A DNA stretch of 51,878 nt from Clostridia bacterium (GTDB taxonomy: Bacteria; Bacillota; Peptococcia; Peptococcales; SKKY01): positions 1-51,878 of the forward strand of contig RZYW01000004.1 in the NCBI GenBank assembly GCA_009930175.1, given 5' to 3'. The notes beneath the pieces are model-generated. The model saw only the letters and a program-made list of their open reading frames with translations. It searched no databases and was not told the origin of the DNA. Below, piece by piece: positions 1 through 51,878 of this stretch (position 1 is the stretch's first letter; every line of letters starts with the position of its first letter). A program made the translations under genes and the position numbers.

Positions 1-59
1 CAAGTTTTGGGGCTGCAACTTTCCCTCATGATGCACAAAATGGCGAAGATTTATTAAAA
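1..59. repeat. 59-bp exact direct copy of positions 777-835
   Basis: The first 59 bases are identical to 777-835, inside the GGDEF domain coding region about 776 bp downstream. The match may continue left of the window. The join to unique sequence falls in an A-run after the shared TTATTAAAA. Downstream of the join the GGDEF-EAL reading frame is open but has lost its natural start. This is either an assembly artefact at a contig end or the junction of a partial tandem duplication. Confidence 0.9.
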
Positions 60-196
60 AAAATTATAAAATATTTATATATTCAATAATATTTATTTTT
101 TTAGGTTTTCTTCTTGCAAGTAATAGCTTCTCAAGCGAGAAGAATTTCTTTCTAAATGGAATTCTTTCTTCTCTTCAGCTTCTTATCAGTGTACAT

Positions 197-1708
197 TTGA
201 CTATTTCTTATGGGAAAAAAGGTTATAAAACAACTATATTTCTAAACACAATATTATTTTTTTCTGCACTTTCCGGGTTTATGTTTCAAAAAAATACCAG
301 TGCCCTTCCAGGCTTAATTAACCCTGCTATTGCAATAATTATTACCACATTTATTCATAACACATTAAAGGAACTTAAATTTAAAACAGGTCGGTTGAAT
401 GAGCTTGCTTATTATGACTATCTGACGGGGTTGCCTAATAGACAGGTTATTTTAGATACACTTCAGCAAATGACCTCCCTTAAAGGTACACTTCATAAAG
501 ATTTCACAGTTATTTTTGCAGATCTTGATAATTTTAGTAATATAAATGATTCTTTAGGTCATGATGCTGGGGATGTATTGCTTCAAGATATAAGCAGGAG
601 ATGGAAAAGACATATAAAAGGTGAAAATATAGTTGGACGTTGGGGTGGAGATGAATTTGTTTTTATCCTAAAAAATATTACTTTTGATAATTTTCAGATT
701 ATTTCTATTTTAGATAAATTGCAAAAGGAACTGGAAAAACCTTTTATATATAAAAGTCAGAAGCTTTATTTAACTTCAAGTTTTGGGGCTGCAACTTTCC
801 CTCATGATGCACAAAATGGCGAAGATTTATTAAAATATGCAGATATTGCTATGTATAAAGCAAAGTCAAATAATAAAAATAGCTATGTATTTTTTAATTC
901 AAAAATGGAGGCTGAACTTCTTGAGCAGTCTGCTTTAGAGAATAATTTAAAAGGTGCACTTATGAATAATGAATTTTACCTTGTATTTCAACCGATATTA
1001 GATTGTGAAGAAAAAAACATACGAGGTTTTGAAGTTCTTACCCGTTGGAATTCTAAAGAATTAGGTGAAATAAGCCCTGAGATTTTTATTCCTCTTGCTG
1101 AAAAAAATAATTTAATAAATGATTTGGGTAGTTGGATTATTACAGAAGCATTATTAAAATTTAAAAAGTTCAAAGAATCAAGTAGGGATAAATTAATTCT
1201 TTCTATCAATATTTCCTTGCATCAGTTTATGGATCCAAATTTTGTTCCATTCCTAAAAAACACATTTGAGGAATTAAATGTTGATTCTTCAGATATTGAG
1301 TTGGAAATAACTGAAAGTGTTTTTGTAGTATCTCCTGATCATGTAAATAAGGTATTAAATAAAATAAAAAAAATGGGTATTTCTATTTCATTAGATGATT
1401 TTGGTACAGGATATTCTTCTCTCGTTTCTTTGCAAAATTTGCCAATTGATATCTTAAAACTTGACAGAGAATTCATAAAAAATATTACAGAAGATAACAA
1501 AATTAATTTTATTGATGAAATTATTTCTATAGCACATAAATTAGGTATAAGCATAATAGCTGAAGGTATTGAAACAGAATATCAAATAAATTTTCTTCAT
1601 AATTATAATTGTGATTTCGTTCAAGGTTTTTATTTCAGCAAACCATTAATATTTGAAGATGCATTAGAATATATAGAAAAATACAAAAAAACGGGTTCTC
1701 TATTATAG
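197..1708 (+). CDS. Membrane GGDEF-EAL protein (cyclic-di-GMP turnover), 5' end uncertain
   Basis: Bifunctional c-di-GMP protein: a membrane N-terminus, then GGDEF (about residues 70-230, GGDEF at 150-154), then EAL (about 250-495). The EAL site looks active: EVL in place of EAL (279-281) keeps the glutamate, with NIS 338-340, ITES 371-374, DDFGTG 400-405, KLD 421-423 and AEGIET 455-460. The allosteric RxxD site before GGDEF is not conserved (K141...N144), so product inhibition is unlikely. The first usable start is TTG197, but the frame is open back to 32. Those upstream codons encode two more hydrophobic segments (about 71-118 and 161-196), so the real start probably lay before the suspicious join near 59. 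The stop codon is part of the terminator stem. The function is secure; the N-terminus is not. Confidence 0.85.
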   Translation: MTISYGKKGYKTTIFLNTILFFSALSGFMFQKNTSALPGLINPAIAIIITTFIHNTLKELKFKTGRLNELAYYDYLTGLPNRQVILDTLQQMTSLKGTLHKDFTVIFADLDNFSNINDSLGHDAGDVLLQDISRRWKRHIKGENIVGRWGGDEFVFILKNITFDNFQIISILDKLQKELEKPFIYKSQKLYLTSSFGAATFPHDAQNGEDLLKYADIAMYKAKSNNKNSYVFFNSKMEAELLEQSALENNLKGALMNNEFYLVFQPILDCEEKNIRGFEVLTRWNSKELGEISPEIFIPLAEKNNLINDLGSWIITEALLKFKKFKESSRDKLILSINISLHQFMDPNFVPFLKNTFEELNVDSSDIELEITESVFVVSPDHVNKVLNKIKKMGISISLDDFGTGYSSLVSLQNLPIDILKLDREFIKNITEDNKINFIDEIISIAHKLGISIIAEGIETEYQINFLHNYNCDFVQGFYFSKPLIFEDALEYIEKYKKTGSLL

Positions 1709-1725
1709 AGAACCCGTTTTTTTTG
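1691..1725 (+). terminator. Rho-independent terminator after the GGDEF-EAL gene
   Basis: A perfect 12-bp stem (1691-1702 with 1706-1717) with a 3-nt loop, followed by eight T's (1717-1724). The gene's stop codon TAG (1706-1708) lies in the right arm. Confidence 0.93.
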
Positions 1726-1785
1726 GGGATAATTGCTTCATCCTGAAAATAAATAATAACAAATTGTAAATAATAATTAATTTCA

Positions 1786-1814
1786 TTGACAGCAACTGTA
1801 CTATGCAATACAAT
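1786..1814 (+). promoter_or_regulatory. Sigma-A-type promoter of the GntR/ABC operon
   Basis: TTGACA (1786-1791), 17-bp spacer, TACAAT (1809-1814), about 50 bp upstream of the GntR gene. The first operator dyad overlaps the spacer and -10. Confidence 0.85.
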
Positions 1815-1848
1815 ACAGCCAAGAACTGTATCAATCTTAATAGTACAG
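1796..1848 (+). promoter_or_regulatory. Tandem CTGTA-N13-TACAG operator pair
   Basis: Two identical-architecture dyads, CTGTA-N13-TACAG, at 1796-1818 and 1826-1848, offset by exactly 30 bp. The first covers the -10 element and the second lies at or just after the transcription start. The outer half-sites extend to ACTGTACTA (1795-1803) and TAGTACAGT (1841-1849). The position fits autorepression by the GntR protein encoded next; binding itself is inferred. Confidence 0.75.
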
Positions 1849-1863
1849 TGAGGAGGGAAGAAA

Positions 1864-2247
1864 ATGATTAATATAGACTCAAACAGTCCCAAGTCTATTT
1901 ATGAGCAGGTATATGAGGAGTTTGTCAAACTTATCAGCAATAAGGTACTCAAACCTGATGAGCAGCTGCCTTCAGTTAGAGATCTTGCCGGAATGCTTAG
2001 AATAAACCCAAATACTATCCAAAAAGCATACAAGCTTTTAGAAACAAAAGAATTTATTTATTCTCTTCCTGGAAAAGGTAATTTTGTAGGAAGGCCAGAA
2101 AATACAATAAGAGCTGAAATTCAAGGTGAATTCGAGAAAATAAAGAATATTACGGTAAAACTTTTATTTCTTGGAGCATCAAAAGACGCAATAATAAACG
2201 CAGTAAATGATGCTGCAGAGGGAGTGAATATAAATGTTAGAGCTTAA
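1864..2247 (+). CDS. GntR-family (YtrA subfamily) transcriptional regulator
   Basis: 127-aa DNA-binding repressor. A GntR winged helix fills residues 1-70 (IYEQVYEEFVKLI, LPSVRDLAGMLRINPNTIQKAY), followed by a short C-terminal helix region (about 75-127) instead of a large effector domain, as in YtrA-type regulators. Such regulators commonly sit first in ABC transporter operons and respond to cell-envelope stress or antibiotics. The start ATG1864 has AGGAGGG at 1851-1857. Its 3' end overlaps the ABC ATPase by 14 nt, so the two are translationally coupled. It probably represses its own operon through the tandem dyads at 1796-1848. The inducer is unknown. Confidence 0.92.
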   Translation: MINIDSNSPKSIYEQVYEEFVKLISNKVLKPDEQLPSVRDLAGMLRINPNTIQKAYKLLETKEFIYSLPGKGNFVGRPENTIRAEIQGEFEKIKNITVKLLFLGASKDAIINAVNDAAEGVNINVRA

Positions 2248-3139
2248 ATCTATCACAAAATCCTTCAGAGATTTTAAAGTATTGGAGGATATAAATATTA
2301 CGGCAAGACCGGGAGAAATTTATGGGCTTGTAGGTTCTAACGGTTGCGGTAAAACTACTTTGTTAAAACATATTCTTCAAGTATACCGTCAGGATTCTGG
2401 GGAAGTATATTACAAGGGAGAAATTGTTAAAGAAGATTCGGAATTATTTAAGGATTTTTATTATGTACAAGATGATTTATTTTTTCCCTTTGGCAGCACT
2501 TTGAGAACACTTTTTGAATATGAAAAAATGTTTTACGAAAATATGTCAGAAGAAAAATTTAATAAGTTAATAAAGTTTTTCAGTATTGATTCTGATAAAA
2601 AATTATCAACAATGTCTAAGGGACAAAAAAAGCAGGCAGCCTTTGTTTTGGCAATGGCAGCTAACCCAAAAGTTTTGCTCCTTGATGAAATAGTAGACGG
2701 ACTTGATGCAGTTGTTAGAAGAAAATTCTGGAATGTGCTTATCAAAGAAGTTCAGGAAAACAATATGATTGTAATAATATCTTCCCATGCACTTAAGGAA
2801 CTTGATAATATTAGCGATAGAGTTGGAATTATGCACCAGGGAAAAATCATTAAAGAAGAGAACATGGAGTCTCTAAGAGATAATTTAAAAAGAATACAAT
2901 TTGCTGTTGAGGGAGAATATGAAGATATTCAGGGTGAAAACTTCAAAGTTCTTAAAACAGTTAAAATTGGCAGCGTGTATTTTGTTACCCTGGAAGGTAA
3001 GGCTGAGGAATTTGAACAAGCTTTAAGAGAAAAATACAAGGTGCTTATATTTAGCGAACTTGCAATGAATTTAGAAGAAATATTTATTACAGAATTGGGA
3101 GGTACAGGTTATGGAATTGAAGAATACGATGAAGAATAA
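2234..3139 (+). CDS. ABC transporter ATP-binding protein
   Basis: 301-aa nucleotide-binding subunit. Walker A is GSNGCGKTT (about residues 34-42), the signature is a variant MSKGQ (about 127-131), Walker B is VLLLDEIVDGLD with the catalytic Glu (about 148-159), and the H-loop is ISSHAL. The C-terminal 80 residues are a typical extension of BcrA/YtrB-like exporters. It overlaps the regulator upstream and the permease downstream (29 nt), making a three-gene unit. A role in export or resistance is a family inference; the substrate is not visible. Confidence 0.93.
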   Translation: MLELKSITKSFRDFKVLEDINITARPGEIYGLVGSNGCGKTTLLKHILQVYRQDSGEVYYKGEIVKEDSELFKDFYYVQDDLFFPFGSTLRTLFEYEKMFYENMSEEKFNKLIKFFSIDSDKKLSTMSKGQKKQAAFVLAMAANPKVLLLDEIVDGLDAVVRRKFWNVLIKEVQENNMIVIISSHALKELDNISDRVGIMHQGKIIKEENMESLRDNLKRIQFAVEGEYEDIQGENFKVLKTVKIGSVYFVTLEGKAEEFEQALREKYKVLIFSELAMNLEEIFITELGGTGYGIEEYDEE

Positions 3140-4997
3140 TAATCTGAATCTTTTAATGTATAACTTAAAGGATAAAAAGAACTGGTTTTTAGTATCTATA
3201 GCAATTATGACAATTACATTAATAATAATGCCAATTATTTTAGGCTCAGGAATTAATCAGACAATAATTATTGTAGGAATTCTTGAAATAGGAACATTAA
3301 TGTTTTTAAATTCCTTAATGGATTCTAGTTATTTTCACGATAACCGAAAATTAACTTACTATGCTTCAAAGCCGTCAACAAGAATGGCAAGAATTAACTC
3401 TCTGTTATTATCAAATATGGCATTTGTTTTCTTGCTGTTAGTTTTTCTTATAGCAATAGGAATTTTTTCTGGAGTTCCTTTTGATGATATTAAAGAAATA
3501 TTTATTCCATCAGTTCCCTGGTTGATAATAGGTTTATTTATTATTCCTTTGTCCTCGGCACTAACAGGAAATACTATAGCCGCTGGAGTAGCATCAATTA
3601 TTAACTTTACTATACCATTATCTTTACTGGCTATAATTTATTATGGATTTGAAGTTGTGGGGCATTTTGCCTTAGGTTTTAATCCTAGAATTTTGTTTAA
3701 CAGTTTTATAGATAATTTTTACAGAATGGATATTTTATATTTTGTTAAATATGTAAATAATAATTTTAGCTGGGATTATTTTCTGGTTCTGGCAGGGTGG
3801 ATTATTGTTTTATATAGCCTGACTTTGTATGTTGTAAAAAGAAGAAAGAACGAAAGAACGGGAGATTTTGTAGTATCTGATGGTTATAAAAATATCATTT
3901 CAATTTTATTAGCATCTCTGGTTCCAATAGGTTTTTCTGAAATGTTTTATAATACAAGCATTGCCAGCAGAATAACATCATTTATAATTTTATCTGGATT
4001 AACATATTATCTTATTAATGCAATTCTTGAGAAATCTTTTAGAATAAGCAAATATTCATTAAAGTTATTTGCAGTATTTATTTTGTTCTTTGGATTGTTT
4101 GTTCTTGGAACAAATATTACAGCTGGAAAATTTGAAGCCACAGTACCTGAAGCAAGTGAAATTCGCGCAGTATATCTTGGCACAGACAACTATATCTGGA
4201 GTGAAAATTATGAAGAAACCTGGGACATTCATAATGCAAAGGAAGAAGATATAGATAAAAGCCCATACGCAGTTTTATACAAAGATCCTGAGAATATTGA
4301 GGCTATAGTTGCTCTCCATAAAGAAGTAATTAAGAACCAGGAATATTACAATTATGGAAGTTTTAATATAGTTTATTTCTACGAAAATGGTGAACGCTTA
4401 TACAGATATTATGAGTTAACTCAAAGTGAAGTTTATGATAAGGCCAAGGACCAATATTTGTGGAAAATTGCTAATACATCAGAATTTAAGAAAGAAAAAA
4501 TGCCTTTTATTTATGATGATGAGTTTTACAAATCTATAGATTTAATAAGCTTCAATGTAGACTATGAAAATCAGGACAAATATTCTGAGGATATTGGAAT
4601 TAACAAAAGTAATGTGGATATGAATATTCTCCGGGAGAAATTGAAGAATGATTTCAATAATGTCCTGCTAAGGGGAGAGGGTCATTTAAACTATATTTTA
4701 ATGGACAGATATGGATATTACGACAGATATAGTTTTGATAAAATGATAGAAACAGAAGCAGTAGAAAGAAAAGAAACCTTTAATATTAGTATTAATTACA
4801 ACAGAGGTAACATTAAAAAAGATGATTATATTTCCTTCAGAATAACTGAAGATTATATAGAGACTTTTGAATATTTAAAAACCCTGAAAGAAAATGATAT
4901 GGAAAAATTAGATGAAATTATCAGAGCGTATTCTCAGGAAAAAGAAAATGCAGTAGATTCAGTATTAAGTAATGACTCAAATGAAATGATGATTTAA
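3111..4997 (+). CDS. ABC transporter permease with large extracytoplasmic domain
   Basis: 628-aa membrane protein and the likely permease partner of the preceding ATPase. Hydrophobic segments run from about residue 28 to 260 (ABC-2-like bundle), with two or three more between about 262 and 337. The final 290 residues (338-628) are hydrophilic, rich in Tyr/Glu/Asp, and would lie outside the cell. GGGAGG at 3096-3101 supports ATG3111, inside the ATPase gene. The long outer domain is larger than in the usual YtrC/D-type permeases and resembles no domain I can name; it may sense or bind the substrate. Confidence 0.75.
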   Translation: MELKNTMKNNNLNLLMYNLKDKKNWFLVSIAIMTITLIIMPIILGSGINQTIIIVGILEIGTLMFLNSLMDSSYFHDNRKLTYYASKPSTRMARINSLLLSNMAFVFLLLVFLIAIGIFSGVPFDDIKEIFIPSVPWLIIGLFIIPLSSALTGNTIAAGVASIINFTIPLSLLAIIYYGFEVVGHFALGFNPRILFNSFIDNFYRMDILYFVKYVNNNFSWDYFLVLAGWIIVLYSLTLYVVKRRKNERTGDFVVSDGYKNIISILLASLVPIGFSEMFYNTSIASRITSFIILSGLTYYLINAILEKSFRISKYSLKLFAVFILFFGLFVLGTNITAGKFEATVPEASEIRAVYLGTDNYIWSENYEETWDIHNAKEEDIDKSPYAVLYKDPENIEAIVALHKEVIKNQEYYNYGSFNIVYFYENGERLYRYYELTQSEVYDKAKDQYLWKIANTSEFKKEKMPFIYDDEFYKSIDLISFNVDYENQDKYSEDIGINKSNVDMNILREKLKNDFNNVLLRGEGHLNYILMDRYGYYDRYSFDKMIETEAVERKETFNISINYNRGNIKKDDYISFRITEDYIETFEYLKTLKENDMEKLDEIIRAYSQEKENAVDSVLSNDSNEMMI

Positions 4998-5031
4998 AAA
5001 TAGTTAAAAAAATAAATATAGAGATTTTTAG

Positions 5032-5070
5032 AAGCCATGGTCTTTATTGCAAAGACTATGGCTTTTCTTT
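5032..5070 (+). terminator. Rho-independent terminator of the ABC operon
   Basis: A 14-bp stem (5032-5045 with 5051-5064, one G-U pair), a 5-nt loop, and a T-rich tail from 5063. Confidence 0.88.
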
Positions 5071-5095
5071 GTTCTTTTTAATCGGGAAGTATAAT
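5068..5095 (+). promoter_or_regulatory. Putative promoter of the WYL-regulator operon
   Basis: A good -10 TATAAT (5090-5095, repeated at 5095-5100) with a weak -35 TTTGTT (5068-5073) 16 bp upstream, overlapping the T-tail of the preceding terminator. Confidence 0.5.
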
Positions 5096-5136
5096 ATAAT
5101 AGAGAAGTGAAGGTATAAAAGGTGGGAGTGATTTCT

Positions 5137-6144
5137 GTGCCAAAGAGTGCAAATCAGAAATTTAAAATACTATATTTAATGAAAATGTTTCTTGAAACAA
5201 GTGATGAACAACATCCCATAACGGTTAGTCAAATGATAGATGAATTGGCTTTATATGATATCAAGGCAGAAAGAAAATCTATCTATGATGATATAGATGC
5301 TTTGCGTGTTTATGGCCTGGATATAATTAAGGTAAAGGGAAAGACAACAGGTTACTTTATTGCCTCCAGGGATTTTGAAATCCCTGAGTTAAAACTATTA
5401 GTTGATGCAGTTCAATGCTCTAAATTTATTACTCCCAAAAAAAGTAAGGAACTAATAAAGAAACTTGAAGGTTTAGCCAGCCGGTATCAGGCAAAGCACT
5501 TGCACAGAGAAGTTTGCCTGGCGAACAGACCTAAAACTTATAATGAAAGTATCTATCTTAATGTTGATATTATTCACGAAGCTATTAGTAAAAAGAGAGA
5601 AATCAGGTTTAAATATTTTGATTACAGTTTGAATAAAAGGAAAGTATACAGAAAAGGTGGAGATTTTTATTATACAAGTCCTTATGGATTATCCTGGGAT
5701 GATGAGCATTATTATTTAATTGCTTTTTCAGAAAAACATGATGATTTTATTCATTACAGGTTAGATCGCATGAGTGATGTGGAAATAATGGAGGAATTTA
5801 GAATTCCTCTTCCCAGAGGAGAAGTTTTTAATCTTGCTGATTATTCAAAGAAAGTTTTCAGAATGTTTGGCGGTGAGGGAACCAAGGTGGAAATGTGGTT
5901 TGATAAATCATTGGTGAATGTGGTTATTGACCGTTTTGGTAAAGATATTAGAATTAACAAGAGGGATGACAGTACCTTTACTATAAAAATCGAGGTAGTA
6001 TTAAGTGCTCCTTTTTATGCATGGATTTTTCAATTTATGGATAAGGCAGGAATTGTTTCACCAGAATTTGCTGTAGAGGAATTCACAGAAAGTATTGAAA
6101 AGATATTATTACAATACAATAAGGGAGATATAAATGAAGGATAA
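5137..6144 (+). CDS. WYL-domain transcriptional regulator
   Basis: 335-aa regulator with an N-terminal winged helix (about residues 5-65), a central WYL ligand-sensing domain (about 135-230, containing DEHYYLIAFSEKHDDFIHYRLDRM) and a C-terminal WCX-like domain. WYL proteins bind small or nucleic-acid ligands and usually regulate nearby or stress-related genes; the target here is unknown. I chose GTG5137 (VPKSANQKF) because family members begin at this motif and GGTGGGAG lies about 9 nt upstream. GTG5122 or GTG5128 would add only a few residues. It overlaps the following membrane protein by 11 nt, heading a probable five-gene run to 8021. Confidence 0.88.
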   Translation: MPKSANQKFKILYLMKMFLETSDEQHPITVSQMIDELALYDIKAERKSIYDDIDALRVYGLDIIKVKGKTTGYFIASRDFEIPELKLLVDAVQCSKFITPKKSKELIKKLEGLASRYQAKHLHREVCLANRPKTYNESIYLNVDIIHEAISKKREIRFKYFDYSLNKRKVYRKGGDFYYTSPYGLSWDDEHYYLIAFSEKHDDFIHYRLDRMSDVEIMEEFRIPLPRGEVFNLADYSKKVFRMFGGEGTKVEMWFDKSLVNVVIDRFGKDIRINKRDDSTFTIKIEVVLSAPFYAWIFQFMDKAGIVSPEFAVEEFTESIEKILLQYNKGDINEG

Positions 6145-6718
6145 TTTGTTAAAGAATAAATATGTTGTTTTATTAATCAGGGTTGCTGTAATTACTGTTG
6201 TGGGATATTTTTTGTATCAGTCTTTTCTTGGTACAGAGGGAAAGGAAAATATAGAAAATAGTGGAAGTACAGTAGCTAAAGAAGCAGAAGTTGTAGTTAT
6301 TGATAATTCACAAAAGTTGCCTGAAATACTTGAGAATCCAAGTAAATATGAAAATGATTTTAAACTTATGTTAGAAGGTTACAGTCAGGCTTGGTCAGAC
6401 ATGAAAATAGAGCCAGAGTTATATAATAAGATTGCTGAAAAGAAAAATGCTATTGAAGGGTTAAATTGGCTGATGTCAGAAAGAGAAAAAGAAAAAATTG
6501 TTCCGAAAGTTCTTGTTGCAGCATTAAGGGATTTTATGGGAGAGGATGTAAAAGTAATAGAGGAAGTATCAGAAATTTTTGGTTCTGAATCCCGTCTTTC
6601 TATTGTTAGGGAGTTTAGTGGTGGAAATTGGATCTTAAACTTGAAAGAAACATCAGAAGTATCTTCATCAGCAACGAAGAAAGAAGGAATTGACTTTAAG
6701 GGGTTAGGGTTAGATTAA
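6134..6718 (+). CDS. Hypothetical membrane-anchored protein
   Basis: 194 aa, no family recognised. A short basic N-terminus is followed by one hydrophobic helix (about residues 9-28), then a Ser/Glu-rich linker and a mostly helical hydrophilic domain (about 50-175). The topology suggests an N-terminal anchor with the domain outside. The start ATG lies inside the WYL gene with AAGGGAG just upstream. A sensor or partner for the WYL regulator is possible but only inferred from coupling. Confidence 0.7.
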   Translation: MKDNLLKNKYVVLLIRVAVITVVGYFLYQSFLGTEGKENIENSGSTVAKEAEVVVIDNSQKLPEILENPSKYENDFKLMLEGYSQAWSDMKIEPELYNKIAEKKNAIEGLNWLMSEREKEKIVPKVLVAALRDFMGEDVKVIEEVSEIFGSESRLSIVREFSGGNWILNLKETSEVSSSATKKEGIDFKGLGLD

Positions 6719-6746
6719 TACTATATTATATTTTATTTTAAGTATT

Positions 6747-7241
6747 TTGATTAATATAATTATTGGGATTAGTGGTGTTTTGCCCAGCTATTTTGTGACA
6801 GGATTTAATTTGGCATATTTTGGATTTGGGTGGGGGCTGTTGGTCTCTTTTATTGGAGAGAGTCTTGGAGCAATAGTGGCTTTTTTGTTGTATAGAAAAG
6901 GGCTGAAAAAACCTCTTCTTCCTAAATTAGAAAAATATCCCAAGCTTGTGATTCTTCTGAACAGTGAAGGTAAAGAGGCTTCTTTGCTTATCATATATCT
7001 TAGGATGCTACCCTTTATGCCTTCTGGGTTGGTTACTTTAGGGAGTGCCTTGGGGAAAATAAAGTTATTAAATTTTGCAATAGCCAGCTCTTTGGGGAAA
7101 ATCCCCGCCATGCTTATTGAAGCTTTAACAGTCTACCAGGTTATTGAATTTAATTTGGCTGGTAAGCTGGTGCTTTTAGCAGCGGGATCATGGGGAGCTT
7201 ATGGAATAATAAAACACAAGGTTTTTAAAAACAAGGGGTGA
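6747..7241 (+). CDS. VTT (TVP38/TMEM64, DedA-like) membrane protein
   Basis: A hydrophobic protein with several membrane helices and the VTT signature region RMLPFMPSGLVTLGSALGK (about residues 86-104) followed by GKIPAMLIEAL. The family is linked to lipid scrambling or membrane homeostasis. TTG6747 is the first ordinary start but has no ribosome site. The frame is open back to 6714, right at the upstream stop codon, with AAGGGG and AGGG at 6698-6709. The real protein may therefore begin about 11 codons earlier with ATT or ATA, which would complete the first hydrophobic helix. Confidence 0.75.
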   Translation: MINIIIGISGVLPSYFVTGFNLAYFGFGWGLLVSFIGESLGAIVAFLLYRKGLKKPLLPKLEKYPKLVILLNSEGKEASLLIIYLRMLPFMPSGLVTLGSALGKIKLLNFAIASSLGKIPAMLIEALTVYQVIEFNLAGKLVLLAAGSWGAYGIIKHKVFKNKG

Positions 7242-7249
7242 GTTTTTAT

Positions 7250-7537
7250 ATGTTTATTTTAATGGGAAAGGCAAATTTATTCATTCCGGACAGTCATTCT
7301 CTAAAGGACAAGAGAATGGTTATAAAAAGCCTTGGAGAGAAACTTAAATATAAGTATAAGTTAAGTTTCGCTGAAACTGGTGAACATCATAAGTGGCAAC
7401 GGACAGAGATAGGCATTGCTGCAGTAAGTAGAGAGTACACATATCTAGAAGTTTTAGAAAATATGGTTAAATATTTTATATTAGATAATTACCCTGTGGA
7501 AATTTTAGATTGGGATTTTGAAATTATAAAAAAATAA
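7250..7537 (+). CDS. ylxP: DUF503 (YlxP-like) protein
   Basis: 95-aa DUF503 protein, recognised by the opening GKANLFIPDSHSLKDKRMVIK and the closing DWDFEII. In Bacillus the homologue lies next to infB/rbfA and is thought to be ribosome-associated; here it is away from that operon. ATG7250 is chosen because AAGGGG (7233-7238) is about 11 nt upstream and family members start near MFI; GTG7238 would add four residues. It abuts the VTT gene. Confidence 0.85.
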   Translation: MFILMGKANLFIPDSHSLKDKRMVIKSLGEKLKYKYKLSFAETGEHHKWQRTEIGIAAVSREYTYLEVLENMVKYFILDNYPVEILDWDFEIIKK

Positions 7538-7553
7538 GAAGGGCAGCTTGGCA

Positions 7554-8021
7554 ATGAAAACAAATGCGATGAGAATTTTAGATCAAAAAAAGATTACATA
7601 TAAAGTTAACGAATATGATATTTCCGATGGCAGAATTGATGGTATATCTGTGGCAGAAAAAACCGGAGCAGACCCGGCAAAGGTTTTTAAAACTCTTGTC
7701 ACTCAGGGAACAAGTAAGAATTATTATGTTTTTGTAATTCCAGTTTTAGATGAGCTGGATTTAAAAGAAGCCGCCAGAGTCAGTGGAGAGAAAAAAATTG
7801 AAATGATTCCAATGAAAGATTTGCTTAAAATTACAGGATACATAAAAGGAGGCTGTTCTCCCATTGGAATGAAAAAGAATTTTAAAACATTTATACATAA
7901 AAGCAGTATGGAACATGAAACAATAATGGTAAGCGGAGGCAAACAAGGTTTGCAAATAGAACTAGCCCCAGGCGAGCTGAAGGGGACGCTTCCATTTTCC
8001 GCGCTTTATCCACAGGGGTGA
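7554..8021 (+). CDS. ybaK: YbaK/EbsC-type aminoacyl-tRNA (Cys-tRNA-Pro) deacylase
   Basis: 155-aa trans-editing protein that hydrolyses mischarged tRNA, in E. coli mainly Cys-tRNA(Pro). Family features: MKTNAMRILDQKKI start, VFKTLV (about residues 44-49), DELDLKEAA, the loop GGCSPIGMKK (about 99-108) and ELAPGEL near the end. Length is typical. AAGAAGGG at 7537-7543 fits ATG7554 better than TTG7548. Its end overlaps the converging yolD-like gene by 16 nt. Confidence 0.92.
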   Translation: MKTNAMRILDQKKITYKVNEYDISDGRIDGISVAEKTGADPAKVFKTLVTQGTSKNYYVFVIPVLDELDLKEAARVSGEKKIEMIPMKDLLKITGYIKGGCSPIGMKKNFKTFIHKSSMEHETIMVSGGKQGLQIELAPGELKGTLPFSALYPQG

Positions 8022-8209
8022 GCAGAATGGGACTGGCCCATTTTCTGCGGTTTATCCACAGCTTTTTCTTTATCTTTTTCTGTATCGAAGAGGGCTTCGC
8101 TGTGGTCTGACAGCATCATTCCCTGCCATTTTAGCATGCAGCGGTCAGGGTAAAGCATATCTTCTTTTTTGTATCCTCTTATTTCTTTTAACTCATCTAT
8201 ATTTTTCAT
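8006..8209 (-). CDS. YolD-like protein
   Basis: 67-aa protein. The core YPDRCMLKWQGMMLSDHSEAL resembles the YolD family, small partners of UvrX/YqjW-type Y-family polymerases in Bacillota. The start codon overlaps the polymerase stop (TAATG), so the two are translationally coupled and share the SOS promoter at 9556-9584. It converges on ybaK with a 16-nt overlap; no terminator is visible between them. Confidence 0.75.
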   Translation of the reverse strand: MKNIDELKEIRGYKKEDMLYPDRCMLKWQGMMLSDHSEALFDTEKDKEKAVDKPQKMGQSHSAHPCG

Positions 8210-9513
8210 TATTCTGTTCCTCCTTTGTGTCCACCGATATGTCCGGAACGTTCTAAAAAGGTGCTTCCTTCTTCCAGACTGTGTGCCTTGAAAACAGCAG
8301 CCTTTCCATATTTTTGTCGTATTATATCTACTACAGAGTCTATGCTTTTTTCTTTTTCTTCATTAATACCATTATCAAAAAGATTTGTTTGTATCGCTTT
8401 TCCCGGAGCTACTTTGGTGCAGGATAGATAGACCTGGCGTACAGGCTGCTTCTTCCAATTTTCTAAAAAAAGATAATTAAAATAATGAATGATTTCTTTG
8501 TTATCTTGAGTTGGGTTAGGCAGATGATAATCTTTTCGGAAACCACTTTCCTGGCAGTCTTTACTGAATCCAATATGTAAGCTTACACCACGGCAGAAAT
8601 AATTGTGCTTTCTCAGGCGGGCAGCAATTTCCTCAGCCATTTCTGCAATAATAATTAAAATATCTTCTTTGGAAAAATAATCTTTCATTAAAATTTGTCC
8701 CTTCCCAAAGCTCTTGTTTTTAGAAGGAATTCTTTCTGACAGGCGGCTGTAATCTACCCCCCAGCTATGGTAAAAAAGCTGAAGACCTAATATACCCAGG
8801 CTTCTTTTTAAAATTTTCGGGTCAGTATGCGCCAGGGAATATACACTACCTATTCCTAAATTATGCAATTTTTTTTCATATCCCTTTGAGATTCCCCACA
8901 TATCTGTAAGAGATGGGATTTTCCAAATTGTTTCGGGTACATTTTCATAGCTCCAGTAAGCAGTCTGGCAAGGCTGTTTCTTTGCTTCATTATCCAGAGC
9001 AAGTTTAGCCAGAAGAGGATTATCTCCAATTCCCACGGCAGTAACCAGACCTAGCTCATCATAAATGTCTTTTTGAATTTTTTTAGCAATTTCTCTTGGA
9101 GTTCCAAAAAGAGAGCGGGTAGAGCTTACATCAAGAAAAGCCTCATCAATACTGTAAATCCACAAATCTTCTTCGCTAACATATCTTCTAAAAATATTAC
9201 ATATTTCCAGATTTTTTTTTAAATATACTCCCATGGAAGGCTCAGTCAGAATTATTTTTTTATTGTCAGGAATTTGAAATTTCCGTGACCCGGTTGTTAT
9301 GCCAAACTCTTTTTTTACCTTAGGAGATGCTGCAAGAACCACAGCTCCCGGGCGTTTAAAATCTGAAATAACAATAATATAAGCATCCATAGGATGAAGA
9401 TTCCGTCTTACGGCCTCTACAGATGCAAAAAAGGATTTAACATCTATACAGAGCAAATCTCTTCTTGGCAGCTTTTGGTAATCTATATTAAATTTCTCTG
9501 ATGTTTTTTCCAT
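8209..9513 (-). CDS. Y-family DNA polymerase (UmuC/UvrX-like), SOS-regulated
   Basis: 434-aa translesion polymerase. The palm motifs are LCIDVKSFFASVEAVRR (about residues 20-36, first Asp) and YSIDEAFLDVS (about 120-130, second acidic pair). A little-finger region follows, including KSFGKGQ. The length matches UvrX/YqjW rather than DinB. ATG at 9513-9511 with AGGGGAAG upstream. The promoter contains a LexA-type box, and the gene is coupled to the yolD-like gene. It inserts bases opposite lesions during SOS, probably at the cost of mutations. A DinB assignment is less likely given the YolD partner. Confidence 0.92.
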   Translation of the reverse strand: MEKTSEKFNIDYQKLPRRDLLCIDVKSFFASVEAVRRNLHPMDAYIIVISDFKRPGAVVLAASPKVKKEFGITTGSRKFQIPDNKKIILTEPSMGVYLKKNLEICNIFRRYVSEEDLWIYSIDEAFLDVSSTRSLFGTPREIAKKIQKDIYDELGLVTAVGIGDNPLLAKLALDNEAKKQPCQTAYWSYENVPETIWKIPSLTDMWGISKGYEKKLHNLGIGSVYSLAHTDPKILKRSLGILGLQLFYHSWGVDYSRLSERIPSKNKSFGKGQILMKDYFSKEDILIIIAEMAEEIAARLRKHNYFCRGVSLHIGFSKDCQESGFRKDYHLPNPTQDNKEIIHYFNYLFLENWKKQPVRQVYLSCTKVAPGKAIQTNLFDNGINEEKEKSIDSVVDIIRQKYGKAAVFKAHSLEEGSTFLERSGHIGGHKGGTE

Positions 9514-9555
9514 ATTAAAACTTCCCCTGTAAAATAGTCATGATTCTTTTAGAAA

Positions 9556-9584
9556 ATAATAGCACAGAACACATGTTCTGTAAA
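9556..9584 (-). promoter_or_regulatory. SOS promoter: LexA box inside the -35/-10 spacer
   Basis: Read on the minus strand: TTTACA (9584-9579), exactly 17 bp, TATTAT (9561-9556). The spacer holds GAAC-N4-GTTC (9567-9578, within the 6-bp arms CAGAAC/GTTCTG at 9565-9580), the core of the Bacillota LexA site. LexA bound here would block RNA polymerase. Confidence 0.85.
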
Positions 9585-9713
9585 ATGTTAAGTGGAAAAA
9601 TTATAAATGGATATTTCTTTTCCGAAAAGATTATGTTATTATCAGAAAAGGCTTACCTTCCGCCTAAAGAGAAGAGAATAGATGAGATGAGAAAAGAAAA
9701 GGAGAGATGAGAA

Positions 9714-10895
9714 ATGGAAAGAAGTAATGGATATTTTGGTCAGTTTGGGGGTTCTTATGTACCTGAATCATTAGGAGCGGTGCTTAAAGAACTTGAGGAG
9801 AGTTTTTACAAGTATATTGACGATCCCGATTTCCAAAAAGAATTGCAGTACTACTATAAACAATATGTAGGACGTGCAAACCCCTTGTATTTTGCAGAAA
9901 GGCTTACAGAAAAAGCAGGGGGAGCAAAAATTTATTTAAAAAGAGAAGATCTAAATCACACAGGTGCTCACAAAATTAACAACACTCTTGGTCAGGCCCT
10001 TTTGGCAAAAAGAATGGGCAAGAAAAGAATTATTGCAGAAACCGGAGCGGGACAACATGGTGTTGCCACAGCTACAGTATGTGCTTTGATGGGCCTTGAA
10101 TGTATTGTTTACATGGGCGAAATTGATATAAAACGTCAGGAACTTAATGTTTTCAGAATGGAAATTCTTGGAGCAAAAGTTGTTTCAGTAAAGAGTGGAA
10201 CAAGAACATTAAAAGATGCAGTTGATGCTGCTTTAGAAGATTATGTTACAAATGCAGAAAATACTTTTTATATGCTTGGATCCGCAGTAGGTCCACATCC
10301 ATACCCAACTATGGTAAGAGAATTCCAAAGTGTTATAGGTAAAGAAGCCAGAGCACAGATTCTTGAAGCAGAGGGAAGACTTCCAGACTATCTGGTTGCC
10401 TGCGTAGGCGGGGGAAGTAATGCTATTGGATTGTTCCACCCCTTTGTTGATGATAATGAAGTTAAAATTGTTGGAGTAGAGCCTGCAGGAAAAGGTTTGG
10501 ATACCCCAGACCATGCGGCATCAATAACTCTTGGCAGCGTAGGGATTATTCATGGCTTTAAATGTTATACTCTTCAGGATGAAAAGGGAGAGCCGTTGCC
10601 AGTATATTCTGTAGCAGCAGGTCTTGATTACCCTGGAGTCGGCCCGGAACACAGTTATTACAAAGAAATTGGCAGAGGGGAATATGTTTCAGCAACAGAC
10701 GATGAAGCACTAGATGCTTTCTTTACACTTTCTAAAACAGAAGGAATTATTCCTGCGATTGAAAGTTCCCACGCAGTTGCTTATGCAATGAAACTTGCCC
10801 CAACACTTGATAAAGATAAAATAATAATAGTTAACCTTTCCGGCCGGGGAGACAAAGATGTTGCTCAGGTTATGGAAATGATGGAAAATAAATAA
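9714..10895 (+). CDS. trpB: Tryptophan synthase beta chain
   Basis: 393-aa PLP enzyme joining indole and serine to make tryptophan. The PLP-lysine motif is HTGAHKINN (about residues 82-90), with ETGAGQHG (about 104-111) and the phosphate-binding GGGSNAIG (about 227-234). Length and sequence fit the TrpB1 type that normally partners TrpA. No trpA or other trp gene is adjacent. It is monocistronic: flanked by the divergent polymerase gene and its own terminator. AGGAGAG at 9699-9705 precedes ATG9714. A possible -10 TATTAT (9637-9642) lies upstream with a poor -35; no T-box or leader hairpin was recognised. Confidence 0.96.
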
Positions 10896-10907
10896 AAAAA
10901 TATATTT

Positions 10908-10941
10908 AAGCTTCGGATAATAAAAATCCGAAGCTTTTTTA
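10908..10941 (+). terminator. Rho-independent terminator of trpB
   Basis: An 11-bp perfect stem (10908-10918 with 10926-10936), a 7-nt loop and a T-run at 10935-10940. Confidence 0.93.
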
Positions 10942-10970
10942 TTTGTTTCCTAAAGTTCAAGTGGTATAAT
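10942..10970 (+). promoter_or_regulatory. Promoter of the ogt operon
   Basis: An extended -10, TGGTATAAT (10962-10970), with a weak -35 TTTGTT (10942-10947) at 17 bp. It lies 27 bp before ATG10997. Confidence 0.7.
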
Positions 10971-10996
10971 AACCTATTATATGAGGGGGGATTAGG

Positions 10997-11464
10997 ATGA
11001 AATACCTGTTTTTTTATCAATTTCCAATTGGGACTATTGGAATAGGGGAAACTGAAGGATGTATTTCAGATATTATTTTTTCAGAAAAAGATACCCCCCC
11101 TGAATATGAGATTAAAGAGACCCCAGTAATTTTGGAAAGTAAAAAACAACTTGAAGAATATTTCGCAGGAACCAGAAAGTGCTTTGACCTTCCAATTAAA
11201 TTTACCAAAGGTACAGATTTTCAAAAAAAAATATGGGAAACTCTTTTAAAAATTCCTTACGGGGAAACTTGCAGTTATAAAAAAATTGCAGAAATGGCAG
11301 GACATCCAAAGGCAAGCAGAGCGGTTGGGGGAGCAAATAATAAGAACCCAATATCAATCATTGTCCCTTGTCACAGGGTTATTGGAGCAAATGGATCTCT
11401 TGTAGGTTATGGTGGTGGATTGAATATTAAAGAAGCACTGTTAAATTTGGAAAAAGGAAGGTAG
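10997..11464 (+). CDS. ogt: Methylated-DNA--protein-cysteine methyltransferase
   Basis: 155-aa suicide repair protein moving alkyl groups from O6-alkylguanine (and O4-alkylthymine) to its own cysteine. The active site IVPCHRVIG (about residues 121-129) is intact, and IPYGETCSYKKIAEMAGHPKASRAVG forms the DNA-binding helix-turn-helix. GGGGGG upstream of ATG10997 is the ribosome site. It is 3 nt ahead of the diguanylate cyclase gene and heads an unusual five-gene run (to 16706) that also includes an AlkD-like gene. Confidence 0.95.
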   Translation: MKYLFFYQFPIGTIGIGETEGCISDIIFSEKDTPPEYEIKETPVILESKKQLEEYFAGTRKCFDLPIKFTKGTDFQKKIWETLLKIPYGETCSYKKIAEMAGHPKASRAVGGANNKNPISIIVPCHRVIGANGSLVGYGGGLNIKEALLNLEKGR

Positions 11465-11467
11465 CCT

Positions 11468-13267
11468 ATGTCGGGAGCAAAGAATTTCAAAATAAAACAA
11501 TTTACAATCATCTTCTTAATACTTTTATTTTTGCTGCCTGTAATTTCTTCTTTTGCCTTTGAATATAATTCAGGAATGGAAATAATAAAATTAAAAGGTG
11601 ACTGGGAGTTTTACTGGGAAGAATTGCTTTACCCTGAAGATTTTCATAAGGAGAATTTTCAGGATAAGGGAGTTCTTTTTCCAATTCCCGGAGAGCTTGA
11701 TGGTTATCCATCAGATACATATGGAACATTCAGAACTATAGTTACTGTAGATAATCCAGCTAAAGAATATGGATTAAAAGTACCATACTTTTCCTCTGCC
11801 AACCGTATTTGGGTTAATGGGGAAGAAGTATTTGCATCAGGTGTTGTTAGTGATACCAAGGAAAGCTATATTCCAAAGTATATGCCGGGAGAAGCATATT
11901 TTGTTCCTGGAACTGAGGAAGTAGAAGTGCTTATTCAGATTTCCAATTACCATCACCGGAGAATAAAGCTAAAGAATGTTCTTTTTGGTGATGCAGATGC
12001 AATAAAATCCCTCACTCAAAGAAATCTTATCAAAGAGAGCACCCTTGCAGGAGGGCTAATTCTAATTTCCATATACTATGCTATCCTTTATTTTATTCAG
12101 AATAAAGAAAAAGCCTCAATTTATCTATCCCTGCTTTCCCTTGTTGTTGCTATTAGAGGAACCATTCTTACAGAGAAAATAATTCTCCACCTGTTTCCTA
12201 ATATATCCGGGGAGTTTTTAATGAAGCTGGGATTCTTACCATCATTTTTATTCCTTCCTCTAATTGCTTTATATGTTAAAGAAGTGTTTAAAATAAAAGA
12301 AATTGAAAAACTGGAAGGTATATTGCAAAAATCTGCAATTGCTTTTGTTTTTCTTGTTTTACTCACACCAGGAAAAGTGTATGATTTGGCATTTAATTTA
12401 CTAAACTTTATTTTCGTTCCAGTTGCTTTCTATATTGTTTTTGTAATGTTTTATAATAAGGAATATAGAAAAATGAGGGGATACCGGTTAATGGTATCCG
12501 GCTGCACAGTACTTTTTCTTACTGCTTTAAATGATATTTTAAGTGAATTTGATGTGATAAAAAACCCTGAAATGTTCACAGCAGGTATGTTTATTTTTAT
12601 TTTAATTCAGGCTGTTTTTCTTGCCTGGGAATTAAATCATAACCTTGAAGAAAAAATTAAAGAACGTACTTTTGAGCTTGAAACTTTAAATAAAAAACTT
12701 GAACTATTTTCAAGGATTGATGCCCTTACAGGCCTTTATAACCGAAGAGCTTTTGAAGAAAGATTTGAAGGTGAATGGGAAAGAGTAACCAGGGATAATA
12801 AACCTTTATCAGCCCTGATTTTTGATATTGATTACTTTAAAGATTTTAATGATAATTACGGACATCTTTCCGGGGATGACTGTTTGGTTAAGGTTGCTGA
12901 AACAATTAGAGAATCTGTTTTATTGCCACAAGGTTTTACTGCACGTTTTGGTGGTGAGGAATTTGTTGTACTTCTACCAGAAACCGATTGGAATACTTCA
13001 AAAGATCTTGCAGAAAAAATAAGATTAAATATTGAAGGGCTTAAAATACCCCATAGTTTTTCTCAGGCAGAAAAGCATGTTACAGTAAGTGCCGGAGTTA
13101 CCACTTTGTGCCCTGAAACCAAGAATATTGATAGCAGAGAATTTTTGAAAATGGCAGATAGTTATTTGTATCTTGCCAAAAAAATGGGAAGAAACAGGAT
13201 CGCAGGAAATATAGTTGGGAGTGAAGCAACTTGCGGGAGTCAATTAAAAATGAACTTTTCAGATTAA
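11468..13267 (+). CDS. 7TMR-DISM sensor diguanylate cyclase
   Basis: 599-aa c-di-GMP synthase. A signal peptide/first helix (about residues 11-30) precedes an extracellular jelly-roll sensor domain (about 35-175, GDWEFYW, then IWVNGEEVFASG). A seven-helix 7TMR-DISM region spans about 190-388, followed by a short coiled coil (392-415) and GGDEF. The cyclase motif is FGGEEF (GGEEF 495-499) and looks active; the RxxD inhibitory site is absent (LPQG in its place). GGAAGG before ATG11468. The 3' end overlaps the AlkD-like gene by 37 nt. It probably reports an extracellular carbohydrate-like or unknown ligand. Confidence 0.9.
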   Translation: MSGAKNFKIKQFTIIFLILLFLLPVISSFAFEYNSGMEIIKLKGDWEFYWEELLYPEDFHKENFQDKGVLFPIPGELDGYPSDTYGTFRTIVTVDNPAKEYGLKVPYFSSANRIWVNGEEVFASGVVSDTKESYIPKYMPGEAYFVPGTEEVEVLIQISNYHHRRIKLKNVLFGDADAIKSLTQRNLIKESTLAGGLILISIYYAILYFIQNKEKASIYLSLLSLVVAIRGTILTEKIILHLFPNISGEFLMKLGFLPSFLFLPLIALYVKEVFKIKEIEKLEGILQKSAIAFVFLVLLTPGKVYDLAFNLLNFIFVPVAFYIVFVMFYNKEYRKMRGYRLMVSGCTVLFLTALNDILSEFDVIKNPEMFTAGMFIFILIQAVFLAWELNHNLEEKIKERTFELETLNKKLELFSRIDALTGLYNRRAFEERFEGEWERVTRDNKPLSALIFDIDYFKDFNDNYGHLSGDDCLVKVAETIRESVLLPQGFTARFGGEEFVVLLPETDWNTSKDLAEKIRLNIEGLKIPHSFSQAEKHVTVSAGVTTLCPETKNIDSREFLKMADSYLYLAKKMGRNRIAGNIVGSEATCGSQLKMNFSD

Positions 13268-13938
13268 AAGATGAAAAATATAAGGTTTTTTCCCTAAAAC
13301 TCCTTCCTGGAGTTCCCCAGGAAACTTTAATAGGAGTAAGAATCCCTCTGTTGAGAAAAATCGCTGGGAAGGCGGCAGTTACACCTGGCTGGGAAGAATT
13401 TTTAAAGGAAAATGATAATTTGCTTTTCGAAGAAAAAATGATTCAGGGAATGATTATAGGAAAAATAAAGACAGATCCCCTGAAAAAAATAAAAATGATT
13501 GAAGAGTTCCTTCCGAAAATTGATAACTGGTCTCTTTGTGACAGTTTTTGTACTAGCCTTAAGTTTGCAGGAGAGGAAAGGAATCAGAAGCATGTTTGGA
13601 ATTTTATTGAAAATCTTTTTTCTCACAAAGAAGAATATTATGTTCGATTTGCTGCTGTAATGGCACTTACCTATTTTTTAAATAAGGGATATCTGGAAAA
13701 TGTTTTAATAAAGTACAATTTAGTTAACCACCAGGGATACTATGCTAAAATGGCTGTTGCCTGGGGTATATCCATGGCCTATGTCAAAAACCCTGAAAAA
13801 ACAAGGGAATTTCTTTTGCAAAACAATTTAGATTCCTTTACATATAACAAGTCAGTGCAAAAAATAAGGGAGTCTTTTCAGATTAGTGAAGAAGAAAAAG
13901 AGTTTTTAAAAGGAATAAATAAGGGTACAAGAAATTAG
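13231..13938 (+). CDS. AlkD-like DNA alkylation repair protein
   Basis: 235-aa HEAT-like repeat protein of the DNA alkylation repair (AlkC/AlkD) family, which excises bulky or positively charged alkylated bases. Family motifs: IPLLRKIA (about residues 38-45), NWSLCDSF (about 98-105), YYVRFAAVMALTYF (about 138-151) and YNKSVQKIRES near the C-terminus. TTG13231 is the only start after an in-frame stop, with GGGAG upstream inside the cyclase gene. The NWSLCD motif keeps the Trp-Asp spacing of the substrate pocket. It is co-transcribed with ogt, giving two alkylation-repair activities around a cyclase gene. Confidence 0.88.
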   Translation: MRESIKNELFRLKDEKYKVFSLKLLPGVPQETLIGVRIPLLRKIAGKAAVTPGWEEFLKENDNLLFEEKMIQGMIIGKIKTDPLKKIKMIEEFLPKIDNWSLCDSFCTSLKFAGEERNQKHVWNFIENLFSHKEEYYVRFAAVMALTYFLNKGYLENVLIKYNLVNHQGYYAKMAVAWGISMAYVKNPEKTREFLLQNNLDSFTYNKSVQKIRESFQISEEEKEFLKGINKGTRN

Positions 13939-13960
13939 ATTTAAGAATTGGAGTGAAAAT

Positions 13961-16339
13961 ATGAAAAAACCATCCTCGAAACAAATTTGCTTTTTCCTTG
14001 TAATTATTATGATAAATATTTTGCTTCCATTTTCAGCCCTGGCTCAAGAAAGACCATTATTAATTGTTGGAGATGATGAATATTATCCTCCCTACAGTTT
14101 TGTTGATAAAAATGGAGAACCCGCAGGTTTTAATATCGACTTAATTAAAGCCGTTGCTAATGCAGCAGGTTATGATTTGGAAATACATTTAGATGAGTGG
14201 AGTAAAGTACGAGAAGCTTTGGAAGCAGGAGAACTTGACCTTATAAGTGGCATGGTTTTTTCTGAGGAAAGAGAAGAAATTTACAGTTTTTCATTAAAGC
14301 ACACTGTTAATATTGGGGATGTTTTTTCTTTAAAAGAAAATAAAATATCTAGTATTGAAGATCTCAGAGGTAAAACAATAGTTGTACAGAGAGCGGATAT
14401 TGTGGCTGAATATATGGCTGGTAAGGCAGAAGAACTTGATTTACGCCTTATTGAAGTTACATCAGCAAGGGAGGCCATTCAAGCTGTAAGTGAAGGTGAA
14501 TACGATTATACAGCTTTAATGAAGCTTCCCGGTTTGTATGCTATTAAAGAATATAGCTATTTAAATGTATTTGAAAATAATTTATCTTTAGTTTCCAACG
14601 ACTATGGCATGGCTGTTTTAAAAGGTAATGAAGATTTGTTAATGGAACTAAACAGTGGCTTGCAGATTATAAAGACTACTGGTGAATATGATTTAATATA
14701 TGATAGATGGATTAATATCTATGAAGAAGTTAATGTTTCAGATTTTATAAGCAGATTTTGGTGGATTCCCTTAACTATTGGCTCAACCTTAATAATTTTA
14801 TTAGGAATTTCTGTAACTTTAAGATACTTGGTTAATAAAAAAACAATAGAGCTTGAAGATGCAAATATTAAATTAAAAATGAACGCTGAGGAAATAGAGG
14901 CGAATCTTGAAGAACTTACAGCTATAGAAGAAGAACTTCGAACAAACTATGATCAGATAAGGATTAGTGAGGAAAAAAGAAGAAGAATTATTGAATCTCT
15001 TCCCGATCTTGTTTTTACTTTCTCAAATGACGGAAGAATTACAGAAGTTCATAATTCAGAAGGTAAAGATTTACTTTTACCTAAAGAACAATTTTTAGGT
15101 AAGCATATTTTAGAAGTTATGCCAGAACATATTGCAGTTAAAGCTTTGGAAAATCTTGAAAAAGTATTTGCTGAAAGTAAAATGGAATCCTTTGAGTATG
15201 ATATAGAAATTATGGGAAATATGAAAAGCTATGAGGTAAGAATGGTTAAGTCTGATGATACAGAGTCCCTGGGAATAGTAAGGGATATTACCTCAGATAA
15301 AAAATATCAGGAGAACATGGAATATTTAAGCCACCATGATTTTCTTACAGGTTTATTTAACCGGCACTATTTTGAAAAGAAATTATCTGAACTTGATACA
15401 TTGGAAAATCTTCCTCTGTGTCTTATTATGGCAGATGTTAATGGTCTTAAGCTTGTAAATGATTCCTTTGGCCATAAAGCCGGGGATGAGCTTCTTATTA
15501 AAGTTGGAGATGTTCTAAAAAAGGCCTGTACTTCAGGGGAACATATTTTTAGAATTGGCGGAGATGAGTTCATAATACTATTCTCTATAAAAGAACCAGG
15601 AGAAGCAGAAATTCTAATTGAAAAAATTAAAGAATTGGCTAAAACAGAAAAAATTAAAGCAATAGAGCTGTCTATCTCCTTCGGTTGGGCCTTAAAAGAA
15701 AAAATTGAAGAAGATATTCACGAAGTTTTTAAAGATGCTGAAAATCAAATGTACAAAAGAAAATTATTTGAAAGTCCAAGTATCCGTGGTAAAACAATTA
15801 ATGCTATAATAAATACCCTTTATGAAAAAAATCAAAGAGAGGAAGAACACTCAAGAAGAGTATCTGAACTTGCTTTTGAATTTGCCCAGGTATTGGGAAT
15901 GACGGAGCAGGAAGTTCAGGAAATTAAAACTATGGGTCTTCTTCATGATATTGGTAAAATTGCAGTAAATGAAGGTATTTTAAACAAAGAGGGCAGACTT
16001 ACTGCTGAAGAATATGATGAAATTAAACTTCATCCTGAAATTGGATATAGAATTTTAAGTTCCGTGAATGATATGTCAGATATGGCTGATTATGTACTTT
16101 GTCATCATGAAAGATGGGATGGAAAAGGTTATCCAAGAGGAATTTCCGGTAAAGATATTCCACTTCAGTCCAGAATAATTGCTATTGTTGATGCCTATGA
16201 TGCAATGATAAGTTACCGTACCTACAGAACATCAAGAACAGTTGATGAAGCTGTTGCGGAGTTGCGAAAATATGCTGGAACACAGTTCGATCCAGAGCTT
16301 GTGGAAATATTTATTAAAATAGTATTAAAAAAAGAGTAA
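13961..16339 (+). CDS. Periplasmic-binding/PAS/GGDEF/HD-GYP sensor protein
   Basis: 792-aa transmembrane c-di-GMP protein. Domain order: signal peptide (10-28), extracellular family-3 solute-binding domain (about 31-255, GDDEYYPPYSFVDKNGEPAGF, as for amino-acid binding), membrane helix (about 267-290), coiled coil (295-340), PAS (about 340-445), GGDEF (about 455-605, GGDEF 533-537) and HD-GYP phosphodiesterase (about 625-790). The HD-GYP residues LLHDIGK (660-666) and HHERWDGKGYPRG (715-727) are intact. It could both make and break c-di-GMP in response to an amino-acid-like ligand. AATTGGAGTG precedes ATG13961, 22 nt after the AlkD-like gene. Confidence 0.92.
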   Translation: MKKPSSKQICFFLVIIMINILLPFSALAQERPLLIVGDDEYYPPYSFVDKNGEPAGFNIDLIKAVANAAGYDLEIHLDEWSKVREALEAGELDLISGMVFSEEREEIYSFSLKHTVNIGDVFSLKENKISSIEDLRGKTIVVQRADIVAEYMAGKAEELDLRLIEVTSAREAIQAVSEGEYDYTALMKLPGLYAIKEYSYLNVFENNLSLVSNDYGMAVLKGNEDLLMELNSGLQIIKTTGEYDLIYDRWINIYEEVNVSDFISRFWWIPLTIGSTLIILLGISVTLRYLVNKKTIELEDANIKLKMNAEEIEANLEELTAIEEELRTNYDQIRISEEKRRRIIESLPDLVFTFSNDGRITEVHNSEGKDLLLPKEQFLGKHILEVMPEHIAVKALENLEKVFAESKMESFEYDIEIMGNMKSYEVRMVKSDDTESLGIVRDITSDKKYQENMEYLSHHDFLTGLFNRHYFEKKLSELDTLENLPLCLIMADVNGLKLVNDSFGHKAGDELLIKVGDVLKKACTSGEHIFRIGGDEFIILFSIKEPGEAEILIEKIKELAKTEKIKAIELSISFGWALKEKIEEDIHEVFKDAENQMYKRKLFESPSIRGKTINAIINTLYEKNQREEEHSRRVSELAFEFAQVLGMTEQEVQEIKTMGLLHDIGKIAVNEGILNKEGRLTAEEYDEIKLHPEIGYRILSSVNDMSDMADYVLCHHERWDGKGYPRGISGKDIPLQSRIIAIVDAYDAMISYRTYRTSRTVDEAVAELRKYAGTQFDPELVEIFIKIVLKKE

Positions 16340-16349
16340 GGAGATTTTG

Positions 16350-16706
16350 ATGGATAACTATAACCAAAATGAAAGTCGTGAAATAGAAGATATACTGCTT
16401 AAAGTAAAGTTTAACAAAGAGATTAATGAATTGTACAATGCAATAGAGGGAGGAATGGAAATATATGACTCCATGTTAATTAATATCTTAATTGATCCTT
16501 CTGAGGACAGAGATAATATATTTAAAATTCTTGGAGTTGAAGATGTTGAAGAGCTAAATATTAAAATGTCCCAGGACAGAATCTTTAAGAGAATAATAAA
16601 ACTCTTAGAAGAAAAAAATCTGACCTGGGAAATAAGACAAAATAAAATTCAAGAAAAAACTATTAAAGGTTATATGCTTCAGTTGAAAATTTTATTAAAA
16701 AAGTAG
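16350..16706 (+). CDS. Hypothetical small helical protein
   Basis: 118 aa, family not recognised. It is acidic and helix-rich with no signal or membrane segment. AAGGAG at 16338-16343 supports ATG16350 over TTG16347. It lies 10 nt after the HD-GYP sensor gene and is probably its co-transcribed partner. The 3' end overlaps the convergent esterase gene by 28 nt, and I see no terminator there. Confidence 0.75.
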   Translation: MDNYNQNESREIEDILLKVKFNKEINELYNAIEGGMEIYDSMLINILIDPSEDRDNIFKILGVEDVEELNIKMSQDRIFKRIIKLLEEKNLTWEIRQNKIQEKTIKGYMLQLKILLKK

Positions 16707-17416
16707 GCAACTTGTATACGCCACCAATCCCAATCGTGGTTTACATCATGGCCCCAAAAATCTATCCAGGCTGGAATATTCTTTTCCCGGAATATTTCAG
16801 CCATTATTTTTGTGTCCTTAATGGTATCTTCTTCCCAGGCTCCCTGACCAGAACAAAGAACAATCTGGCTTTCTCTAAACTGGTCAAGATACCAGGGGTT
16901 ATCAAGATTCTTTAAATAATCTGTCGGTGAGTTAATATAAACATCAAAATTCATTTCTTCTCCTGTAAAGTAGCGGATATCATATATTCCACTTAAAGCC
17001 ACAACCGTATCGAAAACATCCGGGTGTCTTAAAAAGAAGTTTAATGCGTGGTAAGCTCCAAGACTACATCCTGTGGTTGCAAATTTCCCTCTCCAGCCAG
17101 TTTCTTCCCTGATTAGAGAGCAGAGTTCATCGTATATATATAAATCATAAAGATTATGTTTTGCCGCTTTTTCAAAGGGATGAATCATGTCATTCATCCA
17201 GCTTTCCTGATCTATGCTGTCAGGAGTATAAACTCTTATTAATCCTTGGTCTATAAAAGGACGCAGGGCATCTATCATTCCAAAATCTTCATATTCATAG
17301 AAACTCCCCCCGGAACTGGGGAAGACTACAACGGGCTTACCAGTATTACCGTATTCTCTAAAATACATCTCTCTGTTTAAATGTTTGCTGTAAAAAGATC
17401 TTTCATTTTTATACAT
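16679..17416 (-). CDS. Alpha/beta-hydrolase (esterase family), partner of ATP-grasp protein
   Basis: 245-aa hydrolase. The nucleophile elbow is GCSLG (Ser118), preceded by VVVFPSSGG (about residues 29-37, oxyanion region). A candidate catalytic His lies in WGHDVNHDWDWW (His223 or His227). No signal peptide, so probably cytoplasmic. Its start overlaps the ATP-grasp gene by 8 nt. The pair suggests that one enzyme forms an amide or ester and the other cleaves, transfers or matures a product. The true substrate is unknown. Confidence 0.82.
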   Translation of the reverse strand: MYKNERSFYSKHLNREMYFREYGNTGKPVVVFPSSGGSFYEYEDFGMIDALRPFIDQGLIRVYTPDSIDQESWMNDMIHPFEKAAKHNLYDLYIYDELCSLIREETGWRGKFATTGCSLGAYHALNFFLRHPDVFDTVVALSGIYDIRYFTGEEMNFDVYINSPTDYLKNLDNPWYLDQFRESQIVLCSGQGAWEEDTIKDTKIMAEIFREKNIPAWIDFWGHDVNHDWDWWRIQVAYFFNKIFN

Positions 17417-18596
17417 CGTACATTGTCCTTTCCAGAATACCTGTTGCTGCTGCCTTTATTTTTGCAAATTCAGGATCTCTTAAGATAAAAGCGTAATCTC
17501 CCATAGATTCAGAATAAAGGGGTGGGAGAGGACCGTGGTAGACAATAATGTCTTTAAATAAGTGGCACACCTCATCAATTGAGTATAGATAGTTTTTATT
17601 ATTTTTTCTTCCAACGAAAGCAGCATAATTGTCATATTCAGGAACCAAAAAGACTTTTTTACCAAGAACAGTTTTGGCATATAAGTCATATAAATCAAGA
17701 CTTGTTGCATAATTGTACATATCTATTGTCATGCCTCCGGGAGGTCTTGAGTTAAGTTCAAGGGCTACATAGCTGCCATCCTTTTTCTTAAAAAATTCTA
17801 AATGGAAAAATCGTTCTTTAATGTTAAACTCTTTAATTATTTTTTTGCCATATTCCACCAAAGGAATTGGTGGAGTTCTTAAGGTGTAATAAAAAACATC
17901 AAGGTCATCTCGTATAATTTCCATAACCCCAATATCAAGATGAAAGGACCCGTGGAAAATAATATTTCCATCCATATCAGTAATCCCGTCAAAGCTTACT
18001 ATTTCTCCATCTATCCATTCTTCCATAATATAATTAAACTTTTCCAGATTTTTTTCATTAAAAAACTTTTCAAGCTCAATATCATTTTCAATTCTGTAAG
18101 TATCTGTTGCTCCAACTCCAATGTCAGGTTTTATACATACAGGGAAACCATTTTTTTTAATAAAATTTAATCCATCTTCCCGGGAATGAATAATTTCTCC
18201 CTTGGCAACAGGTACTCCGGCTTTAATAAATATTTTTTTCATTTCTGATTTTTTCTTAGCAGTAATTAGTGTATCTGGCCGGTATCCTGGAATATTAAAA
18301 TCCTCTCTCAGCCTGGCATCCTGTTCAAGCCAATATTCGTTATGAGATTCAATTCGCTGAATTTTACCATATTTATGAGTAAAAAAACCTACTGCTCTAA
18401 GCATTTCGTCATAGCTCTCCATATTGTTAACTTTATAATATTCATTGAGAGATGCTTTTAATTCAGGCTTTAAATTGTCATATTTTTCAGAGCCAATGCC
18501 AAGAACAACTGCCCCATTAGCTTTTAGTTTTTCACAAAAATGCATATAATTTTCTGGAAAGTTGGGTGAAATAAAAATGTAATTCATATTTTTCAA
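17409..18596 (-). CDS. ATP-grasp ligase-like protein
   Basis: 395-aa protein. An N-terminal Rossmann-like region (about 1-95, starting NYIFISPNFPENYMHFC) is followed by ATP-grasp lobes (about 115-310): VCIKPDIGVGATDTYRI (ATP-binding Lys and glycine loop), MEEWIDGE and the Mg-binding ALELNSRPPGG. This is the carboxylate-amine or carboxylate-thiol ligase fold; the acceptor is unknown. GAAGGAG precedes the ATG at 18596. It diverges from the small gene at 18683 across 86 bp and is coupled to the esterase. Distinct from carB and PurK/PurT by its N-terminal domain. Confidence 0.85.
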   Translation of the reverse strand: MKNMNYIFISPNFPENYMHFCEKLKANGAVVLGIGSEKYDNLKPELKASLNEYYKVNNMESYDEMLRAVGFFTHKYGKIQRIESHNEYWLEQDARLREDFNIPGYRPDTLITAKKKSEMKKIFIKAGVPVAKGEIIHSREDGLNFIKKNGFPVCIKPDIGVGATDTYRIENDIELEKFFNEKNLEKFNYIMEEWIDGEIVSFDGITDMDGNIIFHGSFHLDIGVMEIIRDDLDVFYYTLRTPPIPLVEYGKKIIKEFNIKERFFHLEFFKKKDGSYVALELNSRPPGGMTIDMYNYATSLDLYDLYAKTVLGKKVFLVPEYDNYAAFVGRKNNKNYLYSIDEVCHLFKDIIVYHGPLPPLYSESMGDYAFILRDPEFAKIKAAATGILERTMYDV

Positions 18597-18627
18597 CTCC
18601 TTCAGAAGGAAATTACCCTAATAGATA

Positions 18628-18639
18628 AGGTTTAAACCT
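18628..18639. promoter_or_regulatory. 12-bp palindrome in the divergent intergenic region
   Basis: AGGTTTAAACCT is a perfect palindrome centred between the divergent ATP-grasp and small-protein genes. It could be an operator serving both; no clear -35/-10 pair was found on either strand. Confidence 0.35.
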
Positions 18640-18682
18640 CTGAGAAAAAAGGTATCAGAATATAAAAAAGGAGGAGTAAAAA

Positions 18683-18931
18683 ATGAATTATCCTATTAAA
18701 AATCTGGAAGATGTTTATAAATTTTCTTTACCCCTTTATGACTACTTGAATAAAACAGGTCACAAGGAAATGGCAAAAATTTTTGAGGAACTTGTAGATG
18801 ACTGTTTTGACAACGAAAGCCGCTCTCTGGCTGCTCATAAAAAGGCATATAAAAAAGTTCTTGAAGAAGTAGATGGACTTCCAACAGAGATGGTAACTGC
18901 TCTGGAAGAAGCTTTAGATTTAATGAGATAG
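18683..18931 (+). CDS. Hypothetical 82-aa protein
   Basis: Small, acidic, helix-rich soluble protein with no recognised family. A strong AAAGGAGGAG site (18667-18676) lies 6 nt before the ATG. It sits alone between the divergent ATP-grasp gene and the pyr promoter, which begins 4 nt after its stop. It has no terminator of its own, so its transcript may run into the pyr leader. Confidence 0.8.
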   Translation: MNYPIKNLEDVYKFSLPLYDYLNKTGHKEMAKIFEELVDDCFDNESRSLAAHKKAYKKVLEEVDGLPTEMVTALEEALDLMR

Positions 18932-18934
18932 TAC

Positions 18935-18963
18935 TTGAAAAACTATAATTTAAAGAGTATACT
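18935..18963 (+). promoter_or_regulatory. Promoter of the pyrimidine operon
   Basis: TTGAAA (18935-18940), 17-bp spacer, TATACT (18958-18963). It starts right after the preceding stop codon and gives a leader of about 170 nt before pyrB. Confidence 0.8.
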
Positions 18964-18979
18964 AATCTAAATTGAATAT

Positions 18980-19106
18980 CCTTTAAATTGGTACAGAGAG
19001 ACCGACAAGGAAGATAATGCAGCATCCCCTGGGGGGAATTTCACCCAAGGTGTGTTTTGTGCTATATGTGTAAACCAAGTCGGATTTCTTAATCCGGCTT
19101 TTTTTT
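18980..19106 (+). promoter_or_regulatory. PyrR-type attenuator of the pyr operon
   Basis: The 5' part is a hairpin with CCTT/AAGG (18980-18983/19007-19010) and GGT/ACC (18990-18992/19001-19003) closing a CAGAGAG loop, the hallmark of a PyrR-binding anti-antiterminator. About 70 nt later comes an intrinsic terminator: a 9-bp stem 19077-19085/19092-19100 with one G-U and eight T's. PyrR with UMP would stabilise the first hairpin and allow termination. The pyrR gene is not in this window. Confidence 0.85.
19017..19073 (+). CDS. Possible 18-codon leader ORF in the pyr attenuator
   Basis: ATG19017 to TAA19073 could encode MQHPLGGISPKVCFVLYV, with AAGGAAG (19007-19013) as ribosome site. It ends 4 nt before the terminator stem. 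PyrR attenuators do not need a leader peptide, so this may be chance; translation would still affect the RNA folds here. Confidence 0.3.
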   Translation: MQHPLGGISPKVCFVLYV

Positions 19107-19138
19107 ATTCAATAAAATCATTAGGGGAGGTAAAGATC

Positions 19139-20074
19139 TTGGGAATCAAATCAAAAGATTTACTAAGTATTAATGATATTTCAATAGCAGAAATAGATGA
19201 AATTATGCAAAATGCCAGATCAATGAAGCAAATAATCCAAAGAGATATTAAAAAAGTACCTACACTGAGAGGTAAATCAGTAATTAATCTCTTTTATGAA
19301 AACAGTACCCGTACAAGAACATCCTTTGAACTTGCAGGGAAATACATGGGAGCGGATGTAGTAAACATCAGCGCTTCCTCAAGCAGTGTTAAAAAAGGTG
19401 AAAGTATGAGAGATACTGCAAGAACCCTGGACAATATGGCTGCAGATGTAATTGTTATGAGACATCATGAAAGTGGCTCTCATAAAATACTTGCAGAAAG
19501 TGTAAATGCCAGAGTTATTAATGCCGGTGACGGTAAACATGAGCATCCTACCCAGGCACTTCTTGATACATTTACAATTCTTGAACATAAAAAATCACTT
19601 CAGGGTTTGAAAGTTGCAATTATCGGCGATATACTTCATTCCCGTGTTGCCAGATCAGATGTCCTCATTTTTAATAAACTAGGTGCAGAAGTATGGTTTT
19701 GTGCACCACCAACCTTAATGCCCAGCAAAGCAGCAGAACTGGGAGCTAAAATCACTTACAATATTGAAGAAGCTTTAACTGATGCAGATGTAGTTATCAT
19801 GCTTCGTATACAGCTGGAAAGACAAGACTCCGGATTTTTCCCATCTATCAGAGAATATACAAACTTTTTTGGATTAAATACAAGAAATATAAAACTCGCT
19901 AAAGAAGACTGTATTATTATGCACCCTGGTCCAATGAACAGGGGAATTGAAATCAGCTATGAAGCAGCAGAACTTCCAAACGCAGTTATTAGTGAACAGG
20001 TAAATAACGGGGTTGCTGTAAGAATGGCACTCTTATACATCATGGGAGGAGGCAGACCAAGTGAAACTGTTTAA
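19139..20074 (+). CDS. pyrB: Aspartate carbamoyltransferase catalytic subunit
   Basis: 311-aa enzyme joining carbamoyl phosphate and aspartate, the committed step of UMP synthesis. The carbamoyl-phosphate loop is STRTRTSFE (about residues 56-64); HPTQALLD and HPGPMNRG are present. TTG19139 is chosen because GGGGAGG (19124-19130) is 8 nt upstream and the protein then has the normal length. Longer in-frame readings would start inside the attenuator. No regulatory pyrI gene is present, as in Bacillota. pyrC overlaps its end by 14 nt. Confidence 0.97.
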   Translation: MGIKSKDLLSINDISIAEIDEIMQNARSMKQIIQRDIKKVPTLRGKSVINLFYENSTRTRTSFELAGKYMGADVVNISASSSSVKKGESMRDTARTLDNMAADVIVMRHHESGSHKILAESVNARVINAGDGKHEHPTQALLDTFTILEHKKSLQGLKVAIIGDILHSRVARSDVLIFNKLGAEVWFCAPPTLMPSKAAELGAKITYNIEEALTDADVVIMLRIQLERQDSGFFPSIREYTNFFGLNTRNIKLAKEDCIIMHPGPMNRGIEISYEAAELPNAVISEQVNNGVAVRMALLYIMGGGRPSETV

Positions 20075-21356
20075 AAATGCAAGAGTAATAGATCCGGTTC
20101 AACAAATTGATCAGGTAATGGATATAAGGGTAAATGGAAATCAGATTTTTGAGACAGGTGAAAACCTTATTCCTAATTCCCAGGAAGAAATAATAGACTT
20201 AGCAGGGAAAATTTTGACCACTGGTTTTGTTGATCTCCATGTACATCTTAGAGAACCAGGGGAAGAATATAAGGAAGATGTTGAGTCGGGAGCAAGAGCG
20301 GCAGCAGCAGGTGGTTTTACAGGAATTTGCCCAATGCCAAACACTAAACCAGTTTGCGATAACGATACAATTACAGAAATGCTGGTTATTAAAGGTCAGA
20401 GAACAGGACTGGTAAATGTATATCCTGTAGGAGCAATTACTAAAAATCAGGATGGAAAAGAACTTGCAGAAATCGGCATGATGAAAAAAAGAGGAGCAAG
20501 AGCACTAAGCGATGACGGAAGGGATGTAATGAATTCCCTGGTTATGAGAAGAGCTTTGGATTATGCAAAAGCTTTTCAAATGCCAGTTTTCGCACATTGT
20601 GAAGATACTGCTCTTGCAGGACATGGGTCAATGAACGAGGGCTACTATTCCTCAAAACTGGGTCTCGGAGGAATTCCAAAAGAGGCAGAAAATATTATGG
20701 TTATGAGAAATATAATGCTTGCAGGATTAACAAAGGGGCACATGCATATTTCTCACATGACAACTAAAGAAGGGCTGGAATTAATACGTCAGGCAAAAAA
20801 AGATGGTCACATAGTAACCTGTGAAGTTACCCCACATCATTTCTCCCTGACTGAAGCTGCCGTAGAAAGCTACGACACAAACTATAAAGTAAATCCACCA
20901 CTAAGAACCCAGGGAGATATAGAAGCATTAATCCAGGGAATGGCTGAAGGCATAGTAGATGTAATAGCAACAGACCATGCTCCCCACGATCTTGAAGATA
21001 AAGATAAAGATTTTAGTAACGCAGCATTTGGAATATCCGGATTGGAAACAGCAACTGCTCTGACTATGGATATTCTTTATCATAAACACAATATTTCATT
21101 ATTGAGAATTGCAGAAATGCTTTCTTCCAAGCCAAGGGAAATACTAGGTTTGCCAGAACAAAAAATTGCACCGGGAAATATTGCGGATTTTACAATAATT
21201 GATCCTGAGTTAAGCAAAAAAGCAGATAAGGGCAAGTTTTATTCAAAGGGTAAAAATACACCATTTCATGGGGTAACTTTAAAGGGCTGGCCGGTAATGA
21301 CAGTTTTTGCAGGGAAAATAGTTATGAAGGATGGTGAAGTAATTGAACAACAGTAA
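20061..21356 (+). CDS. pyrC: Dihydroorotase
   Basis: 431-aa zinc amidohydrolase (type I, Bacillus-like) cyclising carbamoyl aspartate. Metal-binding motifs: DLHVHLREPG (about residues 58-67) and TDHAPHDLEDKD (about 304-315); other zinc ligand regions are FAHCED and HISHM. The start is GTG20061 with GGGAGGAGG upstream inside pyrB. It overlaps carA by 14 nt. Confidence 0.97.
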   Translation: MKLFKNARVIDPVQQIDQVMDIRVNGNQIFETGENLIPNSQEEIIDLAGKILTTGFVDLHVHLREPGEEYKEDVESGARAAAAGGFTGICPMPNTKPVCDNDTITEMLVIKGQRTGLVNVYPVGAITKNQDGKELAEIGMMKKRGARALSDDGRDVMNSLVMRRALDYAKAFQMPVFAHCEDTALAGHGSMNEGYYSSKLGLGGIPKEAENIMVMRNIMLAGLTKGHMHISHMTTKEGLELIRQAKKDGHIVTCEVTPHHFSLTEAAVESYDTNYKVNPPLRTQGDIEALIQGMAEGIVDVIATDHAPHDLEDKDKDFSNAAFGISGLETATALTMDILYHKHNISLLRIAEMLSSKPREILGLPEQKIAPGNIADFTIIDPELSKKADKGKFYSKGKNTPFHGVTLKGWPVMTVFAGKIVMKDGEVIEQQ

Positions 21357-22431
21357 AGGATATTTAGTACTTGAAGATGGAACTTACTTTGAGGGAACCG
21401 GAATAGGAAATACAGGTACTGTTGAGGGTGAACTTGTTTTTAATACAAGTATGACAGGATATCAGGAAATATTAACTGACCCTTCTTATTCAGGAGAATT
21501 AATTAACTTTACTTATCCCTTAATTGGAAATTATGGAACAAACAATACAGACTGGGAAAGCAAAAAAGTTTTTACAAAAGGAATTTTGGTAAAAGAATTA
21601 TCTGAAAATCCAAGTAATCACAGAATGAAATATACTCTGGAAACTTTCTTAAAAGAAAACGGAGTTACGGGACTTACTGGAATTGATACAAGAGGTGTGA
21701 CAAGACATCTTCGCTACTATGGAACACTAAAGGCAATTATTTCAAATGATGGAACAGATCTGGAAAATTTGCTGAAAAGAGTAAAGGAAGTTAAGCCTTT
21801 AGACGGACAAAATCAGGTTGCAGAAGTATCAACAAAAAATCCATATATTCTCCCAGGAGGGGAAAGAAGAATTGTAGTTATGGATTATGGTGTAAAAAAC
21901 AATACTCTTAGGAGGCTGCAGGAAAACGGGTGCACAATTATTGTTCTTCCCGCAACTGCAACTTATGAAGAAATTATAGGATACAAACCAGATGGATTAA
22001 TGCTTTCCAACGGACCTGGAGATCCTGAGGGAGTGTCTTACACTATACCGGAGATACAAAAAGTTTTGGAGCAGAAAATACCAGTCTTCGGAATATGTAT
22101 GGGACATCAGCTTTTAGCAATGGCTCTTGGTGCAAAAACCTATAAACTAAAATTCGGTCACAGAGGTGGTAATCACCCTGTAAAAGACTTATTAACGGGA
22201 AAAGTATATATAACAAGTCAAAACCACGGATATGCAGTGGATAAAAATACAATTCCTGACAATGTAGAAATAACTCATATAAATCTTCACGACGATACTG
22301 TTGAAGGAATTAAACATAAAGAACTTCCATTTTCAAGCGTTCAGTATCATCCTGAATCAGCACCTGGACCAAGAGATTCATCATATTTCTTTGAAGATTT
22401 TATTAAACAAGTTATAGAACACGAAAGATAA
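21343..22431 (+). CDS. carA: Carbamoyl-phosphate synthase small subunit
   Basis: 362-aa glutamine amidotransferase subunit supplying ammonia to CarB. An N-terminal CPSase domain (1-150) and a class I GATase domain with FGICMGHQLLA (Cys nucleophile about residue 249) and the His/Glu of QYHPESAPGP. TTG21343 with AAGGATGG (21328-21335) upstream, inside the end of pyrC. A single carA in a pyr operon suggests a UMP-controlled enzyme. Confidence 0.97.
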   Translation: MNNSKGYLVLEDGTYFEGTGIGNTGTVEGELVFNTSMTGYQEILTDPSYSGELINFTYPLIGNYGTNNTDWESKKVFTKGILVKELSENPSNHRMKYTLETFLKENGVTGLTGIDTRGVTRHLRYYGTLKAIISNDGTDLENLLKRVKEVKPLDGQNQVAEVSTKNPYILPGGERRIVVMDYGVKNNTLRRLQENGCTIIVLPATATYEEIIGYKPDGLMLSNGPGDPEGVSYTIPEIQKVLEQKIPVFGICMGHQLLAMALGAKTYKLKFGHRGGNHPVKDLLTGKVYITSQNHGYAVDKNTIPDNVEITHINLHDDTVEGIKHKELPFSSVQYHPESAPGPRDSSYFFEDFIKQVIEHER

Positions 22432-22447
22432 AAAGGAGTGAAATAAT

Positions 22448-25400
22448 TTGCCTATAGATACATCTGTAAAGAAAGTAATGGTAATAGGGTCTGGTCCAAT
22501 AGTAATTGGTCAGGCAGCGGAATTTGATTATGCGGGAACTCAGGCTTGCCGTGCTTTAAGAGAAGAAGGAATAGAAGTAGTTCTTGTAAACAGTAACCCA
22601 GCTACAATTATGACAGACGGAAATATGGCAGACAGAGTATATATTGAGCCTCTTACTATAGATATCCTTGAAGAAATTATATACAAAGAAAAGCCAGATG
22701 GCCTGCTTCCAACTCTTGGAGGTCAGGTTGGTCTTAATCTGGCAAAAGAGCTTGCAGAGGCAGGTATTCTTGAAAAGGCTGGAGTGCGCCTTTTAGGAAC
22801 AAGCCTTGATGCAATAAAAAAAGCAGAAGACAGAGATTTATTTAAAAAATTAATGCAGGAAATAAATGAACCTATTCCAGATAGTGATATTGTTGGAACA
22901 ATAGAGGATGCAGTTCTTTCTGCCAGAAGAATTGGCTATCCTGTAATAATCAGACCTGCCTACACTCTTGGAGGAGCAGGTGGGGGAGTAGCAGAAAACG
23001 AAGAACAGTTAATGGCAATAACAAAAAAGGGACTTCGTTATAGTGCGATAGATCAGGTTTTGATAGAAAAAAGTGTTGCTGGCTGGAAAGAAATTGAATA
23101 TGAAGTAATGAGAGACAAAAATGATACATGTATCATAATTTGTAATATGGAAAATGTGGATCCTGTTGGAGTTCACACTGGGGATAGTATTGTTGTAGCT
23201 CCGGTGCAAACTTTAACAGATGTGGAAAACCAAATGCTGAGAACAGCATCTATAAATATAATAAGATCTCTGGGTATCGAGGGTGGATGTAACGTTCAGT
23301 TTGCTTTAAATCCAGACAAGATGGAATATATAGTTATTGAAGTAAACCCCAGGGTTTCCCGCTCTTCTGCTTTAGCATCAAAGGCAACTGGGTACCCAAT
23401 TGCTAAAGTAGCATCAAAAATCGCTCTGGGTTATCAACTCGAAGAGATTGAAAATAATGTAACGGGAAAAACCAAGTGTGCCTTCGAACCATCCATTGAC
23501 TATGTAGTTGTAAAAATTCCTCGCTGGCCTTTTGATAAATTTAAAGATGGAAATAGAAGACTTGGCTCTCAAATGAAGGCAACAGGAGAAATAATGTCTA
23601 TCGGAAGAACTTTTGAAATAGCATGGCAAAAGGGAATCAGAAGCCTTGAGCTTGATGAAAAATATTTTCTTTCTGACCTCTTCAGAAATTTCAATGAAGA
23701 AGAGCTTGATAATAAACTTCGCTTAGTTGATGACCAGAGAATGTATGCTCTTGGTGAAGCTTTAAGAAGAGGATATACATCAGAAAGAATTAATGAAATT
23801 ACAAAAATTGATTTATTTTTCCTGGATATTCTTAAAAAACTGGTTGATTTTGAAATGGAAATTCTGCCAAAGAATCCAGGTAATATAGAATTGCTAATTA
23901 AAGCTAAAGAGAAGGGCTTTACTGATGAACAAATAGGAAATTCCTGGAATATGACTGAAGAAGATGTTCGCAAAATAAGGGAAAATGCTGGAATAAAGTC
24001 TTGCTTTAAAATGGTTGATACCTGCGCAGGAGAATTTGAAGCGGTAACTCCATACTATTATTCCGGATGGAACGAAACTGATGAATTAATTAAATCAGAT
24101 AGAAAAAAAGTAGTTGTTCTTGGATCTGGTCCTATCAGAATCGGCCAGGGAATTGAGTTCGACTATTGTTGTGTACATTCAGCCTGGGCTTTAAAAGAAG
24201 CTGGATACGAATCAGTAGTAATAAATAATAACCCAGAAACAGTTAGTACAGATTTTGATACTTCAGATCGGTTGTTCTTTGAGCCGCTTACTGAGGAAGA
24301 TGTAATGAATATTATTGATGCTGAAAAACCTGAAGGGGTAATTGTTCAGTTCGGAGGGCAGACAGCAATAAATCTTGCTAAGCCATTACTTGACAGAGGT
24401 GTAAAAATTCTTGGGACTGCGGTGGAAAATATTGATGACGCAGAGGACAGAGAAAAATTTGATGCAATTTTAGAAGAGCTTGAAATTCCCCGTCCTAAAG
24501 GTAAGACAGTAAAGTCTATAGAGGAAGCATTATTGGCAGCTCAAGATTTGGGATTCCCTCTTCTTGTAAGACCTTCCTATGTACTTGGTGGCAGGGCGAT
24601 GGAAATAGTTTACAACATGGCTGAACTTGAAGAATATATGAAATCAGCAGTTAAGGTTTCAAAGGAACACCCTGTCCTTGTTGACCAGTACCTTGTGGGT
24701 AAAGAACTGGAAGTAGATGCAATTTGTGACGGAGAAGGAATTGTTATCCCTGGTATTATGGAACATATTGAAAGAGCAGGAGTTCACTCAGGAGACAGCA
24801 CAGCAATGTATCCGCCTTTTTCTCTGAATGAAGAAATAGAAGAAAAATTGTATGAATATACGAAAAAGATGGCTTTGAGAATAAAAACTATTGGCTTAAT
24901 GAATGTTCAGTACCTTATTCATAAGGGTAAAATATATGTAATTGAAGTAAACCCAAGATCAAGCCGTACAGTTCCATATTTAAGTAAAGTAACTGACATT
25001 CCAATGGTTTCTTTAGCAACGAGAGCAATTTTCGGAGAAAAGCTGCCGGAAATGGGTTATGAATATGGCCTGCAGAAAAAGAAAAAGTTAACTGCGGTTA
25101 AAATGCCTGTGTTCTCTTTCAGTAAACTAATTGATGTTGAAACATCTCTAGGACCAGAAATGAAATCAACAGGAGAAGTTCTTGGGGTTGATGCAGATCC
25201 GAATAAAGCCCTCTACAAGGCATTAATTGCTGCAGGGTATAATTTTAGCAGAAACGGATCAATTTTAGTTACAGTATCAGATAAGGATAAGGAAGAGTCT
25301 CTGGAAATTATTAGAAGATTCTACAATATTGGCTTTAATATTAAGGCTACAGCAGGCACAGCTAAATATTTGAATGAAAATCGTATAAAAGCAGACAGTG

Positions 25401-25636
25401 TTAAAAAAATAAAAGAAGGAACACCTAACGTAGAAGATGTTATAAAAAATGGTGAGATTGCCTTTGTTATAAATACTCTTACAAAAGGTAAGTTACCAGA
25501 GAGAGATGGTTTTAGAATCAGAAGAGCAGCCGTGGAATTTAATGTTCCTTGTTTAACTTCTCTGGATCTTGCCAAGGCAGTATTAAATGTTTTGGAATCT
25601 ATGTCTCATGTAAAAGCACTTCAGGACTATAATTAA
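22448..25636 (+). CDS. carB: Carbamoyl-phosphate synthase large subunit
   Basis: 1062-aa enzyme with the usual internal duplication. Two ATP-grasp halves: [18 protein letters not shown] near residue 15 and [18 protein letters not shown] near residue 560. The carboxyphosphate half contains [20 protein letters not shown], the carbamate half [21 protein letters not shown]-terminal MGS-like allosteric domain (about 935-1062) ends the protein. TTG22448 is supported by AAAGGAG (22432-22438) 9 nt upstream. Confidence 0.97.
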
Positions 25637-25659
25637 AAGAAGCAGAAAGGATGATGACC

Positions 25660-26451
25660 TTGTATCTTGAAGATTGTACTGTAATAAGTCACGAAAAAAT
25701 AAATGATAGAGATTATATTCTGACTTTACAAACAGAAAAAATTGCTCAAGAAGCAAAAGCTGGTCAGTTTGTTCAGCTTAAAGTTGCAGATATAATTGAC
25801 CCTGTTCTCAGAAGACCAATTAGTGTACACACAGTGGACAGAGAGAAAGGTCATCTTAAGCTGTATTACCAGGTTTTAGGAAAAGGCACTGAAATTTTAA
25901 AAAGAACCAAAGCAGGGGACACCTTAAATATTCTTGGCCCTTTGGGTAATGGTTTTGATTTAACATTAAAGGATTCAAAAGCTTTGCTTGTTGGTGGCGG
26001 ACTTGGACAAGCACCTTTACTTCTTTTAGCAGAGGAGCTGGGAAAAAGGAATAATGAAGTTTTTCTTGCTCTTGGAACCAGAGATGAATTAAGCTTGAAA
26101 AATGTTATTTGTTTCGATAATGTCTGCAAAGAAGTACAAGTTGCTACAGAGGATGGGAGCGTTGGTTTCAAAGGGTATATTACCAATAATCTTCCAGCTA
26201 TAATTGAATCATTTAAACCAGAAATAATTTATGCCTGTGGTCCAAATATAATGATGAGTAAGATAAAAGAGATTGCAGCAAAATATAATATTAAGTGTCA
26301 GGTATCTTTGGAAACCAGAATGGCTTGCGGGATAGGAGTTTGTCTGGGCTGTACCGTTGTTCCTGCTGAGGAAGGAAAGCCATACCTTAAAGCTTGTGTT
26401 GACGGACCTGTATTCTGGGCTGAGGAGGTGGTACTGGATGACTGGATTTAA
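25660..26451 (+). CDS. pyrK: Dihydroorotate dehydrogenase electron transfer subunit
   Basis: 263-aa FAD and [2Fe-2S] subunit that passes electrons from PyrD to NAD+. FAD-binding RRPISVHTV (about residues 48-56), nucleotide-binding GGGLGQAPLLLLAEEL and the cluster ligands MACGIGVCLGCTVVP plus a later Cys (KACVDGPVF). The ribosome site GAAAGG ends at 25650, directly abutting ATG25651 and 3 nt from ATG25654. TTG25660, 9 nt away, is therefore the most plausible start. The end overlaps pyrD by 14 nt. Confidence 0.93.
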   Translation: MYLEDCTVISHEKINDRDYILTLQTEKIAQEAKAGQFVQLKVADIIDPVLRRPISVHTVDREKGHLKLYYQVLGKGTEILKRTKAGDTLNILGPLGNGFDLTLKDSKALLVGGGLGQAPLLLLAEELGKRNNEVFLALGTRDELSLKNVICFDNVCKEVQVATEDGSVGFKGYITNNLPAIIESFKPEIIYACGPNIMMSKIKEIAAKYNIKCQVSLETRMACGIGVCLGCTVVPAEEGKPYLKACVDGPVFWAEEVVLDDWI

Positions 26452-27388
26452 TGAAGGCTTTAAAATTGGAGAGGCTGAATTCAAAAACACCGTACTTACT
26501 GCTTCGGGAACTTATGGATTTGGACTTGAGTATGCCCGCCTTATTGATGTAAGCAAACTAGGGGGAATCGCAACAAAAGGACTTAGCTTAAAACCTAAAA
26601 TGGGAAATTCTGGAGAAAGAATTTATGAAACTCCCGGGGGAATGCTAAATTCAATTGGACTGGAAAATCCTGGAGTTGAAAGTTTTATAAAAGATTATCT
26701 TCCTAAAGCTGCCAAACTAGGAACACAAATTATTGCTAATATTTCCGGAGCTAATTTAGAGGAATATGGTGAAATGGCAGAGGCTTTGGATGATCAAAAA
26801 GATGTAGCTGCACTTGAAGTAAACATTTCCTGCCCTAATGTAAAAGCAGGAGGCATAGCTTTTGGTACAGATATTAATATGGTAAGAAAAGTTACTGCTC
26901 TGGTGAAAGCTAAAACAACTAAGCCTGTAATAATTAAACTTAGTCCGAATGTTACTGATATTACTCAGTTTGCCATGGCTGCTGAGGCTGAAGGTGCAGA
27001 TGCTCTTTCAATGATAAATACATTAATTGGTATGGGAATTGATATTAATAAGAGGAAACCTATTTTAGGAAATGTTATTGGAGGTCTTTCTGGGCCTGCA
27101 ATAAAACCTGTTGCTTTAAGAATGGTTTACCAGACAGCTCAAAAGGTTAAAATTCCAATAATTGGCATGGGTGGAATAAGTGATACCAGAGATGCCCTTG
27201 AATTTTTACTGGCTGGTGCAAGTGGAATTATGACAGGAACAATAAATTTTCGGGAGCCTCAAAGATCCCTTGAAATTGTTGATGGAATAAAAAATTATTG
27301 CATAGACAATGGATTTAAATCTGTATCAGAGATTGTAGGTCTTGCCTGGAAGGAGGATAAAAATGTCAAAGTTAATAGTTGCTCTTGA
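26438..27388 (+). CDS. pyrD: Dihydroorotate dehydrogenase, class 1B catalytic subunit
   Basis: 316-aa FMN enzyme oxidising dihydroorotate to orotate with NAD+ through PyrK. The class 1 catalytic cysteine lies in NISCPNVKAGG (about residues 128-138). GGMLNSIGLENPG and MGMGGISDTRDALEFL-type FMN loops are present. ATG26438 is chosen from GAGGAGG at 26422-26428; upstream in-frame codons lie within pyrK. An NAD-linked 1B enzyme suits an anaerobe. It overlaps pyrF by 26 nt. Confidence 0.96.
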   Translation: MTGFNEGFKIGEAEFKNTVLTASGTYGFGLEYARLIDVSKLGGIATKGLSLKPKMGNSGERIYETPGGMLNSIGLENPGVESFIKDYLPKAAKLGTQIIANISGANLEEYGEMAEALDDQKDVAALEVNISCPNVKAGGIAFGTDINMVRKVTALVKAKTTKPVIIKLSPNVTDITQFAMAAEAEGADALSMINTLIGMGIDINKRKPILGNVIGGLSGPAIKPVALRMVYQTAQKVKIPIIGMGGISDTRDALEFLLAGASGIMTGTINFREPQRSLEIVDGIKNYCIDNGFKSVSEIVGLAWKEDKNVKVNSCS

Positions 27389-28067
27389 TTATACAGACCC
27401 TAAAAAAGCTGAAGATATGGTTGTAAGCCTTGGGGAATCTGTAGATTTTTACAAAGTAGGACTGGAATTATTTTTAAATTCCAGAGGCAGAGTTTTAGAT
27501 TTTCTAAAAAAGGAAAATAAGAATATATTTCTTGATTTAAAATTTCACGATATTCCTAATACTGTTGCCCAGGCTGCTAAGTGGGCAGCGGACTTAGAGG
27601 TTGAGATGTTTAATGTTCATGCTTCTGGTGGAAGAGAAATGCAAAAAATGACTGTAGATGCTGTAAGTAACGAAGCTGCTAAAAACGGTGTAAAACCACC
27701 TTTGTTAATTGCAGTAACCGTGTTAACAAGTTTTGATGAAGAAGGTTTTGATGAGGTAGGATTTAAAAAGCCAATAAATGAAACTGCTCTTCAACTTGCA
27801 AGGATTTCTCAAGAAACTGGAATGGATGGTGTAGTTTGCTCAGCTTTGGAATCTAAAAGTATAAAAAATGCCTTTGGGAATGATTTTCTTACAGTTTGTC
27901 CTGGAGTAAGACCTCTTTGGTCTGCAAGTCAGGATCAAAAAAGAATTGTAACTCCTTTTCAGGCGAAAGAAAATCTTGCTGACTATATTGTTGTTGGTCG
28001 TCCCATTACTGGTAATGAAGACCCGGTAAAAGCTGCTTTAATGATACTTGAAGAATTAAATAAATAA
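27363..28067 (+). CDS. pyrF: Orotidine 5'-phosphate decarboxylase
   Basis: 234-aa TIM-barrel enzyme making UMP from OMP. The active-site motif FLDLKFHDIPNTV (about residues 57-69) carries the Asp-Lys-Asp residues; VCPGVRPLW and the C-terminal VVGRPITG phosphate loop are typical. ATG27363 has AAGGAGG (27350-27356) upstream within pyrD. Confidence 0.96.
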   Translation: MSKLIVALDYTDPKKAEDMVVSLGESVDFYKVGLELFLNSRGRVLDFLKKENKNIFLDLKFHDIPNTVAQAAKWAADLEVEMFNVHASGGREMQKMTVDAVSNEAAKNGVKPPLLIAVTVLTSFDEEGFDEVGFKKPINETALQLARISQETGMDGVVCSALESKSIKNAFGNDFLTVCPGVRPLWSASQDQKRIVTPFQAKENLADYIVVGRPITGNEDPVKAALMILEELNK

Positions 28068-28083
28068 AAAGAGGAGTTTTTAA

Positions 28084-28662
28084 ATGCTGACAGACAAAGA
28101 GTTAATGAGTATTCTTGAAGAAACCGATGCCTTGAAGAAAGGACATTTCAAATTAACATCGGGAATGCATAGTTCTCAGTATGTTCAATGTGCTATGCTT
28201 TTAAGATTTCCAGACAAAGCTGAAATTGCAGCCAAAGCTTTGGCAGAAAAATTTTCAGATCAGCAAATTGATTTAGTTGTTGGTCCTGCCATTGGTGGAA
28301 TTGTTATCGCTTATGAAGTAGCAAGAGCTTTAAAAGTCCCTGCAATTTTTGCTGAGAGAGAAAATGGCGAGATGACTTTTAGAAGAGGTTTTTCAATTGA
28401 AAAAGGTCAAAGAGTGCTGGTTATTGAAGATGTAATTACAACTGGGGGCTCAACTCAAGAGGTAGCAGATTTAGTTACCAGTCTTGGGGGAGTTGTTGTT
28501 GCTGCGGGTTCAATAATTGATCGTTCATCTAAAGATACATTAAAAATCAAAGTCCCCTTCCAGAGCCTTCTTAAACTGGAGATACCCGTATACAAAGAAG
28601 AAGAATGCCCAATGTGCAAAGAAGGTTCAAAACCATACAAGCCAGGTTCAAGAAATATTTAA
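28084..28662 (+). CDS. pyrE: Orotate phosphoribosyltransferase
   Basis: 192-aa enzyme attaching PRPP-derived ribose phosphate to orotate. The PRPP motif is VLVIEDVITTGGSTQEV (about residues 115-131). GAGGAG precedes ATG28084. A Cys pair near the C-terminus (ECPMCKEG) is seen in some Bacillota PyrE proteins. Last gene of the operon, followed by a clear terminator. Confidence 0.96.
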   Translation: MLTDKELMSILEETDALKKGHFKLTSGMHSSQYVQCAMLLRFPDKAEIAAKALAEKFSDQQIDLVVGPAIGGIVIAYEVARALKVPAIFAERENGEMTFRRGFSIEKGQRVLVIEDVITTGGSTQEVADLVTSLGGVVVAAGSIIDRSSKDTLKIKVPFQSLLKLEIPVYKEEECPMCKEGSKPYKPGSRNI

Positions 28663-28678
28663 TTTAATTAGAGTGGTG

Positions 28679-28712
28679 ATTACAGAGGAGTAACTTCCTC
28701 TGTAATTTTTTT
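28679..28712 (+). terminator. Terminator of the pyr operon
   Basis: An 11-bp perfect stem (28679-28689 with 28696-28706), a 6-nt loop and a T-run (28706-28712). Confidence 0.93.
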
Positions 28713-28740
28713 GACTGTTATATTATAATGATAAGATATT
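28711..28740 (+). promoter_or_regulatory. Probable promoter of the polyprenyl/tetrapyrrole operon
   Basis: TTGACT (28711-28716), 18-bp spacer, GATATT (28735-28740); a perfect TATAAT also lies at 28724-28729 but without a -35 at normal distance. The -35 starts within the pyr terminator's T-run. Confidence 0.5.
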
Positions 28741-28768
28741 GTAAATAAACTAAAAAGGAAGAATCAAA

Positions 28769-29416
28769 TTGAACAATTTAACTGAAGTCTTTGAAAATAG
28801 CAAAGAGAATATGTTCTTTAAGGAACTTGATTTTTTCAAAAAGTTAACTGATAAAGAAAAAAAATCTCTCTTTTATCCGGGATTGATTATTAATGTTGCT
28901 CAATATACTGGGTATCCAGATAAAGATGCAAAAGAACTTGCTCTTTTGGCTCAAATGCTTTTTTACAGTATTGAGATTCATGAAAAGATTCTGGAAGCCA
29001 ATGAAGTTAATAATCTTGTAATTCTTGAAGGGGATCATTTATATTCTAAGGTTTTTCAAAAGATTACAAGAAGTGTTCACATAGAAAATATTAGTAAATT
29101 TACAAATTACATGAAAAACTTTTGTGAAAAAAGAATTATGTATCTTGATGGACTTATTACAGAGAATAAAGTTACAGAATATAAGTACAAACAAATTTCA
29201 AAACTTGTTATGGAAATAATAGCTGAAGGTAATAATGATATAATGTTAACAGCATTAGAACTTTCAAGTTTATATATAGTATACTTAAAGAACGAAAGTA
29301 TATTTCCAGATGAGAAAAAGAATCTTCTTAACAAATTTAAAGAAAAAGATGAAAAGGTTTTTGATCTTGTAAAAAAAATTGTTGATTCTATGGAGGGAGT
29401 TGCAAGTGAATACTAA
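28769..29416 (+). CDS. Heptaprenyl diphosphate synthase component I-like protein
   Basis: 215-aa mostly helical protein. The stretch LLAQMLFYSIEIHEKI (about residues 61-76) and LEGDHLYSKVFQKI (about 89-102) resemble component I (HepS) of two-subunit heptaprenyl diphosphate synthases, which sets product chain length. The neighbour that overlaps its stop by 11 nt is the catalytic component II, which supports the call. TTG28769 follows AAAAGGAAG (28753-28761). Overall similarity is weak, so the call rests largely on context. Confidence 0.65.
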   Translation: MNNLTEVFENSKENMFFKELDFFKKLTDKEKKSLFYPGLIINVAQYTGYPDKDAKELALLAQMLFYSIEIHEKILEANEVNNLVILEGDHLYSKVFQKITRSVHIENISKFTNYMKNFCEKRIMYLDGLITENKVTEYKYKQISKLVMEIIAEGNNDIMLTALELSSLYIVYLKNESIFPDEKKNLLNKFKEKDEKVFDLVKKIVDSMEGVASEY

Positions 29417-30374
29417 GCTTTATACTCCTCTTTTACAAAAGGAAATTAAAGAAGTTGAAAGTTATATTCAAAAGAGATTTGAAAAATCCAATTATAGATT
29501 AAGTGATAATTTTTTAGCAATATTAAATGCCGGGGGAAAAAGAATAAGACCAGCATTTGTTTTTTTAAGTGGTGAGCTTTTTGGAGAAAAGAAAAGAGAT
29601 TTATTGAGATTCGCCGCTGCAATAGAGATGATTCATATGTCTACTCTGGTTCATGATGATATAATAGATCATGCAGAGGAAAGAAGAGGAAAACAAACAC
29701 TTAATGCAAAATTTGGTAATCCTTGGGCACTTTATGCGGGGAACTATCTTTTTGCAGAAGCTCTTGAATTAATTCAACCTGAAAAAAATAAAGAGATTGC
29801 TAAAGTTATGGCAGATTCTGCTGTGAAAATTGTTGAAGGAGAACTCCTTCAGCACCTTGCCTTGTTTAATACAAATCAAACTATAAGGGATTATTTAAAG
29901 AGGATAAGAGGTAAGACTGCATTACTTCTTGCTCTAAGTTGTCAGGTAGGAGCTATGGCTGCAGGTCAGTCACCAGAGAAAGTTAAAAAAATGTACAATT
30001 TCGGTTACAATCTGGGTATGGCATTTCAAATTATAGATGATATTCTTGATATTGAAGAAAATGCCAAGACAAAAAAAACAAAGGGAGAAGATCTTTTAAA
30101 CGGTCATATTAATCTTCCTGCTTTAATTGCCTTAAAAGATAAAGATAAGTTATCTGGAGAATTAGATGCAATTATAAAAAGTAAGTTTTCAAATGAAAAC
30201 AGTTTTGCAAGAGGAATTGAAATAATAAAAGATAAAGAGGGAATTAACAGAGCGAAAGAAATAGCTTTCAGATATTCTGAAAAGGCAAAGTCTTTTTTGT
30301 CTGATTTTAAAGAAAGTCCAGTAAAAAAAGAACTTATAAGAATTACAGATTCTTTATATGAGAGGAATTTTTAA
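29406..30374 (+). CDS. Polyprenyl diphosphate synthase (component II-like)
   Basis: 322-aa trans-isoprenyl diphosphate synthase. The first Asp-rich motif is LVHDDIIDHAEERRG (about residues 76-90) and the second FQIIDDILDIEEN (about 203-215); GGKRIRPAF is the basic substrate-binding motif. It builds a C30-C40 polyprenyl chain for quinones or carrier lipids. GTG29406 with GGAGGG (29393-29398) is inside the preceding gene. Confidence 0.9.
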   Translation: MNTKLYTPLLQKEIKEVESYIQKRFEKSNYRLSDNFLAILNAGGKRIRPAFVFLSGELFGEKKRDLLRFAAAIEMIHMSTLVHDDIIDHAEERRGKQTLNAKFGNPWALYAGNYLFAEALELIQPEKNKEIAKVMADSAVKIVEGELLQHLALFNTNQTIRDYLKRIRGKTALLLALSCQVGAMAAGQSPEKVKKMYNFGYNLGMAFQIIDDILDIEENAKTKKTKGEDLLNGHINLPALIALKDKDKLSGELDAIIKSKFSNENSFARGIEIIKDKEGINRAKEIAFRYSEKAKSFLSDFKESPVKKELIRITDSLYERNF

Positions 30375-30375
30375 A

Positions 30376-31017
30376 ATGGATTTTAATTACCCAATAAGTG
30401 TTAGCTTAAAAGGGAGAAAAGTAGTTGTAATTGGTGGCGGAAACGTTGCTCAAAGAAAGGTTAAAGACCTTCTTAAAACTAAATGTAACTTGGAAGTGTA
30501 TGCTTCCGAAATAGAACCTGGACTTGCCAGGTATATGGATGAGCGCAAGGTTAAATATTCTCAGCAAGAGTATTCTGAAGATAAAATTCGGGATGCTTTT
30601 ATGGTTATTGCTGCTACAGATGACAGGGATATAAACGAGTTAATTTCAGTATATTGTAATGAAAATAACATACTTGTTAATGTGGTTGATGCAAGGGAAG
30701 AAAGTAATTTCCTGGTAAACAGTATTATTCGCAGAGGAGATCTTACAATAGCTGTTTCAACTAATGGTAAAGCTCCCGCTTTAGCAGCAAGAGTTATGAA
30801 AGAAATTGACCAGATATATCCTGTGGAATATGCAATATTTATTGATCTTCTTTTTGAAATGCGAGGACTTGCGAAGGAAAAAATTAGCGACCAAAATAAA
30901 AGAAGTGATGCACTGCGGGAAGTTGCAAACTTTGATGTAATTGAAGAGCTTAATAAAGGAAATATAGATGAGGTTAGGAGAAGGATGGAAGAATGCGTCT
31001 TATCTTATATGGACTAA
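30376..31017 (+). CDS. Precorrin-2 dehydrogenase / sirohydrochlorin ferrochelatase (CysG N-terminal type)
   Basis: 213-aa NAD-dependent enzyme oxidising precorrin-2 to sirohydrochlorin on the way to sirohaem and anaerobic cobalamin. The Rossmann motif VVVIGGGNVAQRKVKDLL (about residues 16-33), AATDDRDIN and the SIIRRGDLTIAVSTNGKAPALA segment are typical. ATG30376 with GAGAGGA upstream, 1 nt after the prenyl synthase. It overlaps hemA by 25 nt. Confidence 0.92.
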   Translation: MDFNYPISVSLKGRKVVVIGGGNVAQRKVKDLLKTKCNLEVYASEIEPGLARYMDERKVKYSQQEYSEDKIRDAFMVIAATDDRDINELISVYCNENNILVNVVDAREESNFLVNSIIRRGDLTIAVSTNGKAPALAARVMKEIDQIYPVEYAIFIDLLFEMRGLAKEKISDQNKRSDALREVANFDVIEELNKGNIDEVRRRMEECVLSYMD

Positions 31018-32306
31018 ACCATAAAACAGCAGCTGTTGCAATAAGAGAGTGTATGAGCATGGCTGAAAATGAAAAGAACAGTTTCTATGAAGAAATTCAG
31101 GATTGTGTTGATATAGACGGGGCAGTTGTTCTTTCTACATGTAACAGAACTGAGTTCTATTTTTCTGCAGTAAATTATCACAATGCCAAAATTGCAGCAA
31201 AAAAAATAATATCTAAATATTCTGGCCATTCTTTTGAAGAATTAAGCCAGCATATTTATTATAAAAAAGATGGGGATCTTGTTCGTCATCTTTTTGCAGT
31301 TACCTCCGGTCTTGACTCAATGGTTCTTGGGGAAACTCAAATTCTTGGGCAGGTTCAGGAAGCCTATAGAGAAGCCAAGGAAAAAGGTTCTACAAATACA
31401 GTTTTAAACAAGTTGTTTCAGCATTCTATTATGACCAGCAAGCTTGTAAGGAACAATACATTTCTTGACAGAAGACCAGTTTCTGTAAGTACTACAGCTA
31501 TTGATCTTGCTAAAAAAAGAATAAAGAACTTTTCTGAGTCATCCGTATTGCTTATTGGGGCTGGTTCTAACAGTGAGCTTGCTTTAAAATATCTTAAAAG
31601 TAATGGAATAGAAAATATTACAATTGTTAACAGAACCCTTGAAAAGGCAAAAAAGATGTCAAAAAAATACAATTGTAAATATGCTGAATTTGAGGATATT
31701 GGACCAATTTTAGGGAAAGTAAACCTTGTCGTCTCTTCTACATCAGCTCCAGGACTAATTTTAAAAAAAGATGAAATTAAAGATTTTTTATCTGGAAGAA
31801 GAGAAGAAATAGTATTTATGGATCTGGCAGTACCAAGGGATATTGATGAAAAAATAGCATCTTTAAAAAATACTTTTTTAATTGACCTTGATGTAATAAA
31901 TTCCGAGGTTGAAGGAAATATAAAGAAGAGAATAATTGAAGCAGAAAAAGCAAGAGTTATATTACACAGCGAATCAAGAAAATTTATTAAATGGAAAGAA
32001 AGCCTTGCTGTTGTCCCAGTTATTGTTGATCTAAGAGAAAAAGCAGAGCATATAAAAGATAAGGAACTTGGAAAAGCTTTTCGCAGGCTTGGCAATATTA
32101 GTGAAAGAGAAAAACATATTATTGAAACTATGGCAAGCAATATAGTAAACACTTTTCTTCACTCAGCTAGTGAAAATATCAAGGACATCGATGTTAAAGA
32201 TGGAATGTTATCAGCTTACGTTTTAAAAAAATTATTTGAACTTGATAATCTTGAAATTAGTTTAGACGGGAGTATATTTGAAAATGAAGAAAAAACAGCA
32301 AATTAA
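30993..32306 (+). CDS. hemA: Glutamyl-tRNA reductase
   Basis: 437-aa enzyme reducing Glu-tRNA(Glu) to glutamate-1-semialdehyde, the first step of C5 tetrapyrrole synthesis. The catalytic Cys is in LSTCNRTEFYF (about residues 47-57), with GLDSMVLGETQILGQV (about 106-121), an NADPH domain and a C-terminal dimerisation helix. ATG30993 lies within the previous gene. It overlaps hemC. Confidence 0.96.
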   Translation: MRLILYGLNHKTAAVAIRECMSMAENEKNSFYEEIQDCVDIDGAVVLSTCNRTEFYFSAVNYHNAKIAAKKIISKYSGHSFEELSQHIYYKKDGDLVRHLFAVTSGLDSMVLGETQILGQVQEAYREAKEKGSTNTVLNKLFQHSIMTSKLVRNNTFLDRRPVSVSTTAIDLAKKRIKNFSESSVLLIGAGSNSELALKYLKSNGIENITIVNRTLEKAKKMSKKYNCKYAEFEDIGPILGKVNLVVSSTSAPGLILKKDEIKDFLSGRREEIVFMDLAVPRDIDEKIASLKNTFLIDLDVINSEVEGNIKKRIIEAEKARVILHSESRKFIKWKESLAVVPVIVDLREKAEHIKDKELGKAFRRLGNISEREKHIIETMASNIVNTFLHSASENIKDIDVKDGMLSAYVLKKLFELDNLEISLDGSIFENEEKTAN

Positions 32307-33225
32307 GGTGGGCACAAGAAGAAGCGCTTTAGCCATGTGGCAGACAGAACATATTATTGAACTATTAAAAGAAAAAAATAAGGATTTAGAATTTATTGTT
32401 GTACCTATAAGTACCAAGGGAGATAAAATACTAGATGTACCCTTAGCCAAAATTGGTGATAAGGGCCTTTTTACTAAGGAACTTGAAGTAGCTCTTTTAA
32501 ATGGGGAAATTGATTTTGCTGTACATAGTGTAAAAGACATGCCAACAAATCTGCCAGAGGGACTAAAACTTGGCGCAATGACCAAAAGACACAATCCTCA
32601 GGATGCTTTTGTTGCTGATAATGATGTTAAATTTACTGATTTACCTAAAGGAGCAACAATTGGAACAAGCAGTCTTAGAAGAAGAGCACAGTTATTAAAG
32701 TATCGTCCTGATTTAAATCTTGTTGATATTCGTGGGAACCTGCAAACCAGGTTGAAAAGAATGAAAGAACAGAATCTGGATGGCATTATTCTTGCTGCTG
32801 CTGGTCTTGAAAGATTGGGAATGGAAGAACATATTAAGGATTATTTAGATTTCTCAATTTGTTTACCAGCTGTAGGGCAGGGATCTTTAGCAGTTGAAAT
32901 AAGGGAAAATGATCCTTTCATTGAAACTCTTGTGAGAAGCGTAAATGATGAAGAAACAGAGACAGCTATTAGAGCTGAAAGAGCTTTATTGAGAACTTTT
33001 GAGGGTGGTTGCCAGATTCCTATTGGTGCTCAGGGCAGAATAGAAAAGGGAACTTTGATTTTGGAAGCCCTTGTTGCCAGCCTTGATGGTAAAACCCTTA
33101 TCAGAGATAGTTTCGCCGGAGATATTAATTCTCCCGAAGAAGTTGGTATAGAATTAGCATCTGTACTAAGAGTAGCTGGTGCTGGGAAAATATTAGAAGA
33201 AATCAGACTTGGGGAGGCAAAATAG
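32284..33225 (+). CDS. hemC: Porphobilinogen deaminase (hydroxymethylbilane synthase)
   Basis: 313-aa enzyme polymerising four porphobilinogens. The dipyrromethane-cofactor Cys sits in FEGGCQIPIGA (about residues 238-248). VGTRRSALAMWQT and HSVKDMPTNLP are signature motifs. ATG32284 or TTG32278 are both possible, with GGGAG at 32268-32272; either keeps the family length. Confidence 0.96.
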   Translation: MKKKQQIKVGTRRSALAMWQTEHIIELLKEKNKDLEFIVVPISTKGDKILDVPLAKIGDKGLFTKELEVALLNGEIDFAVHSVKDMPTNLPEGLKLGAMTKRHNPQDAFVADNDVKFTDLPKGATIGTSSLRRRAQLLKYRPDLNLVDIRGNLQTRLKRMKEQNLDGIILAAAGLERLGMEEHIKDYLDFSICLPAVGQGSLAVEIRENDPFIETLVRSVNDEETETAIRAERALLRTFEGGCQIPIGAQGRIEKGTLILEALVASLDGKTLIRDSFAGDINSPEEVGIELASVLRVAGAGKILEEIRLGEAK

Positions 33226-33226
33226 T

Positions 33227-34744
33227 ATGACTAAAGGGAAAGTTTATTTAATAGGAGCCGGACCTGGTGATGTTAAATTAATAACACTTAAGGCAGTAGA
33301 GGCAATTCAGAATGCAGATGTTGTTGTTTATGACAGACTTGCTAACCCGCGCTTATTGAGTTTTGCCAAAGAGGATGCGGAATTTATATATGTAGGTAAA
33401 AAATCTAATCAACACACACTAACACAAGATAAAATAAATCAGCTTCTTGTTGATAAAGCCAACCAAGGGAAAAATGTAGCTCGTCTTAAAGGGGGGGATC
33501 CATTTGTTTTTGGAAGAGGTGGAGAAGAAGCAGAGGAACTTCTTGAAGATGGTATTGAATTTGAAATAGTTCCAGGAATTACATCAGCTATTGCTGTTCC
33601 TGCATATGCAGGGATTCCTGTTACTCACAGGACCGCCACTTCAAGTTTTAAAATTATTACTGGCCATGAAGATCCGGAAAAAGATGAAAGTCAAATTGAT
33701 TGGGACATTTTAGGTAAAGATGAAAGTACTTTGATTTTCCTTATGGGTGTATCTAACCTTGGAAATATTACAGGTAAGTTAATAGAAAAAGGGAAGTCTC
33801 CAGATACTCCTATAGCATTAATACAATGGGGAACCCGCCCTGAGCAAAGAACAGTAACAGGAACATTATCTACAATTGTCAAAATAGTAAAAGAAGAAGG
33901 AATTACTTCCCCTGCAATTATTATTGTTGGAGAAGTAGTGAATCTTAGAGAAAAATTAAACTGGTTTGAAAAGAAACCTTTCTTTGGAAAAAGAATTTTA
34001 GTTACAAGAGCAAGAGAACAAGCTTCTGAATTATCAAAGAAAATTGAGTCCCTGGGAGGGGAAGCTTTTGAATTTCCTGCAATTAAAATTGCCGAAGTTG
34101 AAGATAAAACAGAGCTTGATGATTCTATAAATAATGCTTCAAGTTATAATTGGCTTATTTTTACCAGTGTTAATGGAGTTAAGTATTTCTTTAAGAGAAT
34201 GAAAGAACTTAATAAAGATATCCGTACACTTGGAGATGTAAAAATTTGCGCAATTGGCCCGGTAACTAAAAAAAGTCTTGAAGATAAAGGACTTATAGTT
34301 GATTATATGCCGGAAAAATTTGTAGCAGAAAAGGTTATCGAAGGTTTATCTCCCTTGTTAAATCATGGAGATAAAATATTACTTCCAAGGGCTGACCTTG
34401 CCAGACCAGTTCTTGTTGAATCTATGATTCAAATGGGAATGAATGTTAATGAAGTAATTACTTACAGAACTTTGCCTGAAAACAGAGATCAGGAAGAATT
34501 ACTTGAAAAACTTGAAGAAAAAATGATTCATCTTATTACGTTTACATCTTCATCCACTGTAACAAATTTTCTTAAAATCTTTGACAACATTGATACAAGG
34601 AACAGGCTTCTTAAAGGAGTTAAAATTGCTTGTATCGGACCAGTAACTGCAGCCACAGCAGCTGACAATGGACTGGTGCCAGATATGACTGCAGATGATT
34701 ATACTATTGAAGGTTTAATTGAAGTTATTAAAAATAATTTGTAA
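33227..34744 (+). CDS. cobA-hemD: Fused uroporphyrinogen-III C-methyltransferase / uroporphyrinogen-III synthase
   Basis: 505-aa fusion. The N-terminal SAM-dependent methyltransferase (about residues 1-245: [53 protein letters not shown]) makes precorrin-2. The C-terminal HemD domain (about 255-505: [32 protein letters not shown]) closes uroporphyrinogen III. GGGGAGG (33211-33217) precedes ATG33227. This fusion is common in Clostridia and passes uroporphyrinogen III directly toward sirohaem and B12. Confidence 0.95.
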
Positions 34745-34759
34745 AGAAGGTATATCCAA

Positions 34760-35737
34760 ATGATTTTTCCATTAACCAGAATGAGAAGATACCGTAAAAA
34801 TGAGAATATTAGAGATATGTTTAGAAAAAACAGACTATTTCCAGAAGATTTAATATATCCTTTATTCTTAGTTGAAGGTAATAATATAGAAAATCCAGTA
34901 AAATCAATGCCAGGAATTTCTCAGTTTTCTGTAGATAAAGCCATTGCAGAAATAGAGGAACTGTCAAAACTTGGCCTGAAATCTGTAATCTTATTTGGAA
35001 TTCCAAGTGAGAAAGATGATATGGGATCAGGAGCTTATGATGCTAATGGTATTGTTCAGCAGGGGATAAGAGAAATTAAAGCAAAGTTTCCTGAATTGAT
35101 TGTAATTACGGATGTTTGTATGTGTGAATATACCAGTCACGGGCATTGCGGAATTATTGAAAATAATAATGTTTCTAATGACCGTACTTTAAGCTATCTT
35201 GCCAGAATAGCTGTCAGTCATGCACAGGCAGGGGCAGATATTGTTGCTCCTTCCGATATGATGGATGGAAGAATAGGAGTAATAAGAGAAGCCCTGGATG
35301 ATGCGGGCTTTCAAGATATTATTCTTATGAGTTATTCAGCAAAATACGCTTCAGCCTTTTACGGTCCCTTTAGAGATGCTGCGGAATCAGCACCTCAATT
35401 TGGTGACAGGCAAAGCTATCAAATGGATCCTTCTGGTTCTTTTAAAGAAGCTCTTCGTGAAGGGCAGCTTGATTTAGAAGAAGGAGCCGACATTCTTATG
35501 GTTAAGCCAGCAATGGCATATATGGATGTTATTAAATTGTTTGAAGATAATTTTGATGTACCAGTTTGCTGCTACAATGTTAGTGGCGAATACTCAATGG
35601 TTAAAGCAGCAGCAGAAAATGGCTGGATTGATGAGAAAAAAACAGTTATGGAATTAATGCTTGGCTTTAAAAGAGCAGGGGCAGATTTGATAATTACTTA
35701 TCATACAAAAGATATTCTTAAGTGGATGAAGGGATAA
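34760..35737 (+). CDS. hemB: Delta-aminolevulinic acid dehydratase
   Basis: 325-aa porphobilinogen synthase. The zinc-site cysteines lie in DVCMCEYTSHGHCGI (about residues 118-132), and the two active lysines in MSYSAKYASAFYGPF (about 190-204) and LMVKPAMAY (about 243-251). GAAGG precedes ATG34760, 15 nt after the fusion gene. Confidence 0.97.
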   Translation: MIFPLTRMRRYRKNENIRDMFRKNRLFPEDLIYPLFLVEGNNIENPVKSMPGISQFSVDKAIAEIEELSKLGLKSVILFGIPSEKDDMGSGAYDANGIVQQGIREIKAKFPELIVITDVCMCEYTSHGHCGIIENNNVSNDRTLSYLARIAVSHAQAGADIVAPSDMMDGRIGVIREALDDAGFQDIILMSYSAKYASAFYGPFRDAAESAPQFGDRQSYQMDPSGSFKEALREGQLDLEEGADILMVKPAMAYMDVIKLFEDNFDVPVCCYNVSGEYSMVKAAAENGWIDEKKTVMELMLGFKRAGADLIITYHTKDILKWMKG

Positions 35738-35773
35738 AAATAAATAACATAACTTTAAATGGGGGCTAAATTT

Positions 35774-36439
35774 ATGAATGAAAAAAATGAACAAAAGAAG
35801 GTTGGCATAGTTGCTTATCTTTCCTTGATTTTTGCAATTGTATTCTTTTCAGGATTTTTTGCAAAAGCAGCTGGCTGGTTAGGAGTTTTGGACTTTACAG
35901 TTTTAAATGGAGATTATGGAAAAATTATTGGAGAAGGCGGGAAGTCTTTTACATTTAGAGGTACTGGGGGTTATGGAGCAAAAGATGGTTTTCTTTTTGC
36001 TTTAAACCTAATTCCTACTGTTATGTTTGCACTTGCAGTAGTTTCTGTTGTTGAATATCTTGGTGCTTTAGATGCAGCAAGACAACTTTTAACACCACTA
36101 TTAAGACCTTTACTTGGAATACCTGGAAGTACAGGATTAGCTTTAATTGCAAGTCTTCAAAGTACTGACGCAGGAGCAGGTATGACAAAGTTGTTATACG
36201 ACGAAAAGGAAATTACAAATGATGAACGTACTATTTTTGCGGCATTTCAGTTTACTGCAGGAGGTACTATAACAAATTATTTTGCTACAGGAGCTGCTTT
36301 ATTTGCATTAAGTGCTGCTGACGGAAGCATGGCAGTAACCGTTCCTTTAATTGTACCTTTTGTTGTAATAATGATTTTTAAAGTTTTTGGTGCTAACTTA
36401 ATGCGCTTTTATTTAAAAGCTGCTTCTAAAAAACAATAG
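35774..36439 (+). CDS. yjiH: YjiH-like membrane protein (nucleoside-recognition/Gate domain)
   Basis: 221-aa integral membrane protein with several helices and a Gate-domain core (ALNLIPTVMFALAVVSVVEY, then a Ser/Gly-rich loop SLQSTDAGAGMTKLLYD). It resembles E. coli YjiH, which is encoded with YjiG and is thought to form a two-part transporter. ATG35774 is preferred over ATG35759 because GGGGG (35761-35765) lies 8 nt upstream. It is 36 nt after hemB. Confidence 0.82.
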   Translation: MNEKNEQKKVGIVAYLSLIFAIVFFSGFFAKAAGWLGVLDFTVLNGDYGKIIGEGGKSFTFRGTGGYGAKDGFLFALNLIPTVMFALAVVSVVEYLGALDAARQLLTPLLRPLLGIPGSTGLALIASLQSTDAGAGMTKLLYDEKEITNDERTIFAAFQFTAGGTITNYFATGAALFALSAADGSMAVTVPLIVPFVVIMIFKVFGANLMRFYLKAASKKQ

Positions 36440-36469
36440 TAACATAAGACATAATTCAGGGGGATAAAT

Positions 36470-36931
36470 ATGGAAATTAAAGAGAAAAAAATGATTACAG
36501 ATGTGTTTGTTGATGGAGCCCGTAAGGGATGGAATATAGGAATATCTAGTGTAATGCCAAATGTTATGATGGCTTTTGTTATCATTCATGCTTTAAAGAT
36601 TACTGGGATTCTAGATATTTTAGGCAAGGTTTTTGGGCCTGTTATGGCAGTTTTTGGTTTGCCTGGAGAAGCAGCTACAGTTTTAATGGGAGCTTGGCTT
36701 TCTATGGGGGGCGGAGTTGGAGTTGCAGTTAGTTTATTTACCCAGGGTGTAATTGATGGGGCTCAGGTGGCTATTTTAACTCCTGCTATTTTTCTAATGG
36801 GTGCTCAAATTCAATATGCTGGACGTTTACTTGGTGCTGCAGAAGTTGAAAGCAGACATTACGGTATATTATTTGGTATTTGTATTTTAAATGCTTTTTT
36901 ATCAATGTTTGTAATGAGATTTTTTGTCTGA
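36470..36931 (+). CDS. yjiG: YjiG-like membrane protein
   Basis: 153-aa membrane protein closely resembling E. coli YjiG: FVDGARKGWNIG, LPGEAATVLMGAWLSMGGGVG and AGRLLGAAEV match the family pattern. It is half of the YjiH-YjiG pair, each carrying a Gate domain like SpmA/SpmB. GGGGGAT precedes ATG36470. The next gene is a peptidase, as in the E. coli iadA-yjiGH cluster, which suggests import of a peptide-like substrate. Confidence 0.85.
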   Translation: MEIKEKKMITDVFVDGARKGWNIGISSVMPNVMMAFVIIHALKITGILDILGKVFGPVMAVFGLPGEAATVLMGAWLSMGGGVGVAVSLFTQGVIDGAQVAILTPAIFLMGAQIQYAGRLLGAAEVESRHYGILFGICILNAFLSMFVMRFFV

Positions 36932-36959
36932 TCTTTAGCAAAAAAAGGAGGGCAAGATT

Positions 36960-38084
36960 ATGGAAATTTTAAAGATTGTTGAATCATTAAAAGATGAAGT
37001 TTATTCAATATATAATCATCTTCACAGTATTCCTGAAAAGAGCTGGGAAGAATATAAAACATCTGAATTTATTAAAGGTAAACTTGAAGAAGCTGGTTTT
37101 AATGTTACCGCTAATGTAAACAATACTACAGGAATTATCGCAGTTCTTAAAGGAAAAGAAGATGGTATTGTTTATTCTGTAAGAGCTGATATGGATGCTT
37201 TAATGTTTAATGTGGATGGTGCAGAAAAAGCTGTTCATGCCTGCAGTCATGATGCGAACAGTACAATGGCTTTAGCTGCAGCTTTGGCTGTTGCAAAAAA
37301 AGGAATTAAAAAAGGCACTCTTAAGATGGTATTTCAACCTGCAGAAGAGGTTCTTGGTGGAGCAGAGTCTATGCTTGAAAGTGGATTACTTTCAGATGTA
37401 GATGAAATGGTAGGGATTCACCTTCGTCCTATACAAGAGGCAAAATTAAATCAAGCTACACCGGCTCTTTCTCACGGGGCTTCAGGCTTTATGAATGCTA
37501 CAATTAAAGGTCTTAATTCTCATGGAGCAAGACCTCACCTTGGAATAAATGCAATTGATGCAGGAGCTGCAATTGTAAATGCAATTAACGCAATAAAATT
37601 AAACCCTTCAGTTCCTTATTCTGTAAAAACTACAAAGTTTATTGCAGGGGGTTCAGCACCAAACGTTATTCCAGATAAAGCAGAAATGGTTTTTGATATG
37701 AGAGCTCAGACAAATGAAGCAATGGAAGAGCTAATTGAAAAAACTAAACAAGCTATAATTAATGGAGCTAAAACTGTTGGAGCCGAGGTTGAAGTTGAGC
37801 ATCGTGGAGGAGTTCCAGGAGCAGCTCATGATAAAGATGTTGTAAACAGAACCAGAGAGGCAATTATAGAGGTTCTTGGAGAAGCAATGGATCCTATTAT
37901 TACACCTGGCGGGGAAGATTTCCACTATTACAGCACAAAGGGAAATATAAAAACAGCCTATATTGGATTAGGTGCGGATTTAACACCAGGTTTGCATAGT
38001 ATTGATATGGTTTATAACAAAGAAGCTATTTTAACTGGAGCAAAAATTATAGCAGTTGCAGTTGACTCCAGACTTAACAGTTAA
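36960..38084 (+). CDS. M20-family amidohydrolase/peptidase
   Basis: 374-aa metal-dependent amidohydrolase (M20D, aminoacylase/IAA-amino-acid-hydrolase-like). Metal residues: HACSHD (about residues 91-96; usual HACGHD with Gly replaced by Ser), QPAEEVLGGA (about 126-135), GIHLRP and the terminal GGEDFHYYS. A dimerisation domain inserts at about 170-285. AAAGGAGGG precedes ATG36960. It would cleave an amide, acyl-amino acid or dipeptide imported by YjiHG; the substrate is inferred only from context. Confidence 0.88.
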   Translation: MEILKIVESLKDEVYSIYNHLHSIPEKSWEEYKTSEFIKGKLEEAGFNVTANVNNTTGIIAVLKGKEDGIVYSVRADMDALMFNVDGAEKAVHACSHDANSTMALAAALAVAKKGIKKGTLKMVFQPAEEVLGGAESMLESGLLSDVDEMVGIHLRPIQEAKLNQATPALSHGASGFMNATIKGLNSHGARPHLGINAIDAGAAIVNAINAIKLNPSVPYSVKTTKFIAGGSAPNVIPDKAEMVFDMRAQTNEAMEELIEKTKQAIINGAKTVGAEVEVEHRGGVPGAAHDKDVVNRTREAIIEVLGEAMDPIITPGGEDFHYYSTKGNIKTAYIGLGADLTPGLHSIDMVYNKEAILTGAKIIAVAVDSRLNS

Positions 38085-38123
38085 CTTGTTTAATATGAAG
38101 TAATAAATGGTAATTTATGTTTT

Positions 38124-38150
38124 AAGGCTCATTAATTAATGAGCCTTTTT
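38124..38150 (+). terminator. Palindromic terminator between the peptidase gene and hemL
   Basis: A perfect 24-bp palindrome (38124-38147; about 10-bp stem, 4-nt loop) followed by T's to 38150. It separates hemL from the upstream tetrapyrrole genes. Confidence 0.85.
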
Positions 38151-38175
38151 ACTAGAAAACAGGAGTGAAAAACAA

Positions 38176-39459
38176 ATGATTTTTAACAATTCAAATAAAG
38201 CTTTTGAAAAAGCTCAGCAGGTAATCCCTGGTGGTGTAAACAGCCCTGTAAGAGCATTTAAATCTGTAGGAAGAAAACCAGTTTTTATTAAAAAAGGATA
38301 CGGACCATATATGGAAGATATAGATGGTAATAAGTATATTGATTATGTTTTATCCTGGGGTCCTTTAATTTTAGGTCATTCAGATCCAGATATTGTAAAA
38401 TCTCTTTACACAAGTATTGATTCAGGAACAAGTTTCGGTGCACCAACAGAAGTAGAAACTGAAATTGCTCAGTTGGTTATTGATGCCTTTCCGGCAATGG
38501 ATATGGTGAGAATGGTAAACTCTGGTACTGAGGCTACTATGAGTGCTCTTAGACTTGCCAGAGCTTATACAAAAAGAGATAAAATATTAAAATTTGAAGG
38601 ATGTTATCATGGGCATTCAGATTCTCTTTTAATAAAAGCTGGCTCAGGAGCTTTAACTTTAGGAGTTCCATCAAGTCCTGGAGTTCCTGCTGATATAGCT
38701 TCCAGCACTATTACGGGAAGATATAATGATTTAGACAGTCTTTATGAAATATTTAGTAGATATCAAGGACAAATTGCCGGGGTTATAATTGAACCAGTTG
38801 CAGGTAATATGGGAGTAGTACCTGGAAATATTAAGTTTTTGAAAGAACTGAGAAAACTTTGTACTGAACAAGGAACAGTTCTGATTTTTGATGAGGTTAT
38901 GAGTGGTTTTAGAGTTGCCTGGGGAGGAGCTCAAGTATTATTTGATATTGAACCAGATTTAACAACTTTAGGTAAAATTATTGGTGGAGGACTACCTGTT
39001 GGCGCTTATGGGGGTAAAAAGGAAATAATGGAGCTTGTAGCTCCCCTTGGACCAATGTATCAGGCAGGAACTCTTTCTGGTAATCCTCTTGCTATGAATG
39101 CAGGGCTTACAGCTTTAAAAAAACTTAGAGATACAAATGCTTACGATTTTCTAGAAAAACAATCTGCTAAGCTTGAAAAAGGTCTTAAAGATTTAACAGA
39201 AAAGAATTCTATAAATGCAAGTTTTAACAGAGTAGGTTCTATGGTAGGTATGTTTTTTAATGATGAAGAAGTTACTGATTTTGACAGAGCAGTTAAATCA
39301 GATGTTCAAAAGTTTAGTAAATTCTTTAATGGTTTATTGGAAAAAGGTGTTTACATTGCTCCCTCTCAATTTGAGTCATGGTTTTTATCAACAAAACATG
39401 ATGATGATATAATAAATGAAACATTAGAAAAATCTGATATAGTTTTGAAAAACTTATAA
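38176..39459 (+). CDS. hemL: Glutamate-1-semialdehyde 2,1-aminomutase
   Basis: 427-aa PLP enzyme converting glutamate-1-semialdehyde to 5-aminolevulinate. The PLP lysine is in [18 protein letters not shown] (about residues 261-278), with [15 protein letters not shown] (about 115-129) and [16 protein letters not shown] lies about 9 nt before ATG38176. It is separated from hemB by the yjiHG-peptidase module and a terminator; no convincing promoter was found in the 38085-38175 gap, so it may depend on readthrough. Confidence 0.97.
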
Positions 39460-39482
39460 AATACTAAGGATGGTGCTGAAAA

Positions 39483-40256
39483 GTGGACGCTTACGAAAAA
39501 TTTATCAGTGATCTTAAAAGAGTTTTTGATCTTGATTTAACAGGATATAAAAGGCCCCAAATGGAAAGAAGAATAAACAGTCTTATGAGAGTTTTGAAAA
39601 TAGAAGGATACGATGCTTTTATAAATGAGATGAAAGGTGAACAGGCAATTTTCAACAGATTCCTTGATCATCTTACAATTAACGTTTCCGAATTCTTTAG
39701 AAACCAGGCTCAATGGGATGTTTTAAGAGAAAAAATAATTCCCGACTTACTTACAAAATCTAATGAATTAAGAATTTGGTCTGCAGGATGTTCAACGGGA
39801 CAGGAACCATATAGTCTGGCAATGCTAATGGAAGAGCATTTTCCAAGAGTAAATTATTCTATTCTTGCCTCGGACTTTGATATAAGAGTTCTTGATAAAG
39901 CAAAAGCAGGAAAATATACTGAACGAGAAGTAGCGGGTATGGAAAGTAAGTACCTGACAAAATATTTTAGTAAAAATAATGAAGAATACAATGTATTGGA
40001 AAGTTTAAAAAGAAAAATAACTTTCAAAAAGCACAATTTAATTACAGAAAGATTTGAATCCGGCTTTGACTTAATTCTTTGCAGAAATGTAGTAATATAT
40101 TTTACCGAAGAAACTAAGGCAGAGTTATATAAGAACTTCTTTAACTCATTAAAGCCCGGGGGAATTCTTTTCACAGGAAGTACTGAACAAATAATAACAG
40201 CAAGGGAAATTGGATATTCCAGCGCTGCAATTTTCTTTTATCAAAAGCCAATGTAA
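39483..40256 (+). CDS. cheR: CheR-type protein-glutamate methyltransferase
   Basis: 257-aa SAM-dependent methyltransferase that methylates chemoreceptor glutamates. An N-terminal helical domain (about 1-75) and a SAM-binding domain with WSAGCSTGQEPYSLAM (about residues 99-114) and DLILCRNVVIYF (about 197-208). GTG39483 with AAGGATGG upstream, 23 nt after hemL. No chemoreceptor, cheB or cheD is nearby. Confidence 0.93.
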   Translation: MDAYEKFISDLKRVFDLDLTGYKRPQMERRINSLMRVLKIEGYDAFINEMKGEQAIFNRFLDHLTINVSEFFRNQAQWDVLREKIIPDLLTKSNELRIWSAGCSTGQEPYSLAMLMEEHFPRVNYSILASDFDIRVLDKAKAGKYTEREVAGMESKYLTKYFSKNNEEYNVLESLKRKITFKKHNLITERFESGFDLILCRNVVIYFTEETKAELYKNFFNSLKPGGILFTGSTEQIITAREIGYSSAAIFFYQKPM

Positions 40257-40283
40257 AAAAATATATTAACAGGAGGTTATGTA

Positions 40284-40799
40284 ATGGGAATATATAAGGT
40301 AGCAGGTTTTATGCCTCAAATTGATGAAGATGCTTTCGTTGCTGAAAGTGCAAGTGTTATGGGTAATGTTTTATTAAAAAAAGGTGGGAGTATTTGGTTT
40401 AATGCTACAGTAAGAGCTGATCTTGATAAAATTGTTATTGGTGAGCATTCAAATATTCAGGATAATTGTGTTGTTCATCTTGATGTAAACATGCCTGTAA
40501 TTGTTGGGGATTATGTTACTGTTGGACATGGTTGTATTCTTCATGCATGTAAAATTGGTGATAAAGCTTTAATTGGAATGGGAGCGACTCTATTAGATAA
40601 TGTAGAAGTTGGAGAAGGGGCTATAATAGCAGCAGGTTCTGTTGTTGCACCAAATACTAAAATACCTCCATATTCTATGGTTATGGGTATTCCAGGAAAA
40701 GTTGTTAAAGAGCTGGATCCTTCTACAGAGTCAGACAGGGTAAATCATGCCCTTGAATATGAAAAGTTATGGAAAGAATTATATAAAAATAAAGCTTAG
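40284..40799 (+). CDS. Gamma-carbonic-anhydrase-like hexapeptide-repeat protein
   Basis: 171-aa left-handed beta-helix protein (YrdA/PaaY/CaiE type). Metal histidines are in NCVVHLD (about residues 72-78) and VGHGCILHAC (about 92-101). The family includes active carbonic anhydrases and acyltransferase-like proteins. AGGAGG precedes ATG40284. The terminator starts inside its last codons. Confidence 0.92.
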   Translation: MGIYKVAGFMPQIDEDAFVAESASVMGNVLLKKGGSIWFNATVRADLDKIVIGEHSNIQDNCVVHLDVNMPVIVGDYVTVGHGCILHACKIGDKALIGMGATLLDNVEVGEGAIIAAGSVVAPNTKIPPYSMVMGIPGKVVKELDPSTESDRVNHALEYEKLWKELYKNKA

Positions 40800-40822
40800 C
40801 GTCCTTTGCTAGGCTTTTTTTT
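40792..40822 (+). terminator. Terminator overlapping the end of the carbonic-anhydrase-like gene
   Basis: A 9-bp stem (40792-40800 with 40808-40816, one G-U), a 7-nt loop and eight T's. The stop codon 40797-40799 is in the left arm. Confidence 0.87.
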
Positions 40823-40864
40823 CTAAAAAATAAGTAAAATTTTAAGCAGAGGGAAGATATATAT

Positions 40865-43009
40865 ATGGAAAATTACATTTTTGCACTGGATATAGGCACA
40901 AGGTCTGTAGTTGGTATCTTATTGAAAGCTATAGGAGAACAGTTTGAATTTATCGACCTTGAATATGTTGAACATCAGGAAAGAGCTATGCTTAATGGCC
41001 AGATACATAATGCACCACTGGTTAGTAAAGTTGTAAAAAAAGTAAAAGAAAAGCTGGAAGAAAGAAATAATATTGTTCTTAAAAAGACATCCGTTGCTGC
41101 TGCTGGGAGATCTCTTGTAACTCGTAAAGAAACAATATCAGAAGAATTTCAAGAAGACAGGTTTATAAGTAAAGAAGATATAACCAGGTTAAAATTACGA
41201 TGTGTTCATAAAACTCAATATCAACTAAAGATGTCAGATACAGATCAGGAATATACTAATTATTATTGTGTTGGATATAGTGTTCGGAAGAGCTTTTTGG
41301 ATGATATAGAACTTGGAAATTTAGAAGGTCAGAAAGGTAAAAAAATATCCGTTGAAATAGTAGCAGCCTTCTTACCAAAAATTGTTCTTGAATCATTGAA
41401 ATATGTAGTTGAAGATAATGATTTAATTCTTGAAAATCTTACCTTGGAGCCAATTGCTGCAATTAATGCTATAATTCCTTCAACAATGAGAAAGTTAAAT
41501 CTGGTTCTTGTTGATATAGGAGCAGGAACATCTGATATTGCAATAAGTTCTGAAGGAGCTATAAATGCTTATGGGATGGTTCCAATGGCCGGAGATGAAG
41601 TAACGGAAAAACTTTCCACAGACTATCTTTTAGATTTCAACGAAGCCGAAAGAATTAAAAGACTTATAAAAAATCAGGATGAAATAGAATATAAAGATGT
41701 TCTGGGCTTTTCAAATTTAATGAAAAGTGAAGATTTATTAAAAAATATTGAGCCAGTTTCCCTAAAACTTTCATCTGAAATAGCTGAAACTATTTTACAG
41801 CTTAATGGTAAAGCACCTCAAGCAGTTGTTCTTATTGGGGGAGGGAGTCTGACTCCTGACATTAATGTTATGATTGCCCAAAATTTAGGTTTACCGGAAA
41901 ACAGAGTAGCTGTACAAAGTGCCCGCTCAATTAATGACGTAATTAATATTCCTGAAGAATATAAGGGGCCTGAATATATTACTCCTGTTGGGATTGCTCT
42001 TACTTATCGAAATGATTCAAATCTTGGCTTTATTCAGGTAATGGTTAATGATTATCCAGTTAGTGTTTTAAATTTAGGAGTAAACACTGCCTTTGACGCA
42101 TTGTTAAGTGCGGGGATTCCTTCAGAGAAGATATATCCAAAAGCCGGAGAACCCAAGACAATTAAAGTAAATGGTAAAGTTAGAATTATTCCGGGAACAC
42201 CACCTTTACCATCAGAAATATTGATTAATGAAGAACCTGGGAAAATAGAAAGTTTTATTCAGCCAGATGATTTTATTACTTTTATTCCAGGGGAAGAAGG
42301 CAGAGAAGGAAAAGTAACTCTTAAAGATATAGTTCCTGAAATGAAAAAAGTATTTTATGAAAATCAGGAGATAGTTATCCCAGTTGAAATTATGGTTGAC
42401 GGAGTTGAAACTGAGGATTTAAGTATGGAACTTAAAGATAATGCAAATGTTACAGTTAGGTTAATAGACTCTATTGGGGAGTTAATGGGTTCAATAGATA
42501 GTAAATTCCTTGATAGAACAGATTACAATATTAGTACAGATAACAATTTAAGATTTAAATCTTTAAATAAATATGACTTTATTATTAATGGAACTTTAGC
42601 AGGAATTAATTACAGGCTTCAAAATGGAGACAAAATTGAAACAATTAAGAAAAGTGATGAAGAATATATATTGGAAAATGTATTAAAAGATGAAATAGAG
42701 AAACTTGAGAAAAAATTTATCACGGTTACTATGGATGAGGAACCAATAAAAATAATTGTTTCAGATTACGAAATATATCATAATAACAGATTAGCAAACT
42801 TAGAGGATAAAATTAGCGATGGTGATTATGTAAATATTAAAAGAAGTGAGTTAAAGCAACCCTTATTAATCGATCTTTTTAAAGAAATTAATTTTACTCC
42901 TAAAGCCCCAGAAGGATTAACAAAGGTAGAAGTACTTTTAAATGGCAAAGAAGCAGAGTATATTAGTCCAATTAATGATGGTGATGAAGTCAGTATTATC
43001 TGGAGGTAA
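40865..43009 (+). CDS. FtsA/PilM-like ATPase with C-terminal beta-grasp-like repeats
   Basis: 714-aa actin-fold protein. The ATPase part (about residues 1-385) has phosphate 1 ALDIGTRSVVG (about 7-17), phosphate 2 LVDIGAGTSDIAI (about 216-228) and adenosine VVLIGGGSLTP (about 320-330). It is related to FtsA but too long for the canonical cell-division protein (about 410-440 aa). The C-terminal 330 residues contain several segments ending in a GD-V-I pattern (about 575-595, 632-660, 686-714), like ubiquitin/ThiS beta-grasp modules. GAGGGAAG precedes ATG40865. LonB follows 2 nt later. The role is unknown; a membrane scaffold or assembly motor is inferred. Confidence 0.82.
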   Translation: MENYIFALDIGTRSVVGILLKAIGEQFEFIDLEYVEHQERAMLNGQIHNAPLVSKVVKKVKEKLEERNNIVLKKTSVAAAGRSLVTRKETISEEFQEDRFISKEDITRLKLRCVHKTQYQLKMSDTDQEYTNYYCVGYSVRKSFLDDIELGNLEGQKGKKISVEIVAAFLPKIVLESLKYVVEDNDLILENLTLEPIAAINAIIPSTMRKLNLVLVDIGAGTSDIAISSEGAINAYGMVPMAGDEVTEKLSTDYLLDFNEAERIKRLIKNQDEIEYKDVLGFSNLMKSEDLLKNIEPVSLKLSSEIAETILQLNGKAPQAVVLIGGGSLTPDINVMIAQNLGLPENRVAVQSARSINDVINIPEEYKGPEYITPVGIALTYRNDSNLGFIQVMVNDYPVSVLNLGVNTAFDALLSAGIPSEKIYPKAGEPKTIKVNGKVRIIPGTPPLPSEILINEEPGKIESFIQPDDFITFIPGEEGREGKVTLKDIVPEMKKVFYENQEIVIPVEIMVDGVETEDLSMELKDNANVTVRLIDSIGELMGSIDSKFLDRTDYNISTDNNLRFKSLNKYDFIINGTLAGINYRLQNGDKIETIKKSDEEYILENVLKDEIEKLEKKFITVTMDEEPIKIIVSDYEIYHNNRLANLEDKISDGDYVNIKRSELKQPLLIDLFKEINFTPKAPEGLTKVEVLLNGKEAEYISPINDGDEVSIIWR

Positions 43010-43011
43010 AT

Positions 43012-45390
43012 ATGAATATTAAAGAAGACAGGAAAATACCATTTAATAAACTTAAAAATATAATAGATCCAGATATTTTTAATTTTAATACTACTGAAGA
43101 AATAGCTGCATCTGATGGGATAATTGGTCAAGACAGGGCAGTAAGATCAACACAATTAGGCCTGATGATAAATAAAAAAGGCTATAATATATATATATCA
43201 GGAACTACAGGTACAGGGAAAACAAGTTATGCCAGAAAAGTACTTGGTAAAAAAGCAAAAGAAGAACCGGTTCCTAATGATATTTGTTATGTATATAATT
43301 TCAGGCAAAACAGCAATCCAAGTTTAATTGAGCTTCCAAGTGGAAAAGGGAAAGAATTCAAAAAAGATATGGAAGACTTTTCCAATGACATTCAGGAAAG
43401 TATTGAAAAGGCATTTTCAAGCAGCGATTATGAAGAACAAAAAAAAGAAATTTATTCTCAGGTAAAAAAGAAAAGACAAGAGAAAATGCAGGAATTATAT
43501 AAATATGCAGAAGAACAGGGCTTTGTATTAAAAGGTTCCAATGCAGGATATTTAAGTATTCCAATTTTAGACGGAAAAGAAATAGATGCAGAAACATATG
43601 AGAATCTTGATTCTGAAATTAAGCAAAAAATTGCGGATAAGTCTATTAACGTACATGAAAAAGCGGGAGAAGTAATAAAGAAAGTTCAAGAAACAGATAA
43701 CGAAGGAAAAGAAAAAATAAAAGAAGCTCAAGATAACTTAGCATTGTCAGCTATTGGGCATATTATAAAAAAAATATCTGAAAAGTATAATGATAACGAG
43801 AAGATAGTAAAATATCTTGAAGATATAAAAAAAGATATTTTGGAAAATATTAATATCTTTATTGAAAAAAGAGAAGAAGTAAATATGCTTCCATTAAATT
43901 TCTTTAAAAAAGATGAAAAACAAGAAACTCTTTCAAAATATAAAGTTAATTTACTGGTAGACAATAGTGAGTCTGAAGGAGCTCCAGTTATTTTTGAATC
44001 AAATCCTACATATCATAATCTTGCTGGAAGAATTGAATATGATAATGAAATGGGTGTAATTATTACTGATTACAAAAACATAAAGGCAGGAGCTATCCAC
44101 AGGGCTAACGGTGGTTACCTTATTTTGCAGGCAAGAGATGTGTTAATGAACCCTTTTGTTTGGGAGGCTTTAAAAAGAGTTATCTCAACTGAGGAATTGA
44201 ACATCGATGATCTAAGAGAACAATATGGAGCAATTATAATAAATAGTTTAAAACCAGAGCCTCTTAAAGTTAAATTAAAAATTATTTTAATTGGTTCACC
44301 AGAAATATATTATCTTTTATATCACTATGATGAAGATTTTAAAAAATTGTTTAAAATAAAGGCTGATTTTGATGAGGAAATGGATTTTAACAGTCTCCAT
44401 TTGAATAAATTGGCTGAGTTTATTGGTAATTTCTGTAAAGAAGAAAAGATTCGTCATTTAGATAAAGGTGGAATGGCAAAATTAGTTGAGTACAGTATGC
44501 GCTTATCGGGAAGCCAGTCTAAATTAGCAACAAGATTTAATGAATTAATTGAAATAGTTTTTGAAGCAAATGCTTATGCTGAAATGGAAAAGAAAAAAAA
44601 TATAGATGAAAATTCTTTAATAAAAGCTATTAGAGAAAAGGATTACCGCAGAAACACTTATCAGGAAAAATTAAATGAAGAAATAAAGAAAAACCGTATA
44701 ATTATATCAACTGAAGGTAAAGAAACGGGGCAAATTAATGGCCTTGCAGTTCTTTCTCTTGGTGATTTTATGTTTGGGAAACCAAGCAGAATTACTGTTT
44801 CTACTTTTATGGGTAAATCTGGAATTGTAAATATAGAAAGAGAAAGTAAGCTATCCGGGAAAATTCATGATAAGGGAGTATTAATTTTATCTGGTTTTAT
44901 GGGAGAGGAGTTTGCTCAGGATAAGCATTTGAGCTTCTCAGCTAATATAGTTTTTGAACAATTATATGGTGGAATTGATGGAGACAGTGCTTCCAGTGCT
45001 GAACTATATGCATTGTTATCAAGTCTCTCAGGAGTAGCAATAGACCAAGGCATAGCAGTTACAGGATCAGTAAACCAAAAGGGTGAAATTCAGCCTATTG
45101 GAGGAGTAACAGAAAAAATTGAGGGCTTCTTTGATGTATGTAATCAGAGAGGACTTTCAGGCACTCAGGGAGTTATTATTCCCCAGCAAAATATTGAAGA
45201 TCTTGTTTTGAAAAATGAAGTTATAGATGCAGTGAAAGATGGCAAATTTCATATTTATTCCGTTCAATATATAAGACAGGGAATTGAAATATTAACAGGG
45301 TTTTCATACGAAGAGATTAAAGAGCTTGTTAATAAAAAGCTGCAAACCTTTGATGAAAAGGAAGAAAAAAATGAAGATGATGAAAACTAA
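43012..45390 (+). CDS. LonB-like ATP-dependent protease (AAA/Lon proteolytic domain)
   Basis: 792-aa Lon-family protease of the divergent type with an AAA_32-like region. Walker A is SGTTGTGKTS (about residues 61-70), a long helical insertion covers about 120-300, and ANGGYLILQ (about 365-373) lies in the ATPase core. The Lon dyad is Ser659 (GDSAS) and Lys702 (GVTEKIEG). GGAGG precedes ATG43012. No N-terminal substrate-binding LAN domain. It overlaps the secreted protein gene by 20 nt. Confidence 0.92.
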   Translation: MNIKEDRKIPFNKLKNIIDPDIFNFNTTEEIAASDGIIGQDRAVRSTQLGLMINKKGYNIYISGTTGTGKTSYARKVLGKKAKEEPVPNDICYVYNFRQNSNPSLIELPSGKGKEFKKDMEDFSNDIQESIEKAFSSSDYEEQKKEIYSQVKKKRQEKMQELYKYAEEQGFVLKGSNAGYLSIPILDGKEIDAETYENLDSEIKQKIADKSINVHEKAGEVIKKVQETDNEGKEKIKEAQDNLALSAIGHIIKKISEKYNDNEKIVKYLEDIKKDILENINIFIEKREEVNMLPLNFFKKDEKQETLSKYKVNLLVDNSESEGAPVIFESNPTYHNLAGRIEYDNEMGVIITDYKNIKAGAIHRANGGYLILQARDVLMNPFVWEALKRVISTEELNIDDLREQYGAIIINSLKPEPLKVKLKIILIGSPEIYYLLYHYDEDFKKLFKIKADFDEEMDFNSLHLNKLAEFIGNFCKEEKIRHLDKGGMAKLVEYSMRLSGSQSKLATRFNELIEIVFEANAYAEMEKKKNIDENSLIKAIREKDYRRNTYQEKLNEEIKKNRIIISTEGKETGQINGLAVLSLGDFMFGKPSRITVSTFMGKSGIVNIERESKLSGKIHDKGVLILSGFMGEEFAQDKHLSFSANIVFEQLYGGIDGDSASSAELYALLSSLSGVAIDQGIAVTGSVNQKGEIQPIGGVTEKIEGFFDVCNQRGLSGTQGVIIPQQNIEDLVLKNEVIDAVKDGKFHIYSVQYIRQGIEILTGFSYEEIKELVNKKLQTFDEKEEKNEDDEN

Positions 45391-46531
45391 GATATCGATA
45401 CTTATCTTTTTATTATTGATAGCAGTATTTTCTTATGGAGAAGAGGATAAAGTTTATTTAGAAACAAGATTCCTAAATGATATTTCCCTTTATCCAGAGG
45501 ATGGTACAGAGGTTTTTAGCGGTGAAGTACAAAATTATATTCTCCATATAAAGGATGATTTGGGAAATAATTTAAATGGCAGCTATTCCCTTGAATTGGT
45601 AAACAATCATCTTAATCAAAAAATTAATATAATCCCCAGGGAAAGTTTTTATTATTTTAAAGATGGTAAGATAAATATTGCCTTTGATTTATATAAAAGT
45701 GGTATAAATGAAATTATAATAAATGTAGATAATGGGAGAGGAAAGGGTAAAGTTGAAATTGAAGTTAAGCCCTCAAAAGAACCCTATTATGCTGAACTGG
45801 AGTCAGTTCTTCCTTTAAAAAAAGGGGATAACAGAATAAGAATTTATTTTAAAGATGCTTCTGAAAATGAAATAACAGAGGGAACATTTAAAATTGAGGT
45901 TTATTCAGAGATATCTGATTTTGACGGAAGAATTAATGAAATATATTATCTTCAAGGAAAAATAATTGAAGAAACCGGGCTTTTAAATATATCTTCTGAA
46001 ATTATTAAAGATAAAGGGTATATTGAGATCCCCTTTACTATTCCAGAAAATATGGATAAAAAAGATGGAATATCTCTTTCTTTTTATTTAAGTAACGGAA
46101 GAGAAATAACCCCAAAGTTAAGTTTTTATGCTGAAGAAGAACCAGATTATTCTAATATGCAAGATCTTGGTATGAAGAATAAATTAATTCTCAGAATTGA
46201 CAGTAACAAAGGGGAAATGAATAATTTTGTATTTTTTATTGATACGAAGCCTTTATTAATTAATAATAAGACTATGGTTCCCCTAAGGGTTGTAACTGAT
46301 TTCTTAGGTATTAAGGCAGAGTGGATAGCAGAAAAAAATGGTGTAATGTTAACAGGTAAAGGAAAAAATTTATTCCTTGAAATAGGGAGTAAAAATCTAC
46401 AACAAGGTCTTGATGTTCCTCCGGTAATTATTTCTGGAAGAACTTATGTCCCCTTAAGGTATGTAGGTGAAAACTTTAATTCACTTGTTATCTGGGATAA
46501 TATAGAAAGAAAAGTAACAATTATAAATTAA
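45371..46531 (+). CDS. Secreted protein with copper-amine-oxidase-N-type (stalk) domain
   Basis: 386-aa exported protein. A signal peptide (about 4-22, [14 protein letters not shown]) with no obvious lipobox, beta-rich central domains (about 25-275), and a C-terminal copper-amine-oxidase N-terminal-like stalk domain: [16 protein letters not shown] and [15 protein letters not shown], two YVPLR-type repeats (about residues 297-384). Stalk domains are non-catalytic surface modules in Bacillota. ATG45371 has AAGGAAG (45358-45364) 6 nt upstream and lies inside the LonB gene. Confidence 0.85.
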
Positions 46532-46544
46532 AGGAGGAAAAAAC

Positions 46545-47036
46545 ATGGCTAAGGATCCATCTTTTGATGTAGTATCAAAAGTCGATATGCAGGAACTGGA
46601 TAATGCAGTTAATCAAACTAAAAAAGAAATAACTCAGCGATTTGATTTCAGGGGAAGTAAATCTGAAGTTAATATTGATGGTGATGATGTAAAAATATTA
46701 ACTGAGGATGATTTTAGATTAAAATCTATTATAGATGTTTTACAGACAAAGCTAATTAAAAGAGGAATATCTATAAAAAATCTTGATTATGGAAAAATAG
46801 AAGATGCAAGTGGTGGTATGGTTAGACAAAGTATCAAGATAAAGCAGGGAATTGATACAGATCTTGCTAAAAATATAATTAAAGATATAAAGGGAACAAA
46901 AATAAAAGTTCAGGCACAAATTATGGATGATCAAATTAGAATTTCCGGAAAAAACAGAGACGATCTTCAGGCTGTAATTGCTTTTATTCGGGAACAAGAT
47001 TATGACATAGATCTTCAATTTACGAACTACAGGTAG
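46545..47036 (+). CDS. yajQ: YajQ-family nucleotide-binding protein
   Basis: 163-aa protein of the YajQ/DUF520 family: [18 protein letters not shown] and [11 protein letters not shown] (about residues 30-40) are diagnostic. In some proteobacteria homologues bind c-di-GMP and modify gene regulation. AAAGGAGG precedes ATG46545. It is 13 nt after the secreted protein gene. With three c-di-GMP enzymes in this window, an effector role is plausible but untested. Confidence 0.94.
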
Positions 47037-47041
47037 GATAT

Positions 47042-48586
47042 ATGAATATATTAATTGTCCATGGATATTTTCTTGAGGGAAATGGAAGTAATATATACGT
47101 TTATAATTTAGCTAAAGAAATCAAAAAAAACGGACACAGAGCTATAATTTTATCTCAGGAAAACAAAGTAAATGATTATTCCCTTGTAGATCGAATTTAT
47201 GAGTTTTCTTTTGGGAATAAAACAAAAAAAATGACATATAAATCCAGTGCCTCCGGTTATGGGGAATGTATTTTAATTAAGCCGGAGATTCAGGGTGTAT
47301 TACCTATGTATAAAAAAGAAGAGATAGAAGGTTTTGAAGTCCGGGAATTTCATGAAATGAAAAATCAGGAAATATATTCTTATTCAAATCTTATTATTAG
47401 TGCAATAGAAAATATATTGGAAGAAATAAATATAGATCTGATTATTTCAACACATCTTTTTCCAGAACCATTTATTACAGAAATAGTTAGAAAAAAATAT
47501 CCCAGAATTAAACATTATTGCATAGTTGATGGGAACTGTTTTTATTATTCATACTATAAAAATAAAAGCCTTAAAGATTTTATTACCCCAATTTTTTCCA
47601 GGGTAGATTCTTTAATATTTTTAAACAGAGAAATAATTTTTGATCTGATTCAAGAGTTCCCTGGTTGTTCTGAAAGCATTAAACTTAAAGGTAATTATAT
47701 TCCGGCGGGTGTAGACACAGAAGTATTTACAATGGCTGTAACCCCTGAAGATAAGAATAGAGTATTTGAGAATTTAAAATATAAAATAAGAAATGATAAA
47801 GGGGATACCTCATTTCTAGAAAATTTTGACTGGGAAAATAATCTCAATATAATGACATATGGTGATTTTTCCCTTGAAAAAGGAATTCCCCTGTTATTTA
47901 TCATATTCCCTTTTATCAGAGAATTTTTCCCTGAGGCTAAGCTTTATATTGCGGGAAAAGGTGGAAATAAAAAGAAATGTGAGAAATTAATAAAATATCT
48001 TTCTGAAGGAAACAGAAAAGATTTTTATTTAGTGCTGGAAGATTTAACGAAAGAATATGCAAAGAAGTATGGCAAGGATAATGCTTATGAAATATGTTAT
48101 CTTAATATTCTTGATCCTGTATTTGCAGAAAAATACTTCAAATGTGGTCTTGGGATTGACAGCCAAATTGAATTTGCAGGATATTTAAATCATGGTAAAT
48201 TATCTCATCTTGTTTCTTTGATGGATCTGTGTGTATTTCCGGTTATAGCTAAAGAAGGCTTTTCAATTTCTGTAATTGAAGCTCTTTCTTCAGGGGTTCC
48301 TGTAGTTATTCCTGAAAATACAGGGATGTCAGATATAGAAGAAAGTCTTAGAAAGATTTATCAAAATGATTTTGATATTAAAGAATATAATGAGATTAAG
48401 CAAGATGAAAATTTTTTAGATAACATAATATTAAATATTACATATTTATTAAACTACATTAAAAGCAACAAAGGGAATGCTGGAACAGAAAACATAAAAC
48501 GAAAAGTCTCTGAAGAGATTATAAAAAATTATTCCTGGTTTTCTGTCTATGAAAACTTTATAAAAACTAGCCGAAACAGGTCTTAG
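47042..48586 (+). CDS. GT4-type glycosyltransferase
   Basis: 514-aa GT-B glycosyltransferase. The N-terminal acceptor fold starts ILIVHGYFLEGNGSNIYVYNLA (about residues 3-24), with YIPAGVDTEVF (about 219-229) and the donor motif FPVIAKEGFSISVIEALSSGVPVVIPE (about 399-425; the EGFSISVIEA motif). No membrane segments. It contains an insertion (about 285-375) making it longer than typical family-4 enzymes (about 380 aa). AGGTAGG lies upstream, 5 nt after yajQ. It probably glycosylates a surface polymer or lipid. Confidence 0.88.
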   Translation: MNILIVHGYFLEGNGSNIYVYNLAKEIKKNGHRAIILSQENKVNDYSLVDRIYEFSFGNKTKKMTYKSSASGYGECILIKPEIQGVLPMYKKEEIEGFEVREFHEMKNQEIYSYSNLIISAIENILEEINIDLIISTHLFPEPFITEIVRKKYPRIKHYCIVDGNCFYYSYYKNKSLKDFITPIFSRVDSLIFLNREIIFDLIQEFPGCSESIKLKGNYIPAGVDTEVFTMAVTPEDKNRVFENLKYKIRNDKGDTSFLENFDWENNLNIMTYGDFSLEKGIPLLFIIFPFIREFFPEAKLYIAGKGGNKKKCEKLIKYLSEGNRKDFYLVLEDLTKEYAKKYGKDNAYEICYLNILDPVFAEKYFKCGLGIDSQIEFAGYLNHGKLSHLVSLMDLCVFPVIAKEGFSISVIEALSSGVPVVIPENTGMSDIEESLRKIYQNDFDIKEYNEIKQDENFLDNIILNITYLLNYIKSNKGNAGTENIKRKVSEEIIKNYSWFSVYENFIKTSRNRS

Positions 48587-48625
48587 CACCACTGAAATCA
48601 AGGTGGTGCTAATTTAATTAAATTT
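48583..48625 (+). terminator. Hairpin after the glycosyltransferase gene (weak terminator)
   Basis: A strong 10-bp stem (48583-48592 with 48603-48612) that includes the stop codon. The tail is A/T-rich rather than a pure T-run, so termination may be incomplete. Confidence 0.6.
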
Positions 48626-48636
48626 TCAGAAAATTG

Positions 48637-48664
48637 TTTACAATTCAAAAAAAATAACTATAAT
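48637..48664 (+). promoter_or_regulatory. Promoter of acsA
   Basis: TTTACA (48637-48642), 16-bp spacer, TATAAT (48659-48664), 42 bp before the gene. Confidence 0.75.
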
Positions 48665-48705
48665 TTATATTTAAACTCATATTAAATAATTTTAGGGGGA
48701 AGATG

Positions 48706-50460
48706 ATGGACCAGAATTTTTCGGCGAAGCATTATATTTTAGAAGAGAGAATAAAGAAGAAATATGTCAAAGTCAATATGAAGTCATATGAGGATGCTTA
48801 TAAAAGCTTTGAGTATGAGTCTGTAATTGAAGAATTCGAAGGCCTTGGAGAAGGAAAGTACAATATTGCCTATGAAACTGTTGACAAGCATGTTAAAAAT
48901 GGATTGGGAGAAAAGCTTGCCCTTATCTGGGAAGGTCCAGATGGTCTGCGGAAAGAGTATACATTTAAAGATATTAGTGAAGACTCTAACAAAGTCGCTA
49001 ATGCTTTAAAAAGTATTGGTGTAAAAAAAGGAGACCGAGTATTTACTTTTTTATCAAGAATTCCAGAATTATATATTAGTGCAGTTGCAATACCAAAAAT
49101 TGGTGGTATTCTAGGACCTTTATTTGCTGCTTTTGGACCAGAAGCCGTTAAGGATCGTCTTGCAGGTTGTTCAGCAAAAGTATTAATTACAGATATGGAA
49201 TTATATGAAAGAATTCTTCCAATACTTCCAGATTTACCAGATCTTGAATATATTATTCTAACTGGAGAAAACATTAAGGAAGAAGGTAAAATTTTATCCT
49301 ATGAAAGATTGCTTTCTGAAGCATCTGCAAATTTTGAAATAGAAAAAACATCTCTTGAAGATCCATTTATAATTCACTATACATCCGGTTCAACAGGTTC
49401 TCCTAAGGGTGTTGTTCATGTTCATAAGGCCATGTTTGGCCATTATCAAACGGCAAAATGGGTATTAGATTTGAGAGAAGATGATATTTATTGGTGCTCT
49501 GCAGATCCTGGCTGGGTTACAGGGACATCCTACGGCATATTTGGTGTTTGGCTTCATGGGGTAACTCAGGTTGTTAATGCTCAGGCATTTAGCGCTGAAA
49601 GCTGGTATGAGACTTTAGAAAATAATAAAGTTACTGTTTGGTATACTGCACCAACAGCTTTAAGAATGTTAATGAAAGCGGGAGATGAACTTACAAGGGA
49701 TTATGATTTCGCTCCCTTAAGACATATATGCAGTGTTGGAGAGCCATTAAATCCAGAAGTAATACGTTGGGGTCTTAAAGTTTTTTATCTTCCAATACAC
49801 GATACCTGGTGGCAAACTGAAACAGGTTCTATGATGATAGTGAACTTCCCCTGTATGGACATTAAGCCCGGTTCAATGGGTCGCCCTGTGCCAGGAATTA
49901 AAGCTGCAGTAGTTGATCAGTATGGTAATCAACTTCCAAGAGACAGCGTAGGACTTTTAGCTTTAAGACCTACCTGGCCTTCTATGATGCGTCAGGTTTG
50001 GGGAGATGAAGCAAAGTATAATGAATATTTCAAAATCAAAGGCTGGTACTTATCAGGGGATAATGCTTATGTTGATGATGATGGTTATTTTTGGTTTATT
50101 GGAAGAGCAGATGATATTATAAATACATCAGGACATAGAGTAGGTCCTTTTGAAGTAGAAAATGCTCTTGTGGATCACCCGGCAATAGCTGAAGCAGGGG
50201 TTATTGGAAAGCCAGACGAGGAAAGAGGAGAAATTATTAAGGCCTTTATTACTCTTCGAGATGGTTATGAATACGATGAAGATTTATTTGATGATATAAA
50301 GAAGTTTGTTAGAAAACATCTTGCTGCTCATGCTTATCCAAAAGAAATTGAAGTATTACAATCACTTCCAAAAACAAGAAGTGGAAAAATTATGAGAAGA
50401 GTTTTAAAAGCAAGGGAATTAGGGCTGCCTCTAGGCGACCTGTCAACTATGGAAGAATAA
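48706..50460 (+). CDS. acsA: Acetyl-CoA synthetase (AMP-forming)
   Basis: 584-aa AMP-forming acetate (or short-chain acid) CoA ligase. AMP-binding YTSGSTGSPKGVVHVH (about residues 225-240), the hinge region GRADDIINTSGHRVGPFEVE (about 466-485) and the C-terminal catalytic lysine in PKTRSGKIMRR (about 558-568), the site regulated by acetylation in AcsA. AGGGGGA lies 5-6 nt before ATG48706; ATG48703 is too close. It is a single-gene unit between its promoter and a strong terminator. Confidence 0.93.
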   Translation: MDQNFSAKHYILEERIKKKYVKVNMKSYEDAYKSFEYESVIEEFEGLGEGKYNIAYETVDKHVKNGLGEKLALIWEGPDGLRKEYTFKDISEDSNKVANALKSIGVKKGDRVFTFLSRIPELYISAVAIPKIGGILGPLFAAFGPEAVKDRLAGCSAKVLITDMELYERILPILPDLPDLEYIILTGENIKEEGKILSYERLLSEASANFEIEKTSLEDPFIIHYTSGSTGSPKGVVHVHKAMFGHYQTAKWVLDLREDDIYWCSADPGWVTGTSYGIFGVWLHGVTQVVNAQAFSAESWYETLENNKVTVWYTAPTALRMLMKAGDELTRDYDFAPLRHICSVGEPLNPEVIRWGLKVFYLPIHDTWWQTETGSMMIVNFPCMDIKPGSMGRPVPGIKAAVVDQYGNQLPRDSVGLLALRPTWPSMMRQVWGDEAKYNEYFKIKGWYLSGDNAYVDDDGYFWFIGRADDIINTSGHRVGPFEVENALVDHPAIAEAGVIGKPDEERGEIIKAFITLRDGYEYDEDLFDDIKKFVRKHLAAHAYPKEIEVLQSLPKTRSGKIMRRVLKARELGLPLGDLSTMEE

Positions 50461-50467
50461 TTATAAT

Positions 50468-50506
50468 AAAGGGATTGTATAAAAAGTATACAATCCCTTT
50501 TTATTT
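50468..50506 (+). terminator. Terminator of acsA
   Basis: A 14-bp perfect stem (50468-50481 with 50487-50500), a 5-nt loop and a T-rich tail. Confidence 0.93.
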
Positions 50507-50554
50507 TATTTGTCCGGCTTTTTATTATATAATCTATCAAGGGGGATTTTTCTT

Positions 50555-51673
50555 ATGAACACTCTTGAACACATAATACTGTTAAGTCATGAAAATATAA
50601 TAATAGAAATTACTGTAGCTGTTCTTTTGTTTCTTTTTTTCTTATTCTTAAGAAAAATGTTTACAAAAATTGTATTTGGATTTTTAAAAAAGGTTACCAG
50701 CAAGTCAAATTTTATTTTGGATAAGTATATATTAAATTGTTTTGAAAGACCTGTAAGATTTTTATTTGTTGTATTGGGTTTGTATGCTTCATTTAGCATG
50801 GTAGCTGACAGGTTGGAATATCAAATTATGTTAGATAAAGCTTTTAGATCTCTTTTAATTTATACTTTTGCCTGGGGATTTTATAATATTACAAATCCTT
50901 CTTCAGAATTTTTTAAAAAGATTTTTGAACGCTATGAATTAGAAGGAGATAAAATTCTCTTTCCCTTTATTTCTAAAGTGTTTAGAATTGTCATTATTTT
51001 CCTTTCTATTAGTATAATTATTCAGGAATGGGGATATAATGTCGAAGGATTTATTGCTGGTCTTGGTTTAGGTGGATTAGCCTTTGCCCTTGCAGCCCAG
51101 GATACAATTTCTAATGTTTTTGGTGGTCTGGTAATAATTACTGAAAAACCTTTTAGCCTTGGTGACTGGATTGAGACTCCAAGTGTTGAAGGGACTGTTG
51201 AAGATATTACTTTTAGAAGCATAAAAGTCAGAAGTTTTGCTCAGGCCTTAGTAACTGTTCCAAATTCAACTATTGCAAAAGAATCAATTACAAACTGGAC
51301 AAGAATGGGTAGGAGAAGAGTTACCTTTAATCTTGGGGTAATGTATTCAACTCCAGCTGAAAAGATGGAAAAATGTATTAAAAGAATTAAAGATTTATTA
51401 AAAAAAGATGAGGAAATACATCCTCAAACAATATTTGTTAATTTTGATAAATTCAATGACAGCAGCCTTGATATTTTTATTTATTTTTTTACGAATACAA
51501 CAATATGGGGCGAGTATCTTAGAGTCAAAGAAAAAATAAATTTTGCAATAATGAAAATACTGGAAGAGGAAGGGGTTCAGGTTGCTTTCCCAAGTACAAG
51601 TATTTATTTTGAAAATGAAATTAAATCGAGGGTTGAAAATGGAGAGTTTAAGAAAGAAATTGAAAGAACTTGA
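50555..51673 (+). CDS. MscS-type mechanosensitive channel
   Basis: 372-aa small-conductance channel. Three or four N-terminal helices (about residues 15-35, 60-80, 95-115, 135-160), then the pore helix and beta domain: GLGLGGLAFALAAQDTISNVFGG (about 173-195) and DWIETPSVEGTVEDI. It releases solutes on hypo-osmotic shock. ATG50555 follows AAGGGGGA (50539-50546); earlier in-frame codons lack a ribosome site. The stop lies inside the next gene. TATAAT at 50528-50533 is a possible -10 without a clear -35. Confidence 0.93.
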   Translation: MNTLEHIILLSHENIIIEITVAVLLFLFFLFLRKMFTKIVFGFLKKVTSKSNFILDKYILNCFERPVRFLFVVLGLYASFSMVADRLEYQIMLDKAFRSLLIYTFAWGFYNITNPSSEFFKKIFERYELEGDKILFPFISKVFRIVIIFLSISIIIQEWGYNVEGFIAGLGLGGLAFALAAQDTISNVFGGLVIITEKPFSLGDWIETPSVEGTVEDITFRSIKVRSFAQALVTVPNSTIAKESITNWTRMGRRRVTFNLGVMYSTPAEKMEKCIKRIKDLLKKDEEIHPQTIFVNFDKFNDSSLDIFIYFFTNTTIWGEYLRVKEKINFAIMKILEEEGVQVAFPSTSIYFENEIKSRVENGEFKKEIERT

Positions 51674-51878
51674 AAACAAAATAGATAAGTTAGAAGTGAA
51701 ATTTGAGCTTTTAGAAAAATATATAGAGTTAAATGAGTTGGACTCTATAATAATTGAGCTTGATTTATCCAGCAAGGAAATAAATAAGGCTGTAGAAATA
51801 ATAAATAAATACTCTCATACAGAAATATTAAAAGATTGGGACAAAAATGGTTTAACAAAATATACTGTAAAAAAAGAA
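51639..51878 (+). CDS. Truncated coiled-coil protein (3' end beyond window)
   Basis: 80 codons, open to the window end. ATG51639 overlaps the MscS gene by 35 nt in another frame, with GAGGG just upstream, so the two are translationally coupled. The first 35 residues form a Lys/Glu/Leu-rich coiled coil (LRKKLKELENKIDKLEVKF), followed by a small mixed domain. No family recognised; it could be a cytoplasmic partner of the channel. Confidence 0.65.
   Translation, partial: MESLRKKLKELENKIDKLEVKFELLEKYIELNELDSIIIELDLSSKEINKAVEIINKYSHTEILKDWDKNGLTKYTVKKE

Follow-up and report, generated by a model that had tools for sequence, protein, structure and literature searches.

An L-amino acid ligase-like ATP-grasp protein and a predicted cytoplasmic esterase encoded by a recurring bacterial gene pair

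Two overlapping genes of a Clostridia bacterium, one for an ATP-grasp protein and one for an alpha/beta hydrolase, raise the question of whether their products act in one pathway and, if so, which reactions they would catalyze and in which order. We conclude from the analysis of the window (the whole 51,878-nucleotide stretch of DNA that contains them) and of related genomes that the ligase-hydrolase module is real, conserved, and of a recognizable enzyme kind, and that the two proteins very probably form one small pathway.

Gene layout and enzyme families

An earlier note on this DNA had placed two genes with an 8-nt overlap at 16679-18596. Both minus-strand open reading frames (ORFs) and their overlap are present (Table 1), and translational coupling of the two genes across the overlap is likely; as far as the nucleotide sequence can tell, the ligase should start at ATG 18587 in place of TTG 18596, since TTG directly abuts the AAGGAG motif. 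Small unannotated plus-strand ORFs flank the pair (16347-16706, 119 aa; 18683-18931, 82 aa), with homologs in the sister genome only (42% and 54% identity, respectively); the first overlaps the 3' end of the esterase gene, tail to tail, by 28 nt. No riboswitch or RNA element was found in the window with Rfam, promoters were no more numerous than in shuffles, and PADLOC returned no defense match for the pair. The genome encodes a second carbamoyl-phosphate-synthase-like large subunit (G000:C84), besides that of the pyr operon in the window (22448-25636).

Table 1. Features of the ligase-esterase locus in the window
Feature	Position	Strand	Size and basis
ATP-grasp ligase gene, L-amino-acid-ligase-like	17409..18587	minus	392 aa; ORF, Pfam, model
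PF00756 esterase gene, alpha/beta-hydrolase, predicted cytoplasmic	16679..17416	minus	245 aa; ORF, Pfam, model
Overlap of ligase and esterase genes	17409..17416	minus	8 nt
AAGGAG ribosome-binding site	18597..18602	minus	9 nt before ATG 18587; read from sequence

The enzyme classes of both proteins are well supported. The ligase matches ATP-grasp_4 (PF13535) in Pfam above the cut-off (5.7e-10), and the best match in a profile search was RizA (1.4e-23). When its AF2 model (pLDDT 89.8) was compared with the PDB by Foldseek, the top six structures were L-amino acid ligases (Lals), with RizA (1.2e-25), BL00235, and YwfE/BacD best, and biotin carboxylases and PurK came next. All NCBIfam matches scored far below their cut-offs, so that no curated family model (such as NF053745 for BacD) was reached, and the protein is therefore named Lal-like here and not filed as BacD or RizA. 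The model follows the Lal domain plan (preATP-grasp N-terminal, central, and C-terminal domains) and matches RizA along its length; the N-terminal domain, which had been called unusual, is the ordinary preATP-grasp domain of this group. Ten residues (K113, K153, G159, E189, H262, E264, E277, N279, R281, and D289) are common to all members of a 14-sequence alignment (39-58% identity to the window's protein). The same positions are nearly invariant among 130 homologs, in which E189 is replaced by Q in 7 and K113, K153, E264, E277, N279, and R281 are invariant in about 129; the HLE and E-x-x-x-R motifs of RizA line up with E264 and E277/R281. Judged by sequence and predicted fold, the ligase is an uncharacterized family that lies nearest the L-amino acid ligases, and ATP-dependent ligation of the amino-acid/peptide type would be the nearest match for its chemistry.

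The esterase matches Pfam Esterase (PF00756; 6e-11, 43 bits against a gathering score of 22), and its structure model (pLDDT 92.3) has the CE1/FrmB/Ag85 fold. The catalytic set S118, E195, and H227 is intact, with E195 the probable acid of the triad, and Ser118 stands within the GCSLG nucleophile motif that had already been read in the hydrolase. What had been taken for a His-rich C terminus is the loop of the catalytic His, WGHDVNHDWDWW, in which a single His (H227) is conserved throughout the family. An alignment of 10 sequences (37-71% identity) has GCS-x-G and WGxDVxHDWxWW in common, V225 being nearly invariant, and Ser118 and His227 align with those of ferulic acid esterases, FrmB, and antigen 85. 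No signal peptide was read in the N terminus; the esterase should therefore act in the cytoplasm, and its substrate presumably differs from that of its extracellular relatives.

Pairing across bacteria and retention of the catalytic serine

In an evenly drawn phylum sample of 399 genomes, the ligase was found in 12 and the esterase in 10, and all 10 esterase genomes have an adjacent ligase (Fisher p = 2.6e-18). In the order around G258, 19 genomes have the ligase and 18 the esterase, all 18 in common and none with the esterase only. In the phylum sample and in this order, the relatives of the two genes are full-length and always lie next to each other. Family f40 comprises 47 genomes with both, 8 with the ligase only, 9 with the esterase only, and 57 with neither, as counted from two match lists. 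The pair is present in Peptoclostridium acidaminophilum (49%/57% identity), and outside Bacillota both genes are borne by Pararhizobium and Sinorhizobium plasmids. A ligase relative without an esterase match in the stretch examined is found on a Riflebacteria contig and on a Massilia plasmid; in a scan of genome contigs, the Riflebacteria ligase was the only match. The distribution is patchy, since only one of 60 relatives of the window's genome, the other genome of the same genus, has the ligase, and this pattern probably reflects horizontal spread of the pair.

The ligase precedes the esterase in the window, in Peptoclostridium, in the rhizobia, and in the order around G258; the f40 and L024 loci have the reverse arrangement. 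The two proteins show co-evolution: distances between ligase proteins mirror those between esterase proteins (r = 0.87; none of 2,000 permutations was as high), and the two trees are broadly concordant, with the window pair grouping with the sister genome, near Peptoclostridium. The neighborhood survey of both families that the earlier note had proposed finds pairing far beyond chance, by the Fisher test and by adjacency across families. The self-contained two-gene layout suggested there recurs in many unrelated bacteria, with the two genes almost always neighbors, and no third gene is conserved beside the pair across families, an optional second PF00756 esterase excepted. The supposition that such pairs occur in diverse anaerobes holds as to diversity but not as to anaerobe groups alone, given the rhizobial plasmids. 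Neighborhoods of the pair vary between clades and point to no pathway; a histidine-utilization context in Peptoclostridium was considered and rejected, being absent elsewhere. The second esterase is distinct from the first and adjoins the ligase, either with the first or replacing it (L024:7456-8283, L027:10996-11760, L102:7815-8657, L104:5373-6143, and L111:5122-5817).

All 58 distinct ligase-adjacent esterases keep S118, E195, and H227, compared with retention of S118 in 5 of 14 solitary homologs (p 2e-8). In the ligase-free genomes of f40, S118 is lost from eight of the nine esterase homologs, with Asp or Gly in its place (L134, L136-L141, and L146) and Ser only in L135; the serine is likewise retained in the solitary esterases of L142 and L144. 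The eight substituted proteins retain most of the His-loop signature and appear from their sequences to be pseudo-enzymes, and these losses may be a few ancestral events inherited by related genera. The gene after the esterase homologs of L134 and L139 resembles serine O-acetyltransferase in our reading of its sequence. No esterase match accompanies the ligase in the 8 f40 genomes above, in G339, or in G360, and in G094 and G648 the esterase next to it is broken or reduced to a remnant; the ligase therefore does not require the esterase. Incomplete assemblies are among these genomes. G448 bears a deletion scar of the pair, in which esterase residues 1-72 are joined to ligase residues 233-373 (L147:5908-6581). 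Because loss of the nucleophile is largely confined to genomes that lack the ligase, whereas ligases are kept in genomes that lack the esterase, the simplest reading is that the substrate of the esterase comes from the ligase. The pattern suggests that the esterase depends on the ligase, not the reverse, and that it acts on something the ligase makes; as comparative evidence, it speaks for one pathway.

Proposed reactions and alternatives

The reading that we favor, and to which we give slightly less than an even chance, is a two-gene metabolic module in which the ligase makes a product and the esterase then hydrolyzes an ester or thioester on that product or a derivative of it. Like the L-amino acid ligases, the ATP-grasp protein would convert the carboxylate of a small substrate to an acyl phosphate and then couple this to an acceptor amine (or hydroxyl), and the cotranslated cytoplasmic serine esterase would cleave an ester (or thioester) on the ligase product or a derivative, a step that would mature, recycle, or remove the product. 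We infer the ligase chemistry, the small-molecule rather than protein substrate, and the ligase-first order, the last from the dependence of the esterase on the ligase. Of the product classes proposed earlier (a small peptide, a modified amino acid, or a storage compound), the first two agree with the nearest match for the ligase. A storage polymer is unlikely, because the ligase is without a Mur-ligase domain and the matches that it gives are partial, at domain level, and fall well short of the curated cut-off (cyanophycin synthetase TIGR02068, 35.3 against 850 bits, residues 109-195 only).

The two steps might run in the opposite order, with the esterase cleaving an ester or thioester to release a carboxylic acid that the ligase would then activate and join to an amine. 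The loci with the esterase gene first would agree with this, and the optional second esterase would fit varied ester sources; the loci with the ligase gene first, and the dependence of the esterase on the ligase seen in the pattern of nucleophile loss, make it unlikely.

A further possibility, which we consider quite unlikely, is an undescribed, widely transferred pathway that yields a new amide-type metabolite and that some lineages couple to the turnover of cyclic di-GMP. The coupling is suggested by genus g287, in which the ligase carries a fused HD-GYP domain, of the c-di-GMP phosphodiesterase kind, in seven loci (L092-L098, e.g., L092:7946-10339; L097 is cut by the contig end), and esterase, ligase, and HD-GYP genes stand in tandem in another (L099). 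The fusion is a lead from one genus and not a general feature, but it offers a handle on the regulation of the module. A cyclic di-GMP link drawn from neighboring genes of the window (13961-16339, SBP-PAS-GGDEF-HD-GYP; 11468-13267, GGDEF) was rejected; these neighbors are not significant, because the genome has 28 GGDEF and 9 HD-GYP matches.

It is very unlikely that the pair is a low-molecular-weight thiol system, in which the ligase would make a thiol peptide and the esterase would be an S-acyl- or S-formyl-thiol hydrolase like FrmB or esterase D. S-formylglutathione hydrolase (TIGR02821) is the only NCBIfam match of the esterase, and FrmB and esterase D are among its Foldseek matches; against this, TIGR02821 scored 28.8 bits with a cut-off of 281.7, so that no curated NCBIfam model was reached, ferulic acid esterases and also Ag85 outscore FrmB and esterase D in Foldseek, and no additional recurring neighbor gene was seen at the pair. 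We regard as highly improbable a graspetide-like system, in which the ligase would modify a ribosomal peptide or protein and the hydrolase would be a maturation or immunity factor. Such a reading would fit the ATP-grasp enzymes of graspetide loci, which form lactone and lactam links, and the alpha/beta hydrolases that flank some of these loci (PMC8939145), but the ligase is nearest L-amino acid ligases in fold and sequence, not RimK/graspetide ligases, and no small precursor ORF recurs beside the pair across families among ORFs of at least 60 aa. That two unrelated enzymes lie together by chance or local synteny has next to no probability: synteny alone would explain the single case of window neighbors conserved in the sister genome, but the two genes are neighbors in different families and phyla and in either order, and this, with the statistics and the triad-retention pattern, stands against it; the adjacency across families refutes it in practice.

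The literature searched on the pair itself, on COG4947, on operons of Lal and esterase genes, and on fusions of ATP-grasp and HD-GYP domains contained no description of the module, and we found no characterized homologous pair or curated family model, in agreement with the earlier view that such pairs are not known to have a defined function. Generic domain annotation hides a specific, testable ligase-esterase module that occurs in Bacillota families, Peptoclostridium, and rhizobia, with a ligase relative alone in Riflebacteria; its product, once found, would be a new metabolite and would reveal two enzyme specificities that are new as well.

Comparison with known systems

The idea of pairing an ATP-grasp ligase with a hydrolase is shared with cyanophycin synthetase and cyanophycinase, whereas the window ligase lacks the Mur-ligase domain of the synthetase and the window hydrolase has an esterase-type fold, not that of cyanophycinase. 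In graspetide loci, too, an ATP-grasp enzyme may be accompanied by an alpha/beta hydrolase (PMC8939145), but the present pair belongs to another ATP-grasp branch and has no precursor peptide among ORFs of at least 60 aa. With CE1-type esterases (ferulic acid esterases 5VOL and 7XRT, FrmB/S-formylglutathione hydrolase, and antigen 85C), the window esterase has in common the alpha/beta hydrolase fold, an aligned nucleophile elbow, and an HDW-type catalytic His loop; it differs in being only 13-19% identical and predicted to be cytoplasmic, in its GCSLG nucleophile, WGxDVxHDWxWW signature, and likely acid Glu195, and in the pairing of its gene with an ATP-grasp ligase.

ATP-grasp enzymes also catalyze ester and thioester formation and carboxylations. 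The ligase resembles the Lals (RizA, 4WD3; BL00235, 3VOT; BacD/YwfE, 3VMM and 3WNZ) in full-length fold (Foldseek 1.2e-25 to 4e-20, TM 0.71-0.74) and in its biotin-carboxylase-type preATP-grasp domain, and it shares with RizA the aligned HxE ... E-x-x-x-R metal/catalytic residues. It is only 14-20% identical to the characterized Lals, too little to fix the acceptor or the kind of bond that it would form. Unlike the Lals, it has an invariant signature of its own (S-x-N-E-x-W; E-x-N-x-R) and is closely linked to an esterase partner.
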